From Idiomarina rhizosphaerae (lineage in GTDB: Bacteria > Pseudomonadota > Gammaproteobacteria > Enterobacterales > Alteromonadaceae), in contig NZ_JAMZDE010000008.1 in assembly GCF_024159085.1 (NCBI RefSeq), positions 310,001 through 374,000 of the forward strand: DNA of 64,000 nucleotides, written 5' to 3'. Under the pieces are notes generated by a model that was not told the DNA's origin, searched no databases, and saw only the letters and a program-made list of their open reading frames with translations. Positions 1-64,000 of this stretch are shown piece after piece. The number at the start of each line of letters is the position of its first letter. Position 1 is the stretch's first letter. Both the position numbers and the translations under genes were made by a program.

Positions 1-258
1 ACCCATCAATTCGTCTGGTATAGCACGTAATTTTTGCCAATAAAGGTTGGCATTACCCCATAAAATACCGCAAAATAACACCATCAGTAGCAGTACGATG
101 GTTCGCTGTTTTACTTCCCTCTGTCTAAAATAAAAAAAGGCATTAACTGTCGCCAAAAGTAGTAGTGCGATAGTTGAAACAATTAGCCAGAATTTAATGT
201 CAGAGTGTAACGAGGCGGACAATATTCCGCCAATAAAGACCAGTAACCAACGATCCAT
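1..258 (-). CDS. comEC: ComEC/Rec2 competence channel, N-terminal part (cut by window edge)
   Basis: The reverse strand is open from an ATG at 258 to the window edge (86 codons). It encodes three hydrophobic segments separated by short basic stretches, starting MDRWLLVFIGGILSASLHSD. This matches the N-terminal membrane region of ComEC, the inner-membrane channel that brings single-stranded DNA into the cytoplasm during transformation. The call rests mainly on context: in many gammaproteobacteria comEC lies divergent to a DUF2062 gene next to lolCDE, exactly as here. A GGAG ribosome site sits just before the ATG. The competence and metallo-hydrolase domains would lie outside the window, so the family is inferred and not seen directly. 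Confidence 0.7.
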   Translation of the reverse strand, partial: MDRWLLVFIGGILSASLHSDIKFWLIVSTIALLLLATVNAFFYFRQREVKQRTIVLLLMVLFCGILWGNANLYWQKLRAIPDELMG

Positions 259-308
259 CGTTGCTCCTTCCCTGGGGCAGTAACCGGATAGGTAATAAAC
301 GTCAAATT

Positions 309-824
309 ATGGCCAGACGCTTCATTAAACGCTTAATGCCTGATCATCAGAAAGTGCGCGAATCCAAAGCGATTCGCTTATTCGGCAGCCTTCTGCACGA
401 TGCAAACTTATGGCATTTAAACCGACGGTCAGCTTCAGGCGCATTTGCGGTCGGCTTATTTTGCGCTTTTATACCGGTTCCTTTTCAAATGCTATTAGCG
501 GCAGCTTCGGCAATTCCTTTTCGCGTTAATCTGCCACTTTCTGTTGGACTTGTCTGGGTTTCAAACCCAATAACGATGCCGCCGATATTTTATCTCTGCT
601 ATTTAGTCGGTAATGCCATACTGGCCGAACCTCCACAACCCTTTGCCTTTGAGGCCAGCTGGGAATGGTTAATGCACAGTATTTCGACTATAGGCCCTGC
701 ATTTTTGCTTGGTTGCCTCATTCTGGGCACGTTATCCAGCTTTATTGGTTATATCGGTATACGCTTACTTTGGCGCCAGTCTGTGGTCAAAGCCTGGCGA
801 CGTCGTAATCCAGGAAGCAACTAG
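309..824 (+). CDS. DUF2062 domain membrane protein
   Basis: A 171-residue protein with a basic N-terminus (MARRFIKRLMPDHQKV) followed by two or three membrane segments, including the proline-rich stretch VSNPITMPPIFYLCYLVGN that marks DUF2062. The function is unknown; in this neighbourhood it is a standard companion of comEC and lolCDE. The frame is open from 261, but I chose the ATG at 309 because family members begin with this basic MPDHQ motif and the upstream extension would overlap the divergent comEC promoter. Its stop overlaps the stop of convergent lolE by 4 bp. Confidence 0.85.
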   Translation: MARRFIKRLMPDHQKVRESKAIRLFGSLLHDANLWHLNRRSASGAFAVGLFCAFIPVPFQMLLAAASAIPFRVNLPLSVGLVWVSNPITMPPIFYLCYLVGNAILAEPPQPFAFEASWEWLMHSISTIGPAFLLGCLILGTLSSFIGYIGIRLLWRQSVVKAWRRRNPGSN

Positions 825-2056
825 GTACTTTCATGCAAGGCCTTAGCGGGTTCAACTTTAACCGCCCGCCAGGCTGGGTAAATAGTGGCTAGCAAGCTCA
901 TTACCAGTGCCACGCTCGCGACTAAAATAACATCGCCCCAAACCCATTCAGAGGGCACCTCACCAACAAAATAAATATCGTTAGAGAGCACTTCGAAGTG
1001 GAACCAAGATTCAAGCGTCAGCATAATATCCGGTAGAAATTGCGCCAAAAGTATCCCGCAGAAACAACCTATAACCACTCCATATAGTCCATTCATTAAT
1101 CCCTGTAACACAAAGGACTGCAGTAAGGACCTGTCTTTCATACCCAGGGTTTTCAACATGGCAATTTGGCTGCGCTTTTTCGCTACTGTCATAATGAGCG
1201 TTGAAACAATATTAAAGCAGGCTACGGCCATAACCAGAATCAAAACCAGATACACCACCCAGCGCACCAGTTCAATATCACGATATAAATGGCCATGACT
1301 TCGGGTCCAGTCATCCAGATAGACCAATTCTGGCAACTGGTTACCTATTTCCCGGGCAACCGCAGGAGCCGAAAAAACATCCTTTAACCGCAAGCGTACC
1401 GAGCTGACATCACTAGCAAAATTCAACACGTTCTTAGCCGTTTCCAGAGAGACATAGGCATTTTGATAATCAATTTGTCCGCCAAACTTAAACAGCCCGG
1501 TGACTTCCAGTCGCACCCGCTCTGGCGAACGAAAACCTCGCTCAGACTTTTCCGGTGTTAGTAAGGAAACGGAGTCGCCAACAGCTAGGTCGAGCTTCTC
1601 GGCTAAACCTGCCCCTAACAATAAACCGCCTTTTTGCTGCCATCGTTGCCAGTCTTCGTTACTTACATAGTCGGATAAAGCCGATACTTTTTGTTCCTGC
1701 TCTGCAGATATTCCGCGAACCTGAATACCATGAAAGGTTGACTGGGTTTGCACCATAACGGTGGAATTAATTCCAGGAGCCGCAGCTATAACTTGCGGGT
1801 GTTCCCGGGCTATTTCTGCTATTTCCTGCCAGTCATCCAGCGCGCCTTCTACTGCGCTGTATTCAACCTGAGGGACAACCGCTAATAACCGCTCCTGTAA
1901 CACCTGATTGAAGCCGTTCATCATCGACAAGGCAGCAATTAAAACTGCACACCCAAGCGCTATACCAATAGTTGATGACGCCGATATAAACGACAAAAAG
2001 CCCTGTTTCGCGGTACCTTTACGAAAGCGTCGGGCAATTAACCAGGCAAGCTGCAT
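821..2056 (-). CDS. lolE: Lipoprotein-releasing ABC transporter permease LolE
   Basis: Inner-membrane permease of the LolCDE complex, which extracts mature lipoproteins from the inner membrane and hands them to the periplasmic chaperone LolA. The 411-residue protein has the family architecture: one N-terminal membrane helix (STIGIALGCAVLIAALSMMN), a periplasmic domain of about 200 residues, then three C-terminal helices in the FtsX-like domain. The MNGF motif after helix one is typical of LolC and LolE. It is the third gene of the operon, and its ATG shares one base with the lolD stop (TAATG). I call it LolE rather than LolC by operon position and N-terminal similarity. Confidence 0.93.
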   Translation of the reverse strand: MQLAWLIARRFRKGTAKQGFLSFISASSTIGIALGCAVLIAALSMMNGFNQVLQERLLAVVPQVEYSAVEGALDDWQEIAEIAREHPQVIAAAPGINSTVMVQTQSTFHGIQVRGISAEQEQKVSALSDYVSNEDWQRWQQKGGLLLGAGLAEKLDLAVGDSVSLLTPEKSERGFRSPERVRLEVTGLFKFGGQIDYQNAYVSLETAKNVLNFASDVSSVRLRLKDVFSAPAVAREIGNQLPELVYLDDWTRSHGHLYRDIELVRWVVYLVLILVMAVACFNIVSTLIMTVAKKRSQIAMLKTLGMKDRSLLQSFVLQGLMNGLYGVVIGCFCGILLAQFLPDIMLTLESWFHFEVLSNDIYFVGEVPSEWVWGDVILVASVALVMSLLATIYPAWRAVKVEPAKALHEST

Positions 2057-2742
2057 TAGCCTTGCTCCTTATGCAAAATTCCATTTTTTAAAACTTCTAC
2101 GCGCTGCAGTTGCTCAGCCAGCTGTAAGTCGTGAGTTACCACAATAAAGGCCGTGTCCATTTCCTGATTCAGCTCCAGCATTAACTGATAAATACTCTCA
2201 GCCGCTTCGCCATCCAGATTACCGGTTGGCTCATCAGCCAGCACCACCTGTGGCTTATTCACAAAAGCCCTGGCTATAGCGACCCGTTGGCGTTCCCCTC
2301 CAGAAAGCTGTGCCGGACGATGTGATAACCTGTGCTCTAGTCCCACACGCACTAGTAACTGCTTCGCGTGCTTTTTAGCTTCAACAGGGCTTTTACCCGC
2401 TATCATTTGCGGCATGGCAACGTTTTCCAGTGCTGAAAACTCGGGCAGTAAATGGTGAAACTGATACACAAAGCCAAGGTTTTGATTACGCCATTGAGCC
2501 AGCTTGTCGGCTTTCCAGTGCGTCATTTCCTGATCTTTATAAAACAACTGACCCGATGACGCTTTGTCCAACCCTCCCAGCAAATGCAGTAAAGTGCTTT
2601 TACCTGAACCTGACGCACCGACCACCGCGACCATCTCTCCCGCTTGCAAAGCAAAATCAATGTCTTTTAAAACGGTAACCTGGTCGCCCCCGTCCTGATA
2701 AGATTTACTCAATTCTTTGCAACGCAACAGCGCGTCAGTCAT
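2056..2742 (-). CDS. lolD: Lipoprotein-releasing ABC transporter ATPase LolD
   Basis: ATPase subunit that powers lipoprotein release by LolCDE. The 228-residue protein shows Walker A (GASGSGKST, about residue 40), the Q-loop, the ABC signature LSGGERQRVAIARA, Walker B (VVLADEPTGNLD) and the switch histidine (VVTHD). LADEPTGNLDG is characteristic of the LolD/MacB branch. A longer frame begins at 2769, but the ATG at 2742 gives the usual N-terminus (MTDALLRCKELSKSY). It overlaps the lolC stop by 8 bp (ATGACTGA), a typical translational-coupling arrangement. Confidence 0.96.
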   Translation of the reverse strand: MTDALLRCKELSKSYQDGGDQVTVLKDIDFALQAGEMVAVVGASGSGKSTLLHLLGGLDKASSGQLFYKDQEMTHWKADKLAQWRNQNLGFVYQFHHLLPEFSALENVAMPQMIAGKSPVEAKKHAKQLLVRVGLEHRLSHRPAQLSGGERQRVAIARAFVNKPQVVLADEPTGNLDGEAAESIYQLMLELNQEMDTAFIVVTHDLQLAEQLQRVEVLKNGILHKEQG

Positions 2743-3964
2743 AGCGTAATGCCTCCGAGGGTTGAACATGTGCAGCTTGAGATGCGGGGTATAACGTTGC
2801 CACCAAAGTTAAAGTAATTGCGGCGACAGCCGTAAGGGTCACCTGAAACACATTAATGATAATGGGCAGGCCTTCATCTGATCCGGCAAAGATCTGTGCA
2901 CCGAATAACGCCAGAATATCATTTAGATACCAACTCAATACCAGCCCCAGAATAACGCCAATTAGTGAGCCCAGCACGCCGTTATAAAGCCCTTGCAATA
3001 AAAATACCGTGCGTATGCGCCCGTTAGATAAACCCAGAGTTTGTAATATGGCGATATCGTGACGTTTGTCGTTTATTACCATAATAAGAGCCGATAAAGT
3101 GTTAAATGCGGCAACCGCAATGATTAGCGCCAGCATTAACCACATCATGCGTTTTTCCATGCCTACAGCTTCAAATAACTGACCGTAATTTTGTCGCCAG
3201 TCGCTGATCGTTAATGCCATTGTATTTCGCAGGCTCTCAGCCACTTGAGGAGCTTTAAAGGCATCATCTAAAAACAACTGCAGCCCACTCACTTTTCCTT
3301 CAGGTAACCGAATTAAACGAGCTAAGTCACTACCGTGGGCAAAAACAACCGATTCATCCACCTCTGAGCCCATAGAAAAGAACCCAGTGACAACAAAGCG
3401 GCGCTGCGACGGCACTAGTCCAAAAGGTGTATAAACACCGCCCTGCGCGGCAATAATTCGAATGTTATCGCCAACGGTTATTCCTTGCTTCTGCGCCAGT
3501 CGCTGCCCTATCACCAGATGGTAACTACCCGGCGTCAGACTTAACCAGTCGCCAACAACCATTTTATCTTTAAGTGAAAGAGGTACCTCGCCCGCATCCG
3601 GGTAAATACCCTGTATGTTGGCTACCGACATTTTTTCTGAAAACTGCAATATGCCCTGAGTTTGCACATAGGGCATTGACCCTTTAATGGCTTCTAATTC
3701 AGGTAACTGCTCCTGCGTTTCACGCCAGTTTGTCAATTCCGTAGTGCTGTCAGCATCGGTTAGGGTTACCTGAGGGACAGCGCCCAAAATTCGCTCTTTT
3801 AACTGCCCTTCAAAACCGTTCATAACGGACATCACAACCACCAGAGCCATAACCCCCAAAGCGATACCGGCAAAGGCAAATCGATTGATAAAGGCGGTAA
3901 ACGCAGACCCCTGCCTTGCCCGACTATAACGCAGGCCAATAAACAGCACGACCGGCTGAAACAT
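2735..3964 (-). CDS. lolC: Lipoprotein-releasing ABC transporter permease LolC
   Basis: First gene of the lolCDE operon. The 409-residue permease starts MFQPVVLFIGLRYSRARQG, close to the E. coli LolC start. Next come a membrane helix ending VVVMSVMNGFEGQLKERILG, a periplasmic domain that in LolC recruits LolA, and three C-terminal helices. A GAGGGT ribosome site precedes the ATG. The 85 bp to the divergent PilZ-like gene must hold the promoters of both. LolC and LolE form a heterodimer around two LolD subunits; all three parts are intact here. Confidence 0.93.
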   Translation of the reverse strand: MFQPVVLFIGLRYSRARQGSAFTAFINRFAFAGIALGVMALVVVMSVMNGFEGQLKERILGAVPQVTLTDADSTTELTNWRETQEQLPELEAIKGSMPYVQTQGILQFSEKMSVANIQGIYPDAGEVPLSLKDKMVVGDWLSLTPGSYHLVIGQRLAQKQGITVGDNIRIIAAQGGVYTPFGLVPSQRRFVVTGFFSMGSEVDESVVFAHGSDLARLIRLPEGKVSGLQLFLDDAFKAPQVAESLRNTMALTISDWRQNYGQLFEAVGMEKRMMWLMLALIIAVAAFNTLSALIMVINDKRHDIAILQTLGLSNGRIRTVFLLQGLYNGVLGSLIGVILGLVLSWYLNDILALFGAQIFAGSDEGLPIIINVFQVTLTAVAAITLTLVATLYPASQAAHVQPSEALRYD

Positions 3965-4049
3965 ATACCCTCAATTATTTGGTGGTTGCTAATTCATAAC
4001 GAGCAAGGATAATGAGTTGTATTGAGCCTGACAACTAAAAGCCGACACA

Positions 4050-4679
4050 ATGACGCAATCGCAGACATCAATGACATCACCAATCGGAGATTTCTTCACC
4101 GTAAGAGATCGCTTCCCGGTCAATTTAATTGCGCTGGAGTCGGCTGACAGCATCCCTGACGAAGACGCTTTTATTGCTGAAATTCCGGAACTGTTCACTA
4201 TTGCATCCAGCATGGCTGAAAGCGACCAGCAGCAACTGCAAAGTATTAAAGTTGAACAGTCGTCGGGTAGCGCTCTGGTCGCGTTTCTGGAGCAGCAACA
4301 TAAGCGTATGAATATATTGCTGGGCTATATGCTCCGCAACGAAGATGACCCGGCTCACCGCTTTGAAGGCGTTGAATACGGTGGCGGCGGTATTCGCATA
4401 ATAAATGACTCGCCATTGATCGAAGGTCAGACATTCCAGGCCAAACTGTTTTTTAAAGAAGAGGCTCTGGCAATTTATTGCTATCTGACAGCAGAAAACT
4501 CAAAACCAGAAGACGAGGGTGAAACTTATCGCTGCACTCTTAGCTTTTCTCGGATTCGTGAGGAAGATCAAGAGCTATTGATTCGAGCCAGTCTCCATGC
4601 CCAGAGTCGCCAGCTTAAAGAACGCTCAAAACAGCGCCGCGAAGAAAAACAAAACGACAACCTGTCATCCAATTCCTGA
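4050..4679 (+). CDS. PilZ-like protein upstream of mfd
   Basis: A 209-residue soluble protein with no signal peptide or membrane segment. PilZ-domain proteins commonly sit directly before mfd in Alteromonadales, and the middle of this protein (RFEGVEYGGGGIRI about residue 105) aligns with the PilZ core strand. However, the classical c-di-GMP signature (RxxxR followed by D/NxSxxG) is not clear: EYGGGG stands where D/NxSxxG should be. It may bind c-di-GMP poorly or not at all. The C-terminus is a charged, probably helical tail (ERSKQRREEKQ). An ATG at 4071 is an alternative start, and neither start has a strong ribosome site. Confidence 0.6.
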   Translation: MTQSQTSMTSPIGDFFTVRDRFPVNLIALESADSIPDEDAFIAEIPELFTIASSMAESDQQQLQSIKVEQSSGSALVAFLEQQHKRMNILLGYMLRNEDDPAHRFEGVEYGGGGIRIINDSPLIEGQTFQAKLFFKEEALAIYCYLTAENSKPEDEGETYRCTLSFSRIREEDQELLIRASLHAQSRQLKERSKQRREEKQNDNLSSNS

Positions 4680-4685
4680 TTGATT

Positions 4686-4700
4686 TCGGTATAATACCGA
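4686..4700 (+). promoter_or_regulatory. Palindrome containing a consensus -10 box before mfd
   Basis: Seven-base arms TCGGTAT and ATACCGA flank a single A, and the centre contains a perfect TATAAT (4690-4695). Transcription from here would start near 4702, about 25 bases before the mfd ATG at 4727. No good -35 hexamer lies at the right distance. It could be an mfd promoter, with or without a protein bound to the palindrome. Confidence 0.45.
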
Positions 4701-4726
4701 CGTTTTTCCAAACCAGTTGAGTAGTC

Positions 4727-7700
4727 ATGACTAAGGCATCTGTATTAAGACCCCCTTTTCCTCCGGCAGCAAATAAAGACCTTACCTGGCAGGAGCTGCA
4801 TGGCAGCTCGCCGGCAATGGCGATAGCCAGGCTAATTGACGCCACGCCCGGTCGGGTTTTAATTGTCACTGCAGATGCTAACCAGGCGCACCGGTTAGAA
4901 CAGGAAGTGAAATACTTTGCCGGTGAACACACCGAGTACCATGACGACATTACGCTTTTCCCCGATTGGGAAACTTTACCTTACGACAGTTTCTCACCGC
5001 ATCAGGACATTATTTCTGACCGGCTCAGCGTGCTGGCACGCCTTCCCGATGCCAAGCGCGGGGCACTGATTGTCAGCATTAATACCCTGCTGCACCGAAT
5101 TGCTCCAACCTCTTTTGTGCAGGGACAGGCGTTACAAATTGAAAAAGGCCAGCAGCTCGACAGCCTGAAGCTACGCCAGCAACTTGAGAATGCCGGTTAT
5201 CGTCATGTTAATCAGGTAATGGAACATGGCGAGTTCAGCGCCCGCGGTTCAATCTTAGACTTATACCCTATGGGCAGTCAGACACCTTACCGACTCGACT
5301 TTTTTGACGACGAAGTCGATACCATTCGACCGTTTGACCCTGAGACTCAGCTATCAAAAGATCCAATAGATGGCATTAACTTGCTGCCCGCACACGAGTT
5401 TCCACTGACAAAAACCGCGATTGAACGCTTTCGCGCAAATTACCGTGAGCATTTTGAGGCGAGCACTGAGCGCGAATCGGTGTATCAGCAAGTCAGTAAA
5501 GGCCAGTTACCCGGTGGTATTGAATACTATCTTCCGTTATTTTTCGAAGAAACTGCCAGCTTGTTTGATTACCTTCCGGACGACACGGTATTGGTTACTT
5601 TCGGCAATATTCAGGCGAGCCTGGAACGGCTGTGGCAGGATATTAACCACCGCTACGATCAGCGTCAGTTTGACCCTTTACGGCCATTACTGCACCCCAA
5701 TGAGCTGTTTCTTCCGGTCGATAATATTCACGCCGGTTTCAAACAGTACCGCCGGGTGCGTGCCAATGTACCGGCAGAAATGGCACAACCCGGCCCGACG
5801 CCATTTTTGACAGAGGCGGTAACGGAAATAGCCGCTGACCATCAGCAAAAGCAGCCCTTTGCCAAGTTAAAGGCTAAACTGGAGCAGGCTCTGACAAGCG
5901 GTGACAAAGTTCTGCTGTCAGCCGAAAGCGCAGGCCGCCGCGAAGCCTTGCGGGAAATTGTCAGCAAGCTTGGCTTTCAGGTAAGACTTTGCTCGGGACT
6001 GGATGAATGCCCAACCCAGCAAATTGGATTAATCATTAGCCCCATTATTAATTCATTTTATTTACCAGACGCCAAACTTTGGTTTATTACCGAAACCGAA
6101 TTGTTTGGTAACCGCGTGGTACAAAGCCGCCGACGTCAGCAAAAAGCGACTGTCAGCGCCGATACACTGATTCGCAACTTAGCGGAACTGCAAGCCGGTC
6201 AGCCGGTTGTTCACCTGGACCACGGGGTTGGTCGTTATCAGGGCCTGACGACACTGGATGCCGGGAATGTCACCACCGAATTTGTCACCATTGAATACGC
6301 TGGCGGTGCCAAGCTCTACGTTCCGGTCGCCAACCTTAACGTTTTAAGCCGCTACAGTGGCGGTGAAGAAAGCCATGCTCCGTTAAATAAGCTGGGGAAC
6401 GATACTTGGGACAAGGCCAAAAAACGAGCTGCGGAAAAAGTCCGTGATGTTGCCGCTGAACTGCTCGATATTTACGCGCGCCGCGAAGCTAAGCCCGGCT
6501 ACGCATTTAATATCAACGAAGAAGATTACCAGCGTTTTGCCGCCGGATTTCCGTTTGAAGAAACCATTGACCAGCAAAGTGCAATTGATGCGGTTAAGCA
6601 GGACATGCAACAGCCCCGCGCTATGGACAGGCTGGTCTGCGGCGACGTGGGCTTTGGTAAAACCGAAGTGGCTATGCGCGCAGCCTTTATTGCGGTTAAT
6701 GAAGGCAAGCAAGTCATGGTATTGGTTCCGACCACCCTGCTTGCCCAGCAACACTATGAAAACTTCAGTGACCGTTTTGCTGAGCAGGCCATTCGGGTTG
6801 AAGTGCTGTCGCGCTTTAAAACCGCGAAGCAATCCAAAGGTATTCTTGAAGACTTATCCAACGGCAAAGTCGATATTGTTATTGGTACGCACAAGTTACT
6901 ACAAGACAATGTGAAGTGTCATGACTTGGGTCTGCTCATTGTCGACGAAGAACACCGCTTTGGTGTAAGACAAAAAGACACCATTAAACGCCTGCGCGCT
7001 GACGTAGATATTCTGACGCTAACAGCAACACCGATTCCGCGTACCCTGAATATGGCCATGAACAACATTCGTGACCTGTCAATTATAGCCACGCCACCAG
7101 CGAAGCGACTGGCAGTAAAAACTTTTGTCCGCGAATACGACGAGCCCACGGTTCGTGAGGCTATACTGCGTGAGATTCTGCGCGGTGGTCAGGTTTATTT
7201 CTTACACAACAATGTCGACACCATTGAAAAAACTGCGGCTGACATTGAAACTCTGGTTCCGGAAGCGCGGGTTGTGGTTGCTCACGGGCAAATGCGTGAA
7301 CGTGACCTTGAACGCATTATGTCGGACTTCTACCATCAGCGATTTAATGTTCTGGTCTGTACCACTATTATTGAAACCGGTATCGACATACCCAGCGCCA
7401 ACACCATTATTATGGATCGCGCCGATCACCTGGGTCTGGCGCAGATGCATCAGCTGCGAGGCCGGGTTGGACGTTCGCATCATCAAGCTTACGCCTATTT
7501 ATTAACGCCACACCCCAAACGCATGACCAAAGACGCACACAAACGGCTTGAAGCTATCTCTCAGCTTGAAGACTTAGGCGCCGGCTTTATGCTCGCAACT
7601 CACGACTTAGAAATTCGTGGTGCCGGCGAGCTGCTGGGCGATGACCAGAGTGGTCAGATTGAAAGCATTGGCTTTACGTTATATATGGACATGCTGGAGC

Positions 7701-8209
7701 AAGCGGTTAAAGCTTTAAAAGAAGGAAAAGAACCGGCGCTTGCGCAGCTATTGCACGAGCGTGCTGAAATTGACTTAAAACTGCCGGCACTTTTACCTGA
7801 AGCTTACATACCAGACGTCAATAATCGTTTAAGTTTGTATAAGCGAATAGCCAACTGCGAAACCAGCAAAGAGCTTGATGATCTACAAGTAGAATTGATT
7901 GATCGTTTTGGCCTGTTACCGGACGCCGCGAAAAACCTGATTCGACAGACACAACTTCGCAATAATGCTGAACAGTTAGGTATACGCAAAATTGATATTG
8001 GTAATCAGGGCGGTATTATTGAATTTGCCGACGACACGAAAATTAACCCCGAGATAATTATTGGGTTAATTCAAAAAGCGCCCAGCTATTATAAGCTGGA
8101 CGGGCCAAACCGTTTACGTTTGAGTCAACCACTGGAAGATACTCAAAGCCGCTTAAAACTGGTAGAGTCTCTGCTAGACGAGTTTGCAGAACAATCTCAG
8201 GCGGCGTAA
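4727..8209 (+). CDS. mfd: Transcription-repair coupling factor Mfd
   Basis: An ATP-driven DNA translocase that removes RNA polymerase stalled at lesions and recruits UvrA. The 1160-residue length is normal for the family. The order is: UvrB-like N-terminal domains (about 1-350), the RNA-polymerase-interacting region (VVHLDHGVGRYQGL about 490-510), the RecG-like helicase with Walker A GDVGFGKTE (about 639), DEEHRFG (about 738) and LTATPIPRTLNMA, the TRG/motif VI region with QLRGRVGRS, and the C-terminal TRCF domain. It is followed after 15 bp by csiV, a conserved pairing in gammaproteobacteria. Confidence 0.98.
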   Translation: MTKASVLRPPFPPAANKDLTWQELHGSSPAMAIARLIDATPGRVLIVTADANQAHRLEQEVKYFAGEHTEYHDDITLFPDWETLPYDSFSPHQDIISDRLSVLARLPDAKRGALIVSINTLLHRIAPTSFVQGQALQIEKGQQLDSLKLRQQLENAGYRHVNQVMEHGEFSARGSILDLYPMGSQTPYRLDFFDDEVDTIRPFDPETQLSKDPIDGINLLPAHEFPLTKTAIERFRANYREHFEASTERESVYQQVSKGQLPGGIEYYLPLFFEETASLFDYLPDDTVLVTFGNIQASLERLWQDINHRYDQRQFDPLRPLLHPNELFLPVDNIHAGFKQYRRVRANVPAEMAQPGPTPFLTEAVTEIAADHQQKQPFAKLKAKLEQALTSGDKVLLSAESAGRREALREIVSKLGFQVRLCSGLDECPTQQIGLIISPIINSFYLPDAKLWFITETELFGNRVVQSRRRQQKATVSADTLIRNLAELQAGQPVVHLDHGVGRYQGLTTLDAGNVTTEFVTIEYAGGAKLYVPVANLNVLSRYSGGEESHAPLNKLGNDTWDKAKKRAAEKVRDVAAELLDIYARREAKPGYAFNINEEDYQRFAAGFPFEETIDQQSAIDAVKQDMQQPRAMDRLVCGDVGFGKTEVAMRAAFIAVNEGKQVMVLVPTTLLAQQHYENFSDRFAEQAIRVEVLSRFKTAKQSKGILEDLSNGKVDIVIGTHKLLQDNVKCHDLGLLIVDEEHRFGVRQKDTIKRLRADVDILTLTATPIPRTLNMAMNNIRDLSIIATPPAKRLAVKTFVREYDEPTVREAILREILRGGQVYFLHNNVDTIEKTAADIETLVPEARVVVAHGQMRERDLERIMSDFYHQRFNVLVCTTIIETGIDIPSANTIIMDRADHLGLAQMHQLRGRVGRSHHQAYAYLLTPHPKRMTKDAHKRLEAISQLEDLGAGFMLATHDLEIRGAGELLGDDQSGQIESIGFTLYMDMLEQAVKALKEGKEPALAQLLHERAEIDLKLPALLPEAYIPDVNNRLSLYKRIANCETSKELDDLQVELIDRFGLLPDAAKNLIRQTQLRNNAEQLGIRKIDIGNQGGIIEFADDTKINPEIIIGLIQKAPSYYKLDGPNRLRLSQPLEDTQSRLKLVESLLDEFAEQSQAA

Positions 8210-8224
8210 CACAGGAGTGAATAA

Positions 8225-9322
8225 ATGGCGCTGGTACATCGGGGTGTAAAATCGGTACTGGGTTTAGCAACCGCATTAACAGCTTTAGTGTCTGTAAATG
8301 CTATGGCCCAAGCAAATAAAGATTATTGGCGCTGGTTTGAAGTTGAAGTTCTGGTCTTCAAACAAACCGCTACTGATCAGTCCGGTGAAAACTTTTCTTT
8401 AACCATGCAGCCTATTGCCGTTAATAAAAGCCGGGATTTATTGACGCCTCACTACAGCCAACAAAACCGCTCTCTTCGCAGCGCTTTGCCTATTTGCGAA
8501 GCATTCTCTGAACAAAACTGGCAAATTGATATTGCCTGTCGGTATGACAACGAAGACCAATGGATACCTATTGCCGGTAACCCATTCGCACCGGAACACA
8601 GGTTATCTGAAATGGTCTCTACTGAGGTTGTTATTGATGGTCCTGGTGGCAACATAGAGCAAGCATCTCAGCCTTTCCTGATGCCTGCAGACGCACTCGA
8701 GCTCTCCCCAATTAGAACCGAACTCGAGCGCAAAGGTCAGGCTAAATCTCTGTTGCATCTAGCCTGGAGACAACCGGTTTTTACCCGCGGTATAGGTCGC
8801 AAAATGCGTTTATTTGGCGGCAAAAATTATAGCAACGACTTTTTCTATAATGGCTTTCCCAAAGACCAGAAACAACTCAGCACACCGCTGTCCAATGCTG
8901 GTCAGGAGCAGCGCATGGATAATATCCAACGCCTGCTCAGCTTTATTGAGTCGGGCAGCGAACCCTTTATCAGCTCAGACGATAACACACCGATTCGCCC
9001 GCCTCTGAAGGCTGCCGGAAACCCTCAGCTTGCCTGGGAATTTGACGGCTTAATGCATATTTTCCTGGTCGGTAACTATCTGCATATTGACGGTGAATTC
9101 AATTTACGCGAACAAGATGAAATCAAGCGTATTGCCAACGACTTAGAAACTCAGGCGGCTTATGCCCTTAATGGTGCGAGTAAACAAACACCTTATTTAC
9201 GTAGCTATTATTTTTCTCAGTTACGGCGAGTTATCAGTCACGAAACACATTACTTTGATCACCCTAAACTCGGGGTAGTCGTTCAAATTCGCCGTACTGA
9301 CTTATCGGCTCCAAGATACTAA
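8225..9322 (+). CDS. csiV: CsiV-family periplasmic protein
   Basis: A 365-residue exported protein with a signal peptide (hydrophobic stretch to NAMAQA, about residues 1-30) and then YWRWFEVEVLVFKQ, the conserved start of the CsiV family. In Vibrio cholerae CsiV is a periplasmic peptidoglycan-binding protein that activates the LpoA/PBP1A cell-wall synthase. The C-terminal part ends with HPKLGVVVQIRRTD, also typical of the family. An AGGAGTGA ribosome site precedes the ATG. It lies between mfd and marR with gaps of 15 and 17 bp, so the three are probably cotranscribed. The role is transferred from the family. Confidence 0.8.
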   Translation: MALVHRGVKSVLGLATALTALVSVNAMAQANKDYWRWFEVEVLVFKQTATDQSGENFSLTMQPIAVNKSRDLLTPHYSQQNRSLRSALPICEAFSEQNWQIDIACRYDNEDQWIPIAGNPFAPEHRLSEMVSTEVVIDGPGGNIEQASQPFLMPADALELSPIRTELERKGQAKSLLHLAWRQPVFTRGIGRKMRLFGGKNYSNDFFYNGFPKDQKQLSTPLSNAGQEQRMDNIQRLLSFIESGSEPFISSDDNTPIRPPLKAAGNPQLAWEFDGLMHIFLVGNYLHIDGEFNLREQDEIKRIANDLETQAAYALNGASKQTPYLRSYYFSQLRRVISHETHYFDHPKLGVVVQIRRTDLSAPRY

Positions 9323-9339
9323 TAAGTTACGAGGCAATT

Positions 9340-9819
9340 ATGGAAAAGTACGAAGAACTGCTGCTGGCCTTAAGAAAAGTTATTCGCGCTATCGACTTAT
9401 ACTCTAAGCAGTTAAATAAGTATTCCGGATTAACCGCGCCTCAGTTATTAATTCTGCGTGAAATAAATGCGGCAAACGGCATAACCGCCAGTAAAGTGGC
9501 ACAAAATATCAATCTAAGCCCGGCGACCGTCTCTAATGTCATCGAACGCCTTGAACATCGGCAGTTAATCCACAGACACCGTAGTGAACAAGACAAACGC
9601 AGGGTTTCTCTTTACCTCACTGAGCAGGGCCTGACTCTACTGGAAAAAGCACCACAGCCATTGCAGGAAGATTTCATAGAAAAGTTTCAGGCACTGGATG
9701 AATGGGAGCAGTCGTTGCTGCTCTCGTCAATGCAAAGAATTGCCAATATGATGGATGCGGAACGTCTCGACGCCGCGCCCGTACTTGAAGTTGGAAGCTA
9801 CCACAAACTGGACCATTAA
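9340..9819 (+). CDS. MarR-family transcriptional regulator
   Basis: A 159-residue protein with the winged helix-turn-helix of MarR regulators: LTAPQLLILREIN, recognition-helix region NLSPATVSNVIERLEHRQLI (about 58-77), then the wing EQDKRRVSLYLTEQG. It probably binds DNA as a dimer. The ligand and targets are unknown. Its stop is one base before the ATG of the exeM-like nuclease, so it may regulate its own operon, including that nuclease. A GAGG ribosome site precedes the start. Confidence 0.9.
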   Translation: MEKYEELLLALRKVIRAIDLYSKQLNKYSGLTAPQLLILREINAANGITASKVAQNINLSPATVSNVIERLEHRQLIHRHRSEQDKRRVSLYLTEQGLTLLEKAPQPLQEDFIEKFQALDEWEQSLLLSSMQRIANMMDAERLDAAPVLEVGSYHKLDH

Positions 9820-9820
9820 C

Positions 9821-11590
9821 ATGCACAAACGACTACTTAGCTTATTACCAGCTCTGCTTTTATCTGGAGCTGCAATTGCAGAAACCTGTGGAAATGACAA
9901 AGAGATTATTTCTATTTCACAGGTGCAGGGAGAAAGTGAACAGTCTCCAAAGGTTGGTAAGCAAGTAACCGTGCGCGGTATTGTTACCGCAAGCTGGCAG
10001 GCGCCTGAGCAACTTGGCGGCTTTTTTATTCACAGTTTGCCTGAGGATATGGATGAAAATTCTGCCACCTCAGAAGGTTTATTTATAGTCACTAATAAAC
10101 TGCATTCACAAGTTAATAACGGTGAATGGGTAAGAGTGACAGGACAAGTTGAAGAGCGTTCAGAATTAACCTCGTTAATAGAGGTATCCAATATAACAAC
10201 CTGCGGTGAAGCAAAAACACTTCCTGTGAGAACTGAGCTGGAACTCCCGGTTGAATCACTTGACGAGCTTGAAGCCTTAGAAGGTATGCCTGTCATTTTA
10301 TCCGCTACTAAAGGCGAGAGCCTGACAGTTTCCGGCAATTACAATTACCCTCGCTACGGTTTTTTCGATATCTCTGCAGGGCGCTTATGGACGCCGACTC
10401 AAATCGTTATGCCGGGAAAAGATGCAAAACTTCAGGCACAGGAAAACGAATTGAACCGCTTGCAGGTTGACGACAACAGCAATATTGTCGAGCCCCGTCC
10501 GCTGCCATTTACCGAGCTACAGTATGGTGAACAAGGCAGCTTACGCTCGGGTTCAACCCTGAAAAGCTTCTCGGGGATTATCAGTCAGTTCAATAACCGT
10601 TACCGAATTCAGCCAACCGACAACTTAGAACTAGAAACACCATCTGTGCAACCGCAACTGGCAGAGAAGTCAGATAATGCCGTACGCATCGCCAGTTTTA
10701 ATGTGCTGAACTTCTTTAATGGAAACGGCACCGGACAAGGTTTCCCGACTCCCAGAGGAGCCGACACTCCGGAGCAAATGCAACGACAACAGAAAAAAAT
10801 TGTGGCAGCACTAGCGGCTATTGATGCTGATGTTATTGGCTTAATGGAAATTGAGAATGACGGATTTGGTGAACGCAGCGCAATAATGCAATTGGTTAAG
10901 GCGTTGGAAAAAGCATCAGGAAAAGATTACGCAATAGCTGAGCCGCGTGCCGAAAAAATAGGAACAGACCAAATTACTGTCGGTATTATTTATCAACCGC
11001 AGCGTGTAAAACCGAGTTCTCACGCGATATTTACACGTCAGGGACCTTTCTCCTGGGGAAGCCGCCCTCCTCTTGCGCAGAGCTTTATCGACGCCAACAC
11101 AGATAAAGAATTCAGTGTTGTGGTGAATCATTTCAAATCGAAAGGCAGTTGTCCGGAAGACTCTGAAAGCCCTAACAGTAACCAAAATGATGGGCAGGCC
11201 TGCTGGAACGACTTAAGACTTCAGTCCTCGCAAGAGTTAACTCAATGGATTCAGAGCGAGTCTTTAGCAAACCCGGTATTACTGGGTGATTTTAATGCTT
11301 ACTATCAGGAAGATCCGGTACGTTATTTTACTGACAATGGTTTTTATAACCCTTCAGACGCAAAGGACTATTCTTACGTTTACGACAGTCAGGCCGGAGC
11401 TTTAGATCACGTTTTTGTTGCAGATTCACTTAAAAACGCGATTCAGGAGGTGTATCATCTACCCTTTAATGCTGACGAACCTCAGGTATATGACTACCGC
11501 GATGAGGCGTATTTTGCAGAAGGCCCTTTCCGCTCTTCTGACCATGACCCACTAGTACTGGACTTAGTTTTTTCCGGCTCAGGCATGTAG
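9821..11590 (+). CDS. ExeM/NucH-family extracellular endonuclease
   Basis: A secreted nuclease of 589 residues. The N-terminus MHKRLLSLLPALLLSGAAIA is a signal peptide. An OB-fold-like region follows (TVRGIVTASWQ about residue 48; RVTGQVEE), then an endonuclease/exonuclease/phosphatase domain from about residue 285: IASFNVLNFF, IGLMEIEND, VVNHFKSKGSCP, LLGDFNAY, LDHVFVAD and SSDHDPL. These hold the metal-binding Asn, Glu, Asp and His residues of the fold. Relatives degrade extracellular DNA for nutrition or biofilm release. I chose the ATG at 9821 over 9755 because it creates the signal peptide and follows the marR stop by one base. Unlike many ExeM proteins there is no C-terminal anchor. Confidence 0.92.
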   Translation: MHKRLLSLLPALLLSGAAIAETCGNDKEIISISQVQGESEQSPKVGKQVTVRGIVTASWQAPEQLGGFFIHSLPEDMDENSATSEGLFIVTNKLHSQVNNGEWVRVTGQVEERSELTSLIEVSNITTCGEAKTLPVRTELELPVESLDELEALEGMPVILSATKGESLTVSGNYNYPRYGFFDISAGRLWTPTQIVMPGKDAKLQAQENELNRLQVDDNSNIVEPRPLPFTELQYGEQGSLRSGSTLKSFSGIISQFNNRYRIQPTDNLELETPSVQPQLAEKSDNAVRIASFNVLNFFNGNGTGQGFPTPRGADTPEQMQRQQKKIVAALAAIDADVIGLMEIENDGFGERSAIMQLVKALEKASGKDYAIAEPRAEKIGTDQITVGIIYQPQRVKPSSHAIFTRQGPFSWGSRPPLAQSFIDANTDKEFSVVVNHFKSKGSCPEDSESPNSNQNDGQACWNDLRLQSSQELTQWIQSESLANPVLLGDFNAYYQEDPVRYFTDNGFYNPSDAKDYSYVYDSQAGALDHVFVADSLKNAIQEVYHLPFNADEPQVYDYRDEAYFAEGPFRSSDHDPLVLDLVFSGSGM

Positions 11591-12543
11591 GCATTATTGG
11601 TTCCAAAGTGAACCTCAAACTCCACACCAATTAACCACTGGCCGCTACGCTGTTCCGTCATAAGATTGCGAGGCCAGTGGTACCCAACCCAAGTTTCCAC
11701 AAAAAACCATTCCCGTAAGTATCGCTGACGATTAAGAAAGCGTAATCCATAGTCCTGAACTGGCACCTCATGGTCAGTATTACCCTCTATCCAGGTTTCT
11801 GTCGCCCAGGCTTTTTCTTGCCCATACAAATGATATAAACGCGCAGTACTGTTCCAGCGAACACCGTCCGTTTCTTCTGCAAAAGTACCTTTAGAAGCCC
11901 ACCTTAATAACCATGTGTCAGTTAACGTGGCTTCATAATCGACTCTCTGCGCAACACCGAAGCCGTCGCTGTCGCGCCAGAAAGCCGAAGACTGCATACG
12001 AACTTGCTGATTACCAGAAAAAACAAAACCGGTCATATAGCGGGCTCTGGCATAGGTATCAAACCGTAACCCACCACGGATACCTATGCTGTAGGATACT
12101 CGATGCGCTTCGTTAATTTCGGGATCAAAGCCTAAGCCCACTAGCCACTCTTCGTCTGACTGCGGGGAACGAATAACTGAAGGACGACCGGTAGAGTCAT
12201 CATCCAAAAACTCATTTTCATCAACCCGGCCAATGAACGCCGAAACGTTTTCTTTTAGCTTAGGTAAGGTTACCCGGGCTCTGAAGCGTGACTTAACTTC
12301 AAAGCCATCGTACTGATCCCATTGCGGCGCAACCGAAAGCCGCCCATATGAGCGTTCATATTGATTAATGCTTTCATCTCCGAACAAGCCGTCAAACCAG
12401 CGTGCGGTTGCGTCTACCGAAGTACCAAGCCCACTACGGAAACTGTCCAGCCACATATCATCGTCTTCATCAGCCTGTTGAGCTGCTGCAGCTGACTGGC
12501 AACCAAGAGTAAAAATAAAAGCTAACCAAGAAATCTTTTTCAT
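11494..12543 (-). CDS. Exported protein of unknown function, probably outer-membrane associated
   Basis: A 349-residue protein with a signal peptide ([21 protein letters not shown]). The body is rich in alternating aromatic/polar stretches ([38 protein letters not shown]) that look like beta strands, as in an outer-membrane barrel. Its strand-like part ends GVEFEVHFG. After that, a disordered Ser/Glu/Lys-rich tail of about 30 residues overlaps the 3' end of exeM by 97 bp on the opposite strand. A weak lipobox (TLGC) is possible, but cleavage after the alanines is as likely. I do not recognise the family. Confidence 0.75.
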
Positions 12544-12588
12544 ATTAAACGGTCTATAACTAAACACCACCTTTGGTTGGAGAACACT

Positions 12589-13701
12589 ATGTCGTTTCGC
12601 CTTATAATTGTTATTGTTGGTTTGTTAGTATCTTGTTTCAGCATGGCACAGAATAGCGGGCCAACAAAGCAAAAAGATGAAAAAGTCGCGACTTTTGCCG
12701 GCGGCTGCTTTTGGTGTGTTGAGGAAGCCTTTGAACAGATGCCCGGCGTCCGGGAAGTCATTTCTGGTTATAGTGGAGGTGACGAAGCTAATCCAACATA
12801 TGAACAGGTTTCTGCAGGTAAAACCGGACATACTGAAGCAGCGCAAATATATTACAACCCAGATATCGTAAGCTATGCAGCGTTACTTCAGAAATTATGG
12901 CGTATCAGTGACCCGACAGACAACGACGGACAGTTTGTAGACCGTGGTAAACAGTATCGCCCCGCTGTTTTTTATCACAATGATGAACAAAAGCGCATAG
13001 CTATGGAGTCGCGCGAATGGCTGGATAAAAATGGACCCTTCCCTGACCCGGTGGTTATTGAAATAACACCCTTTAAGAGCTTCTACAAAGCTGAAGAATA
13101 CCACCAGGACTATTACGACAAGAACCCCGTTCGCTACCGTATTTATACCTACAACTCGGGGCGTTATGACTTCGTTGAGAAGCATTGGGGCGATACCTCG
13201 GACGTTGACTATCAGCAATTTACGAATGACAACCCCACAGGTAAAGCTGAGCAGCAAAGCTTCGTTAAACCTAGTGACAGCGAACTGAAAAAACGCCTAA
13301 CGGATATTCAGTATGCAGTGACTCAGGAAGACCAAACGGAACCCGCCTTCGATAACCGCTACTGGGACAATGATCGCAAGGGTATTTATGTAGATGTAGT
13401 AAGTGGTGAGCCACTTTTCTCTTCAGCAGATAAATACGAATCGGGTACCGGCTGGCCAAGTTTTACTAAACCCATAAGCCCAGACGCGGTAGTAGAAAAA
13501 GATGACAGCAGCTGGTTCTACACCCGTACTGAAATTCGCAGCCGCAAAGCAGACTCTCATGTAGGCCACGTTTTTAATGATGGTCCACCGCCTACTGGTT
13601 TAAGATACTGCATGAATTCAGCGGCACTGCGCTTTATTCCTTTAGAAAAAATGGAGGAAGAAGGGTACGGCGACTACATTCCTGCAGTCACCGATGATTA
13701 G
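12589..13701 (+). CDS. msrAB: Exported fused peptide-methionine sulfoxide reductase MsrA-MsrB
   Basis: Repairs methionine-S-sulfoxide (MsrA half) and methionine-R-sulfoxide (MsrB half) in proteins. The 370-residue protein has an N-terminal signal or anchor ([20 protein letters not shown]), so it acts in the envelope. MsrA follows with GGCFWCVEE (catalytic Cys40) and then [10 protein letters not shown]. MsrB starts near residue 230, with [19 protein letters not shown] and the catalytic Cys in [11 protein letters not shown]. The MsrB half lacks the zinc CxxC pairs. The frame is open from a TTG at 12577, but the ATG at 12589 with GGAG upstream is better. It resembles the PilB/MsrAB fusions minus the thioredoxin domain, so an outside reductant is needed. 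Confidence 0.93.
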
Positions 13702-13715
13702 TTAAGCGGTAATAA

Positions 13716-15731
13716 TCAGGCCGTCCAGCCCAGCTCAGTAGCGCGCTGCTGAGCTTGCTTGGGCACATCAGTTGCCACAAAGTGATGATGCAGCACCTGA
13801 ACACCCAGCATATGGTTGATGACGGCATCAAGCTGCACACGCTCTTCATTCGGAACATTCTCATCCTGATGTCGTTCAAAGGTCCGCACCACTTCGTCGT
13901 AATCCAGCAGACCGGCTGACTTCACTGCCTCAGCATTCAGAAACTGATCTGCCAGCTTCTCAACGGCTTTCCATTTCTCCGGGTCGGTGTGCGCCGGCGG
14001 TGCCATAAAAGCGAACTTTTCACGTTTATACAGCGTTTCCGGCAACAAGCCTTTCATGGCTTCACGCAACACATATTTTTCTTTATTGCCTTTAATGCGC
14101 AGGTGCGGCGGCACAGTGAAAGCATATTCCGCTAAGTGATGATCTAAAAATGCCGGGCGCGCCTCCATTGAATTAGCCATATCCACCCGGTCACCGCCCC
14201 AGGTCAGAATTTGCCCTTCCAGCATGGTTTTAATCCAGACATACTGAGCTCTGTCCAGCGGGTGCCGACCGTCCAGCATGTCTTTATCAAGTGTGTTGGC
14301 AATAGCCTGGCTGGGGTCATAGCCTTCAACCTGCTTCCGCTTTTTCTCTGACATAAGCGGCAAAGCAACCGATGAGCAGGAAAGCCACGGCTGCACACAA
14401 CTTGGAGTAAAGCCCATTTTCTGGTTAAAAGCTTCGCAGACAAACTCTTCGCGAGCCAACATCGCGCCTTTAAAGAGTTTATTGTTTTTCTCCAACAGCT
14501 CCTGCCACTCAACCCGCTCCACTTCCGGCAAATGGTCAAGTCCATGCAGGAACATGTCTTTTCTAAAAGCCGGGTAACCTGCAAAGAGCTCATCAGAACC
14601 CTCTCCGGTCATCACGACTTTATAACCGGCTTCGTGTACCTCTTTACTCATCAGATACTTGGCCACACCCAGCGTGTTGTATATGGTTCGCTCGGTGTGC
14701 CACAAGGTTTTCACAAAATGGTCATAGAGGTCATCGGCTTTAAGCCGCATAATATGGTGGTCAGCCTGAGTGGCTTCAGCCATTTCCTCTGCTATGGGGG
14801 TTTCATCGTAGTCAGCAGAATCAAAACCTATGGTAAAGGCTTTTACCGAGGTTTGAGTTGAGGCAGATGCAAGCCCAAGAATGGCGCATGAATCAATACC
14901 ACCGGACAAATAGCAACCGACAGGTACGTCAGCTGTCATTCGGTGCTGAACGGCTTCCAGTAACTTTGCACGAACGCCTTCAATGTAAGTCTCTTCGTCA
15001 ACATCGGCGCCCGGGTAGCTCTCTTCCGGTGGAAAGTCGACATCCCAGTACTTATGCTCTGTTGCAACCACTTTGCCATTTTTGCGCTGCAACTTAATCA
15101 CATAACCCGGCTGAACCTGATTAATCCCTTCAAAAGCCGTAGAGCCCGGAACCATCACTTGAATCAGCTGGTGGTATAAGCCCTCTGCCGAAAACTCCCG
15201 TTTAACCTCAGGGTGGGCAAACAGTACTTTCAGTTCAGACCCAAACACCACACCGTGCTCCGTTTCCGTCCAGTACAAAGGCTTAATTCCAAACCTGTCG
15301 CGCACCAGATACAGGCTTTCATCTTTTGCATCGAATAAGCCGAAAGCAAACTCTCCACGAAGCTCCTTTAGAGTGTCCTCCAGTCCGTAACGCTCAAACA
15401 GGTGAAGAACAATTTCAGAGTCACTTTTACTGTTAAACCGTGCGCCACGAGCGGTTAAGTCCGCACGTATGCGTTTAAAGTCGTAAAATTCACCGTTGTG
15501 AGTCAGCATCAGTCGTTTATCGGCTGATATAAAAGGTTGCCGACCTCGCTTTTCATCCAGGTCGATAATGGATAATCGGGCGTGACTAAATCCCACACCA
15601 TAGTCTTGTTGTACTTCATAACCAAACCCGTCAGGGCCACGATGATGCATTATCGCAGCCATATTCACTAAGGTTTGGGGTTCAATCGCTCTTTCCGTTT
15701 GATGATGAAAAACGCCAGCAATTCCGCACAT
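13716..15731 (-). CDS. asnB: Glutamine-hydrolysing asparagine synthase-like amidotransferase (long form)
   Basis: A 671-residue enzyme. Cys2 (MCGIAGVF) is the N-terminal nucleophile of the glutaminase domain, supported by MHHRGPDG and HNGEFYD. The synthase domain has the PPi loop SGGIDSCAIL (about residue 270) and TGEGSDELFAGY. The family forms an amide from a carboxylate, ATP and glutamine; the textbook substrate is aspartate. At 671 residues it is over 100 longer than E. coli AsnB (554) and closer to the long AsnB-like amidotransferases found in specialised pathways. It is the last gene of a five-gene operon with a symporter and an unusual carbamoyltransferase, so the substrate may not be aspartate. 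GAGGAAA lies before its ATG. Confidence 0.88.
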   Translation of the reverse strand: MCGIAGVFHHQTERAIEPQTLVNMAAIMHHRGPDGFGYEVQQDYGVGFSHARLSIIDLDEKRGRQPFISADKRLMLTHNGEFYDFKRIRADLTARGARFNSKSDSEIVLHLFERYGLEDTLKELRGEFAFGLFDAKDESLYLVRDRFGIKPLYWTETEHGVVFGSELKVLFAHPEVKREFSAEGLYHQLIQVMVPGSTAFEGINQVQPGYVIKLQRKNGKVVATEHKYWDVDFPPEESYPGADVDEETYIEGVRAKLLEAVQHRMTADVPVGCYLSGGIDSCAILGLASASTQTSVKAFTIGFDSADYDETPIAEEMAEATQADHHIMRLKADDLYDHFVKTLWHTERTIYNTLGVAKYLMSKEVHEAGYKVVMTGEGSDELFAGYPAFRKDMFLHGLDHLPEVERVEWQELLEKNNKLFKGAMLAREEFVCEAFNQKMGFTPSCVQPWLSCSSVALPLMSEKKRKQVEGYDPSQAIANTLDKDMLDGRHPLDRAQYVWIKTMLEGQILTWGGDRVDMANSMEARPAFLDHHLAEYAFTVPPHLRIKGNKEKYVLREAMKGLLPETLYKREKFAFMAPPAHTDPEKWKAVEKLADQFLNAEAVKSAGLLDYDEVVRTFERHQDENVPNEERVQLDAVINHMLGVQVLHHHFVATDVPKQAQQRATELGWTA

Positions 15732-15749
15732 TCTTTGCTTTTCCTCGTA

Positions 15750-16817
15750 TCAGACGACATCAATGACGCGTTCAGCTCGCTGTACCATACAGGTCAGTAG
15801 CGCCATACGTAAAAACACCGCCCCCCGTGCCTGGCTGAAATACCAGTTATGAGGCGTATGGTCGAGATCGGCGGATAATTCTTCACCGCGCGCTAATGGG
15901 TGTAAAATAATAGCGCTGTCTTTTAGCGGTGACTGCGCCGTTAAATGAAACTCACTGCCATAAGTACTAAAGGTATCACCTTCCCACGAAATAGCGTTGA
16001 TATAAACGACATCGAGCTCTGGTAGTACCTGCTCTAAATCCCGGGTCGTACGAATGTTTATTCCGGCTTGCTCAATCTGTTCTCGTTGCTCACTTCCAAA
16101 TAGCTGAGTCGACGATTCTTCATCATGAATAATGACAATTTCATCGATTGCTTTTGGAAACTTTACTAAACATTTAATAAAGCTACGCACTGTGCGCATT
16201 TTATTTGGCACACCAATAATGCCAATTTTTATTGGTGCTTTATCGGCTTCGTCCGTCACTAAATCGGGGCGCCATTTAAACATTGCATACATATCCGTAA
16301 GCGCCTGAGTTGGATGCTCATCTGAACCATTACCCGCATTAATAATGGGAATGCGCAATGAGTCGATCATCTCTTCCAGTGAGGTTTCATTATTGTCCCT
16401 CAACACCACACAATCACCATAGTTATTAAACATTTCAGCCACATCGGCTAAACGCTCACCTTTGGCTATGCCGGTAGTAGAACGATCCGTAATTGACATG
16501 ATATCGCCGCCCAGACGGTGCCAGGCGCTTTCAAATGACAAACGAGTACGAGTACTTGGCTCGTAAAACGCGCTGATTAAAATTTTGCCTTGTAACGATG
16601 TGCTAAAACGACGAGGGTTAGCCTCGTACTTGGCAGCAAGCCGGAACAGCTGCAACATACCCAATCGCGAAAATTGATCTGCAGACACAACATGCTGATT
16701 CGACAAGTTCAGCAAGTAATCACCATCTTCCTGAATTGCTTTCAATAACGCCTTTGGATGAGCATCGCCACAAACATCGGGGCGATCCCGTTCAAAGGAG
16801 ACATCCTTTATAGTCAT
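15750..16817 (-). CDS. Aspartate/ornithine carbamoyltransferase-family enzyme with altered amino-acid site
   Basis: A 355-residue homologue of PyrB. The carbamoyl-phosphate site is intact: FYEPSTRTRLSFE (S-T-R-T), AKGERLADV (the Lys of the 80s loop), VVLRDNN (Arg105 of E. coli), EHPTQALTD (His134/Gln137) and KMRTVRS (Arg167). But where E. coli has YMTRVQKER (Arg229/Gln231, which hold aspartate), this protein has YINAISWEG, and HPLPR is HPLAR. TPHNWYFSQA at the C-terminus confirms the family. It could be a divergent aspartate transcarbamoylase, or an enzyme carbamoylating a different amine. It starts four bases after the stop of a 40-residue membrane protein and 18 bp before asnB. No pyrI-like regulatory gene is adjacent. 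Confidence 0.82.
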   Translation of the reverse strand: MTIKDVSFERDRPDVCGDAHPKALLKAIQEDGDYLLNLSNQHVVSADQFSRLGMLQLFRLAAKYEANPRRFSTSLQGKILISAFYEPSTRTRLSFESAWHRLGGDIMSITDRSTTGIAKGERLADVAEMFNNYGDCVVLRDNNETSLEEMIDSLRIPIINAGNGSDEHPTQALTDMYAMFKWRPDLVTDEADKAPIKIGIIGVPNKMRTVRSFIKCLVKFPKAIDEIVIIHDEESSTQLFGSEQREQIEQAGINIRTTRDLEQVLPELDVVYINAISWEGDTFSTYGSEFHLTAQSPLKDSAIILHPLARGEELSADLDHTPHNWYFSQARGAVFLRMALLTCMVQRAERVIDVV

Positions 16818-16821
16818 ACAA

Positions 16822-16944
16822 TTACCATATGGTTTTAGAAATAAAATCTTTAATAAAAAGCCCCAGTAACAAAACCGGAGCTAAGCAAGTCATTATTAGC
16901 GCCAAAGAAATTAACCACTCAAAAGCCAGTTCACTAATTAGCAT
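16822..16944 (-). CDS. Small membrane protein (40 residues), putative symporter accessory protein
   Basis: The reverse strand encodes 40 residues beginning MLISELAFEWLISLALIMTC, with one long hydrophobic helix and a short basic tail (FIKDFISKTIW). Its ATG lies inside the end of the symporter gene, overlapping it by 11 bp, and its stop is four bases before the carbamoyltransferase ATG, so it is flanked by translational coupling on both sides. Short single-helix proteins are known beside sodium/solute symporters (the 'symporter small accessory protein' type, and YhdT beside PanF). Membership is inferred from size, position and hydrophobicity. Confidence 0.7.
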   Translation of the reverse strand: MLISELAFEWLISLALIMTCLAPVLLLGLFIKDFISKTIW

Positions 16945-18367
16945 TTGACTGCTCCTTCTCATTTAGCCCGTCCCAGTCAAACTCTTCGCGACTGCGTAAA
17001 ATGCCTATTAGACATATTAGACCGGAAACCGCACATGACACTAAAGCGGCGACATAGAAGCCGACAACAAAGTAACTCAGCATACCAAATGCCGTACCGA
17101 ACGCCATAGCGCAAGCCGCGTATGTTCCCGTCAACCGACGGTGATACAGCCCCAGTACTATTGGCCAGATGGTGCTGGCAACAAAAGCCCCGGCAAAATT
17201 TAATAAAGCACCTAAGGTCGCAACGCGCGGCAAGCACAATAACCAGGTAACAATTCCTAAGCCTAGAATACAACTGCGATTAAAGCGCATTAATGTTTTG
17301 TCGCTGGCTTTAGGTTTCAGTTTTTTATGGAAAATATCCTGTGTAACTAAGTCAGAGGTTGCAGCAAGTAATGAGTCCAGACTGGATGCCAACGCAGAGA
17401 AAATTACGATGAAAACGATAATCGCGCCAACTTTACCTAATACAGCGGCTGCAACAGTCGGACCAATCATATCGGGGCTTGGCGGGAAAATGCCCAGCTG
17501 CGGCGCTGCTAATGCAATGAACCCGGTAACAATAGGAATGGGCAGCCATAATAAGCCACCGGTTAAATAAGCCTTGTAGGCCACATTCTTTTTAAAAGAT
17601 AAAGCCCGTGACCACCAGACATTGGAGTGAAAGATTTCCCCAAGTCCGAAGAAGATATTGTTAAACAAAAACATAACAGCGGCCGGAAACAACATATCCA
17701 ACAGTTGCGGATGTTCGCTTGTCAGGTTGCTGTGAATGCTCTGCAGGCCAACATTGTCAATTATCCAGTAAGCGATAAAACTGATACCAACAATGATAAT
17801 TAAAGCCTGAATAAAGTCGGTGGCAATAACTGCCCGCATTCCGCCAAAGAGTGTATAGCCGACACAAATTATCAGTATGGTAGTCATGCCAATGTGATAA
17901 TCGAGCCCACTGAGTGACTCAAGCAAAATGCCCCCGGCCATTCCCAGACTAATTAACCAGCCAAAAGCGTAAACCACAGAAATGATGATAAAAACAAGCC
18001 AGGCCAGGTTGCCATAACGTAAACGAACAAAGTCGCCAGATGTATAACCATTTGGCAGCAGCTCCTTAATGCGTTTAGCCATAGGCGCAAACAGCACTAA
18101 GCCCAGGGCGGCAAAGGAATACCCTACCATTCCCCAAATACCGAACTGATAGGTTAACTGGGGTGCAACCAGCGTAGTATTACTGGTCACCCAGGTTGCC
18201 ATAGCCGTTGCCGCGGCAAACGCAAAACCGACATTCCGCCCTGCCAGAGCAAAATCCTCGTGGCTGCGGTTCTTCCGCCCCAGCCAATAACCAAAGGCTA
18301 CCCAGAACACCCCAAACAGGACGATAATAGTGATGCCGGTACTCGTATCCAGTGCGAACTCAGTCAT
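16934..18367 (-). CDS. Sodium/solute symporter (SSS family)
   Basis: A 477-residue integral membrane protein with about 13 hydrophobic segments and typical SSS features: an N-terminal helix followed by YWLGRKNRSHEDFALAGRNVGF, the GYTSGDFVRLRYGN loop, TLFGGMRAVIATDFIQ, and SALASSLDSLLAATSDLVTQDI (the Na2-site helix). It should couple Na+ entry to uptake of an organic solute; the substrate cannot be read from sequence. It overlaps the upstream Fn3-like gene by 8 bp and the downstream micro-protein by 11 bp, so all three are probably made together. Being tied to a carbamoyltransferase and an amidotransferase suggests an amino acid or ureido compound as cargo. Confidence 0.9.
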   Translation of the reverse strand: MTEFALDTSTGITIIVLFGVFWVAFGYWLGRKNRSHEDFALAGRNVGFAFAAATAMATWVTSNTTLVAPQLTYQFGIWGMVGYSFAALGLVLFAPMAKRIKELLPNGYTSGDFVRLRYGNLAWLVFIIISVVYAFGWLISLGMAGGILLESLSGLDYHIGMTTILIICVGYTLFGGMRAVIATDFIQALIIIVGISFIAYWIIDNVGLQSIHSNLTSEHPQLLDMLFPAAVMFLFNNIFFGLGEIFHSNVWWSRALSFKKNVAYKAYLTGGLLWLPIPIVTGFIALAAPQLGIFPPSPDMIGPTVAAAVLGKVGAIIVFIVIFSALASSLDSLLAATSDLVTQDIFHKKLKPKASDKTLMRFNRSCILGLGIVTWLLCLPRVATLGALLNFAGAFVASTIWPIVLGLYHRRLTGTYAACAMAFGTAFGMLSYFVVGFYVAALVSCAVSGLICLIGILRSREEFDWDGLNEKEQSNAN

Positions 18368-18848
18368 GGCGCTCTTGTCTGGAGTGAATCCATTGCCGAT
18401 GAAGCAGCAATAATGTTGCTACCAGAGTAATGAAAATAACCAGGCCGACGAAGAATAAGGTCAGAGATTGCCAGAGCGGATAGTGCTCCACAGTTATCTC
18501 AATAGTATTGCTGGTATAGATTTGGTTATCAGGGCCTTCGGCTCGAGCGCGCACATAGTAAGTGCCGTTGCTAAAACCGGTAAGTGAAATATCCTGGAAG
18601 TCACCTAGCGTAGGAAACTGACGAGTACTCTTGGCAAACTCTGAATTGCTGGCAACTTCAATAGTAACTCTGTTAAGCTCGTCAAAATTCGGGGCGCTAA
18701 CAGAAACGGTGAAGTAACCTTCTTTTACAACGGAGTTCGGCCCGCTCAGTTTTAACGAGCTCGCATGCGCAGTTGTTGGCAACATTACCAACAAACATAA
18801 AGCAAACAAAATATAGCAATAGTTAAAACCATTTTTCTGCGTCGTCAT
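18360..18848 (-). CDS. Periplasmic Fn3-like protein with C-terminal membrane anchor
   Basis: A 162-residue protein with a signal peptide (to about residue 30, TTAHAS), a single beta-sandwich region resembling a fibronectin type III or Ig-like domain (NSVVKEGYFTVSVSAPN, TYYVRARAEGPDN), and a C-terminal membrane helix (SLTLFFVGLVIFITLVATLL) with a short basic cytoplasmic tail. The topology is a periplasmic domain tethered to the inner membrane. Its stop overlaps the symporter ATG by 8 bp. It may be a solute-capture or stabilising subunit of the symporter; that role is inference from position. It heads the operon. Confidence 0.75.
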   Translation of the reverse strand: MTTQKNGFNYCYILFALCLLVMLPTTAHASSLKLSGPNSVVKEGYFTVSVSAPNFDELNRVTIEVASNSEFAKSTRQFPTLGDFQDISLTGFSNGTYYVRARAEGPDNQIYTSNTIEITVEHYPLWQSLTLFFVGLVIFITLVATLLLLHRQWIHSRQERHD

Positions 18849-18993
18849 TAAAACTGTTGCTCACTAGCATTAGTTGAAATCTCAGGCTAGCAGCAGAGTT
18901 TTTTAATTTCAACTGTTTAAAATAGTCATCTGTTTACTGTTATTGCCCGTAATCAGTTCAACATATTATTTACGTTTAGTGGTCAGTCATTCA

Positions 18994-19365
18994 ATGCAAA
19001 AGTATTTATGTAGTCTTGGTTCAAACATTGAGCCTGAAACACATTTCCCTCAGGCACAAGTGGCTCTTAAGGCTTTATCCGACGATATACGCTTTTCACG
19101 AAATATCCCGACTTCACCAGTCGACATGGACACCAATAACGGCTTTTTGAACGCCTTATTTATTATCCGTACGCCTATGTCTGCGAAAGAACTAAAGCAA
19201 GAGTTTAATGCTATTGAAGAAGCTATGGGCCGCGACCGTTCAGACCCGCAAAGAAGCTTTAAAGATCGCACCATAGACATTGATATCCTGGGAAGACTTG
19301 AAGAAAAGCCTCGTGTACCGGAATATTTAACCTCTTTATTACCAGATTTAGGACTCACCTCATGA
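18994..19365 (+). CDS. Short FolK-like pterin pyrophosphokinase
   Basis: A 123-residue protein related to 6-hydroxymethyl-7,8-dihydropterin pyrophosphokinase. It has the family start YLCSLGSNIEPETHF, an EEAMGRDRSDPQRSFKDR segment and the catalytic aspartate motif RTIDIDIL. E. coli FolK has 159 residues; here the C-terminal part after DIDIL is cut to about 28 residues, and the usual VPHxxMxxRxFVLxPL ending is missing. It overlaps folM by 4 bp (ATGA), so it probably belongs to the monapterin/folate branch with FolM. It may have a different pterin substrate or be a second, reduced FolK. I chose the ATG at 18994 over 18943 because the family begins there. Confidence 0.75.
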   Translation: MQKYLCSLGSNIEPETHFPQAQVALKALSDDIRFSRNIPTSPVDMDTNNGFLNALFIIRTPMSAKELKQEFNAIEEAMGRDRSDPQRSFKDRTIDIDILGRLEEKPRVPEYLTSLLPDLGLTS

Positions 19366-20069
19366 ACAAAACAGCGGTTATTACAGGCGCCGGACGACGC
19401 TTTGGTTTTGAGTTGGCCAAAGTGTTACTGACTGAGGGATACCAGTTATTTGCGCATTACAATAGCTCGCGTGACGGTATTGGCGAACTGGAAGCACTAG
19501 GCGCTCAGGGCGTACAAGCAGATTTCACCAACATAGACAGTATTCAGGCCATGGTTCGTACTATTAGTAGCGCTACGGACTCTGTCGATCTATTGGTTAA
19601 CAACGCTTCCTGTTTTTTCGACAACGAGACCGTTGATAACGACAACAACGCATTAGCTGCAGTATTCCAGGTACACGGGATGGCGCCATACCTGCTCATA
19701 AGCGGCTTGCAACGGCAATTAAGCCATTCAGAGAATGGTCTGGTTGTTAATATTACGGACATATACGCTGATCGCCCGTCTACAGACTATATTGCTTATT
19801 GCGCAGCGAAAGCCGGGCTCGCCAACATGACCCAGGCTTTTGCTAAAAGCTTAGCGCCGTCCGTAAGAGTCAACGCCATTCAACCAGGCCCTATTCTATT
19901 TTTACCAGAGCACGATAAAGAACATCGTATGCAGGTTCTGGATGAGACACCATTGCGGGTTGAAGGGGGTTTAGAGCCAATGATAGAAACCGTTCGCTTT
20001 TTACGTGACAACCCGTTTATTACGGGGGAGTCCATTAAAGTCGACGGCGGTCGCGGCTTGATGATATAA
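19362..20069 (+). CDS. folM: Dihydromonapterin/dihydrofolate reductase FolM-like SDR
   Basis: A 235-residue short-chain dehydrogenase. It has the TGAGRRFGFELAK nucleotide-binding start (TGxGRR, typical of NADPH-dependent pteridine reductases), NNAS, the catalytic Ser/Tyr/Lys replaced in part by VVNITDIYADRPSTDYIAYCAAKAG (Tyr and Lys clear), and a C-terminal GESIKVDGGRGLM. FolM reduces dihydromonapterin, the cofactor of some phenylalanine hydroxylases, and dihydrofolate weakly. It is coupled to the short folK-like gene. The Ser of the SDR triad appears as Thr/Asp, as in pteridine reductases. The gene ends at a hairpin shared with acnA. Confidence 0.82.
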   Translation: MNKTAVITGAGRRFGFELAKVLLTEGYQLFAHYNSSRDGIGELEALGAQGVQADFTNIDSIQAMVRTISSATDSVDLLVNNASCFFDNETVDNDNNALAAVFQVHGMAPYLLISGLQRQLSHSENGLVVNITDIYADRPSTDYIAYCAAKAGLANMTQAFAKSLAPSVRVNAIQPGPILFLPEHDKEHRMQVLDETPLRVEGGLEPMIETVRFLRDNPFITGESIKVDGGRGLMI

Positions 20070-20070
20070 A

Positions 20071-20094
20071 AAACCCGGCACGGTGGCCGGGTTT
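20071..20094 (-). terminator. Rho-independent terminator shared by acnA and folM
   Basis: The stem AAACCCGGC (20071-20079) pairs with GCCGGGTTT (20086-20094) around a six-base loop. On the reverse strand it is followed by six Ts, so it is strongest for acnA. On the forward strand the T-run is only three, so it would be weaker for folM, whose stop codon overlaps the A-run. Confidence 0.8.
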
Positions 20095-20113
20095 CAGTTC
20101 ACTATAGTGACTC

Positions 20114-22783
20114 TTATTTAAGCATTCCGCGCAATACGTAATGTAAGATACCACCACTTTTGTAGTAGCTCATTTCATTACCAGTATCGATACGACACTT
20201 AACCTCAAACTCAACTTCGCTTCCGTCTTTGCGTTTAGCAACAACTTTCAGCATTTGTCCGGGTTTGAGACTATCATCAAGGCCTAAAATCGATATCTGC
20301 TCTTCGCCAGTCAGCTTGTGCTCTTTAACACCTTCACCTTCAGCAAACTGCAGCGGCAGAACACCCATACCCACCAGGTTAGAACGGTGAATGCGCTCGT
20401 AGCTTTCCGCCAGCACAGCCTTAACACCTAACAGCGTTGTACCTTTTGCTGCCCAGTCGCGGCTTGAGCCGGTACCGTACTCTTTACCAGCCAATACAAC
20501 CAACGGTGTGTCATTTTCCATGTACTTCATGGCGGCATCGTAAATAGCCATTTGCTCGCCAGTTGGAATGTACTTGGTGTAACCACCTTCAACATCATCC
20601 AGCATCTGGTTTTTGATGCGAATATTGGCAAAGGTACCGCGCATCATGACTTCGTGGTTACCACGACGCGAACCATAAGAGTTAAAGTCTTTAACTTCTA
20701 CGCCATTTTCCTGCAGATATTTCCCTGCCGGTGAATCGGGTTTGATAGAACCTGCCGGTGAAATGTGGTCCGTAGTAATTGAGTCCGCAAATACGGCCAG
20801 CACGTTAGCGTCTTTAATGTCGCTCGGTGCCTGCAGTGGCTTATCAATACCTTCAAAGAACGGCGGATTCTTAACGTAGGTGGAGTCGTCCTGCCAGTTA
20901 TACGTATTGCCTTCGGCAACACTAATTGACTGCCATTCTTCATCACCTTCGAAGACTTCGCCATATTCTTTGCCGAACATCTCGTTATCAACCATTTTCA
21001 CAGCTTCGGCAATTTCTGAACTGCTTGGCCAAATATCCTTCAAGAACACGTCATTTCCGTCTGAGTCTTTACCTAAAGGATCTTTACTCAAATCGGTACG
21101 TGTTGTACCCGACAGCGCATAAGCAACCACTAGCGGTGGTGACGCCAGCCAGTTAGCCTTAACTTCTGGATGCACACGGCCTTCAAAGTTACGGTTTCCT
21201 GACAACACAGAAGATACTGTCAGGTCACCTTCATTAATGGCCTGCGTTATTTCATCATCCAGTGGACCGGAGTTACCGATACAAGTGGTACAACCATAAC
21301 CCACTAAGTTAAAGCCAAGCTTATCTAAGTATTCATCTAAACCGGCTTTTTCAAAGTAGTCGGTAACCACTTTAGAGCCCGGTGCCAGCGAAGATTTAAC
21401 CCAGGGTTTACGTGTCAGACCTTTCTCTACGGCTTTCTTAGCAACCAAACCAGCCGCCATCATGACACTTGGGTTTGAGGTATTGGTACAAGAGGTTATA
21501 GCAGCGATGACAACATCACCGTGAGATAAGGAATAATCCTTACCTTTCACTTGTACTTCTTTGTCTTTCTCACCCGATTTACCGTTCGTTTCCAGTATCA
21601 GGTCGAAGTTACTGCCAAGCTGCTCCATATCCACCCGGTCCTGAGGACGTTTCGGACCAGCCAATGAAGCCGTTACAGTACTTAAATCTAGCTCCAGCGT
21701 GTCAGTGAACTCAGGTTCGTTGTCATTATCGCGCCACAAACCCTGTGCTTTAGAGTATTTCTCAACCAGCTCAATGGTTTCTTCATCACGACCTGACAGG
21801 CGGAAATAGCGCAGGGTTTCGTCATCGACCGGGAAGAAACCACAGGTTGCGCCATATTCCGGCGACATGTTTGAAATGGTTGCGCGGTCAGCTAACGGTA
21901 AGTTGTCCAGACCAGGACCGTAAAACTCAACAAATTTCCCTACTACGCCTTTCTCACGCAGCATTTGGGTCACGGTTAAGACTAAGTCTGTCGCAGTAAC
22001 ACCTTCTTTTAGCGCACCAGTCATACGGAAGCCGACAACCTCCGGTATTAACATGGAAACCGGTTGACCCAGCATTGCAGCTTCCGCTTCAATACCGCCA
22101 ACACCCCAGCCTAATACGCCGATACCGTTAATCATAGTGGTATGCGAGTCGGTGCCGACCAAAGTATCCGGATAGGCAAAGGTCTTGCCATCTTCTTCTT
22201 TGGTCCAGACACTTTTACCTAAGTACTCGAGGTTAACCTGGTGACAGATACCGGTACCCGGCGGTACTACGCGGAAGTTCTCAAAGGCACCCTGCCCCCA
22301 CTTCAGAAACTCGTAACGCTCCTTGTTACGTTCCATCTCAAAGCGGACGTTTGCTTTAAATGCCCCTTCGGTTGCGTATTTGTCGACCATTACCGAGTGA
22401 TCAATAACCAAATCGACCGGCGACAGAGGATTAATCACTTCAGGGTCGTGGCCCGCTTTCGCCACGGCGTCACGCATTGCGGCTAAATCGACAATGCCCG
22501 GAACACCGGTGAAGTCCTGCATCAGAACCCGCGCAGGGCGGTACTGAATTTCACGGTCGATTTTTTTCTTCTTCGACCAGTCGACCATGGCTTGCAAGTC
22601 GTCTTTTGTTACGGTGTCGCCATCTTCATTACGCAATAGGTTTTCAAGTAAAACCTTCATTGAAGCAGGAAGTTTAGAAATGTCTCCTAAGGCTTCCTCT
22701 GCTTTAGGCAGGCTATAATAATGAAAGGTTTTCCCTTTAACATCTAACGAACTTAAGGTTTTCAGACTGTCTTTGCCTGACAT
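20114..22783 (-). CDS. acnA: Aconitate hydratase A
   Basis: Converts citrate to isocitrate in the TCA cycle with a 4Fe-4S cluster. The 889-residue length is normal for AcnA/IRP-type aconitase. Cluster cysteines are visible in [10 protein letters not shown] (about residue 430) and [13 protein letters not shown] (about 494-498). Other family landmarks are [23 protein letters not shown], the catalytic region SRDWAAKGT in [15 protein letters not shown], and [21 protein letters not shown]. The frame is open to 22807, but the ATG at 22783 follows GGGAGAG at a good distance and gives the usual [10 protein letters not shown] start. In E. coli AcnA is the stress and stationary-phase form. Confidence 0.97.
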
Positions 22784-23041
22784 AGATTCTCTCCCATTCG
22801 CTTCCAAAGCGTCGTTGTGAACTAAACGGTTTCTTAAATATAGACAAACAGAACCGTTTCAGCCATCAAATGTGTACTTTGATGAAAACATAAATCAAAA
22901 GTTTGTGCCAATTAACTGCTGGTTAAGTACTCAGTTAAGCAACTATTTTTATTATAAATTGTGTTTATATTACATAGTCTGTAAAAAGTGTTTAAGATCA
23001 ATCAGACGTCAGTTTCACCGAATTAAATAAGGATATAATGG
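22784..23041. promoter_or_regulatory. Divergent acnA/tesB promoter region with repeated ATCAAA motifs
   Basis: This gap of about 250 bp is AT-rich. It carries ATCAAA at 22865-22870, its reverse TTTGAT at 22878-22883, and ATCAAA again at 22894-22899; the last two form an inverted repeat with a ten-base spacer. They are close to the acnA start and could be an operator. I could not place -35/-10 boxes with confidence. Confidence 0.4.
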
Positions 23042-23902
23042 ATGAGTCAGGTACTCGATGATTTACTCGACCTGCTAACCCTGGAAAGCATTGAGGACGG
23101 CCTTTACCGTGGACAAAGTCAGGATTTAGGCTTTGGCGCAGTTTTTGGTGGTCAGGTTATTGGACAGGCACTCTCGGCAGCTAAAGAAACGTTACCTCAG
23201 GAACGAGTGTGCCATTCGTTTCACAGTTACTTTTTACGTCCGGGTGACGCCAAAAAGCCCATTGTTTATGACGTTGAAACCATACGCGACGGTAAAAGTT
23301 TTTCAGCACGCAGAGTCAAAGCCATACAGTATGGTAAACCCATTTTCTACATGACTGCGTCTTTCCAGCAACAGGAAGAGGGCTTTGAGCATCAGGACAC
23401 CATGCCTGAAGTGCCTGGTCCTGAAGGTTTAGTTTCAGATTTGGACATTTATCGTGAACACGAAGAGCTGATACCGGCACCACTACGCAAAAAATTCATT
23501 TGCGACAAGCCCATAGAAATGCGCTTTGTTACTCCTTATAACCCATTTAAACCTGAAAAAGACGAACCCCGCCGTTATGTATGGTTCAGAGCAAACGGCA
23601 ACATGCCGGACGATCAGCGCGTGCACAAATACTTGCTGGCTTATGCGTCAGACTTTAATTTTTTACCAACAGCACTGCAGCCTCATGGCGTCAGCTTTGC
23701 CCAACCCCATATGCAGGTTGCTACCGTTGATCATGCCATGTGGTTTCACCGTGATTTTCGTATGGATGACTGGCTGCTCTACGCAATAGACAGCCCTTCG
23801 GCCAGTGGTCAGCGCGGTTTAGTTCGTGGGCAAATATTCACACGTGACGGCGTATTAGTTGCCTCAACAATTCAGGAAGGTGTTATACGGGACCGCGGCT
23901 AA
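23042..23902 (+). CDS. tesB: Acyl-CoA thioesterase II
   Basis: A 286-residue double-hotdog thioesterase that hydrolyses medium- and long-chain acyl-CoAs. It has the TesB landmarks [38 protein letters not shown], the middle linker, and the C-terminal half [34 protein letters not shown] with the catalytic Asp (DHAMW) and the Ser/Thr-Gln region. The length matches E. coli TesB (286). It is a single gene with a ribosome site AAGGATAT before the ATG. It is convergent with nupC, and only a weak CCC/GGG hairpin lies between. Confidence 0.95.
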
Positions 23903-23940
23903 ACGCGATCCCAATATTAGGGCGTGTTGACGTTTGCTGA

Positions 23941-25149
23941 TTAGGTCAGAGAAACAAAGAAACCAGCAATTGCAGCACTCATCATGTTTGCCAAAGTCGC
24001 CGCTAATAAAGCACGCATACCTAAACGAGCAATGTCATGGCGTCGGCTTGGCGCCATACCGCCTAACCCGCCAAGCAAAATGGCAATAGATGAAAAGTTC
24101 GCGAACCCGCAAAGCACAAAGGTAATGATTACCTGAGAGTTTTCACTTAACTGATCTTTGTAATTGACAAAATCGAGGTAGGCAACGAATTCATTAATAA
24201 CCAGCTTCTGGCCAATAAAGCTTCCCGCCAGGTTCGCCTCATCCCAGCTGACCCCTAATACATAGGCAACAGGCTGAAATACATAACCAAAAATTTGCTG
24301 TAAGGTGAGTTCAGAATACCCAAACCAGCCACCAACCCAGCCAAAAATACCGTTAACCAACGCAATAAGCGCAACGAAGGCTAACAACATAGCACCAACG
24401 TTCATGGCTAATTGGAGTCCGCTGGATGCGCCCTGCGCCGCAGCATCAATAACATTTGCAGAATTGTCTTCTACTTCTACTTCTTCTAAATCGTTACGCG
24501 GTTTCTCGCACTCGGGAATCATCATCTTCGCCATGAGGAAACCGCCAGGAGCTGCCATAAAGCTTGCGGCAATCAGGTATTTCAACTCAACTCCAACACC
24601 GGCGTAACCCGCTAAAACTGAACCGGACACCGACGCCATTCCCCCCACCATCACGGCAAAAAGCTCAGAACGGGTCATCGTTCCGATAAATGGCCGTACC
24701 ATCATAGGTGCTTCGGTCTGGCCGACAAAAATATTAGCAGCGGCGGACATGGACTCCGGACGGCTGGTACCCAGCAGCTTTTGCAGACCACCACCAAGAA
24801 TACGGATGACCCATTTCATAATGCCTAAGTAGTACAGAACCGAAATGAGTGAAGAGAAGAATACAATAACGGACAGGACTTGAATGGCAAAAACGAAACC
24901 AAATTCTTCAGACGCCAGACTGCCAAACAGAAAGTTTATACCGGCTTGAGTGTAACCTATTACCGCCGAGACACCTTGCGCAAAACCGAACAGTAACTCT
25001 CGTCCTATAGGCACGTAAAGCACAAACCCAGCCAGTACGACTTGAATGCCAAAAGCGCCGATAACAGTACGCCAGCGAATGGCTTTACGGTTCGTTGAAA
25101 CTAAATAAGCAACAATAAAAATGACGGCAACGCCGAGAATACTATTCAT
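23941..25149 (-). CDS. nupC: Concentrative nucleoside transporter NupC
   Basis: A 402-residue CNT-family symporter that imports nucleosides with H+ or Na+. Landmarks are the N-terminal nucleoside-transporter helix ([22 protein letters not shown]), the gate domain [41 protein letters not shown], and the C-terminal [22 protein letters not shown]. All CNT core helices are present. It starts 13 bp after udk, so nucleoside uptake and uridine phosphorylation are made from one transcript. Confidence 0.95.
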
Positions 25150-25162
25150 AAAAGAACCAATT

Positions 25163-25795
25163 TTATTCCGCCAGCAACTGACGTATTTTTGTTTTTATAA
25201 TATCAATGGCGATTTCGTTTTGACCACCGCGAGTGACAACGAGATCAGCAAACTGCTTAGACGGGAATATAAAGTCAAAGAATGCGGGACGAACATACTG
25301 CTCATATTGCTCAGTAACCGACTGCAAAGTGCGGCCACGCTCTTCAATATCGCGTTTTATACGGCGCAGCAGACAAATATCCAAAGGCGTGTCCATAAAT
25401 ACCGAGATATCAAACTGTTCACGTAACTTTTCGTCGGTTAACAACAAAATACCTTCAACCATTACGACTTTTGCCGGAGCAACCCGTATGGATTTTTCCA
25501 GGCGGGTATGTGTAGTATGGCTGTACTGTGGCATATTGACCGCTTCACCGGCTTTTAACTGCCGCAAATGTTGCATCAGCAAATCGTGTTCGAAAGCGGC
25601 AGGCTGATCATAGTTAGTTAACACCCGTTGTTCCATAGTCATATGACTCTGGTCACGGTAGTAAGCGTCTTCGGCCAGAATAGCAATGCCGTCAGTTCCT
25701 AATTCAGCCACTAACTCCTGATACACCGTTGAGGCAAACAGGCTTTTTCCCGACGCTGAGGCGCCAGCTATCGCTATAACTGTTATTTTACTCAC
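25163..25795 (-). CDS. udk: Uridine/cytidine kinase
   Basis: A 210-residue kinase that phosphorylates uridine and cytidine to UMP and CMP for pyrimidine salvage. It shows Walker [14 protein letters not shown] (about residues 9-21), the YYRDQSHM nucleoside-binding segment, [10 protein letters not shown], and [18 protein letters not shown]. The length is normal (E. coli Udk 213). It is the first gene of the udk-nupC pair, a sensible salvage unit. Its promoter lies in the 215-bp gap shared with the divergent M16 peptidase. Confidence 0.94.
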
Positions 25796-25891
25796 AAGCT
25801 TCCGTTTCTATTTGCTGCAAACCGCGCGCAATTATCCTTGATTGTCTGTGTAATTAAAAGACTTGACTCACACCTTTATTGTCATAACTTG

Positions 25892-25906
25892 GGGCGATAA
25901 TCGCCC
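25892..25906. promoter_or_regulatory. Perfect 15-base palindrome between udk and the M16 peptidase
   Basis: GGGCGAT and ATCGCCC flank a single A. A one-base loop is poor for a hairpin, so a protein-binding operator is more likely than a terminator. It lies 97 bases before the udk start and 105 bases before the M16 start, so it could act on either divergent gene. The regulator is unknown. Confidence 0.45.
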
Positions 25907-26010
25907 ATATGTTTAATTTCGTTACAATTTAGCCTGAACATAAGCATGCATATCAGTACACCCTCTCGTATAGTAAGTTCGCTAATTAAAAAAATAATTC
26001 AGGAACCACT

Positions 26011-28785
26011 ATGAAAATGATGAAAACTTTAACTGCCGTAGCCGTAACCACGGTGTTACTAGGCGGTTGTCAAACAACTCAGTCGGCTAATAATGAACAA
26101 GCGGTGAGCCAGTCGCAATTTCCAGAAGTAAAGGTCAACTACGAGACATTTACATTGGATAACGGCTTAACGGTTGTTGTTCATGAAGATCGCAAAGCGC
26201 CTATTGTTGCGGTAAACGTTTGGTACGCCGTTGGCTCTAAGGACGAGAAAGCCGGACAAACTGGTTTTGCTCATTTATTTGAGCACTTAATGTTTAACGG
26301 CACCGAAAACTACGACGACGAATACTTCGGTCCTTTTGAACGCGCTGGTGCAACAGAAATGAACGGTACCACTAACAATGACCGTACCAACTACTTTGAA
26401 AACGTTCCTACGCCGGCACTGGATATGGCGTTGTGGATGGAATCTGATCGTATGGGTCACTTGTTAGGAGCCATAACTCAGGACAAACTCGACGAACAGC
26501 GCGGCGTTGTACAGAACGAAAAACGTCAGGGTGAAGCTCAGCCTTATGGTAAGGCCTGGAGTTATATCGCCGAACAAACCTTCCCCGAAGGACACCCTTA
26601 CTCATGGTCAGTTATTGGCTCCATGGAAGACCTAAACGCAGCTTCTCTGGACGACGTACACCAATGGTTTGAGGATTACTACGGCGCAGCTAACGCAGTT
26701 TTGGTTTTAGCCGGAGACATTGATGTTGAAACCGCTAAAGAGAAAGTGACCAAATACTTTGCTGATATTGGTCCTGGCAAACCATTGCAAAAACAGGAAG
26801 CCTGGGTCGCAAAACGCGACGCGCAAAAACGCTCGACTATGGAAGACCGCGTTCCGGCTCCACGAATTTATAAGGTTTGGAATACTGCACAAATGGGGAC
26901 TGCCGACTCCGAATACCTTAACCTGTTGGCTGACATTCTGGCTAATGGTAAAAACTCACGACTTTATGAACGCTTAGTTTATAACGAACAAATTGCCAGC
27001 TCTGTTGGTGCCTTCCAATATGGTCGCAAACTCTCTGGTCAGTTCTTTATTACGGCTGATGCCAAACCGGGTGTTGAGCTTGAAAAAATTGAAAAAATTA
27101 TTGATGAAGAACTTGCACTCCTGATACAAGAAGGCCCGACAGCGGCTGAATTACAGCGCACTAAATTCAGCACCACAGCAGACTTTGTTCGTCGTGCTGA
27201 AAAAGTCGGAGGCTTTGGTGGTAAATCAGACATCCTGGCTTCGGGAGCGGTTTACCATGACAACCCCGGCTTCTACCAACAAGAGATGGAATGGACAAAA
27301 CAAGCTTCCGTCAATGACCTACAAAATGCGGCAGAACAATGGTTAAGCTCTGGTGACTTTGTGCTTAATGTTGTACCACAACCTGAATATATTACCCAGG
27401 AAACTAATGCCGATCGCTCACAATTACCTGACGTTGGCGACTTGCCACAGCTAGAATTGCCTGAAGTTAAAACTTTCACCTTATCTAATGGTTTAGAAGT
27501 TTATCTGGCTCAACGTAGCGATACGCCAACCATCGAAATGAGTCTGGTCTTTGACAGTGGTTACGCCTCGGACGTCGGTGCGAAGTTAGGAACTGCCAGC
27601 TATACCATGTCAATGTTAAAAGAAGGCACTGAAAACCTTAGTGCGTTAGAACTTAACAAGCGTCTTGAGTCTCTGGGAACTAACCTGAGCGCCTCTGCTG
27701 GTTTGGATAGTTCACGTATTAGCATGGATACACTCAGTGTAAACTTTGCCGAAAGCTTAGCTCTGATGAACGATGTACTACAGAATCCGGCTTTTTCTGA
27801 AGAAGAAGTTGAACGCAAGCGTTCAAACTGGATAGAAGGCATTCGCAAGGAAGAGGCTCGCCCTCAAACTCAGGCTTTACGCGTTTTGCCCGGCTTAATG
27901 TTTGGCGAAGGACACGCCTACAGCCAGCCACTAACTGGCTCAGGTACGCCTGAATCCATTAAGTCATTAACTCGTGAGGACTTAGTCCAGCACGCTCAAA
28001 CCTGGTTACGCCCAGATAACGCAAAACTGGTGATTGTGGGTGATACCGACGTTGAACAAGCTCAGTCTTTATTAGAAGAGCAATTTGCCAGCTGGCAGGC
28101 TCCGGCTTCTGATAAGCCAGAAAAGACTCTTGATACTTCGATGGCATCTGAAACCAGTCGCGTATTCCTGATTGATAAACCAGGAAACCCTCAGTCAGTG
28201 ATAATAGCGGGTCAGTTGGCTCCTTCTGGCCAAGTCGACAATGCTGATACTATTGACGTAATGAACACCATTCTTGGCGGCAGTTTCACCAGCCGTCTGA
28301 ACATGAACTTACGTGAAGACAAAGGCTGGTCTTATGGTGCTCGCTCTATTTGGTTAGATAACGAAGGCCCAGGGTTACTAATTGCACTGGCTCCGGTTCA
28401 AACCGATAAAACTAAAGAGTCGATTCAGGAAATTATGAAGGAGTTTACTCAATATGAAGGTGACAAGCCTGCAACCGAAGACGAGCTGGCAAAAGTAAAA
28501 GCTAATAAAACAGCTAAATTACCTGGCGCCTACGAAACCAAAGGCAGCTTACTTAGCGGTTTAGTCAGCACCTTTAATAAAGGCAAAGATGTTGAGTACC
28601 TCGAAAGCTATGGTCAGCGCATAAACGCCATTACGCTTAACGACATTCGGGATAATGCGGACAAGGTTCTAAAACCTGACGCTATGACCTGGGTTATCGT
28701 TGGTGACTTAGCAGAAATTGAAGAAAAAGTACGTTCACTGAACTTAGGTGAAGTCACTATTTTGAAAAGCGACGACGTACAGTAA
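26011..28785 (+). CDS. M16-family zinc peptidase, lipoprotein, two-domain
   Basis: A 924-residue insulinase/pitrilysin-family peptidase. Signal peptide with lipobox LLGGC (Cys20), so probably anchored in the outer membrane facing the periplasm. The N-terminal half has the inverted zinc motif HLFEH (88-92) with the distal glutamate in VVQNEKRQGE. The C-terminal half is a second M16 domain that lacks zinc ligands, as is usual. It likely degrades peptides in the periplasm. Idiomarina-type bacteria live on proteins and carry many such enzymes. The gene stands alone and ends at a strong terminator. Confidence 0.94.
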   Translation: MKMMKTLTAVAVTTVLLGGCQTTQSANNEQAVSQSQFPEVKVNYETFTLDNGLTVVVHEDRKAPIVAVNVWYAVGSKDEKAGQTGFAHLFEHLMFNGTENYDDEYFGPFERAGATEMNGTTNNDRTNYFENVPTPALDMALWMESDRMGHLLGAITQDKLDEQRGVVQNEKRQGEAQPYGKAWSYIAEQTFPEGHPYSWSVIGSMEDLNAASLDDVHQWFEDYYGAANAVLVLAGDIDVETAKEKVTKYFADIGPGKPLQKQEAWVAKRDAQKRSTMEDRVPAPRIYKVWNTAQMGTADSEYLNLLADILANGKNSRLYERLVYNEQIASSVGAFQYGRKLSGQFFITADAKPGVELEKIEKIIDEELALLIQEGPTAAELQRTKFSTTADFVRRAEKVGGFGGKSDILASGAVYHDNPGFYQQEMEWTKQASVNDLQNAAEQWLSSGDFVLNVVPQPEYITQETNADRSQLPDVGDLPQLELPEVKTFTLSNGLEVYLAQRSDTPTIEMSLVFDSGYASDVGAKLGTASYTMSMLKEGTENLSALELNKRLESLGTNLSASAGLDSSRISMDTLSVNFAESLALMNDVLQNPAFSEEEVERKRSNWIEGIRKEEARPQTQALRVLPGLMFGEGHAYSQPLTGSGTPESIKSLTREDLVQHAQTWLRPDNAKLVIVGDTDVEQAQSLLEEQFASWQAPASDKPEKTLDTSMASETSRVFLIDKPGNPQSVIIAGQLAPSGQVDNADTIDVMNTILGGSFTSRLNMNLREDKGWSYGARSIWLDNEGPGLLIALAPVQTDKTKESIQEIMKEFTQYEGDKPATEDELAKVKANKTAKLPGAYETKGSLLSGLVSTFNKGKDVEYLESYGQRINAITLNDIRDNADKVLKPDAMTWVIVGDLAEIEEKVRSLNLGEVTILKSDDVQ

Positions 28786-28810
28786 TCGTTAATTCAACTT
28801 CGCAATATAA

Positions 28811-28845
28811 AAGGCCGCTTCATTCAATTGAAGCGGCCTTTTTAT
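28811..28845. terminator. Bidirectional rho-independent terminator
   Basis: A perfect 12-bp stem AAGGCCGCTTCA / TGAAGCGGCCTT closes a six-base loop. It has TTTTT after it on the forward strand and TTTT on the reverse strand. It serves both the M16 peptidase gene and the convergent EAL gene. Confidence 0.9.
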
Positions 28846-30435
28846 TCAGTTCAAAGTTGGTTCAACCTGAGGGCTGGGACGACCAATGTAGTAGCCTTGT
28901 AAGTACTCAATTTGTTGATCACACAAATAGCTGTTTACTTCCTTATTCTCAACAAATTCAGCCACAATAGGAATATGTAATTCCTTACAGATACTGATCA
29001 GACCATTCAGAATACTGGCGCTTGTCGGGTCATGTAATACGTTTTGAACTATGCTGCCATCAATCTTCAAATAATCTGGGCGAAGACTTATCAGCCGCGA
29101 GAAGTTTGAATAACCGACACCAAAATCATCTATCGCAATTTGACCGCCTAAACGTCTGACATCTCGGGCAAATGCCTGAACCTTGCTAAAATCTTCTGTC
29201 GATTCGGTTTCCGTAATTTCGAAAATAAGTTGTGCTTTCTTGTGTTCTGACAGCACATAATGAATAAAACTGACCGTCTCTTCATTCAAAATATCTTCAA
29301 TGGAGACATTCACGGATATTGCGACCTGGTATTGCTCGGACGTTAGCACCGCCTGTTCAATGACAGAGCGGGTAATTTCACAGTAATAACGTGTTGTCTT
29401 TGCCTCGTCTAAAAACAGTCCCGGCACTAAATCCTTATTGTTGTCTCTTAACCGGACTAGCGCCTCGTAATAGCTGGGCTGATTTTTATTCGTACTTTGA
29501 ATGGGTTGGTAGTAATTGACAAAACGATGATCAACCAGCGCTGACTGAATTTTAGGAAGCCAGTTCACTTTATTCTCGTCCAGCAACTCACGCTCATAAA
29601 CCGCTTCCACCTTGTAGCCTGAGTAAATGGCTTTCGCTTTGGACAAAGCGCTTTCCGCAAGCTGTAACTGTTTTTTACGCCCAACACCCATGCCTATGGC
29701 GACATCCAGAGTGACATCACTACTTTCCACTTTGAGTTTGTGTAACGACAACGCCTTGTAAAAGCTAAGCAGTTGTCTCTCGAATAAACTGGGGATCATT
29801 CTGAAGTCTGGAATTAACGCAAATTTATCGCCATGCAAACGGTAAATGTTGATGTGTTTGGTTCGCAAAAATGCCGAAGCCCAGTCACTAAATTCACGCA
29901 GTAACGCGTCACCAAATTCTAAACCGTAGAAATCGGCGTAACTTCGAAACTTACGGATATCCAGTACGGCAAGACATTGAGCCCCTACCCGCTTAAGGTC
30001 GTTGAGCAAGTCTATTCGGGTAGGAAGAGCGGTTACCTGATCAAAACGCGCTTCCTGTAGTAATTCATCCAGGTGAATCTCTCGTGAGATATCCTGAAAC
30101 AACAATATTTGCTCAGCTAAAAGGCCATTAGTTTCGTATAAGGGAATTGCAATACAGCGACACCAGCGCCTGCGGTTGGTACTTGTCAGGCAAAGTCGGC
30201 CATCCCAGACTTCACCATTAGCGGCAGCTTGATTTATCTCACCAGTAACATCGTTGCGACTATCAATGTGGAGAAACTCAGAAAATGCGGTTGTGCGCTT
30301 TAAATAGTGAACTCCTAACAACTTATGCAGAGATTCACTCATCCAGCGGATATTACCGTCCGGCGACAAACGTGCACATATTGCAGCAGACTCTAACGTA
30401 TTTATATACTGCTTTAATAAAAATGGATTACGCAT
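28846..30435 (-). CDS. PAS - degenerate GGDEF - EAL protein (probable c-di-GMP phosphodiesterase)
   Basis: A 529-residue cytoplasmic protein. A PAS-like sensor (about 10-130, with RWMSESLHKLLG) is followed by a GGDEF domain whose signature is HGDKF instead of GGDEF (about residue 200), so cyclase activity is unlikely. The C-terminal EAL domain looks complete: EAL (about 322), SVNVS, FEITETES, AIDDFGVGYS, LKIDGS, AEFVEN and LQGYYIGRP carry the metal-binding and catalytic residues. It probably hydrolyses c-di-GMP, with the PAS and dead GGDEF as regulatory parts. The frame is open from a TTG at 30462, but the ATG at 30435 has a better ribosome site (GAGCAGG). Confidence 0.9.
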   Translation of the reverse strand: MRNPFLLKQYINTLESAAICARLSPDGNIRWMSESLHKLLGVHYLKRTTAFSEFLHIDSRNDVTGEINQAAANGEVWDGRLCLTSTNRRRWCRCIAIPLYETNGLLAEQILLFQDISREIHLDELLQEARFDQVTALPTRIDLLNDLKRVGAQCLAVLDIRKFRSYADFYGLEFGDALLREFSDWASAFLRTKHINIYRLHGDKFALIPDFRMIPSLFERQLLSFYKALSLHKLKVESSDVTLDVAIGMGVGRKKQLQLAESALSKAKAIYSGYKVEAVYERELLDENKVNWLPKIQSALVDHRFVNYYQPIQSTNKNQPSYYEALVRLRDNNKDLVPGLFLDEAKTTRYYCEITRSVIEQAVLTSEQYQVAISVNVSIEDILNEETVSFIHYVLSEHKKAQLIFEITETESTEDFSKVQAFARDVRRLGGQIAIDDFGVGYSNFSRLISLRPDYLKIDGSIVQNVLHDPTSASILNGLISICKELHIPIVAEFVENKEVNSYLCDQQIEYLQGYYIGRPSPQVEPTLN

Positions 30436-30533
30436 CAGTGCCTGCTCAGTCAACGTCAACAAATTAAATGTTACTTTTTTGTAATGTACCGAATCCGTTC
30501 CGATAATGACAGTCTGTTACAACAGGTATTTCA

Positions 30534-31052
30534 TCAAAACCTGTAGGTTACGCCTATATTTAACGCATTAATTGTGTATTCGTCTTTATCAATCAATTTT
30601 ATCCAGTCAATAAAGTAAGTTGTTCTGGGGTTATGGTCATACTGAACCCCGCCGCCGTAGCTAATACTGTTAAGCGTTGTATCTTCACCACCTACCGTAA
30701 ACTTCCCGCGCGAAAAGCCACCGGTAAGATACAAAGCGACGTCGGGAGACAAATACAAACGAGGCTTAGCTAAAATACTGGCCGTGTAATCGGTTTCAAA
30801 CTTGGTGCCGTTATCACTGCTGCTGTGTACGCCAAAACCGTAGCGCGCCTCTGCCGAAAGGCTGTTGCTGTAACGATAACCCAGCATCAGGTTAATCGCA
30901 TGAGGGGTAAATGAAGGTGCGCCCTCAAGCTCAGTATCAACATTCAACTGAGCTAAAGATGCGGCGCCATAGTAACCGCTGTCCTGCGCTTGGGCAAACA
31001 CACTGAAAAATAAAAGCGTACTACCACATAAGACAACTTTCAAAAACTTCAT
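30534..31052 (-). CDS. Small outer-membrane beta-barrel protein
   Basis: A 172-residue protein with a signal peptide (MKFLKVVLCGSTLLFFSVFAQAQ) and about eight predicted beta strands with girdle-like aromatic/glycine patterns (INLMLGYRYSNSLSAEARYGFG, YLSPDVALYLTGGFSRGKF). It ends in Phe (NALNIGVTYRF), the BAM recognition signature. It resembles eight-stranded OmpX/OmpW-like porin-family proteins. No specific function is visible. GGAAG precedes the ATG. Confidence 0.85.
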   Translation of the reverse strand: MKFLKVVLCGSTLLFFSVFAQAQDSGYYGAASLAQLNVDTELEGAPSFTPHAINLMLGYRYSNSLSAEARYGFGVHSSSDNGTKFETDYTASILAKPRLYLSPDVALYLTGGFSRGKFTVGGEDTTLNSISYGGGVQYDHNPRTTYFIDWIKLIDKDEYTINALNIGVTYRF

Positions 31053-31106
31053 GCGACTTCCTTATTAATCTGGTAACCCTAAGTGGGAGTAGTTTACCAG
31101 ACTCTG

Positions 31107-32465
31107 TTAGAGGTGATATACCCCTTGGTAATCAGCAACATCGACATTATATGAGGTGTTCTGCATTAAATAGTCACGGAAAGTTTCCAGCGCATCTAAC
31201 TCACCATGCACCAATTGAATTGGTGTGTTTGGTTTTAAACTGGACAGCTCTAACCAGTCAGCGATTTCCTGATAATCGGCATGTCCTGACAGTCCTTCTA
31301 AGGATCGAACTCGAGCTTTTACCGGTAACCATTGGCCATGCAGCTTTATCGACTCCACCCCCTGCAGCATTTTAGCACCACGAGTCCCGCCTGCCTGATG
31401 CCCACTGAATAAAACCGTCGCGCGATGATCACTCAACCAGCGTTTAAAGTGATGCAGAATTCTTCCGCCTGTCGCCATACCACTGCCCGCAATAATAATG
31501 TGAGGCCCCGATTGAGACGCAATAGCTTTTGATTCATCGACAGAACGAGTGTACTCAACTCTTGAAAATGTTCGGGAACAATCTGAGTCCGTCAATTTAT
31601 GAAGGTTGTGGAAACGCTGGTAAAGTCCCGAAACGTTAATAGCCATGGGAGAATCTAAATAGATAGGTTGTTTAGGTACCCGCCCGTCATCCATCAACTT
31701 AACTAACAGATATTGCAGCAGTTGTGCTCTACCGACTGAAAAACTCGGGATTAATAACACACCACCGGACTGAGCCGTCTCATTGACCACTTCTGCCAAC
31801 TGATCTTCCGCATCTTCGGTTTTAGTATGAAGCCGATTGCCGTAAGTTGACTCAAGCAGTAGCAAGTCCAAATCTGGTAGCGGTTCAGGTGGATACATCA
31901 TAATATCCTGCGGACGCCCAATATCACCGGAGAAGCCAACACGTTTACCTTCAGCTTCAATAATGACGCTTGAAGCGCCCAGAATATGACCGGCTGGCTG
32001 CAAAGTCACTTTAATATCGCCAATCTCAAATTGTTGATGAAACTCAACGCCCTGAAGCAGTCTTATGGCTGACTTTGCCATTGCTTCATCATACAAAGGT
32101 TCCGGTTTTTCATGGCGGCTTAGCTTATGTTTACCAAGGTATTTCGCATCTTCTTCCTGAATTCTTCCGCTATCTGCCCACAGGATATCGCACAAACCAG
32201 ATGTTGCGTGATGTGCGAAAACAGGCCCCCGGAAGCCTTCTTTATATAGCACAGGAACAAACCCCGAATGATCAAGGTGAGCATGAGTCAATACAACACC
32301 GTCCACCTGATTAATACCCATTGGCAAAGGCTGCCAATTACGTCGCCGCAACCACTTGTAGCCCTGAAAAAGACCGCAGTCTATTAGAATTCGGGTTGAT
32401 TCTGTTTCAACTAAATATTTGGAACCGGTAACCGTTTCCGCACCACCTAAAAATACGACTCTCAT
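31107..32465 (-). CDS. Metallo-beta-lactamase/beta-CASP RNA-processing hydrolase
   Basis: A 452-residue member of the CPSF73/YshA-type family. The zinc motif THAHLDHSG (about residue 57) is followed by FSGDIGRPQDIMMY, the beta-CASP domain (LLIPSFSVGRAQLLQYLL, SPMAINVSGLYQRFH), and the RMMBL region SLEGLSGHADYQEIADWL then IQLVHGE. Relatives are RNA endonucleases or exonucleases. Bacterial members of this group are often not RNase J and their targets are unknown. The gene stands alone between two other envelope/metabolic genes. Confidence 0.9.
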   Translation of the reverse strand: MRVVFLGGAETVTGSKYLVETESTRILIDCGLFQGYKWLRRRNWQPLPMGINQVDGVVLTHAHLDHSGFVPVLYKEGFRGPVFAHHATSGLCDILWADSGRIQEEDAKYLGKHKLSRHEKPEPLYDEAMAKSAIRLLQGVEFHQQFEIGDIKVTLQPAGHILGASSVIIEAEGKRVGFSGDIGRPQDIMMYPPEPLPDLDLLLLESTYGNRLHTKTEDAEDQLAEVVNETAQSGGVLLIPSFSVGRAQLLQYLLVKLMDDGRVPKQPIYLDSPMAINVSGLYQRFHNLHKLTDSDCSRTFSRVEYTRSVDESKAIASQSGPHIIIAGSGMATGGRILHHFKRWLSDHRATVLFSGHQAGGTRGAKMLQGVESIKLHGQWLPVKARVRSLEGLSGHADYQEIADWLELSSLKPNTPIQLVHGELDALETFRDYLMQNTSYNVDVADYQGVYHL

Positions 32466-32598
32466 TGCGTGTCCTTATTTAAACCGACAACAAAGTATCT
32501 CACTTCACTGTCGTAGAAAAATAGACGAAAGACAACTATTCGTGCATTGACGATCATGAATAACCTTGCTTCACTCAATTAAGACAAGGAGTAAGAAC

Positions 32599-34278
32599 AT
32601 GACTCATAAATATCCCAGAGCCGATCAGTTTATGGCCAGCACCCACCAGGTTGAGAATCAGCCGCCGGCGCTGGAAAACTATAATCTTTACCTGGCTGAT
32701 AAAGCACTACGAAAAGCCGTTGAGCGCGAAGGTGCCAGCTGGGCTTATTCCGATCTTATTGCCTTTGGCGAACTGGCTGGTAAGACTGACAGTATCGAAC
32801 AGGGGTTTCAGGCAAACAAATACCAGCCTGAACTGAGAACCCATGACCGTTACGGGCACCGTATCGATCTCATCGATTTTCACCCGAGCTATCACCAGCT
32901 TATGTCGACAGCCATCAAGCATGGGTTACACGCAAGCCCGTGGAGCGAACCCAAATTAGGAGCTCATGTTGCACGTGCCGCAAAATACTATCTGCATACT
33001 CAGGTAGAAGCGTCTCATGGCTGCCCTATTACCATGACCTTTGCCTCTATACCCGCACTAAGACACCAACCCGATTTACTTAAAGAGTGGGAACCCAAAA
33101 TTACCGCCAGGCATTACGACCCCAGGAACATCCCTCATACCGAAAAAAGTGCCGTGACCATTGGTATGGCAATGACCGAAAAACAAGGGGGTTCTGATGT
33201 CCGGCTGAACAGCACTCGCGCTTACCCAGTAGACAAAGAAGGTTCAGGCCAGGCCTACGAACTGGTTGGTCACAAATGGTTTGTGTCAGCGCCAATGTGC
33301 GATGCTTTTCTGGTGCTTGCTCAAACAGCCAGCGGGTTATCCTGCTTTCTGGTGCCGCGCTGGCGTCCAGACGGTTCAAAGAACCCAATTCAGATTCAAC
33401 AGCTGAAACAAAAAATGGGGAACGCGGCCAATGCCTCCAGCGAAACTGAGTTAAGAGGTGCACTGGGCTGGATGGTAGGTCAAGAAGGCAAAGGCGTTCG
33501 TACTATTATAGAAATGGTGGCAACGACCCGCTACGACTGCATGATTGGCTCCTCTTCCGGCATGCGACAAGCCGTGGTTCAGGCCATTCACCACGCCAGC
33601 CATCGCGAAGCTTTTGGCACTAAATTAAGTGAACAACCGCTAATGCAAAATTTGCTGACGGACTTAGCCATTGAAAGCGAAGCCGCCATGACTTACATGA
33701 TGCGCATAGCGCGGGCGATGGATAACCAGGACGACGAGCATGAAAAGCTGTTATCCCGTATTGCCACGCCTATAGGCAAATACTGGATTTGTAAACGCAC
33801 ACCGAATCATGCTTATGAGGCTATGGAAGTGATTGGCGGTAGTGGTGTTATGGAGAACCACATTATGCCCAGATTGTTCAGAGAGTCGCCAGTGAACGCC
33901 ATATGGGAAGGCAGCGGTAATATTCAATGTCTGGATGTTCTCAGAGCAATAGAAAAACAACCAGAGGTTCTCGATGTCTATTTTGCCGAACTGCAACGGG
34001 CACAAGGTGCAGATAAACGGCTCGACCAGTTTATTATGCGATTGAAAAGTGAGTTTACGGACAGGAATATGCTTCAGTATCGTGCGCGCAGTATAACGGA
34101 CAGTATGGCCGTTGGGTTACAAGCCGCTTTATTAGTTCAACATGCCAGCACCGACGTTGCCGATGCTTTTTGTGCCAGCCGTTTAGCAGCAAGTACCGGA
34201 CTCAACTATGGCACATTACCCACAGGGCTTAATTGTGCTGCGATTGTCGAAAGGGCCTCGCCAGCAGACGCACAATAA
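32599..34278 (+). CDS. AidB-like acyl-CoA dehydrogenase family protein
   Basis: A 559-residue flavoprotein similar to AidB/isovaleryl-CoA dehydrogenase. Visible parts are the N-terminal AidB-type extension (QVENQPPALENYNLY), CPITMTFASIPALR, the FAD segment GMAMTEKQGGSDVRLN, RYDCMIGSSSGMRQAV, and YEAMEVIGGSGVMENHIMPRLFRESPVNAIWEGSGNI. E. coli AidB binds DNA and protects against alkylation, but no change in context supports that role here. I chose the ATG at 32599 (AAGGAGTAAGAAC before it) over 32566. The last 50 bases overlap the convergent DUF2937 gene. Confidence 0.9.
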   Translation: MTHKYPRADQFMASTHQVENQPPALENYNLYLADKALRKAVEREGASWAYSDLIAFGELAGKTDSIEQGFQANKYQPELRTHDRYGHRIDLIDFHPSYHQLMSTAIKHGLHASPWSEPKLGAHVARAAKYYLHTQVEASHGCPITMTFASIPALRHQPDLLKEWEPKITARHYDPRNIPHTEKSAVTIGMAMTEKQGGSDVRLNSTRAYPVDKEGSGQAYELVGHKWFVSAPMCDAFLVLAQTASGLSCFLVPRWRPDGSKNPIQIQQLKQKMGNAANASSETELRGALGWMVGQEGKGVRTIIEMVATTRYDCMIGSSSGMRQAVVQAIHHASHREAFGTKLSEQPLMQNLLTDLAIESEAAMTYMMRIARAMDNQDDEHEKLLSRIATPIGKYWICKRTPNHAYEAMEVIGGSGVMENHIMPRLFRESPVNAIWEGSGNIQCLDVLRAIEKQPEVLDVYFAELQRAQGADKRLDQFIMRLKSEFTDRNMLQYRARSITDSMAVGLQAALLVQHASTDVADAFCASRLAASTGLNYGTLPTGLNCAAIVERASPADAQ

Positions 34279-34735
34279 GTTCGCCAAATACCGCCAGCAA
34301 CAAGCCTGAAACTAAACCAAACAAAATAGCGCCGGGGTTGAGTTTTACAGTATAAGAAAAGCTGCTGCGAACCTCGCGCTGAATGTCCTCAACGGGGGTG
34401 AAAAACGCCTGTTGATAAGCACTCCAGGCATTTTGACTGAAGCTACGAAAGGCTTGTTCTAACAGTTGATTACGTTGGTAAATGGCACTGATGCTTTGCC
34501 CGCCTTCCTGAAACACTCTGTCGTCACTGGCCTGATAGTGAGCAATAAGTTCCTCAATACTACCGTCGAAAAATTTTTCGGCTTCATCACGAAACTCGTT
34601 CAGGCTGCGCTCTGACTCAATCATATGAGCCTGCAAACTTTTACCGTACTGATCAACAAAACCGGGCAATTGTATTCCGGCAAGTACGCCCGAAATCAGT
34701 AGAATAATTCGTAGATAGGAAGTGAAGATTGCCAT
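34229..34735 (-). CDS. DUF2937 family membrane protein
   Basis: A 168-residue protein with a hydrophobic N-terminal helix (LRIILLISGVLAGIQLPGFVDQYG), a mostly helical central region of about 90 residues that is probably periplasmic, and a C-terminal membrane helix (GAILFGLVSGLLLAVFGELIVRLL). That order matches DUF2937. The function is unknown. AAGGAGAGACC before the ATG is a strong ribosome site. Its 3' end lies inside the 3' end of the AidB-like gene on the other strand (50 bp). Confidence 0.82.
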   Translation of the reverse strand: MAIFTSYLRIILLISGVLAGIQLPGFVDQYGKSLQAHMIESERSLNEFRDEAEKFFDGSIEELIAHYQASDDRVFQEGGQSISAIYQRNQLLEQAFRSFSQNAWSAYQQAFFTPVEDIQREVRSSFSYTVKLNPGAILFGLVSGLLLAVFGELIVRLLARPFRQSQHN

Positions 34736-34812
34736 GGTCTCTCCTTAAAAGCCCTGAACCACTTTAGAGCAGACCTTAAGCGACAATCAAACTTAATTAC
34801 GCTTCATTACAC

Positions 34813-35715
34813 TTAACTTGTCAGCACTACCGCGTTTTTACCTTCACTCTTTGCCTGATACATGGCTTTGTCTGCCCGAGCCATAATGCCTTCAATGGTG
34901 TAATGCTCTGAAGGTTTATCGCATTGACAAAGGCCGATAGACAGCGTGACAGGTAACTCAGCATGCCCTATTCCACTCACTAACTGGCAACGTAAACGGT
35001 GCATCATGAGTCTGGCGTCTTCAGCGGAAATCATAGGGTGAATGGTAGCGAACTCGTCACCTCCAATACGGGCAACGTAATCGGTATGCCGACTGTGTAA
35101 ACGAATTAAATCGGCTATTTTTTGCAATACCAAGTCACCGAAGTGATGTCCATGTTCATCGTTTATTTCTTTAAAGTCATCCAAATCGATAAAACTCACA
35201 GCAAAGGGCGTACCATGGGTTTCCAGTTGGTTTATCTCATCTTGTAATTGCGCGGTAAACGCGCGGCGGTTCATTATTCCGGTTAGGTGGTCGGTAAGAG
35301 CCTGACGTTTCTCAAACTCCAGTTCAAGACGAATTTTATCTTCCGATTTTTTCTGCAGAGTGTAATCCCGCACTATGGCTATGCCATACAGCTGGTCTTC
35401 GATATCCAGTTGATTCAGCATAATATCGGCATAAAAAGTTGAACCATCCCGACGAATTGCAGGGAAAATCAAGCCGTTCCCCATAGAGCGCCTACCCGGG
35501 TACTTAAAAAACTGTTCTAAGTGCTGATCATGCTTTTCACGCATACCTTCAGGTAACAGTTCATTAAGATGCAGTTCAAGCATAGATGACGAGGAATAGC
35601 GGAACATTGCCGCGGCAGCCTGGTTAACACCAACAATGAGTCCTTGAGAATTAATAACTAATGCACCGTCAGGTATCACTTCAAGGAACTCAATAAAGGT
35701 TTGTTTTACTTCCAT
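34813..35715 (-). CDS. PAS-GGDEF diguanylate cyclase
   Basis: A 300-residue protein with an N-terminal PAS domain (FLEVIPDGALVINSQG..., about 8-125) and a GGDEF domain. The active-site motif RIGGDEF is intact (about residue 223), and an inhibitory RxxD site (RHTD) lies five residues before it, so product feedback is expected. It should make c-di-GMP from GTP in response to a signal sensed by PAS. A TTG at 35772 would extend it into the upstream gene. I prefer the ATG at 35715, which has GGAG upstream. It lies 28 bp after DUF6436 and is probably co-transcribed. Confidence 0.92.
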   Translation of the reverse strand: MEVKQTFIEFLEVIPDGALVINSQGLIVGVNQAAAAMFRYSSSSMLELHLNELLPEGMREKHDQHLEQFFKYPGRRSMGNGLIFPAIRRDGSTFYADIMLNQLDIEDQLYGIAIVRDYTLQKKSEDKIRLELEFEKRQALTDHLTGIMNRRAFTAQLQDEINQLETHGTPFAVSFIDLDDFKEINDEHGHHFGDLVLQKIADLIRLHSRHTDYVARIGGDEFATIHPMISAEDARLMMHRLRCQLVSGIGHAELPVTLSIGLCQCDKPSEHYTIEGIMARADKAMYQAKSEGKNAVVLTS

Positions 35716-35743
35716 TGTTATGTGGCTCCACTGTTCTGCCGCA

Positions 35744-36286
35744 TTAAACTTTGCAATAACACCCTTTTGCAACGGTATTAACCCACTTAGGAGCCGCTGA
35801 TTCCTTCGAAACTGAAGGTATCAGCTCTTCTACAAAGCTACTCTCAATAGTACAAAAAGCACCATCGGCATATGGGCCAATGTAAATCAGCTTTGATGAT
35901 TTATTGAACATGATAATCGCTGGAGTTGCCGGAACGAAGCGCTTTAAGGCTGGATATTGATCGATATCAATAACCCGATTTTCTCCTCCAGATTCCGCTA
36001 CCTTTCTTTTTACGCTGGCCATATGCCCGGATGAGCGCCAGTTACAAGAACAGTCCCTGGAGGTAACGTGAAAAACGCTGCCAGCAAGGGAATAACCAAG
36101 ACGCGTGAGCTCAGTCACTAACTGCGGTTCCAGCTTTTCGTTATTGCTGAGCTCCAGTAATTCACCTTTTTCATCAAACCAGACCAACCGTTGTTCCAGT
36201 AAATAACTGATACCCAGAAGCACCAGCCCAAACCAGGCAACAACAGCGATAATAAGCCAACGGGAACGAGCCTTACCTGATTTCAT
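35744..36286 (-). CDS. DUF6436 (thioredoxin-like, membrane-anchored) protein
   Basis: A 180-residue protein with one N-terminal membrane helix (RWLIIAVVAWFGLVLLGISYLL) and an external domain with a CSC motif (SRDCSCNWRSSGH, about 80-92) and two C-terminal cysteines (KGCYCKV). The layout is that of a thioredoxin-like fold facing the periplasm, as annotated for DUF6436. The redox partner is not known. The frame starts with TTG at 36295; the ATG at 36286 gives a more usual start. It lies just upstream of a diguanylate cyclase gene, perhaps sensing or relaying redox state, but that is speculation. Confidence 0.8.
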   Translation of the reverse strand: MKSGKARSRWLIIAVVAWFGLVLLGISYLLEQRLVWFDEKGELLELSNNEKLEPQLVTELTRLGYSLAGSVFHVTSRDCSCNWRSSGHMASVKRKVAESGGENRVIDIDQYPALKRFVPATPAIIMFNKSSKLIYIGPYADGAFCTIESSFVEELIPSVSKESAAPKWVNTVAKGCYCKV

Positions 36287-36411
36287 GAGTGACAATGAAA
36301 CGCCTTACTGCGAAATGATATTTTGCGGAAATGATGCGCTCGCTTTTTCAGCGGATCAAGAAAAACTTCAGCTTCAGGGTACTTTTCTAAATAAAGGTTT
36401 AGCCTCCTTTG

Positions 36412-36420
36412 TGATACAAT
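36412..36420 (+). promoter_or_regulatory. Extended -10 promoter element before rhlE
   Basis: TGATACAAT matches an extended -10 (TGn-TATAAT, five of six in the hexamer). Transcription would start near 36427 and leave a leader of about 47 bases before the rhlE ATG. No convincing -35 was found, which is common for extended -10 promoters. Confidence 0.45.
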
Positions 36421-36473
36421 GTCGAAAAGCCGCACATTAGCGCGGTATCTACTATCATAATTCCCGGAGCTTC

Positions 36474-37724
36474 ATGTCCACAGAACAAACACCATCCTCA
36501 TTCCAGTCACTCGGATTGAGCGACGATATTTTACGAGCCGTTACTGAATGCGGTTACACAACCCCAACACCAATTCAACAGCAAGCCATTCCGACCGTTA
36601 TGGCCGGCCACGACTTATTGGCCGCCGCACAAACGGGTACCGGTAAGACGGCTGGTTTTACGCTACCTTTGCTGCACAAATTGTCGCAAACAAAGACCGA
36701 CGGAAAGACTGTTATTAAGGCCTTAATCCTTACGCCAACCAGAGAGCTGGCGGCACAGGTTGAAGACAATTTGAATACCTACGCAAAATATACCGGTCTT
36801 AAGTCTCTGGTGATTTTTGGTGGAGTTGGTATTAACCCACAAATTAATGCCTTGCGTCGTGGTGTCGACATTCTTGTTGCGACACCCGGGCGTTTGCTGG
36901 ATCACAGTCGTCAGGGAACCGTTGATTTAAGTAAAATTGACGTACTGATTCTGGACGAAGCTGATCGCATGCTGGATATGGGCTTTATTCATGACATTAA
37001 AAAAGTCATGAAGCTCATCCCTGAAAAACGCCAGACACTGCTGTTTTCAGCGACTTTTTCTAGTGAAATTAAAGCACTGTCTCAGCAGTTTATGCAGCAA
37101 CCCAAGCTGATTGAAGTAGCACGTCAAAATGCCGCAGCTGATACCATTGAGCAACGTGTTTATCCAGTGGATAAAAAACGTAAAAGAGAGCTACTCAGTT
37201 ACTTAATTGGCAGCCGTAACTGGCGACAAGTGCTGGTCTTTACGCGTACAAAGCATGGCGCTAACAGACTGGCAACACAGTTAACTGATGATGGCCTCCC
37301 TGCTATGGCAATCCACGGTAACAAAAGTCAGGGCGCAAGAACCAAGGCTTTAGCACAGTTTAAAGCCGGTAAATTACGAGTATTGGTTGCAACAGATATC
37401 GCTGCACGCGGTATTGATATTGATGAATTGCCACACGTTATCAATTTTGAACTGCCTCAGGTCGCTGAAGACTATGTACACCGTATTGGCCGAACAGGCC
37501 GTGCAGGAAGTGAAGGTGAAGCGGCGTCTTTAGTCTGTGTTGATGAGCATAAATTGCTGCGCGATATAGAAAAGCTAACTAAAAATGAGATACCTAAGGA
37601 AGTTATTCCGGGTTTTGAACCAGACCCCAGCATAAAGCCGGAGCCGATTCAGAAGCCTCGTACGGGGCGTCCTCAAAACTCTCGTCGTGCGCCTCACCAA
37701 AAGCGCCCGGACACACGACGTTAA
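36474..37724 (+). CDS. rhlE: DEAD-box RNA helicase RhlE
   Basis: A 416-residue ATP-dependent RNA helicase. It has the Q motif ([14 protein letters not shown]), Walker [34 protein letters not shown], Walker B DEAD ([12 protein letters not shown]), SATFS, and the C-terminal [10 protein letters not shown]. The [11 protein letters not shown] signature and the basic tail ([21 protein letters not shown]) fit RhlE, which acts in ribosome assembly and RNA decay, often in the cold. It is a single gene convergent with the M14 peptidase. Confidence 0.95.
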
Positions 37725-37741
37725 TTATACCGCTGACCAGC

Positions 37742-37774
37742 AGGACCGGACTTTACTTCAAGAAGTCCAGTCCT
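37742..37774. terminator. Possible shared hairpin between rhlE and the M14 gene
   Basis: AGGAC and GGACTT on the left pair with AAGTCC and GTCCT on the right, with one mismatch and a nine-base loop. It overlaps the 3' coding end of the M14 gene, and neither strand has a T-run, so its action as a terminator is uncertain. Confidence 0.35.
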
Positions 37775-38664
37775 CCGGTTACCGCAGCAACCTGAGCTTG
37801 AATACACTGTTCAGGCGTTGCTTTCGTGCTATCGGGGTACACTTCTGTAGTCGTCGCATACTCTGCTTTGCTAAAGCTAATGCACAATCCCATTTTCGCC
37901 GTTGGCAATAAAATAACGCCACGCTGAGCAATATCTTCGCCTATCAGTTTATTTTCGTCGTCGGCATCGGCAATATGAGTCACCTCTTCCACCGAGTCTA
38001 ACACCGCCTTCTGAAACTCAGGATAAGGCTTTTCTGAATTCCCAACCAAATAGAACCCATCCGGAATATTCCAGTTCGTATTAATTTTTCCATCCATCGC
38101 CGCTTTGGCCGGACGAAACTCGCTGTTATCGGTATCCGTTGTTTCGTGTAAATCTATGTGAGCCAAAATATCTACGCCTAAGCCAGCGACATAATTCATA
38201 ATGTGCGCACACTCCCCGGCTGGAGAATCAGCGACAAAAGAGCGGTTAGGATCAATAGCCGCCGGATTCCAACGGTTGATGGTTTCATAGCCCCAGGGGC
38301 TCAAACACGGCGCCACCACCACATTGAAGTGTGGCTGGTAATCTTTCGCTTTGGTTTCAATAAAACGCAGCGCACCATGGACACCACTGGTTTCATAACC
38401 ATGTACTCCGCCGGTAATTAAAACCGTTGGCTTCGAGTCATCCCAGTTTTTTGTTTTGACCACAAATAAAGGATAAGTAGCGCTGTCGTACGCAAGTTCA
38501 CCGTATTGGTCTACATCGAAATCGCTTTTAAAGGTTTCAATCTTACTAACCACATCATCGAAGTAAGAGCGTTTTTTGGTTTGCTCGGCCAGCCACTGAG
38601 CCTTTTCCGTCGCTCCCCAGGGCGTGCCCGGTGTTCCAATATGGTAAATCGTTTGTTGCGTCAT
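37753..38664 (-). CDS. M14-family metallocarboxypeptidase
   Basis: A 303-residue zinc peptidase. GGVHGYETSGVHGALRF (about residue 85) gives the zinc ligands H and E of HxxE, and HIDLHETTDTD (about 167) supplies the third histidine. PNRSFVADSP and the overall size fit the succinylglutamate desuccinylase/carboxypeptidase branch of M14. There is no signal peptide, so it is probably cytoplasmic. The substrate could be a peptide or an acylated amino acid. It lies alone between rhlE and yebG. Confidence 0.85.
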   Translation of the reverse strand: MTQQTIYHIGTPGTPWGATEKAQWLAEQTKKRSYFDDVVSKIETFKSDFDVDQYGELAYDSATYPLFVVKTKNWDDSKPTVLITGGVHGYETSGVHGALRFIETKAKDYQPHFNVVVAPCLSPWGYETINRWNPAAIDPNRSFVADSPAGECAHIMNYVAGLGVDILAHIDLHETTDTDNSEFRPAKAAMDGKINTNWNIPDGFYLVGNSEKPYPEFQKAVLDSVEEVTHIADADDENKLIGEDIAQRGVILLPTAKMGLCISFSKAEYATTTEVYPDSTKATPEQCIQAQVAAVTGGLDFLK

Positions 38665-38722
38665 ATTTTAATCCTATTCACTTAAAACAAGGCGACTATA
38701 TTAGCAAAGTCTTAGCAGGTAA

Positions 38723-39037
38723 CTAAGCCGCTTTGGTCGATTCTTTATCCGCAGGCTTGGACACTTCTGCTTTTTCTGTCAATGCTTTTTCGGTCTTAGG
38801 TTTTTTTGGCTTTTTAGCCCCTAATGCAATAAGTACATTTTCACGCTCTTTGGCTAGAAACAGAGCCATATCCTCAAGCTGTTGCTCATCAGTGAACAGT
38901 TCGCTACTTTTAATTAATGGGTTCAGGGCTTCCGCCATATCCAGAATTTTATCGTGCGCATCGGCTTCGGCTTTTGAAGTGAAGGTCATTTTCTCGGCTC
39001 CGTCGCGAATAACTACATATTGGGTTACTACAGCCAT
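38723..39037 (-). CDS. yebG: YebG-like SOS-regulated protein
   Basis: A 104-residue protein starting MAVVTQYVVIRDGAEKMTF, the YebG signature, followed by a helical region and a Lys/Ala/Glu-rich low-complexity tail. E. coli YebG is induced by DNA damage; its function is still unclear. The frame can be extended to 39115, but that would read through the LexA site, and the ATG at 39037 is the family start. Regulation by LexA is supported by a near-consensus box 29 bases before the ATG. Confidence 0.92.
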   Translation of the reverse strand: MAVVTQYVVIRDGAEKMTFTSKAEADAHDKILDMAEALNPLIKSSELFTDEQQLEDMALFLAKERENVLIALGAKKPKKPKTEKALTEKAEVSKPADKESTKAA

Positions 39038-39065
39038 GGTATGGTCCTTTGCTGATGTGTAAATA

Positions 39066-39085
39066 TACTGTTTATTTGTACAGTA
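39066..39085. promoter_or_regulatory. LexA (SOS) box upstream of yebG
   Basis: CTGT, eight bases, ACAG, flanked by TA on both sides, which matches the gammaproteobacterial LexA consensus. The eight-base spacer is AT-rich. It sits 29-48 bases before the yebG ATG and about 88 bases before the divergent MFS gene, which might therefore also be affected. Confidence 0.92.
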
Positions 39086-39172
39086 AAGTAACATAGATTG
39101 CAATAGTTGTAGCATTCGCTAAACTGCGCACTCCGAACAGGTCTTCGTTACGACAGGAAGTAAATCCGCCCT

Positions 39173-40354
39173 ATGCAGTTCTCTAAAATACAAATTCTAC
39201 TGGCCATTTTTGCAATGGCAATTGGAAGCTTTGCCATTGGTATTGGTGAGTTTGTCATTATGGGGCTGCTACCCGACGTAGCTGCAGACTTTAATACCGA
39301 CACCCGGGAGACAGGCCACTTAATCAGTCTTTACGCGCTCGGTGTGGTTATCGGAGCTCCGCTTATTACCATTTTGTTTGCCAGGCTACCACGCAAACCC
39401 ATGTTACTGGCATTGATACTGCTATTTTCTTTGGGCAACTTTGCCAGCGCCTCAGCAGGCAATTACCCATTACTTCAGGTGTTACGCTTTTTAACTGGTT
39501 TACCTCACGGCGCTTACTTCGGTATCGCCTGTCTGGTTGCGGCCGATATGGTTCGTAAAAATCAACGTGGTATGGCAGTAACTATGGTGATGATGGGGCT
39601 AACCGTGGCTATTCTGGTCGGAAACCCGTTAGCTACCTGGTTAGGTCAGCTTATCGACTGGCGCACTGTATACCATACCGTAGGAGCTTTAGGCTTACTG
39701 GCCTTTGTCATGATTTTCATTGTGGTACCCAAACATCCTAATGAGAAGAAAACTTCAGCCCGTGGCGAAATGCAGGCATTACAAAACCCTCAAGTCTGGC
39801 TTACACTGGCCATAGGAGCCATTGGCTTCGGTGGAATGTTTGCGGTATTGAGCTACATAGCTCCAACACTGATAAACGCCACCGGGTTGGATTCTCACTG
39901 GATACCCGTTGCTTTATTTATCTACGGACTGGGATCATTCGCCGGTAGTTTGGTCGGCGGCTGGGCCGCCGACAGAAATCTGAAATTAACCATCGGCGGC
40001 TCTCTGGTGTGGTCGGCAATTGTGCTGGCAATTTTTCCCTTAACACTACAGAGTCTCTGGACGGTGATGCCTATGGTGTTATTACTCGGTAGTTCTGCCG
40101 CGCTGGTTCCGGCTCTGCAGGTACGTTTAATGGATGTCGCCGGAGAAGCTCAGACTTTAGCAGCATCTTTAAACCATTCCGCTTTTAATGCGGCTAACGC
40201 CTTAGGTGCCTGGCTGGGTGGTCTTGCTATTATTTCCCCGCTTAGCTGGCAAGGAACCGGTTGGGTTGGGTGCGCGCTGTCGCTGGCCGGCCTGCTATTA
40301 TTTTGGGTCACTAAAAAGCACAGCCGAAGAACACCCAACATAGTTAGTCTTTAG
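39173..40354 (+). CDS. MFS transporter, AraJ-like efflux permease
   Basis: A 393-residue membrane protein with 12 expected helices. The N-terminal FAIGIGEFVIMGLLPDVAADF and the ARLPRKPMLLALILLFSLGNF region match the AraJ/YdhP branch of drug/sugar-efflux major facilitator proteins. LRFLTGLPHGAYFG is also typical. The substrate is unknown. It is divergent from yebG with a LexA box in the shared gap, and its 3' end overlaps the flavin reductase gene by 11 bp. Confidence 0.9.
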   Translation: MQFSKIQILLAIFAMAIGSFAIGIGEFVIMGLLPDVAADFNTDTRETGHLISLYALGVVIGAPLITILFARLPRKPMLLALILLFSLGNFASASAGNYPLLQVLRFLTGLPHGAYFGIACLVAADMVRKNQRGMAVTMVMMGLTVAILVGNPLATWLGQLIDWRTVYHTVGALGLLAFVMIFIVVPKHPNEKKTSARGEMQALQNPQVWLTLAIGAIGFGGMFAVLSYIAPTLINATGLDSHWIPVALFIYGLGSFAGSLVGGWAADRNLKLTIGGSLVWSAIVLAIFPLTLQSLWTVMPMVLLLGSSAALVPALQVRLMDVAGEAQTLAASLNHSAFNAANALGAWLGGLAIISPLSWQGTGWVGCALSLAGLLLFWVTKKHSRRTPNIVSL

Positions 40355-41000
40355 GCTCGCCTTCTGCATCTAATTCACTAAGCTCCTCATCGGGTTTCGC
40401 ATAAGACAAACGCGCAGCCCGCTGAGTACTATGATACCCATCTAGCCCTGAAATTGTCATTGTCCCAAGCGATTCTATATCAATAAAACCATCGCTTTTC
40501 ACCGCCTCTTCTTTAACTTCAACCCAACGAACTTCCCCAACAATTAATGCAGTGTCGTTATGTTGTATCGGAATAATTTCAACCTGCTGCATACCTATTC
40601 TGAGCGAACTTTCGGCTACATAAGGCGCATGAAAACCGTCAACAAATTCCGGCGTCAGGCCACAAGCTTCAAACTCTGATGTTTCTCTGGGGTACCGCGC
40701 TGATGTCTGATGTGCTTGACGAAAAAAACTTTCGTTAACTTGATTAATCGTATAAACACCACTTTCTTCAATGTTTTCCCAGGTATGCCGGGTAACTGAC
40801 TGGGGACGCATAACAAACCCCAATAAAGGTGGATTACTTCCCAGGTGAACAACAGAACTTATCATGGCTAAATTATTTTGCTGATGCCGGTCCCGGGTTC
40901 CAATGACATTGGCACTTTTAAACCCGGATAAACAGTTCACAAAACGCGCCCTGTCACGGTCGTTCATTTTCGCTAAATCTTGCTGTTTGTAGGTTTTCAT
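40344..41000 (-). CDS. Flavin reductase-like (FMN-binding split barrel) protein
   Basis: A 218-residue protein with FKSANVIGTRDRHQQNNLAMISSVVHLGSNPPLLGFVMRP, the pattern of the flavin-reductase/DIM6-NTAB split barrel (Asn-Leu-Ala then the FMN-phosphate region). YTINQVNESFFRQAHQTSARY follows, as in the family. It likely binds FMN and may reduce flavin or a ligand such as ferric iron with NADPH. It faces two small Cys-rich genes across a gap that contains a Fur-like site, which fits a link with iron, but the link is inferred. Confidence 0.85.
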   Translation of the reverse strand: MKTYKQQDLAKMNDRDRARFVNCLSGFKSANVIGTRDRHQQNNLAMISSVVHLGSNPPLLGFVMRPQSVTRHTWENIEESGVYTINQVNESFFRQAHQTSARYPRETSEFEACGLTPEFVDGFHAPYVAESSLRIGMQQVEIIPIQHNDTALIVGEVRWVEVKEEAVKSDGFIDIESLGTMTISGLDGYHSTQRAARLSYAKPDEELSELDAEGEPKD

Positions 41001-41076
41001 TGAAGCTCCAGTTTATTTTTTTTCGGCTATCTATACGTTTTATTTCGCAATTACGATCGTTTACAAATAACTTGTT

Positions 41077-41095
41077 GCGAACCATTATCATTTGC
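41077..41095. promoter_or_regulatory. Fur-like box in divergent region
   Basis: The 19 bases GCGAACCATTATCATTTGC match 13 of 19 positions of the Fur consensus GATAATGATTATCATTATC, with a continuous core ATTATCATT. The site lies 40 bases before the gene at 41135 and about 77 bases before the flavin reductase start. Repression by Fur is inferred by hand alignment. Confidence 0.5.
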
Positions 41096-41134
41096 GTTAG
41101 CTTGTTTAATTAAAGCCAGAATAAAGGATGCATA

Positions 41135-41554
41135 ATGACCAACGCCTATCAAGAGTACTTTAACTCTCAGGAAAAGCTGAAAATAGCGAGCTCATTGCTC
41201 AGCCGAAAAGATTATCGCGCCGCAACCACGTGTCTTAGCCTGGCACGCGACTCAGCAAAACAGGCCTTCAATGAGCCGGTGCTGGCGGGTAATGCCATCC
41301 AAAGCTTTACAACCTGTTCCATTCTGTTAATTGCTACCCATATTCGCTGTCGACAGAAGCTACAAGCGTATGAGTTTCAACAAGAAAGTGTTGAACAGCT
41401 GACGTCATGGCTTAGTCAGGCTAGAACTCAGCCACTAGAAGAGTTATGTCGCTACTGCTATCAACTCTTAATTACCGGATGTCAGCATTCTCGTTGTCTG
41501 GGGCACTGTATGCAACAATTAGAGGAATCCGGTTATGCGCATGAACAAACCTGA
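41135..41554 (+). CDS. Hypothetical cytoplasmic Cys-rich helical protein
   Basis: A 139-residue protein with no signal peptide or membrane helix and a strongly helical pattern. Cysteines cluster near the C-terminus (CRYCYQLLITGCQHSRCLGHC), which might bind metal or an iron-sulfur cluster. I do not recognise the family. It overlaps the next small gene by 20 bp, and together they form a short operon behind a Fur-like site. AAGGAT precedes the ATG. Confidence 0.6.
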   Translation: MTNAYQEYFNSQEKLKIASSLLSRKDYRAATTCLSLARDSAKQAFNEPVLAGNAIQSFTTCSILLIATHIRCRQKLQAYEFQQESVEQLTSWLSQARTQPLEELCRYCYQLLITGCQHSRCLGHCMQQLEESGYAHEQT

Positions 41555-41729
41555 ACGCTTACAACTTTCAATGAGTAAAGAGCAACTTAAAAAACTGCTG
41601 CTTGAGCAAAAGTTAGTCGCCAGTGATATTCGTTGCAGTGATTACTGCAGTCAGTGCGAGCTTAAACAATTGATACTCGAATGCGCCAGAATAAACTGTT
41701 CCGGCTCATTGCAGAACTTCGACGGTTAG
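41535..41729 (+). CDS. Hypothetical small Cys-rich protein
   Basis: A 64-residue protein with a basic N-terminus and five cysteines in the spacing CSDYCSQCELKQLILECARINC (C-x3-C-x2-C-x8-C-x5-C), which looks like a metal or Fe-S site. The start at 41535 has GAGGA eight bases upstream; the ATG at 41541 is an alternative but is too far from it. It overlaps the previous gene by 20 bp and ends 4 bp into the convergent arfB gene. Function unknown; iron-related regulation is inferred from the Fur-like box. Confidence 0.55.
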   Translation: MRMNKPERLQLSMSKEQLKKLLLEQKLVASDIRCSDYCSQCELKQLILECARINCSGSLQNFDG

Positions 41730-42136
41730 AAGTCTTTCTTTCGAAGTGCTTTTTTCTGTCCCTGCTGCTTTTTAGTGGTTAGTCGTCTTTCTTTAGCCGA
41801 ACGGCTGGGTTTCGTCGGAATGCGTTTTTTCTGAACCTGCGATGCGCTGCGGATTAAATCAATTAGTTGTTCCAGTGCCAACTCTCTATTACGCGCCTGA
41901 CTGCGAGTTTCCTGAGACTTGATAATCACTTTTCCGCTTTGGGTAATACGGTGGTCAGATTTTTTTAGCAAGCGATTTTTATAAAAGTCTGGAAGTGAAG
42001 AGGCCTGAATATCAAAAATGAGTTGAGCCGCAGTTGCTACTTTATTCACGTTTTGCCCACCCGCTCCACTGGAACGGATAAACTGCCATTCAATTTCGCT
42101 CTCTGCTAACTCAACTCGTTGTGATATCTGAATCAT
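41726..42136 (-). CDS. arfB: Alternative ribosome-rescue factor B (peptidyl-tRNA hydrolase)
   Basis: A 136-residue release-factor-like protein that frees ribosomes stalled without a stop codon. It contains the catalytic GGQ (SSGAGGQNVNKVATA), the region SSLPDFYKNRLL, and the long basic C-terminal tail (KKRIPTKPSRSAKERRLTTKKQQGQKKALRKKD) that enters the empty mRNA channel. It matches E. coli YaeJ along its whole length. A GTG-type start at 42154 is possible, but the ATG at 42136 matches the family. Confidence 0.95.
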   Translation of the reverse strand: MIQISQRVELAESEIEWQFIRSSGAGGQNVNKVATAAQLIFDIQASSLPDFYKNRLLKKSDHRITQSGKVIIKSQETRSQARNRELALEQLIDLIRSASQVQKKRIPTKPSRSAKERRLTTKKQQGQKKALRKKDF

Positions 42137-42178
42137 TTTTCTCTTTATTACCAAAAAAATTAAACGATTTTACTCATA

Positions 42179-42421
42179 TTACTCAGCAGGTTGGATAAAG
42201 TTATCTATACCTTCTTCTTTCAAAGCGTCGAGGGCTTCAGCAAGCGCATCGTCTTCGTTCTCAAACGCATCTTCCCAAAGCGTTGAATTATTATTCTCAT
42301 CAACAATTTCCAGAATCCAGCCGCTGTCCTCGGTACGGTAAATATCTATCTCTACATTTTTACCGTCAGCACTGTATTGTTGGGTATGTTTGCTTTGAGT
42401 TACTTGCTGTTCTTCGTTCAT
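42179..42421 (-). CDS. Conserved acidic hypothetical protein
   Basis: An 80-residue soluble protein with a beta-strand pattern (VEIDIYRTEDSGWILEIVDENNNSTLW) followed by an acidic helix (ENEDDALAEALDALKEEG). I recognise the layout as that of small conserved hypotheticals in marine gammaproteobacteria, but no function is known. The ATG at 42421 gives a family-like start; an upstream extension to 42466 looks like non-coding sequence. It lies between arfB and a serine hydrolase and may be cotranscribed with arfB. Confidence 0.65.
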   Translation of the reverse strand: MNEEQQVTQSKHTQQYSADGKNVEIDIYRTEDSGWILEIVDENNNSTLWEDAFENEDDALAEALDALKEEGIDNFIQPAE

Positions 42422-42491
42422 AATAGAGTCTCTGTATACGTCCGTATGGTGGCAACAGTCTATCACTGTTCGGCTTACCTTGAGGGGGTTT

Positions 42492-43874
42492 TTATAGGGC
42501 TTTTAGTACATCCCGCACAAAGTCATGCTCGTTAAATCCTTGTTCACCAGCAATATCATAACCACGACGAACCACCACTAAATTCTTTGAAGGAATAACG
42601 ACCAAAAACTGTCCCCTGTTTCCACGGGCAGCAATGGTATCGTCAGGCAACTCAGGAAAGCGCTGGTTATAAAGCCACCACTGCGCACCGTAGCCCGGAG
42701 CATCTTCCGGTGGCTGAGCTGGTGCTGGCATACTAATATAATCCAACCAGCCTTCCGGTAGAATTTGTTCTCCCTGCCATTGCCCTTCCTGTAAGTGCAA
42801 AACACCCAAACGAGCTAAGTCACGAGACGTCGTCCACACCTGAGAAGATAAAATAAAGTCTCCGCGCCAGTCGGTTTCGACAAAAGTATGCTGCATTCCT
42901 ATCTTTTCCAGCAAAGCTTTATACGGAAATTGTAAGTACTCTTCAGTTGTATCAAAACGTTCATGCAGTGCTCTTAAAGCCAGCATAGTGTCGTTATTAG
43001 CGTACTTCCAACGACTGCCGGGAGTCACTTCAAGTGCTGTTTCTGTTGCCGTGTCGCTTACAAGTCCACCGCCCATATAAACCCGATCGGTGCGATTTCC
43101 TGCGTTATTACTGTCTAAACCAGACGCCATGTGCAACAGATTTTCTAAGGTAATATGTCCGCGCGGATCGAGCGGATGTGACCAGTTCGAAATACCAGCA
43201 GGAGCATCCAGCTCTATTTTATTTTGCTGAATAGCCGCACCAATAACGCTGGCACCTATGCTTTTTGCAACGGACCAGGTACGCTGCGCCGTCTCAGGGC
43301 TAAAACCTTCAAGATAACGCTCAGCAATAATTTCATCCGGCGTCACAATTAATACTGCCGAGGTACGCGAACCAGAACCATACTTCTTGGTAAAGGCCTG
43401 TTTTAGTACGGACTCTAACTGAGCATTATCACTTGTCGCATTAACCTCTGCTCGTTTTCCCCAGGGGGCTCCACTGTCCTTATCCGCTGCTTTGTCCCCA
43501 CGAAAAGGATCAGCAAGAAACTTAGCGTCATCAACGGTAGCACCCACTGGTAAATCGACGCAGCCAAGTTTTGAGCGCCAAACTGAAATTCGTTCCCGAC
43601 GTCCGTCATCGTAAGGCACCCTCACCCAGTTATTTTCTTTATCAACTTGTGGCTCCATACCTTTTACGCGCTCAGCAATTAAAGAATAAATTCCACTCAG
43701 TTCATGCTCCCTAACTTGTGCCATCGACTTATTAGCGTTAAATACGGCACTACAGGTAAAACCTGCAGTATAGCCAGCGGCATAGGCATTTAAGGTTGTT
43801 TCAGTTTCTTCAGCCTGAGTGTACCCGGCCGCCAGCAACATGCCGGCCAGAGTTATTTTTAATGTCTTATTCAT
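42492..43874 (-). CDS. Exported serine hydrolase (beta-lactamase/class C family)
   Basis: A 460-residue protein with a signal peptide (MNKTLKITLAGMLLAAGYTQAEE). A N-terminal unknown segment of about 130 residues is followed by the serine hydrolase domain with SVAK (SxxK nucleophile, about residue 208), YANND (YxN), and a region HPLDPRGHITLENLLHMASGLD typical of esterase/D-peptidase relatives of class C beta-lactamases. It probably acts on a beta-lactam-like, peptide or ester substrate in the periplasm. It is more likely a hydrolase of unknown substrate than a resistance enzyme. Confidence 0.88.
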   Translation of the reverse strand: MNKTLKITLAGMLLAAGYTQAEETETTLNAYAAGYTAGFTCSAVFNANKSMAQVREHELSGIYSLIAERVKGMEPQVDKENNWVRVPYDDGRRERISVWRSKLGCVDLPVGATVDDAKFLADPFRGDKAADKDSGAPWGKRAEVNATSDNAQLESVLKQAFTKKYGSGSRTSAVLIVTPDEIIAERYLEGFSPETAQRTWSVAKSIGASVIGAAIQQNKIELDAPAGISNWSHPLDPRGHITLENLLHMASGLDSNNAGNRTDRVYMGGGLVSDTATETALEVTPGSRWKYANNDTMLALRALHERFDTTEEYLQFPYKALLEKIGMQHTFVETDWRGDFILSSQVWTTSRDLARLGVLHLQEGQWQGEQILPEGWLDYISMPAPAQPPEDAPGYGAQWWLYNQRFPELPDDTIAARGNRGQFLVVIPSKNLVVVRRGYDIAGEQGFNEHDFVRDVLKAL

Positions 43875-44013
43875 TTATCACATACCTGTAGGCTCTTTAT
43901 CACAGTTGCTCAATGTACGAGCATGATGCAAAAGAAGCAAACCGCCAGAGTCATCCGAATGTTAAAAATTATGGTATATTACTGCGCATTATTTTCTAGA
44001 TCAGGACAACCCT

Positions 44014-45009
44014 ATGGCAGCCTTTGGCACCGTATTTATGCCACAAATGACGATGGCAACTTTCGAGAATTCAGACTGGAGTAAACCTGAATTAGTCTCT
44101 TCTGACGCAATACAGTTACACCCCGGAGCTCATGTTCTGCATTACGCCAGCACCTGTTTTGAAGGATTAAAGGCGTTTCGTCATGAAGATGGCACTATCA
44201 ATCTATTTCGTATGAACCGCAACATTGAGCGCATGCAGCAAAGCAGCCGCTTGCTTTCATTACCGGCATTTAATGCCAGTTTGCTGCAAAAAATGATTAC
44301 AGATGTCGTGAACCACTTCAGCGACGAAGTTCCGAAACCACCGGGTTCAATGTATATACGCCCTACTCACATTGGTACCGAAGCGGCGATTGGCAAAGCC
44401 GCCTCACCAACCAGTTCATCAATGCTTTATGTATTGTTATCGCCTGTCGGTGATTACTTTTCCGGTGGTGATAAAACCCTACGCTTGTTGTTGGAGGAAG
44501 ACGGTTCACGTTGCGCAGCTCACATGGGTATGGTTAAAAGCGGCGGCAACTACGCCAGTGCATTACAACCTATTCTTCAGGCACGGGAATCCGTAAATGC
44601 GGATCAAGTGCTGTTCTGCCCTAATGGCGATGTTCAGGAAACGGGGGCCGCTAACTTCTTGCTTATTGACGGCAATGAAATTATCACCAAAGCACTGGAC
44701 ACCAGCTTCCTGCATGGCGTAACCCGAGACTCTATTCTCACCATTGCGCGCGATATGGGCATGACAGTATCGGAACGAGAGCTTAGCGTAGACGAACTAC
44801 TGGAGCGCGCCTCAAAACCTGATAGCGAAGCTGCTTTATCTGGCACGGCCGCGGTACTTGCGCCGGTTGGTACTTTGATTCATAACGGAAAAGAATTTTC
44901 GGTCGGTAATGGAAAACCAGGCGCTACCACACTGAAATTACGTAAAGCACTGAACGATATTCAGTGGGGCAAAGCGGAAGATAAACACGGTTGGCTAACT
45001 AAAATCTAA
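44014..45009 (+). CDS. ilvE: Branched-chain amino acid aminotransferase
   Basis: A 331-residue class IV PLP enzyme that transaminates Ile, Leu and Val with 2-oxoglutarate. The pyridoxal lysine is in GMVKSGGNYASALQP, and QETGAANFLLIDGNEI with the C-terminal SGTAAVLAPVGTL are typical of the type-II BCAT (331-340 residues). Its start MAAFGTVFMPQM fits this type. The gene stands alone after a probable -10 (TATATT, 43972-43977) and meets the ABM gene at its 3' end with a 4-bp overlap. Confidence 0.93.
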   Translation: MAAFGTVFMPQMTMATFENSDWSKPELVSSDAIQLHPGAHVLHYASTCFEGLKAFRHEDGTINLFRMNRNIERMQQSSRLLSLPAFNASLLQKMITDVVNHFSDEVPKPPGSMYIRPTHIGTEAAIGKAASPTSSSMLYVLLSPVGDYFSGGDKTLRLLLEEDGSRCAAHMGMVKSGGNYASALQPILQARESVNADQVLFCPNGDVQETGAANFLLIDGNEIITKALDTSFLHGVTRDSILTIARDMGMTVSERELSVDELLERASKPDSEAALSGTAAVLAPVGTLIHNGKEFSVGNGKPGATTLKLRKALNDIQWGKAEDKHGWLTKI

Positions 45010-45320
45010 TCTTTAGGCGGCAATACCACCCATTCAGGGTCTTCGAATTCGCCTAAAGGTGTTATTTCACAAAATGGGGCAGCACTGCGAATAATATTGG
45101 CCACTTCGGAGTTATGTTGCCCTTCCATAGCGTCACGGTTTTCCTTGCTATCCCACGACGCTATGGCTATTAACGTTTTGTCATCACCGATTTTGCGGTG
45201 TAACTCCGTACCTCTGGCTCCTGGCGCTCGCTGAATAATTTCACTGGCTTTGACCCAGGCTTCCGCATATTCCTCCGCCGTATGACCTTCTTTGATACGA
45301 ACTTGAAAAATATACTTCAT
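45006..45320 (-). CDS. Antibiotic biosynthesis monooxygenase-like (ABM) protein
   Basis: A 104-residue protein with a ferredoxin-like fold pattern (MKYIFQVRIKEGHTAEEYAEAWV, APGARGTELHRK, LIAIASWDSKENRDAM). ABM proteins are small dimeric barrels that oxidise aromatic substrates or simply bind them; many have no known substrate. It starts 16 bp after the DUF3149 micro-protein, so the pair is probably one transcript behind an FNR-like site. Confidence 0.8.
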   Translation of the reverse strand: MKYIFQVRIKEGHTAEEYAEAWVKASEIIQRAPGARGTELHRKIGDDKTLIAIASWDSKENRDAMEGQHNSEVANIIRSAAPFCEITPLGEFEDPEWVVLPPKD

Positions 45321-45336
45321 AAGTTTACCTATAGCG

Positions 45337-45477
45337 TTATTTACGTTTCTTTTCTGATTTAACCATTTTTAAGTAAAAGAAAATAGCGTAAAAAACACAC
45401 ATTCCAATAACAATAGCTAAACCTGTAAAAGAAAAAAAGATGACCGGATCTTTAAAAAACTCTTGCCATAAACTCAT
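45337..45477 (-). CDS. DUF3149-like small membrane protein (46 residues)
   Basis: The reverse strand encodes 46 residues: MSLWQEFFKDPVIFFSFTGL, a single hydrophobic helix, and a basic tail KSEKKRK. This matches DUF3149, a family of about 45-residue membrane proteins of unknown role. AGGGGAATAACC upstream is a good ribosome site. It lies before the ABM gene and behind a perfect FNR-like box. It is too short for most gene finders and is easily missed. Confidence 0.75.
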   Translation of the reverse strand: MSLWQEFFKDPVIFFSFTGLAIVIGMCVFYAIFFYLKMVKSEKKRK

Positions 45478-45507
45478 GGTTATTCCCCTGTTTGAATTCT
45501 TGATTTC

Positions 45508-45513
45508 AGTTTA
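45508..45513 (-). promoter_or_regulatory. Candidate -10 element of the FNR-dependent DUF3149 promoter
   Basis: TAAACT matches four of six bases of TATAAT and lies at the right distance from the FNR-like box for a class II activated promoter (box centred 41-42 bases before a start near 45501). The leader to the DUF3149 ATG would be about 24 bases. Confidence 0.4.
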
Positions 45514-45535
45514 TTCAAACTTGACAATGACCATA

Positions 45536-45549
45536 TTGATCCCAATCAA
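45536..45549. promoter_or_regulatory. FNR/EtrA-type box
   Basis: TTGATCCCAATCAA is the FNR consensus TTGAT-N4-ATCAA without a mismatch. It lies 59 bases before the DUF3149 start and 161 bases before the DUF883 operon. Spacing to a -10-like element suggests activation of the leftward DUF3149-ABM transcript in low oxygen, but a role for the rightward operon cannot be excluded. Confidence 0.75.
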
Positions 45550-45709
45550 TAACAAGAATAACACTGATTTTTTTAGGGCTTTTTAATTTATTCCCATCGA
45601 ATACCGGAAAATATCCATCTTTATAGTTTGTAAAGCAGTGTAAAAGATTTGCGTATATCCGAATTTACGTCTTTCCTTATAGGTACATTCAATAAAAACC
45701 GAGGGTATT

Positions 45710-45967
45710 ATGAGTAACAATCAAGCAAAAGCAGAAGACGCGGTAAACAAATCAGCAAATAAAGCTCACGACACCATCGATAAAGTGGCAGATGCAGCGA
45801 AACAGGCTTCTGACAATTTAGGAAAAAAAGGGCAAGATCTTAAAGCGACAGAAGAGAAATGGATGTCTACAGCAACTGACTACGTTAAAAACAACCCACT
45901 AAAATCTGTTGGGATAGCAGTTGCGAGTGGTTATTTACTGAGTAGGTTGTTCAGTGACCGCTCATAA
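45710..45967 (+). CDS. DUF883/ElaB-YqjD-like protein
   Basis: An 85-residue protein with a long alanine/lysine-rich amphipathic helix (NKAHDTIDKVADAAKQASDNLGKKGQD) and a C-terminal membrane segment (NPLKSVGIAVASGYLLSRLF), the DUF883 layout. E. coli relatives (ElaB, YqjD) bind ribosomes at the inner membrane in stationary phase. It starts the operon DUF883 - YqjE-like - 97-residue protein - (BON lipoprotein). The 4-base-plus overlap with the next gene (14 bp) suggests coupling. Confidence 0.85.
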   Translation: MSNNQAKAEDAVNKSANKAHDTIDKVADAAKQASDNLGKKGQDLKATEEKWMSTATDYVKNNPLKSVGIAVASGYLLSRLFSDRS

Positions 45968-46325
45968 GCAATCTGAAACGAACGAAACAGAAAGTTTGCT
46001 TGAGCAAGTTCAAGCGCTGGAGAGTGAAGTTCGTGGCGTTGTAAAAACACAACTCCAGCTCGCGGGTATGGAAACCCGACGAGCTGGTGAGAGCTTCGTC
46101 CGCATGGTCGCCTTGGGCGTCATTGCTGCTTGCTCAATTTTCACAGCCTGGGCAGTATTAGTAGCAGCTGCTGTGATAGTTATCGTGAATAGCAGTGTAT
46201 TATCGCTGACAACGGCACTTATTATTGTGGCTGCTGTTCATCTGGCCGCTGCCTTTTATATTGTAAGATATATAAAACGAAGAAGTCGCGATCTGCTTTT
46301 TGCAGAAACGGCCAGCAGTCTTTAG
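45954..46325 (+). CDS. Phage-holin-like/YqjE membrane protein
   Basis: A 123-residue protein with an N-terminal soluble helix and two membrane helices (MVALGVIAACSIFTAWAVLVAAAVIVIV; TALIIVAAVHLAAAFYIV) ending in basic residues, as in YqjE. In E. coli the neighbour order is yqjC-yqjD-yqjE-yqjK, the same as here (DUF883, this, a small unknown). It overlaps the DUF883 gene by 14 bp. Role unknown, probably envelope stress. Confidence 0.82.
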   Translation: MTAHKQSETNETESLLEQVQALESEVRGVVKTQLQLAGMETRRAGESFVRMVALGVIAACSIFTAWAVLVAAAVIVIVNSSVLSLTTALIIVAAVHLAAAFYIVRYIKRRSRDLLFAETASSL

Positions 46326-46333
46326 GAGGGCTT

Positions 46334-46627
46334 ATGCCATCAAGCCTTGATTATCAAATAGAGCAAGCCAAACAAGACCTTAAGCTTCATAAGTTGGCTG
46401 TAAAGGTTCGCTCTAAAAGCGTGGTTTCGACGACTTGTGACAGACTCGCGTCCCCAGCGGTTCTTGGTTTTGCCGTAGGCACAGGTTTTTTTATCGGAAA
46501 AATGTCGGACAGACCTAAAAAAGTTAAGGCTCCCGGCGAGAAAAAATCCCCCACAAATGTAGTGATAAAAATACTAAGGGTTTTCGCTGGTGTACAAAGC
46601 GCCAGCAGTTTTGCAAAACATCTGTAA
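46334..46627 (+). CDS. YqjK-position small protein of unknown function
   Basis: A 97-residue protein with an N-terminal helix (DYQIEQAKQDLKLHKLAVKV) and one possible membrane segment (SPAVLGFAVGTGFFIGKM) followed by a basic C-terminal part. It occupies the place of yqjK in the E. coli cluster but I cannot confirm homology. It starts eight bases after the YqjE-like stop, with AGGAGGG as ribosome site. It is probably the last of the coupled trio. Confidence 0.65.
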   Translation: MPSSLDYQIEQAKQDLKLHKLAVKVRSKSVVSTTCDRLASPAVLGFAVGTGFFIGKMSDRPKKVKAPGEKKSPTNVVIKILRVFAGVQSASSFAKHL

Positions 46628-46700
46628 AGGTGACCGTAAACTTTCACAGATAACGCTATAGTGATTGTGGTAATGATTTTTCAATAACAGGAGGTTACCC

Positions 46701-47141
46701 ATGAAGAACTTTAAAATGGCACTACCAGCAAGTTTAATCGCAATTTCAATGCTGACTCTTTCGGGCTGCAGTGAAGCTGAAACCGAAAAAGCGGAATCAA
46801 AAGCTGAAAATACTATGCAGGAAGCTGAAAATAAAGCTGAAAACGCGATGCAAGAAACCGAAGAAAAAGCTCAGGAAGCAAAAAGCTACACTGAGCAAAA
46901 AGCTGAAGACGCTGGTGAATATGTTGATGATGCTGTCATCACCACTAAAGTCAAAGCTGTTATCTTCGAAGACGATAACCTGAGCAGCATGGATATCAAT
47001 GTAGAAACGAGCAACGGAATTGTTCAATTATCAGGTTTTGTTGAGAACGAGGCTGATATCGATACTGCAGAGAATCTAGCGGCTACCGTAAAAGGTGTTA
47101 AAGACATCGAAAACGATATTCAGGTTCGCGAAGAAAATTAA
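46701..47141 (+). CDS. BON-domain outer-membrane lipoprotein
   Basis: A 146-residue lipoprotein (lipobox LSGC, Cys23). An acidic/alanine-rich coiled segment (KAENTMQEAENKAENAMQE, about 28-70) is followed by one BON domain (DDAVITTKVKAVIFEDDNLSSMDINV... IDTAENLAATVKGVKDIENDI). BON domains, as in OsmY and DolP, bind membranes or other envelope parts under stress. The repeated AENxMQE heptads suggest a coiled coil. It follows the DUF883 trio after 73 bp with its own AGGAGGT ribosome site, and ends at a terminator. Confidence 0.9.
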   Translation: MKNFKMALPASLIAISMLTLSGCSEAETEKAESKAENTMQEAENKAENAMQETEEKAQEAKSYTEQKAEDAGEYVDDAVITTKVKAVIFEDDNLSSMDINVETSNGIVQLSGFVENEADIDTAENLAATVKGVKDIENDIQVREEN

Positions 47142-47164
47142 TCATATTTTTTAAATACTCCCTG

Positions 47165-47194
47165 AAAAAAAGCGGCTTGTCAGCCGCTTTTTTT
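47165..47194 (+). terminator. Rho-independent terminator after the BON gene
   Basis: The stem AGCGGCT (47171-47177) pairs with AGCCGCT (47182-47188) around TGTC, with As before and seven Ts after. It should end the envelope-stress operon. Confidence 0.88.
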
Positions 47195-47266
47195 ATATCC
47201 TCAAAACTAGAACATAAAGTAAATTACTGATAACTTTACGACATAACAAAAATAAGAATCTAAACT

Positions 47267-47809
47267 ATGTCAAAAGATGCATTTAGCAATCACCCCATAA
47301 CACCTGAAGAGCTTCCGCAGGTAAACTCTCAGTCCTTTACACCTCTAAGTAACACCTATATTAAGGTCAACCTAATGTGTCGCTTAGTTTTTTGGTTGAT
47401 GGTGGTGAGTGCCTTATTAATTATTTATTGGCAGCCTTGGATTACTCTTCATAAGCTGCTCGAACTTTATTTGCCTCAGGTACAATTAGCTGCCGGAGGA
47501 TTTGGCTTATTAAGTTCGGTTTATGGCATTTTAGCTGACAAAAATAAAGGGTACGCCATAAGAGAGCACGATTTTAGCTATCGTAGTGGTGTCATATTCC
47601 AGTCAGTAGTCAGCCAGCCTATTTTACGTATTCAGCATGTTGAATTAAAACATGGCCCCATTGACCGCCACTTTGGACTGGCTAGTTTGGAGATTTTTAG
47701 CGCCGGCGGTGCCATGCATACTTTCGCAATACCGGGTTTACCAGAAGAGAAAGCTCGCGAAATCCGTTCCTACGTACTAACTCATAGCGATATCGCGGCA
47801 AATGACTAG
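47267..47809 (+). CDS. PH-domain membrane protein, YdbS-like
   Basis: A 180-residue protein with two membrane helices (CRLVFWLMVVSALLIIYW; LAAGGFGLLSSVYGILA) followed by a bacterial PH domain (YAIREHDFSYRSGVIFQSVVSQPILRIQHVELKHGPIDRHFGLASLEIFSAGG). It matches YdbS. It overlaps the next gene, a YdbT-like protein, by 8 bp. YdbS/YdbT pairs are membrane proteins of unknown role, some linked to resistance to antimicrobial peptides in Bacillus. Confidence 0.88.
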   Translation: MSKDAFSNHPITPEELPQVNSQSFTPLSNTYIKVNLMCRLVFWLMVVSALLIIYWQPWITLHKLLELYLPQVQLAAGGFGLLSSVYGILADKNKGYAIREHDFSYRSGVIFQSVVSQPILRIQHVELKHGPIDRHFGLASLEIFSAGGAMHTFAIPGLPEEKAREIRSYVLTHSDIAAND

Positions 47810-49310
47810 TTACCAGAATCAATGGCTAAAGCTATCACCTGTAGCGATTGTTTATTTCGCTGTTCAGTTTATCAAAACCATTGGTAACAACTTATTTTAT
47901 TTACTGCCGGCTATTTTTGTTGGCTACAACCAGTTTTCTGAAAATGCCTTGATAATAATATCGGGACTTGGCGCTCTTTTAGTATTTGTTGCCATCTCCG
48001 CTTTGCTCAAATTCTATTTCTATCAATACCGGTTGAGCGAAGGTAGAGTTCAAATTCATTCCGGAGTGTTCCAGAAAACACATATCGACCTTCCCTTCGA
48101 GCGAATACAGAATGTCCGTTTTGAACAACCCATTTTTTACCGTCCGACGAATCATGTCTGCATGCTTCTCGACACCGCCGGTTCCAATAAACTCGAAGCA
48201 AAAATTATCGCTTTACCCAAAAACATAGCCGAGTCTCTAAAACAAGAAATACTTGCTTATAAAACTGAAAATACTCATGAAGCAAATGACCAGGAACCGC
48301 AAACTAACGAGGAGCAGCTTCTAAATTCACGTTCTATGCGTGATTTAGTAATTCATGGCCTGGCCAGTAATCGTATCTGGATTGTTTTGGGGGCATTAGC
48401 TCCTTTCTTTAACTCGCTTTCAGAGAAGTTTGTTAAAGGCATAGAAAGCTTTGGGGTGGATGTTGATGCGCTCATGGCCTCTTCACAATACGCGTTCTGG
48501 CAGTACGTATTATTTTTCTTTTCTATCGCCTTTGTTGTTATTGCCTTAATGGCACTAATTTCTATCCTGGGCTCTGTAATTACATTCTACGACTTTAAGT
48601 TAACTCGTAGCGACGATCGTTATATCCGCCGCAACGGCCTTTTTACCCGTCACGAAGTTGTTATGAAACTGTCGCGGCTACAAATGATTGCTTTACAGCA
48701 AAACTGGCTTGATCGTGCACTGCAGAGAGTTAACTTAAAATTCGAACAACTCAACGCCAACCTTGAGCGCCAGTCGGCAGGAACTTCAGGTGGAAAAATT
48801 ATTGTGCCATCGGTTACTCTCGAAGAGGCTCATAACTTAGCGACGGAAACCTGGCCTAATAATCAATTAAGCAGCATAAACTATAATCCGGTCAGCAAGC
48901 GACTCGCTATTAGAAACACGCTCATCGCCTTTTGGCTGTTTGTTCCTCTTGCCGCCGTGCTTACTTATTTTGAAAAAACGGAGCTGGCGACAGCTTCAAT
49001 TGCTGCTTTTATTCTGTCTACCGCCTTTATCATTTTAAGCTGGAAACGCCGCGGCTATGCAATTGACGATAACTTCATTTATCTCAGAAAAGGCCTTATT
49101 GGAGTGAGTTATCGCTGCTTCCCTATTCATAAAGTTCAGCAGACAACGTTCTCGCAAAGCTGGTTTATGCGCCGCTTTCAGTTATGTTCCGTAAAGTTTG
49201 TCCTGGCTTCTGGTGGTCAGACTCTGCCTTTTATTAATGCTAGAATCGGTGAAGAACTCATAGACTCCTGCCTTTATCAGGTGGAAGCATTGAAAAAATC
49301 CTGGATGTAA
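47802..49310 (+). CDS. Multi-PH-domain membrane protein, YdbT-like
   Basis: A 502-residue membrane protein with three PH-like segments, each preceded by membrane helices: YQYRLSEGRVQIHSGVFQKTHIDLPFERIQNVRFEQP, then LTRSDDRYIRRNGLFTRHEVVMKLSRLQMIALQQNW, then GYAIDDNFIYLRKGLIGVSYRCFPIHKVQQTTFSQSW. This repetition is typical of YdbT. It overlaps the YdbS-like gene by 8 bp and is followed by a DUF938 gene one base later. Function unknown; probably works with its partner in the inner membrane. Confidence 0.9.
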   Translation: MTSYQNQWLKLSPVAIVYFAVQFIKTIGNNLFYLLPAIFVGYNQFSENALIIISGLGALLVFVAISALLKFYFYQYRLSEGRVQIHSGVFQKTHIDLPFERIQNVRFEQPIFYRPTNHVCMLLDTAGSNKLEAKIIALPKNIAESLKQEILAYKTENTHEANDQEPQTNEEQLLNSRSMRDLVIHGLASNRIWIVLGALAPFFNSLSEKFVKGIESFGVDVDALMASSQYAFWQYVLFFFSIAFVVIALMALISILGSVITFYDFKLTRSDDRYIRRNGLFTRHEVVMKLSRLQMIALQQNWLDRALQRVNLKFEQLNANLERQSAGTSGGKIIVPSVTLEEAHNLATETWPNNQLSSINYNPVSKRLAIRNTLIAFWLFVPLAAVLTYFEKTELATASIAAFILSTAFIILSWKRRGYAIDDNFIYLRKGLIGVSYRCFPIHKVQQTTFSQSWFMRRFQLCSVKFVLASGGQTLPFINARIGEELIDSCLYQVEALKKSWM

Positions 49311-49311
49311 T

Positions 49312-49899
49312 ATGGAATTACCTTTCTCGCAAGCCTGTGAAAACAACAAAGACCCAATACTCGAGGTTCTTAAAACGGCGTTTTCAGACTGCACTCGAGT
49401 TTTAGAAGTAGGCAGTGGCACCGGTCAACATGCCGTATACTTTGCCAGCCAACTCCCTAATATTCACTGGCAAGCCAGTGATCAAAAAGAATATCTACCG
49501 GGAGTAACGGCCCGGATAAAACAAGAAGGTGTAACCAACCAGCCGTTACCGGTCGAATTTAATGTATTTAAAGGCGCTCCAGAGGGAGAATTCAACGCTC
49601 TTTTCACCGCAAATACCTGCCATATTATGCCCAAAGAAGGGGTTGAAAGGCTCTTCGAGCATTTGGGAGGCGATCTTAGTAGTGTGGAGCGTTTATGTAT
49701 TTACGGACCTTTTAACGACAACGGTCATTTTACCAGCGACAGTAATTGCCACTTTCATCAGTCGCTGCAATCGCGTAACAGCGACATGGGAATACGTGAT
49801 TGGCAATGGATTGCGGAGCTGGCCAATCAGCAAGGCTTTGAGCTGAAAAAGATGCACACTTTGCCAGCCAATAACCAGTTGCTGGAATTTCAACGTTAG
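49312..49899 (+). CDS. DUF938 SAM-dependent methyltransferase-like protein
   Basis: A 195-residue class I methyltransferase-like protein. VLEVGSGTGQHAVYFASQLP (about 36-55) is the SAM-binding glycine loop, and WQASDQKEYLPG follows as the acidic second motif. The remainder (MPKEGVERLFEHLGGDL) fits DUF938. Its substrate is unknown. It lies one base after the YdbT-like gene, so it may be cotranscribed with the PH pair, and it starts MELPFSQACENN, the DUF938 N-terminus. Confidence 0.87.
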   Translation: MELPFSQACENNKDPILEVLKTAFSDCTRVLEVGSGTGQHAVYFASQLPNIHWQASDQKEYLPGVTARIKQEGVTNQPLPVEFNVFKGAPEGEFNALFTANTCHIMPKEGVERLFEHLGGDLSSVERLCIYGPFNDNGHFTSDSNCHFHQSLQSRNSDMGIRDWQWIAELANQQGFELKKMHTLPANNQLLEFQR

Positions 49900-49923
49900 C
49901 CCTTTATCAATCAAGGGCTAACG
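49894..49923. terminator. Shared hairpin between DUF938 and the OmpA-like gene
   Basis: An 11-bp perfect stem CGTTAGCCCTT / AAGGGCTAACG closes an eight-base loop and includes the DUF938 stop codon. No long T-run follows on either strand, so it may be a weak terminator or stabilise 3' ends of both convergent transcripts. Confidence 0.55.
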
Positions 49924-49937
49924 AAGACGAAAACCCG

Positions 49938-50564
49938 TTATTGAGTATTAGGAACAATACGTAGTTCTACCCGACGGTTTAACTGACGCCCGCTTTCGGT
50001 ATCGTTATCAGCAACAGGCATACTTTCTCCATAGCCTTCGGTTGTGACCCTGCGTGAGTCCACGCCGTTACCTACTAAATTATTGCGTACGGCATTAGCA
50101 CGATTTAACGACAGTTGCTGATTGTATTCAGCGGAACCGGTGCTATCGGTGTGCCCTTCTATCAACATAGTGGTTTTTTCGTATTTTTTCAGTACTCGCG
50201 CAACATCATCCAGTACCGGATTGAAGCTTTGAGAAATATTCGCACTGCCGGTAGCAAATGTAATGTTACTGGGTAACTGCAAACGGAGATTATCTCCGTC
50301 GCGTATCACTTTCACGCCACTGTCAGCCAGTTCTTCCCGGAACTCTTCTTCCTGCTTGTCCATATATGAGCCAATAGCACCTCCGGCTAAGGCGCCAACT
50401 GCGGCTCCCCAGACATACCGGCTTTTATCATGATCCCCAGTGCCTTTACCGAGCAAAGCCCCTGTCACAGCACCTATAGACGCCCCTTTTTGGGTGTTGC
50501 TCATATTTTCACAACCGACAAGTACTAACGAAGAAAACATCATAGTCAAAACTAACTTTTTCAT
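49938..50564 (-). CDS. OmpA-family lipoprotein (YiaD-like)
   Basis: A 208-residue lipoprotein (lipobox VLVGC, Cys18). A glycine-zipper region (GASIGAVTGALLGKGTG, GAAVGALAGGAIGSYMD) is followed by an OmpA C-terminal domain with IEGHTDSTGSAEYNQQLSLNRANAVRNNL and the arginine-rich ending GRQLNRRVELRI, which bind peptidoglycan. YiaD-like proteins link the outer membrane to the cell wall. It is convergent with DUF938. GAG precedes the ATG in a short promoter gap shared with the sirtuin gene. Confidence 0.92.
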   Translation of the reverse strand: MKKLVLTMMFSSLVLVGCENMSNTQKGASIGAVTGALLGKGTGDHDKSRYVWGAAVGALAGGAIGSYMDKQEEEFREELADSGVKVIRDGDNLRLQLPSNITFATGSANISQSFNPVLDDVARVLKKYEKTTMLIEGHTDSTGSAEYNQQLSLNRANAVRNNLVGNGVDSRRVTTEGYGESMPVADNDTESGRQLNRRVELRIVPNTQ

Positions 50565-50722
50565 ACTCTAACTCCATCAAAACAATGAATGCCCTGAAAA
50601 CTAGCATGCTTTAGTATAGTCACAGATGAGATTTTCGGATTTTTTACGTGACTTATTTTCTCTTAATGCCCAGCAGTGATACCTTATAAAAAGTAGTAGC
50701 TGACATACGCGTTTCCATCAAT

Positions 50723-51538
50723 ATGACAATAACTGATCCTACCGAGGCTCGTAAGGCTCTAATGACGTTCTTACGGGACAATGCCCCCGTAACAGTCATT
50801 ACCGGAGCTGGCATAAGTACAGACTCAGGAATTCCGGACTATCGCGATAATAAAGGCAAATGGAAGCGCACACCTCCGGTTCAGCATCAGGATTACATGC
50901 GCAGCGAAGCGGTACGAAAAAGATACTGGGCGCGGAGCTTATTTGGCTGGCCGGTGCTTTATCACGCTAAGCCTAACTCAGCGCATTACGCGATCGCGGA
51001 ATTACAGCAGCAAGGTCTTATTGGCTGTATTATTACGCAGAATGTCGATGGCCTGCACCAAAAAGCCGGAGCGACACGCGTTATTAACCTGCACGGATAC
51101 GCCAACGACATGGTCTGCATGAACTGTAGGGAAATTACCCCACGGTTGGATATGCATGAGCGCAGTCTGAAATTGAACCCGGACTTTGCTGCTTTAGAGG
51201 CAACCGCCGCACCGGACGGTGATGCTGACCTTGAAGCCAACTTTGAATTATTCAAAGTTGCCGACTGCCAAAGCTGCGGTGGTATTCTAAAGCCCGATGT
51301 CGTGTACTTTGGTGACAATGTGCCTCGCCCGCGGGTTGAAGAAGCTCAAAAGGCGCTGGAAGACAGTAACGCCCTCCTCGCTATTGGCACCTCGCTTATG
51401 GTCTTTTCCGGCTATCGCTTTGCCCGCCAGGCTCATCAAAGCAATCAACCTGTTGCCCTGTTAACTCTGGGAAAAACACGAGCCGATGACCTCGCAACAT
51501 TAAAGCTAAACTGCTCTATCAAGGACGTACTAGCATGA
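50723..51538 (+). CDS. SIR2-family NAD-dependent protein deacylase
   Basis: A 271-residue sirtuin. It shows GAGISTDSGIPDYRD (NAD binding), QNVDGLHQKAG with the catalytic His in INLHGY, four zinc cysteines (CMNC, and CQSCGGILKPDVVYFGD), and a C-terminal GTSLMVFSGYRF. It probably deacylates lysines in proteins using NAD+. The IPDYRD sequence and length fit the class II-like bacterial sirtuins. It is followed by a hairpin and the convergent LemA gene. Confidence 0.92.
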   Translation: MTITDPTEARKALMTFLRDNAPVTVITGAGISTDSGIPDYRDNKGKWKRTPPVQHQDYMRSEAVRKRYWARSLFGWPVLYHAKPNSAHYAIAELQQQGLIGCIITQNVDGLHQKAGATRVINLHGYANDMVCMNCREITPRLDMHERSLKLNPDFAALEATAAPDGDADLEANFELFKVADCQSCGGILKPDVVYFGDNVPRPRVEEAQKALEDSNALLAIGTSLMVFSGYRFARQAHQSNQPVALLTLGKTRADDLATLKLNCSIKDVLA

Positions 51539-51569
51539 ACTGGAGGCAGTTATTCTTTCGAGCTTAAGC

Positions 51570-51591
51570 GCCCGTTATGCAATTAACGGGC
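51570..51591. terminator. Hairpin between sirtuin and lemA
   Basis: GCCCGTTA (51570-51577) pairs with TAACGGGC (51584-51591) around six bases; TTT follows on the forward strand. The T-run is short, so the strength is uncertain, but position between convergent genes fits a terminator. Confidence 0.6.
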
Positions 51592-51610
51592 TTTCGGGGG
51601 AGCAGAAGTA

Positions 51611-52180
51611 TTAAATATTCGGTTTATACTCAAAACCTTCTTCAGCCTGAGAGTCAGAGAAGGTTTTTATTTTCTCTTTATGGTTCAGCATGGCGTTAAC
51701 CAATGAATTTGGAAACACTTCAATACCGTTGTTAAAGTCTTCTACGTTCTGGTTAAAGATGCGAATTGCCGCACCAATGTTTTCCTGCTGGTCTGTAATT
51801 TCTCTCATCAATTTCTGATAAGTTTCTGAGGCTTTCAGTTCCGGGTAGTTCTCGACAGTAACGTTCAGGCTTTTAAGCAGCTCGCCAGTTCTGGCTTCCG
51901 CCTGCTCAAGCTTAGCCGTATCGACTTTACCACTATCCAGACCCTGCAGAGCGCTACGCAGTTCGGTCACTTTGGTCAAAGTGCCCTGTTCGAACTCTTT
52001 ATAATCTTTCACGACATCTTCTAAGTGCGGAATAATTTTATTTTTTTGACGCTCTTGTGTAATAACGTTAGCCCATGCTCTCTCGACAGCATTTGCGCGG
52101 CTAATAATGGCGTTATATATAGCAATAACGGCTATTACTAAAACAAGGGCTATGCCAATGGCTATCCATGTTCCTGTCAT
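51611..52180 (-). CDS. lemA: LemA-family protein
   Basis: A 189-residue protein with an N-terminal membrane helix (IAIGIALVLVIAVIAIYNAII) and a helical periplasmic/cytoplasmic domain typical of LemA (NAVERAWANVITQERQKNKIIPHLEDVVKDYKEFEQGTLTKVTELRSAL, then EVFPNSLVNAMLNHKEK). LemA is often next to other membrane proteins (DUF3137, HtpX); here a 347-residue membrane protein lies 10 bp upstream. Function unknown in bacteria, suspected envelope signalling. Confidence 0.93.
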   Translation of the reverse strand: MTGTWIAIGIALVLVIAVIAIYNAIISRANAVERAWANVITQERQKNKIIPHLEDVVKDYKEFEQGTLTKVTELRSALQGLDSGKVDTAKLEQAEARTGELLKSLNVTVENYPELKASETYQKLMREITDQQENIGAAIRIFNQNVEDFNNGIEVFPNSLVNAMLNHKEKIKTFSDSQAEEGFEYKPNI

Positions 52181-52190
52181 TGTTTTACTC

Positions 52191-53234
52191 CTAAAAGTTA
52201 CTGTCCAGTTTGGTCATTACATAGTGGATAAAATCAAGCGATGCCTTTAACTTTGCAAATTCCTGCTCGCCATCCAAGGCTTCAATAAAGGCCTCGTAGT
52301 CGCATATCTTAGCCTCTTTAGTTGTTGCAATAAGGTCTTTGTCTGCAAACGAAAGACACAAATCACCAGCGTCATTCACCTCAAAATTCACTTGCGATAG
52401 TACCTCAGAAAACTCTTCAAAAGCGATAACCACGGTTGGTTTCATCGCTTTAGCAGCTTCTAATTCACTGGCAGCGACCACTTTAAATTCTTTGTTAAAA
52501 CGGTTGGAGGCTGGCTTATAGGTTGCTTTTCCTGCCCCCGGAAGGCTAAAACCTACAACAGCAACATTGCGTAACAAGCCAAAAGGCAAAATAAGCCCGT
52601 AACGATCATAATGATCGTACACTTTCTTTCTGCGTGTTCTTACCTCACCTTTGCTGTCCGTATAGGTTTCAGTGACAATCCGCTCATCAACATAGTGAAA
52701 GTGATAATACTGATACTGAAACGAATATTCGCTGCCACTGTAGCTTCCATCATAAAGCGCACGAATTTCACGTTTGTAATTGCCCCGATTAAAATCACTG
52801 AAGCGCTGCTGGAACTCATTTGACGCGGCTCTGCTTTCAAATACAGCAGGTGACAAGTCATTATCCAGTAAACCATCGCGTTGTAGTAATGCATGCGACG
52901 CCTTTGCCATCAGCCTTCCCGGGTAAAAAGCAGTTATTCCGGCAACCAAAGTTAAAACACTGCCTACGGCCAGAATAATCCAGGTACTTTGCTGAAAACG
53001 TTGCCATTGAGACCAGTCCCAGTAAGTTAATGCAGCGGTTGCCAGCAAGAACACGGCAAAAGCTATCCAGTAAGCTTTCATATTAAACTGATAACTTCCG
53101 GAAAAAGCTTTCAAGTCATCAATAACAGCATCAAGATTTTCCCTTGTGCGGCTATTAAGCGCCTGCGTTTTGGTCTGTTTTAATAATTCAATAAGAGCTT
53201 TGTTGTTTTTCTGATAGAGCACGGCAATCAACAT
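52191..53234 (-). CDS. Two-helix membrane protein next to LemA (DUF3137-like)
   Basis: A 347-residue protein with an N-terminal cytoplasmic helix, two adjacent membrane segments (WIAFAVFLLATAALTYW; WIILAVGSVLTLVAGITAFY), and a large C-terminal soluble domain with Tyr-rich strands (YSFQYQYYHFHYVDERIVTETY) and VVIAFEEFSEVLSQVNFEV. DUF3137 proteins are found beside LemA and have this topology. It starts the two-gene operon with lemA. Function unknown. Confidence 0.75.
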   Translation of the reverse strand: MLIAVLYQKNNKALIELLKQTKTQALNSRTRENLDAVIDDLKAFSGSYQFNMKAYWIAFAVFLLATAALTYWDWSQWQRFQQSTWIILAVGSVLTLVAGITAFYPGRLMAKASHALLQRDGLLDNDLSPAVFESRAASNEFQQRFSDFNRGNYKREIRALYDGSYSGSEYSFQYQYYHFHYVDERIVTETYTDSKGEVRTRRKKVYDHYDRYGLILPFGLLRNVAVVGFSLPGAGKATYKPASNRFNKEFKVVAASELEAAKAMKPTVVIAFEEFSEVLSQVNFEVNDAGDLCLSFADKDLIATTKEAKICDYEAFIEALDGEQEFAKLKASLDFIHYVMTKLDSNF

Positions 53235-53390
53235 AGAAACTAGTTAAAAATAGGTGACCATTTTAATGCTTAGACTTTTTCAATACCAGTCAATAATTGT
53301 AAAGCTATGTTCATAACAATCTGATTTTATGACTCTAAATGGCGCTAAAAAAACGAAATTAAGCCTAATTAAATGCGTTTTCATAATTTC

Positions 53391-53399
53391 TGGTAAGAT
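53391..53399 (+). promoter_or_regulatory. Extended -10 element before the 2-hydroxyacid dehydrogenase
   Basis: TGGTAAGAT is an extended -10 (TGn followed by TAAGAT). Transcription would begin near 53406, leaving a leader of about 37 bases. A ribosome site (AAGAGGTAA) precedes the ATG at 53443. Confidence 0.4.
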
Positions 53400-53442
53400 G
53401 CTTAGCTCCTATGCAAACAAAGACGCCATTAAGAGGTAATTA

Positions 53443-54378
53443 ATGAAAGCTGTCATACTCGATGCAGAAACCCTGGGCAAGGGTATTGATCTTTCCGCCA
53501 TTGAAAAGTCCGTCGGCGAACTGGTTTTATATGATTCAACAACGCCCGAGCAGGTTAATGAGCGAATTAAAGATGATGAAATTGTTATAACGAATAAAGT
53601 CGTCATTAATGAACAGGCTATTGAGACCGCTGAGCAGCTAAAGCTAATTTGCGTGTTAGCCACCGGAATGAACAATATTGACTTAGCTGCAGCAGAAAAG
53701 CTGAATATTCCGGTTAAAAATGTTGAAGCTTACGGTACACAAAGCGTGGTTCAACATACTTTAATGATGATGCTCTCTCTGGCGACTAAGCAACCCGTTA
53801 TGCAGAAACGCGTCGCCGCCGGTGACTGGCAAAGTTCGTCCATGTTCTGCCTGTTAGACCCATCCATTATTCAACTGGCCGGGAAGAAGTTAGTTATTGT
53901 CGGTTCTGGCGAGCTCGGCCAGGAAGTGAAAACTCAGGCGGAAGCTTTGGGTATGAAGGTTGAGTTCTCAGCACGCCCCGGAAAGAAAGATGACCCGCGA
54001 CCAACGCTAAATGAGCTGCTACCTTCGGCTGACGTTATCTCTTTTCATTGTCCGTTAACGGATGACACCAAAAACTTGCTTAACGCAGATAATCTCAAAC
54101 TTTGTAAAAAAGACGCTCTAATTATTAATAATGCCCGAGGTGGTGTTATCAATGAACAGGATGTTACCGAGGCGCTACGAGCTGGAAAAATTGGTGGTGT
54201 TGCCGCTGATGTCCTGCCTCAGGAACCACCTAAAGATGGCAACCCGTTATTAGATGCGATGAACGAAGGATTAAACCTGATTGTCACGCCTCACAACGCC
54301 TGGACATCACCTGAAGCGCGTCAGCGTATTGTGGAGCTTACTGTCGAGAATATTCGGAGTATTCAGGGAAAGAACTAA
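53443..54378 (+). CDS. D-2-hydroxyacid dehydrogenase
   Basis: A 311-residue NAD-dependent dehydrogenase. Landmarks are LKLICVLATGMNNIDLAAAEK, the Rossmann motif IVGSGELGQEVKTQAE (about residues 150-165), NNARGGVINEQDV with the catalytic Arg, a Glu about 30 residues later (VAADVLPQEPP), and the proton-relay His in VTPHNAWTS. It reduces 2-oxo acids or oxidises D-2-hydroxyacids; glycerate or a hydroxypyruvate-like substrate is plausible. No neighbour identifies the substrate. Confidence 0.9.
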   Translation: MKAVILDAETLGKGIDLSAIEKSVGELVLYDSTTPEQVNERIKDDEIVITNKVVINEQAIETAEQLKLICVLATGMNNIDLAAAEKLNIPVKNVEAYGTQSVVQHTLMMMLSLATKQPVMQKRVAAGDWQSSSMFCLLDPSIIQLAGKKLVIVGSGELGQEVKTQAEALGMKVEFSARPGKKDDPRPTLNELLPSADVISFHCPLTDDTKNLLNADNLKLCKKDALIINNARGGVINEQDVTEALRAGKIGGVAADVLPQEPPKDGNPLLDAMNEGLNLIVTPHNAWTSPEARQRIVELTVENIRSIQGKN

Positions 54379-54404
54379 AACTGGATTAACTTTCAAATAT
54401 TCAT

Positions 54405-54435
54405 GTGTTGGCAGCTATTTTCACGCTGCCAACAC
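54405..54435. terminator. Strong hairpin between convergent genes
   Basis: GTGTTGGCAGC (54405-54415) and GCTGCCAACAC (54425-54435) form an 11-bp stem with a nine-base loop. There is no clear T-run on either strand. It lies between the 2-hydroxyacid dehydrogenase and the convergent MORN-repeat gene and probably ends one or both transcripts. Confidence 0.6.
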
Positions 54436-54463
54436 GTATTAATCAAGGTTAATGAGTTTCCGT

Positions 54464-56188
54464 TTAAGGGAATTCGCTCAGTTCGAATTCATCCTCAAAG
54501 CGTTGTTCTTTCAACCTTCCATCGTCGTAAACCGAGATTGAAAACGGTTGCCCTGATTGTGTATAAGACCAACTTTTTCCATGTCGCCTGTCTCTTTTAT
54601 ACTCGCTGATATTGTATAACGCACCTTGGTCAGTGAAGTTGACAACAATACCGTCCAGGTAGCCGTCACTATCGAATGACTCAACGCCACGCAAGTAACC
54701 TTGTGGAGAATAAGTACGCCACTCCCCTACTTTAACGCCGTTTTCATAGCTTCCCCGGGATATTTCGTAAGGTGCATAGCCAAGAGCAACTTGCCATTCT
54801 CCCTCGCGTTTACCCTCGACATACTCACCTTCAACAACGAGTTCACCGTCGGCGTACTCCTGATAACGCCCGTCTAACAAGTCATTTTTATAGTGCTCGC
54901 GTAAACGTAAATTACCATTTTGACCATAGACTTCACGGACTCCATCAAGTTTACCATCATCATTATAATGCTCGTTTATAGAACCGTAACTGTCCTCTGA
55001 GACCCATTCACCAACTTTCTTCCCATGATCATAATCGCCAGAAGCCGTAATGTTTCCATCTTTATCAGTTATTGTATAAGGGCCGTGCCGCTTACCTTCA
55101 ACAAAACGCACTTTTTCCAGACCATTTCCATATCTCGAAATATAAAGGCCATGCAGATCGTATCCTTTAAACTCACGGCGGTCTCGCACGTTTCCGTTTT
55201 CATCATAGCTTTCACTTAAACGCCAGCTATTATCAACGGCTTGACGGTTTAAGCGAGTCAATTTTCCTGAGTCGTCGTACCATTTTTTTTCTTCGACTAA
55301 ACCGTGTTCGGCGGTTTCAACATGTTCGCTTGAACGGGTTAACTGACCCTTTTCATCATAGCTACGAGACGTCATTAGTTTTCCGTCGTCGTTACGCTCT
55401 TCATAGTGCTTTAACTCGCCACTTTTATAGTAAAGCTTCGTTTCACCTACCCGCTTACGGTTTTTATATTCCTGTGTTCGTTTAACTGAACCATCTTCAT
55501 AATAGTCAGTCGATAAACCGTTAAGCACGCCATCGACATAAGACGACTTCTTGACCAGGTTGCCGTCGGAATCCCAGCGTTTCCCTATTCCCTGTTGCAC
55601 ATCATCTTTGTATTCCGCTTCATACATAACCTGGCCATTTTCATAATAATGGCGTTTTAAACCATTACGTTCATCATCTTTCATGGTTTGTTCGGTCAGC
55701 AAATAACCTGTCGATGCGTAAGTTCTATATGGCCCGTTAAGTTCACCATCTTTATAGGTCATCTCCCGCGTTTTACTGCCATCTTTAGCATAAACAGTGG
55801 CTTTACCTTGCCGCTCACCGGTAATATCTCGGTAACCTTCCGAGCGTAAACCTCCAGACTCAAAGTAAGTTTTATAGGCCCCAATGGCTATGGCTTTTTC
55901 AAAGTCCAGAGAATCTGAGCCGGTTTCATAATAAGGCCCACCGTCAATGTAATTGATAAAAAGGCGAAAGCCATTGTCTGTTTTTTCTACTTTATCTAAT
56001 AAATATTTGGCTTCACTTCTGTCATCGGTTGGTTGTAATTCATCATCCAACCATTTTATTTGTTTCTCAGCTTCTGCCACTGTCTTTGGCGCTTCGTTAT
56101 CCTGACCACTTTGCTCGGTAGAAAAAGCAAAGGCATTGGACACAATTAAACTGGAAGCGATGGCAAAAAGTACTTTACTGAAAGTCAT
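54464..56188 (-). CDS. Exported MORN/YwqK-repeat protein
   Basis: A 574-residue protein with a signal peptide (FSKVLFAIASSLIVSNAFA) and about 20 copies of the MORN_2 repeat, for example RHYYENGQVMYEAEYKDDVQ, DYYEDGSVKRTQEYKNRKR and EHYNDDGKLDGVREVYG. The repeats run from about residue 105 to 545. YwqK-type MORN proteins are sometimes toxin-antitoxin partners, but here the signal peptide points to the periplasm and the repeats may form a binding surface. It overlaps the upstream lipoprotein gene by one base (TAATG), so the two are translationally coupled. Confidence 0.85.
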   Translation of the reverse strand: MTFSKVLFAIASSLIVSNAFAFSTEQSGQDNEAPKTVAEAEKQIKWLDDELQPTDDRSEAKYLLDKVEKTDNGFRLFINYIDGGPYYETGSDSLDFEKAIAIGAYKTYFESGGLRSEGYRDITGERQGKATVYAKDGSKTREMTYKDGELNGPYRTYASTGYLLTEQTMKDDERNGLKRHYYENGQVMYEAEYKDDVQQGIGKRWDSDGNLVKKSSYVDGVLNGLSTDYYEDGSVKRTQEYKNRKRVGETKLYYKSGELKHYEERNDDGKLMTSRSYDEKGQLTRSSEHVETAEHGLVEEKKWYDDSGKLTRLNRQAVDNSWRLSESYDENGNVRDRREFKGYDLHGLYISRYGNGLEKVRFVEGKRHGPYTITDKDGNITASGDYDHGKKVGEWVSEDSYGSINEHYNDDGKLDGVREVYGQNGNLRLREHYKNDLLDGRYQEYADGELVVEGEYVEGKREGEWQVALGYAPYEISRGSYENGVKVGEWRTYSPQGYLRGVESFDSDGYLDGIVVNFTDQGALYNISEYKRDRRHGKSWSYTQSGQPFSISVYDDGRLKEQRFEDEFELSEFP

Positions 56189-58503
56189 TAGTTAGCCTCC
56201 TGTAAAGATTCAAAATCAGGCATAGGGGGCAATTGGTGAGGCCATTCTTTTTTAACCGGCTCACCTTTAGCTACGAGTTTCTCAACCTTGTGTACTCGCC
56301 CACCAATACGTAGAAAACCTTCATCGGACACAAAATCAATAAACTCTGAGTTTAAATAGTCAACAGAATAACGCTCATCATCCTGCGGCAAGACAGCTAA
56401 GGCTTTTCCGCTGGCATTCAAGAAACGGTACTTTCTCAAAAAGTCACTCATAGCAGTTTCCGTTTCTCGCTCTTTCCAGTCTTCACCCAACAGTGCATCA
56501 ACCGGTATCATCCAGCTTTGCTCTCCTAATTCTATATCTACCTGCTGCCATTCAGGGTGACCATCGCAATCCAGCTCTACTTTAACTTCGGTATCATAGA
56601 AAAAGCGCTGCACACCATCTTCGGTCATTAATTGATAGACCACTTTTTTGGGCATTTTTAAGCTCGATAGCACATTACGCCCATTAGGATCAGGGTTCTC
56701 TTTCATGACCAAGTCAGTTTTATTGTCGTCACGATTAGAAGTTACACTTACCTGGCAAACCGCAGATTGCTCAGGAGTTAAGGTCAAATATAACTGGGGG
56801 AGGTCAAAGCTTACCGGTTCTACTTCTTCTAGTTTGGAAGAGCTAAACTTTAAATCCTGATCGTTCACTGATACTTCTCTGGCATCAGACTTAAACAAAG
56901 GAACGGTATCAACTGGTGCTATCGTAGTATCACTTCTGAGCGTTTCTTCATCATAAAAAGTCACTTTTTTCTCAGAAATTTTATTATCTGTAATATGGTT
57001 AAATTTAAGCTCAATTGTTTCGGGCAGCTCGTCCTCAAAGTTCAGTCGCATCTTCACTGAGTAACTGCCGCTTTTCGTAATAGCCAAAGCCCGGCTTTCA
57101 GCATCGGAAACCCACTGCGGAGAGCTTTCATCTTTTGAGAAAGTTGACAATACGGCACCACTAACGCCATTTACCTGGCTGTCGAAGTAAGCATCGTTAG
57201 TTGACGTTAATGTCAATTCGAAAACGTTATCGTCTTCGGTCGGTACCAAAATGGCCTTGGCACCTTCCATATCAATGCTCGAGCCGTCTTTCTCAATTGG
57301 GAAGTCAACAATTTCAAAACTTGTCTCGTAGCGTTCCAGAGTCGCTTCTATTGACGTCATTTTCCCAAGGTTATCAACGACATCGGTCCACCCTAGCGGA
57401 AGCGCATGTATTGTCGTCTCTGTTTTCTCATTATTCATGTCCGTGTAGGTAAAAATAGCGCTTTCGTACAAATCAATATCCAGCGGGTTACCGTCGCTAT
57501 CTTTGCCTATAAGCTCTTTCACTTTAATCGACATTGAGCCCATTTGTTCAAAGCTCACTCCCGGATGAATATATCTCATAGAAATCCGGCCGCCATATAA
57601 CTCTAACTGCCCGGCATCATTTGCAAACACCTCAGCATCGCTGGCTTTATCATTCGGGTTCAGTTCACTAAAGTCCGTATTATCAATTTCAAAAGGTTCT
57701 GAGTAACGCAGGTACTCAAGATCCTGACCATACAACCAGTCTTCCGGAAATATAGAAGTCACCATTCGCATAGAACCATTGGATGCAGGCACTCCCTCGG
57801 GAAGTGGCATATCCATAATCATGGTCAAGCGTTCAGTCCAGCCGGTCGCACGCTCTAAAATGACATAACCAAAAACACGTGCTTCATCATTTTCACCTGC
57901 CGCTGATAAAGTCACCGTGCTATCGGTAAAGTCTTCAACCGTGAAGGTTATTTTAGGTAAAGGGCTTTTTAATTCGACTACCTGCGTCGCACCTTTTTCA
58001 ACTTTTAAACCGGTAATAAACCCCGGACGTCCGAACTCGTCGTTTAATATTTCTTGTAAAGGATCCAACCCTTGCTTACGAAAGTCTTCGGGCTCCTCGT
58101 GAATGATAAAATCCACCATTGCGCTAGTGTCTTTATCAATATCAACAGTGAATCCGGCATCCATCATTTTGCGAATGCTATCACCGGAGCTGCCGCGACC
58201 ATCATCTTCAAAGCTTGTGAAATCTCCTTGCGGAAATTCCATTCGCATAAACTGAGGTTTCATTCTTATGCTGTAGACATCGGATTTATCGGACACTTCA
58301 TAGTCAAGTAACATCATAGTTTTGAGTTTTTCTGAACGTTTACCGTAACTGCTCTCAACTTTAATATTGGTATCTGAGTACAGTTGGTAACGTCGCTGTT
58401 CACCGTCCTCTGGTTTAAACGATAAGGTCGTTGGCGGGCCACTTTCAGAACAAGCGACAACGAGAAGAGCTGAAAAAGCCACGAATGATAGACGCCCTAA
58501 CAT
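56188..58503 (-). CDS. Large lipoprotein of unknown function
   Basis: A 771-residue lipoprotein (lipobox VVAC, Cys18; serine at +2, so outer membrane). The rest is mostly beta-strand-rich with repeated patterns of short strands (YRQLYSDTNIKVES, EVSDKSDVYSIRMKPQF, EITLTSTNDAYFD), several acidic stretches, and no catalytic motif that I recognise. It is coupled to the MORN-repeat gene downstream. It probably forms an envelope pair with it; a substrate or partner cannot be read from sequence. Confidence 0.75.
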   Translation of the reverse strand: MLGRLSFVAFSALLVVACSESGPPTTLSFKPEDGEQRRYQLYSDTNIKVESSYGKRSEKLKTMMLLDYEVSDKSDVYSIRMKPQFMRMEFPQGDFTSFEDDGRGSSGDSIRKMMDAGFTVDIDKDTSAMVDFIIHEEPEDFRKQGLDPLQEILNDEFGRPGFITGLKVEKGATQVVELKSPLPKITFTVEDFTDSTVTLSAAGENDEARVFGYVILERATGWTERLTMIMDMPLPEGVPASNGSMRMVTSIFPEDWLYGQDLEYLRYSEPFEIDNTDFSELNPNDKASDAEVFANDAGQLELYGGRISMRYIHPGVSFEQMGSMSIKVKELIGKDSDGNPLDIDLYESAIFTYTDMNNEKTETTIHALPLGWTDVVDNLGKMTSIEATLERYETSFEIVDFPIEKDGSSIDMEGAKAILVPTEDDNVFELTLTSTNDAYFDSQVNGVSGAVLSTFSKDESSPQWVSDAESRALAITKSGSYSVKMRLNFEDELPETIELKFNHITDNKISEKKVTFYDEETLRSDTTIAPVDTVPLFKSDAREVSVNDQDLKFSSSKLEEVEPVSFDLPQLYLTLTPEQSAVCQVSVTSNRDDNKTDLVMKENPDPNGRNVLSSLKMPKKVVYQLMTEDGVQRFFYDTEVKVELDCDGHPEWQQVDIELGEQSWMIPVDALLGEDWKERETETAMSDFLRKYRFLNASGKALAVLPQDDERYSVDYLNSEFIDFVSDEGFLRIGGRVHKVEKLVAKGEPVKKEWPHQLPPMPDFESLQEAN

Positions 58504-58629
58504 AAGCTTCCTTTAAATTTATAAATGAATATGAATAACATCATATGATAAGCAGTATTAAATCTTGGCTCAATACACTCATCGAGCCTTAACGGATTCT
58601 TTACACTAATAAGTAAATTAACTGCTTAT

Positions 58630-58980
58630 TTAGTATGACCAGTTGCCCTGCTCTTCCACCAGAACATCTTGATTATTTTGAATAACCTGAAGCAAACCTG
58701 ATTCAAAGACTTTATAAGTCGTATTCCCGTTTTTAAATTGATACCCCTGAAAGCGGCAAGGTGTCACTCCGTCAGCACAAAGTGAGTGAAGTGTTTTGCC
58801 TTTTAGCTCTATGCGGTTACCTGATGCTTTTGACACACCGACATAACTCACGTTATCGCACGTAACAGAGCCTTCCTGACAGTGACGTTCAATTTCAACA
58901 ATATAGTGTTCTGTTGTCAGCGTATCTCCGAATGCTGCACCAGATAATATGAATGCACTTAATAAAATAAATTTTTTCAT
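58630..58980 (-). CDS. Small exported Cys-containing protein
   Basis: A 116-residue protein with a signal peptide (MKKFILLSAFILSGAAFG). Four cysteines (HCQEGSVTC; LCADGVTPC) could form two disulfides, with the second pair near GVTPCRFQGYQF. It ends at NWSY. It lies immediately after the BenE transporter gene (stop of benE and this ATG adjacent), so it is likely cotranscribed with it. Not recognised as a known family. Confidence 0.7.
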   Translation of the reverse strand: MKKFILLSAFILSGAAFGDTLTTEHYIVEIERHCQEGSVTCDNVSYVGVSKASGNRIELKGKTLHSLCADGVTPCRFQGYQFKNGNTTYKVFESGLLQVIQNNQDVLVEEQGNWSY

Positions 58981-60141
58981 CTACTTTTCCCTGCTGACAT
59001 TACTCAGAAAATAATACCCGACTAAACCAATTAACAAGCCCCAAAATGAACTATTAATACCTAAGAAATTGACGCCAGATGCTGTAACAATAAAAGCCAT
59101 AACCGAAGCAAGCAAAGTCTCCTCATGACTAAACGCCTGCCGAAAGTTAACCGCAAGCACCGGTAACAGAGCTAAACCAGCCAGGGCCGACGTTGCTTCG
59201 GTTGGTAAAGCCAGAAACAATCCAACAATTAATGAGCCGGCAAGCCCGGCAATAATATAGAATACGCCCGCTGCTATAGCCGCTTTATAACGCTGACTAC
59301 GATCGGTATCGGCATCTGAGGTTTGACAAATAGCGGCGGTAATTGCGGCCAGGTTTATCGCGAAAACCCCGAGTGGAGCCATAATAACGCCGAATAACCC
59401 AGTCACTCGTAACAGCGGAGATAGCGGCACCGCATAGCCGTTACTGCGCAGCATCATAATGCCCGGCAGGTTCTGCGAAACCATAGTGACAACATACAAA
59501 GGAATGCCAACCCCAACCAGTAAAGAGAAGTTGAATTCAGGCCATACCCAGACCCAGTCGGGAGCGGAGACTATCAACTGGCTTGTATCAAATTGCTTTG
59601 TCAGCACCGGCAAGCCCACTGCAGCCAGCAACACCCAGAAAAAAACCAGCTTAGGTGTAAGCTTCCGCATCACAAAATAAACAATGACTAAGGTTGCGGT
59701 AATTAAAGGTTGATTATCAAAGGCAGGAACTAAAGCCAGCACAAACTTAAGTAAAATGCCGGCCAATATAGCCGCCGCTATTTCGACCGGAATGTATTTT
59801 AAAAGTCGGTCAGAAATGCCGCTTAGGCCGCTAAGTAAAATTAAACCTGACGAAAAAATAAAAATGCCAACCGCTTCAGCGACTGAAACACCGGCAAGTG
59901 CGATAATGAGCAGTGCAACACCCGGTGTGGACCATGCAGTCAATATCGGGGCTTTATATCGCCACGACAGAATAATACTGCTTAACCCCATAGCTAAGCC
60001 TAAAGCCAGCAACCAGGAACTCTGCAACGCGGCCGAGCCATTGAGGCTTTTTACTGCTTCGAGAATTAAAACAACCGCACTGCTGTAGCCAACAAAAACA
60101 GCTGTCGCCCCAGCCATAATATGAGAAATAGAAAACCTCAT
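58981..60141 (-). CDS. benE: BenE-family transporter
   Basis: A 386-residue membrane protein with 11-12 helices. The family motifs PGVALLIIALAG (after WSTPG), FVLALVPAFDNQPLI, LPGIMMLRSNGYAVP and GVFAINLAAITAAICQTSDA are visible; the last carries the QTSDA motif of the NAT2/BenE group. BenE moves benzoate with H+ in Acinetobacter and Pseudomonas; here no ben catabolic gene is near, so the cargo is uncertain. It lies 20 bp after DUF817 and one base before the small exported protein. Confidence 0.88.
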   Translation of the reverse strand: MRFSISHIMAGATAVFVGYSSAVVLILEAVKSLNGSAALQSSWLLALGLAMGLSSIILSWRYKAPILTAWSTPGVALLIIALAGVSVAEAVGIFIFSSGLILLSGLSGISDRLLKYIPVEIAAAILAGILLKFVLALVPAFDNQPLITATLVIVYFVMRKLTPKLVFFWVLLAAVGLPVLTKQFDTSQLIVSAPDWVWVWPEFNFSLLVGVGIPLYVVTMVSQNLPGIMMLRSNGYAVPLSPLLRVTGLFGVIMAPLGVFAINLAAITAAICQTSDADTDRSQRYKAAIAAGVFYIIAGLAGSLIVGLFLALPTEATSALAGLALLPVLAVNFRQAFSHEETLLASVMAFIVTASGVNFLGINSSFWGLLIGLVGYYFLSNVSREK

Positions 60142-60161
60142 GGCACTTCCTTGTAGTCTGT

Positions 60162-60956
60162 TTATATCGCTTCGTTTTTTCTGCGTATTTTAATTTTATT
60201 AATTGAAGCAACTAATACGAAGCTCAGTAGCATCAATAAAAACCAGGAGCTTAATTTGGCCAGCGGCACCATTTGCCACTCGCTGGCCTGGTTCGGATAA
60301 ATCCAAATATTGGCATAAGTGGCAATATTTTCAGCAAACCAGATAAATAGCGCAACCAGAAACCATCCTACTAAAAGAGGCATACTGCGATGCGTTCTAT
60401 TAATTTTGTAGTAAATAGCGGTCCGATAAAACAGAAAAAAAGTAAAGGCGACTAAAATCCAGCGCATATCCCAAATATAGTGATGACTGAAAAAATTGAT
60501 ATAAACCAGCGTCACTAAAACCAAAGTGAGGCTCTTGGGTGGATAATAAGAATATTCAAATTCGAAGATGCGCCAGACCCGGGCAATATAGCTGCCAACG
60601 GCACTATACATAAACCCTGTAAATAAAGGGACGTTGGCAATACCAAATACATAGTCTTCAGGATAAACCCAGGCACCTATTGCGTCCGAGGTTTTAAACA
60701 GCTCCATTACCGTTGCTACAATATGGAACACCAGAATGACAACGCATTCACGCAGAGTCTCAAGCCTGAATACTAACAGAAGAATTTGAAAGCCGATGGC
60801 GGCCAGGAAAATGAAGTCGTAACGATGTAATGCTTCCAGCGGATACCAGAACTTGGTTATCAGCATGAGTGCCAGTAAAAAGCCACCAAAAACACAGGCG
60901 TAAGCTTGTTTTACACCAAATAACCACAGTTCCTTTGCAAACGTTTTGATGTCCAT
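60162..60956 (-). CDS. DUF817 membrane protein
   Basis: A 264-residue protein with seven or eight membrane helices. [47 protein letters not shown] and [19 protein letters not shown] are conserved DUF817 segments. Function unknown; some relatives lie in transport operons. It is the first gene before benE (gap 20 bp), so the pair may act together. It starts just downstream of an outer-membrane-protein remnant. Confidence 0.85.
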
Positions 60957-60980
60957 ATCTTCTATCCAGAGAGTTCAGAA

Positions 60981-61013
60981 CAGGTAAGGCACTGAATAAT
61001 AATGCCTTACCTG
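60981..61013. terminator. Hairpin next to the outer-membrane-protein remnant
   Basis: CAGGTAAGGCA (60981-60991) pairs with TGCCTTACCTG (61003-61013) over an 11-base loop. It lies just after the stop of the reverse-strand remnant and before DUF817. It may be the original terminator of the broken gene. The T-run is short. Confidence 0.5.
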
Positions 61014-61021
61014 CCGACAAT

Positions 61022-61190
61022 TTAGAAGCTAATGGTAACACCAAACCAGAAATTTCTGGCTTTATCTTTCGTCCGTAAAAACAACGTCGCTAACGGCACC
61101 TCGCCGATGACATACTCCAACAAATTAAAGCGAGCTAAATTGGAGTTTTTTTCGTAGAAGAAGAATCTGTATTTTAAGTAGCTGGAGTGT
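61022..61190 (-). pseudogene. C-terminal remnant of an outer-membrane beta-barrel gene
   Basis: The reverse strand is open from about 61228 to a TAA at 61022-61024 without a start codon, and a stop lies in frame upstream (61229-61231). The last 55 or so codons read as alternating hydrophobic/polar strands and end WFGVTISF, with a terminal Phe, as in barrel proteins. The likely explanation is the 3' end of a deleted or truncated outer-membrane-protein gene. It lies in the gap where the divergent HAD gene now has its promoter. Confidence 0.5.
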
Positions 61191-61194
61191 AGTT

Positions 61195-61863
61195 TTGACG
61201 AATTTGGCTTTTGACGTTTATGGCACGCTTATCGACGCGCAAAGTGTGGTTTCAACATTAAGTTCATACCTTGGCACAGACAAAGCAGAGAGTTTTTCGA
61301 GTCGTTGGCGTGATAAGCAATTAGAATATTCGTTTCGTCGAGGACTTATGCGGCAATATCAGGACTTTGCAGTTTGCACTAAGGAAGCCCTGGAGTTTAC
61401 CAACAACGAATATGGTTCACCTTTAAATGAAGAGCAAAAAGAAAACTTGCTCGATACCTATACTCGTCTGCCTGCATTTGATGATGCCAGGGCGGCACTT
61501 AGCAAGTTGAGCTTATCGGGCATGGGTTGCTTTGCTTTTTCCAATGGCAGCCAGGAGGCCGTTTCCGGGTTACTGGAGAAAGCCGAATTGAGCAGCTATT
61601 TTAATGACGTTATAAGCTGCAAAGACATTAAAAGCTTCAAGCCTGACCCGGAAGTCTATCAACATTTTCTTGATAAAACGGGCGGTCAGGCCGAGAGCAC
61701 CTGGCTTATCTCCAGTAACAGTTTTGACATTATCGGGGCTAACGCCGCTGGCTGGAAAACCGCCTGGGTAAAACGGACTAAAGAGGCTCAGTTTGACCCG
61801 TGGGGAATCGAGCCTACCATTACCGTAAGCTCGCTTTCACAGCTGATTGAAAATATAAAATAA
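61195..61863 (+). CDS. Haloacid dehalogenase type II family protein
   Basis: A 222-residue HAD hydrolase. The nucleophile Asp7 is in LAFDVYGTLID, motif II Ser in FAFSNGSQE, motif III Lys in KDIKSFKPDPEVY, and motif IV is replaced by SSNSFDIIGANAAGW, the type-II dehalogenase version. It may dehalogenate 2-haloacids or act on a phosphate ester. The start is TTG: GGAG lies nine bases upstream and no ATG/GTG in frame fits. The 3' end is 3 bases from the convergent TonB-receptor gene. Confidence 0.88.
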   Translation: MTNLAFDVYGTLIDAQSVVSTLSSYLGTDKAESFSSRWRDKQLEYSFRRGLMRQYQDFAVCTKEALEFTNNEYGSPLNEEQKENLLDTYTRLPAFDDARAALSKLSLSGMGCFAFSNGSQEAVSGLLEKAELSSYFNDVISCKDIKSFKPDPEVYQHFLDKTGGQAESTWLISSNSFDIIGANAAGWKTAWVKRTKEAQFDPWGIEPTITVSSLSQLIENIK

Positions 61864-61866
61864 GGT

Positions 61867-63918
61867 TTAAAACTCGTACGACAGTTCAAAGCGAACGGTT
61901 CTTGGCTCCATTATATGATAATGCAAGTCTTCCACACCGGTTGCCGGCTCGCCCGGCAACCGCGATGCGTAAAAGTAGTCTATGTCATGATCATTGCTGT
62001 CAAACACATTAAGAACCTGTAAGTTCAGCGCCCATGCGTTCCACTTTTTGCCCAGCAAAAAGTTTACAACGGTCGAGCTGTCAGAACGCTCTGAGTTATC
62101 TTCAACCAAAGGACGCTCTCCTAAATAGCGCAAACGCACTGTTGAAAACCAGTTGTCATCAAAGCGTTTTGTCACGCCCAGCTGAAGAATGTCCTCCATA
62201 GCACCGGGTATTTCCTGTTCAAGCACATTGCTGTCATCAAACTTAGCATCGGTATAGGCGTATTCCAGATCAAAACTTAGCTGGTCACTGTAATTGTAAT
62301 AGGCAGCCAATTCGATACCCTGTCGTTTTGATGGACGGCTGGCTTCTGTATTACCGGCGTCTCCCACAAACAATAATTCGCTGTCTTGTTCTAATGACCA
62401 CAGTGCCAGTGAACTGTTAAATTTCGCACTAGGCCGCCAGCGCACACCAACTTCGTAACCAAAGGTTCTGACCAACGGATCAACCGAATCAACGGCGTCG
62501 CCATTATTCGGATCAACACTTGTCACCGTGCCTCTTGCATCGTTGGAATGAAAGCCCTGCCCGGCTGACAGGTACAACTCCGCGTCGTCAGTTAATAAAT
62601 AGTTCGCACTTCCTTTAAAAGACCAGAGGTCATCCGAAGTTTCACCGTTGTTCGGAGCAAGTGCCACGTTATAGATATTAGTATCAACTAAGGAGTTAAC
62701 CTCAAAATCAAAGTAGTCATAACGCAATGAAAGGTTCGTTCTCAGCCTGCTAGTCCACTGATAGTCGTAACTGGCATAAACGCCGGTGCTCCATTCATTA
62801 ACCTTGTCGCTTCTTACCGTACCCAGTCGCTCCCGCTGTTGTGACCTGTGCAGGCCGACTTCGCCAATATCGTCGTAGCGGGTTGAGAAGCCTAAAGTCA
62901 GGTTGTTATCCGGATGCCAACTACCTGATGCTCCGTAAATTTTTCTGTCATCAACTTGCTCAAACTGGTCACCCAGCACAGGATCATCAAGGTAATAGGT
63001 GAAGTTTGAGAATAACGACAAATCGTAGTCGATAATATAGGTAGTTAGCGCGTAATCGGCCGTTGTGTAAATGGCATTGACGCTGTAGCGGTGCGTTTTT
63101 CCGCCCAGAGTATCATCAATAGAACCCAGCTCATCAATAATGCCCTGGCTTACCGCCCGTGAGGGAATTTGATCAGCACTGTTCCACTCATTCTCGTAAC
63201 CCATAGCTCCAAAGGTAAGCACGCCCTCAGAAGTACGGATGCTGTGACGTACGATCGCATTGATTTTATCAACGTCCTCGTCAATATCCGTCCAGGGGCC
63301 ATCATAAGTCTGGTACTCAAGCCCGTATAATGTCGTGTTAGTACTGTTCTGAGAAACGCTGTCAGCCAGCAAAACGCGCTGGTAGGCGTCTTCACCCAGG
63401 CTCACTTTTGCAAGGCCTTTTTTCCGCTTCATTTGGGTACTGAAGCCCACACTACCGGCGCTGGAAAAGTCGCCCACATCACCGTGATAAGAACCTTTCT
63501 GATAGGTCACCTGTTCAATCAGCTCAGGAATAAGAAAGTTAATATCGGTATAGCCGTGACCGTGTCCATGAGTTGGCATATTAACCGGCATACCATCAAT
63601 ATAAGTGGCGAAATCAGTGCCGTGGTCGAGGTTGAAGCCACGTAAAAAGTACTGGTTCGCTTTGCCGCTGCCACTGTGCTGAGTCGCACTCATTCCCGGA
63701 ATCAGTTCCATTAACTCGCCGGTACGCAACATAGGCCGAATTTCTATTTCAGGTTGCCCCAGCACACCTTCAGAAGCCGACATGGCCTGCCCCAGCAAAT
63801 TCGCCTGATGCCCAGAAACTAATATTCGTTCAATACCATCGTGCGCAGCTACCTGCGCGGAGTTAAACAAAGCACCTGAAACAACCACAGAAAGAAACGC
63901 GAGCTTAAAAGTCTTCAT
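61867..63918 (-). CDS. TonB-dependent outer-membrane receptor
   Basis: A 683-residue TonB-dependent receptor. After a signal peptide (to about residue 24, AQVAA) come a short TonB-box-like segment (GIERILVSGH), the plug domain (LRTGELMELIPGMSATQHSGSG, NQYFLRGFNLDHGTDFATYI, KGSYHGDVGDFSSAGSVGF) and the 22-strand barrel ending in Phe (FELSYEF). A His-rich loop MPTHGHGHGYTD sits in the plug. The substrate is unknown; His-rich loops fit a metal or metal-complex receptor, but many members of this receptor group carry them without a proven ligand. Confidence 0.92.
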   Translation of the reverse strand: MKTFKLAFLSVVVSGALFNSAQVAAHDGIERILVSGHQANLLGQAMSASEGVLGQPEIEIRPMLRTGELMELIPGMSATQHSGSGKANQYFLRGFNLDHGTDFATYIDGMPVNMPTHGHGHGYTDINFLIPELIEQVTYQKGSYHGDVGDFSSAGSVGFSTQMKRKKGLAKVSLGEDAYQRVLLADSVSQNSTNTTLYGLEYQTYDGPWTDIDEDVDKINAIVRHSIRTSEGVLTFGAMGYENEWNSADQIPSRAVSQGIIDELGSIDDTLGGKTHRYSVNAIYTTADYALTTYIIDYDLSLFSNFTYYLDDPVLGDQFEQVDDRKIYGASGSWHPDNNLTLGFSTRYDDIGEVGLHRSQQRERLGTVRSDKVNEWSTGVYASYDYQWTSRLRTNLSLRYDYFDFEVNSLVDTNIYNVALAPNNGETSDDLWSFKGSANYLLTDDAELYLSAGQGFHSNDARGTVTSVDPNNGDAVDSVDPLVRTFGYEVGVRWRPSAKFNSSLALWSLEQDSELLFVGDAGNTEASRPSKRQGIELAAYYNYSDQLSFDLEYAYTDAKFDDSNVLEQEIPGAMEDILQLGVTKRFDDNWFSTVRLRYLGERPLVEDNSERSDSSTVVNFLLGKKWNAWALNLQVLNVFDSNDHDIDYFYASRLPGEPATGVEDLHYHIMEPRTVRFELSYEF

Positions 63919-63934
63919 TGACGGAGTTATCCCT

Positions 63935-63991
63935 TCTCAAAATTTTTCGCAGTTTACCTTACAGAAAGCGCTCACGGTGAAAATTTGAGAG
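63935..63991. promoter_or_regulatory. Inverted repeat before the TonB receptor
   Basis: TCTCAAAATTTTTC (63935-63948) and the reverse complement CTCTCAAATTTTC (63979-63991) face each other across about 30 bases. It lies 17 to 73 bases before the receptor ATG and could bind a dimeric regulator. No Fur- or Zur-like match was found. Confidence 0.35.
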
Positions 63992-64000
63992 CAAAAGGCT

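Follow-up and report, generated by a model that had tools for sequence, protein, structure and literature searches.

Operon layout and recurrence

The window, the whole 64,000-nucleotide stretch of Idiomarina rhizosphaerae DNA that was analysed, carries a tightly packed operon of five open reading frames, all on the minus strand and running from 18848 to 13716. The first gene (18848-18360) encodes an Fn3-like protein of 162 aa with a signal-like helix, a beta-sandwich, a conserved His and a C-terminal membrane helix, and is overlapped by 8 bp by the gene for a 477-aa SSS-family sodium/solute symporter (18367-16934), the proposed solute carrier. The third gene (16944-16822) overlaps the symporter gene by 11 bp and encodes a 40-aa micro-protein with a single membrane span and a conserved Asp-x6-Trp C-terminus; its ATG is preceded by AAGGAG, and an alternative upstream ATG at 16962 would yield 46 aa. 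A gap of 4 bp leads to the gene for a 355-aa carbamoyltransferase (16817-15750), the proposed L-glutamine N-carbamoyltransferase, and a gap of 18 bp to that for a 671-aa AsnB-like glutamine-dependent amidotransferase (15731-13716), which is proposed to amidate an alpha-carboxylate. The Pfam matches are SSF for the symporter, OTCace_N/OTCace for the carbamoyltransferase and GATase/Asn_synthase for the AsnB-like protein. Promoter and terminator scans gave scores that differ from those of shuffled sequence by no more than about 1.5 standard deviations and carry no weight here. These coordinates agree with the description in the earlier note of five genes on one strand that overlap or lie 4-18 bp apart.

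The order SSS, micro-protein, carbamoyltransferase, AsnB recurs beyond this genus and also in a different class, so the arrangement is not due to chance and the five-gene operon is real. The search for the same gene order suggested in the earlier note thus recovers these four genes together and bears out its idea of a coordinated system. The cluster is present in all 19 examined genomes of the window's genus, and outside Idiomarina the carbamoyltransferase and AsnB are 45-83% identical to those of the window. A scan at E 1e-42 was passed by 30 of 369 genomes, with 23 counted (own genome included) and seven dropped whose best matches were 35-40% identical; a further scan was passed by 21 of 398, with only the own genome and G666 (46%) counted and the remainder 33-37% identical. 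Among the matches listed in one scan, 80 loci divide into 16 family loci (L067-L082) and 64 PyrB controls. In a comparison between the two genome collections searched, no locus of one shares a 200-base stretch with a locus of the other. Across 53 family loci, which include close relatives and are therefore not independent events, AsnB is found in 50, an M20 N-carbamoylase-like gene in 46, an isochorismatase-like gene in 36, SSS in 36, MarR in 28 and MscS in 8; the 64 PyrB control loci among the matches listed contain MscS once and AsnB, M20, isochorismatase, SSS and MarR in no case. Two family loci (L078, L168) end at a contig edge on the AsnB side and two (L082, L074) on the symporter side.

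Substrate sites of the two enzymes

The predicted model of the window carbamoyltransferase has the ATCase fold, that of the transcarbamylase superfamily. Residues were compared in an alignment of 79 rows from 116 family loci, with at least 300 residues aligned and the window protein counted twice, giving 78 distinct sequences, together with 60 control PyrBs. The carbamoyl-phosphate site, comprising the SxRT and HPxQ motifs and the conserved Arg corresponding to E. coli R105, is present in 78/78 sequences, as are R167, K84, R105, H134 and Q137 with STRT. The position of E. coli R229 is occupied by A or S and that of Q231 by A, S, V or T in every distinct family sequence, with loss of the RxQxER motif of the 240s loop, and the HxLP motif reads HPLA, Ala substituting for Pro268 throughout the 78; R229, Q231 and P268 are kept in 60/60 PyrBs. 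According to PMC4581275, the beta-carboxyl group of aspartate is anchored by R229 and Q231, whereas R167 and K84 assist in binding its alpha-carboxyl group; RxQxER reportedly occurs in all known ATCases, and some variation is noted in the HxLP motif of transcarbamylases. The window protein lies under every listed NCBIfam carbamoyltransferase cut-off, including those of PyrB (TIGR00670; 195.7 bits, cut-off 236.95) and ornithine transcarbamylase (TIGR00658; 95.1 bits, cut-off 280.85), and carries NAISWEG where the latter enzyme has its DxxxSMG loop. In a tree of 20 family, three distant, 22 PyrB and one OTC rows, computed with long-branch warnings, the family falls outside the PyrB clade; L171-L173 lie inside the wider group, so that the family including L042, L080 and L081 is not strictly one clade.

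The operon enzyme therefore resembles PyrB in its fold and carbamoyl-phosphate site but differs in lacking RxQxER, in having HPLA in place of HPLP and in its position in the tree. A separate canonical pyrB with R229, Q231 and P268 lies elsewhere in the window's genome, and in view of this gene and the residue changes a plain PyrB reading was rejected. Judged by its residues, the operon carbamoyltransferase departs from ordinary aspartate transcarbamoylases, as the earlier note had perceived, and marks out a transcarbamylase subfamily whose site for the second substrate is altered. The loss of R229 and Q231 fits any neutral side chain; all it indicates is that the enzyme has given up its grip on a side-chain carboxylate.

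For the second enzyme, the residues C1, R49, N74 and D98 serve the glutaminase activity of AsnB-type enzymes and the SGGxDS loop serves ATP. All are found in the window protein (P0001) and are kept in 47 or 48 of 48 aligned family members. The protein passes the generic asparagine-synthase cut-off (TIGR01536) and scores 306.2 bits against the NAGGN amidotransferase model TIGR03104, under its cut-off of 570.1, and the NAGGN identity was rejected. No other protein of its genome matches Asn_synthase strongly (311 bits for P0001; the other two matches score 21.7 and 19.6), and asparagine may therefore be an additional product of the enzyme or its sole one. Together with the ATCase fold of its neighbor, these features would fit ordinary pyrimidine and asparagine synthesis, with a second PyrB beside the genome's asparagine synthetase. 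We regard that as very improbable, as the operon carbamoyltransferase lacks all three residues retained by the canonical PyrB, fails the NCBIfam cut-offs, and in relatives is adjoined by hydrolases, channels and transporters; the possibility raised in the earlier note that the genome has no other pyrB is contradicted by the separate gene. The analysis supports carbamoylation and amidation as the likely chemistry, as had been suggested.

Putative transport module and hydrolases

The window symporter meets the Pfam SSF cut-off (112.5 bits, cut-off 22.8) and scores 139.6 bits against the NCBIfam superfamily TIGR00813, below its cut-off of 184. The micro-protein has no Pfam or NCBIfam match, accompanies the SSS gene in 36/36 loci and occurs in 0/84 control loci. 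It is probably a symporter subunit on this pattern of occurrence, and the comparison brings to light a 40-residue micro-protein paired with an SSS symporter. The Fn3-like gene is present in 32 of the 53 family loci, every one of which also has the symporter. Its product has a single sub-threshold Pfam match (16.0 bits, cut-off 32.3), and its AlphaFold model (mean pLDDT 90, pTM 0.69), with the signal-like helix, beta-sandwich and C-terminal helix, gives weak matches in the PDB to Ig/Fn3-type and other beta-sandwiches; the invariant residues in a 19-row alignment include H122, G135 and F139. In the proposed scheme, the solute would be taken up or recaptured by the symporter working with the micro-protein and the membrane-tethered Fn3-like protein.

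Most relatives also hold in the cluster an M20 N-carbamoylase-like and an isochorismatase-like gene, which came to view only by genome comparison. Neither is found in the Idiomarina clusters (the window and L067-L069), and the window's genome has an M20 relative on another contig, unlinked to the operon. Two M20 proteins tested score above the hydantoinase/carbamoylase cut-off of NCBIfam; their best match is the "allantoate amidohydrolase" subfamily, over its cut-off, and the N-carbamyl-L-glutamate amidohydrolase ErtE ranks second and third, under its cut-off. Invariant residues include H92, D103, E137, E138 and H201 in the M20 proteins (n=46) and D47, K152 and C185 in the isochorismatase-like proteins (n=36), which we take to be the functional residues of these families. 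In most relatives, the solute could be degraded to glutamine, CO2 and ammonia by an amidase of isochorismatase type and an N-carbamoylase of the M20 family; the gene set of the cluster seems suited to both synthesis and breakdown of an N-carbamoyl amino-acid amide.

The cluster is present in all ten genomes of a phototrophic genus (g186; L150, L151, L295, L297-L303) presumed to be Ectothiorhodospira. This assignment, at the level of genus and not species, rests on reaction-centre genes and on a HiPIP, in one reaction-centre-bearing genome, identical over 71 residues to PDB 1hpi, the source of which we take to be E. vacuolata; comparison of the reaction-centre M chain with the PDB did not identify the genus. 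These ten genomes carry the carbamoyltransferase, AsnB and both hydrolases and show no symporter in the 14-17 kb retrieved; the genes for symporter, micro-protein and Fn3-like protein act as a module that can be dropped. Five other loci (L081, L154, L157, L304, L306) likewise have no symporter nearby, and a phototroph (G938) has the carbamoyltransferase and micro-protein with no AsnB within 14 kb. The earlier note had read the operon as a coordinated pathway that imports and modifies some substrate. On such a reading an imported amino compound would be carbamoylated and amidated, for nutrition or detoxification. The tight coupling of the transport genes to the enzymes in the window and the SSS gene in two thirds of the family loci would fit such a role, but it was rejected as the core function because the symporter is missing from the presumed Ectothiorhodospira clusters. 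Both modifications, moreover, cost ATP and the two hydrolases run the opposite way, and we consider this reading quite improbable.

Carbamoyl-glutamine amide as the candidate product

In the proposed pathway, of which we infer the substrate, product and step order, the carbamoyltransferase would move the carbamoyl group of carbamoyl phosphate to the alpha-amino group of L-glutamine, as suggested by retention of the carbamoyl-phosphate site and alpha-carboxylate anchors and loss of the side-chain carboxylate anchors. The AsnB-like enzyme would then amidate the alpha-carboxylate using ATP and glutamine, and both charges would be masked. In the NAGGN pathway an AsnB-type enzyme likewise caps the carboxylate of an uncharged glutamine-based osmolyte, but the other caps are acetylation and a dipeptide bond, where the proposed product has a carbamoyl group. 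NAGGN is named as an uncharged glutamine-based osmolyte of this solute class in the part of PMC1224877 available. Carbamoyl-glutamine amide (CGA) is a compatible solute reported from Ectothiorhodospira marismortui (PMC1224877, PMC3857566); in the accessible text of the latter it is chemically known since 1991, listed for one organism only, and called a minor solute not seen by Raman, and the available part of PMC8877833 gives betaine as the major solute of the family of E. marismortui. A carbamoyltransferase acting with an AsnB-type amidotransferase would be expected to leave a carbamoyl on the alpha-amino group and to convert the carboxylate to an amide, as in CGA, and the presumed producer genus carries the genes. 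CGA is, in contrast, reported chemically, with no gene found tied to it in the portions of the literature on CGA or this enzyme set that were available, and the gene link made here is indirect.

Taken together, the data make it fairly probable that the operon functions in synthesis and transport of an endogenous uncharged osmolyte, most likely CGA. The same chemistry on another neutral amino acid, such as alanine, asparagine or glycine, would satisfy residue changes that show only release of the side-chain carboxylate. That alternative is unlikely, as CGA is to our knowledge the only N-carbamoyl amino-acid amide accumulated as a solute and comes from Ectothiorhodospira, the presumed genus with the cluster in 10/10 genomes. 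In the presumed Thioalkalivibrio family the carbamoyltransferase is found in 41 of 47 genomes, in 38/38 of high quality and in all 11 with reaction-centre genes; as it is in every good genome of the family, finding it does not set the known producer apart from the others.

Carbamoyltransferases and AsnB homologues also occur in specialised metabolism, and the pair could make a small metabolite or signal, turned over by the hydrolases, as might fit an Actinosynnema locus (L081) with the pair and none of the other cluster genes. Such a product would be unusual at a spread of every examined genome of the window's genus and every good genome of the presumed Thioalkalivibrio family, and some of the loci have genes for MscS, BCCT, sucrose synthase or putative EctR-type regulators in their vicinity; this explanation is extremely improbable. 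For the CGA pathway, the broader proposal is that marine and haloalkaliphilic Proteobacteria broadly make the solute by an undescribed route, with a glutamine N-carbamoyltransferase lacking the HxLP proline and an alpha-carboxamide-forming AsnB homologue, that two dedicated hydrolases unmake it in most lineages, and that in many a sodium symporter with an indispensable 40-residue subunit transports it, the modules being gained and lost; we consider its prospects evenly balanced. If true, it would provide genes for CGA and predict many marine and soda-lake bacteria as makers, including all examined members of the window's genus. PMC7824335 mentions CGA solely among the candidate solutes of phototrophs that have few annotated osmotic genes, a candidacy that the cluster makes testable.

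A gene for a MarR regulator of probable EctR/CosR type lies at 9340-9819 on the plus strand, 3.9 kb past asnB with three genes between, and we infer its link to the operon, as we do osmotic regulation. Of seven MarR proteins encoded next to ectoine genes, six are 49-51% identical to this protein and the seventh 36%, in a comparison of ectoine loci from 20 of 30 matching genomes; the MarR of Ectothiorhodospira-type clusters is 26-37% identical to EctR types. Some of the loci, where the putative solute genes adjoin a MarR gene of probable EctR type, resemble ectoine operons under EctR/CosR, but the chemistry differs and no ectoine synthase was found in the window's genome. Three Idiomarina/Pseudidiomarina loci likewise have the MarR gene downstream. 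Of neighboring genes picked by eye and compared with NCBIfam, two long ones encode sucrose synthases and one a glycogen phosphorylase.

A compact operon with an altered carbamoyltransferase

The five genes running from 18848 to 13716 on the minus strand encode a membrane-anchored Fn3-like protein, an SSS symporter, a 40-residue single-span protein, a carbamoyltransferase and a 671-residue AsnB-like enzyme, and the tight operon described in the earlier note is confirmed by overlaps of 8 and 11 bp and gaps of 4 and 18 bp between them. Most probably the operon serves a compatible solute, carbamoyl-glutamine amide (CGA), the symporter module being an addition in this lineage.

The carbamoyltransferase has a predicted ATCase-like fold (mean pLDDT 85.9) with E. 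coli ATCase as its top PDB matches, and it scores under the cut-off of every listed NCBIfam carbamoyltransferase model. In the E. coli numbering, the carbamoyl-phosphate residues S52, T53, R54, T55, R105, H134 and Q137 are conserved in 78 of 78 distinct family sequences, as are R167 and K84. The alteration noticed earlier is borne out across the same 78 sequences, where R229 is replaced by A or S, Q231 by A, S, V or T, and P268 by A; all three residues are retained in 60/60 control PyrBs. Passages of PMC4581275 describe RxQxER as common to all known ATCases and assign anchoring of the aspartate beta-carboxyl to R229 and Q231, with R167 and K84 aiding at the alpha-carboxyl. As R229 and Q231 are lost while R167, K84 and the carbamoyl-phosphate residues are kept, the direct reading of these sequences is that the substrate would be an alpha-amino acid with an uncharged side chain, although this could be a neutral side chain other than that of glutamine. 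A second PyrB is rejected on three grounds, namely the changes at R229, Q231 and P268, the sub-cut-off NCBIfam scores and the separate canonical pyrB, whose presence the earlier note had named as a check: the genome encodes two further carbamoyltransferases, a canonical PyrB with R229, Q231 and P268 and an OTC-type protein. In a tree that carries long-branch warnings, the 22 PyrB rows group together (support 93/67), opposite a group made up of the 20 family rows and three distant relatives (99/95). Distant carbamoyltransferase-like proteins at the relatives' loci L171 (7224-8240), L172 (2495-3472) and L173 (3866-4873) share 37-39% identity with that of the window and form a separate clade; those of L172 and L173, the same proteins as in L035 and L036, have altered carbamoyl-phosphate motifs, e.g., HPTQ to NPSQ.

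AsnB-like and hydrolase-like neighbours

The gene neighbours were surveyed by tblastn at 53 family loci, that is, loci with an operon-type carbamoyltransferase (16 among the matches listed in a named-organism scan and 37 others). AsnB is found at 50, an N-carbamoylase-like M20 hydrolase at 46, the SSS symporter and an isochorismatase-like hydrolase at 36 each, the Fn3-like gene at 32, MarR at 28, MscS channels at 8 and BCCT transporters at 2; the 64 ordinary PyrB loci used as control have one MscS and none of the others. The long form of the cluster reads MarR, Fn3-like, M20, isochorismatase, SSS, micro-protein, carbamoyltransferase, AsnB. Neither hydrolase is in the cluster of the Idiomarina/Pseudidiomarina loci (the window and L067-L069), and the N-carbamoylase-like gene of the window's own genome is on a different contig from the operon.

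Two M20 proteins tested match the 'allantoate amidohydrolase' subfamily best, over its cut-off, and also pass that of the hydantoinase/carbamoylase family, with the N-carbamyl-L-glutamate amidohydrolase ErtE second and third in rank, under cut-off. For two isochorismatase-type proteins the closest model is biuret amidohydrolase, far under cut-off. Invariant residues include H92, D103, E137, E138 and H201 in the M20 proteins (n=46, own-genome copy included) and D47, K152 and C185 in the isochorismatases (n=36), which we take to be catalytic, and the presumed glutaminase and ATP-loop residues of the AsnB-like proteins are retained in 47 or 48 of 48 aligned. An enzyme adding a carbamoyl group, one adding an amide and two hydrolases of the types that remove them make up the set needed for a solute that is both built and dismantled, with carbamoyl removal probably falling to the M20 enzyme and amide removal to the isochorismatase-like one. 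As the window's AsnB (13716-15731) is the sole strong Asn_synthase match in its genome, it may have a role in asparagine synthesis. At L153, the AsnB and M20 genes are each in two pieces, through sequencing error or decay.

Phototroph clusters and the symporter module

CGA is listed as a candidate solute of phototrophs in a section of PMC7824335 that names no genes for it, and the portions of the literature covered on CGA or this enzyme set tie no gene to it. A family for comparison was chosen via a genome whose carbamoyltransferase shares 96% identity with the Thioalkalivibrio thiocyanoxidans protein. The gene is present in 41/47 genomes of this family (38/38 of high quality), including all 11 that are phototrophs by their reaction-centre genes, ten from one genus (10/10 of its genomes) and one from another. 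Since nearly the entire family carries the carbamoyltransferase, its presence is consistent with a CGA link but fails to single out the known producer; the major solute of the family is betaine, not CGA, according to part of PMC8877833.

The ten-genome genus is taken as Ectothiorhodospira because the HiPIP of one member is identical over 71 residues to PDB 1hpi, the E. vacuolata protein. All ten (L150, L151, L295, L297-L303) share the gene order M20, isochorismatase, carbamoyltransferase, AsnB, with MarR ahead in 9/10 and MscS after in 5/10; the carbamoyltransferase of L295 is split over two frames by sequencing error or decay. In the eleventh phototroph, the 14 kb fetched include the carbamoyltransferase and the micro-protein but lack AsnB. 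The SSS, micro-protein and Fn3-like genes are found at none of the ten presumed Ectothiorhodospira loci within the stretch fetched. The interpretation in the earlier note is partly supported, for an altered carbamoyltransferase and for carbamoylation plus amidation as the likely chemistry, whereas uptake plus modification is set aside as the core function on the grounds of this absence.

Where the symporter gene is present, the 40-residue protein lies between it and the carbamoyltransferase (36/36 loci), suggestive of a small symporter subunit. It has an Asp seven residues ahead of its terminal Trp (Glu in L078), and a pattern scan recovers it at 37/53 family loci (L296 in addition to the 36) and 0/84 control loci. 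The Fn3-like protein, a beta-sandwich flanked by a signal-like helix and a C-terminal helix, is confined to symporter-bearing loci (32/36) in the 53-locus survey.

Osmotic surroundings and distribution

Three long neighbour proteins chosen by eye are sucrose synthases beside L300 and L151 and a glycogen phosphorylase at L157. The window's MarR gene (9340-9819) is separated from asnB by 3.9 kb and three genes. Related MarR genes occur at 7/20 ectoine loci, six of their proteins sharing 49-51% identity with that of the window and the seventh 36%; the type in the Ectothiorhodospira clusters shares only 26-37% with EctR types. EctR1 and CosR, 51% identical to each other, are described in part of a review (PMC7876524) as low-salinity repressors of compatible-solute genes. 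The window's genome has no ectoine synthase by a search that matched 30/229 class genomes (28 above cut-off) as control. An ExeM/NucH family extracellular nuclease (9755-11590) immediately follows the MarR gene, and an MsrA-MsrB methionine sulfoxide reductase fusion (12577-13701) adjoins the operon on the opposite strand.

The carbamoyltransferase is encoded in 19/19 genomes searched of the window's genus, 9/197 of the order and 23/369 of the class, a count that includes the window's own genome and leaves out 7 with matches of only 35-40% identity; outside the class it is found in one genome among 398 (46% identity). Among the matches listed, Idiomarina aquatica (85%) and I. baltica (83%) have the closest named proteins, and carriers include Idiomarina, Pseudidiomarina, Aliikangiella, Pseudoalteromonas, Thioalkalivibrio, Candidatus Thiodiazotropha, Novosphingobium profundi and Actinosynnema, together with possibly mis-binned records titled Prochlorococcus and Synechococcus. 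Actinosynnema pretiosum (L081, 7794-10866) has a carbamoyltransferase and AsnB pair (43-45% identity), with no match to the remaining cluster queries within 17 kb. In the record titled Prochlorococcus (L082, 747-8515), carbamoyltransferase, AsnB and M20 hydrolase genes are followed by one for a DUF1028 protein and, farther along, an amino-acid racemase.
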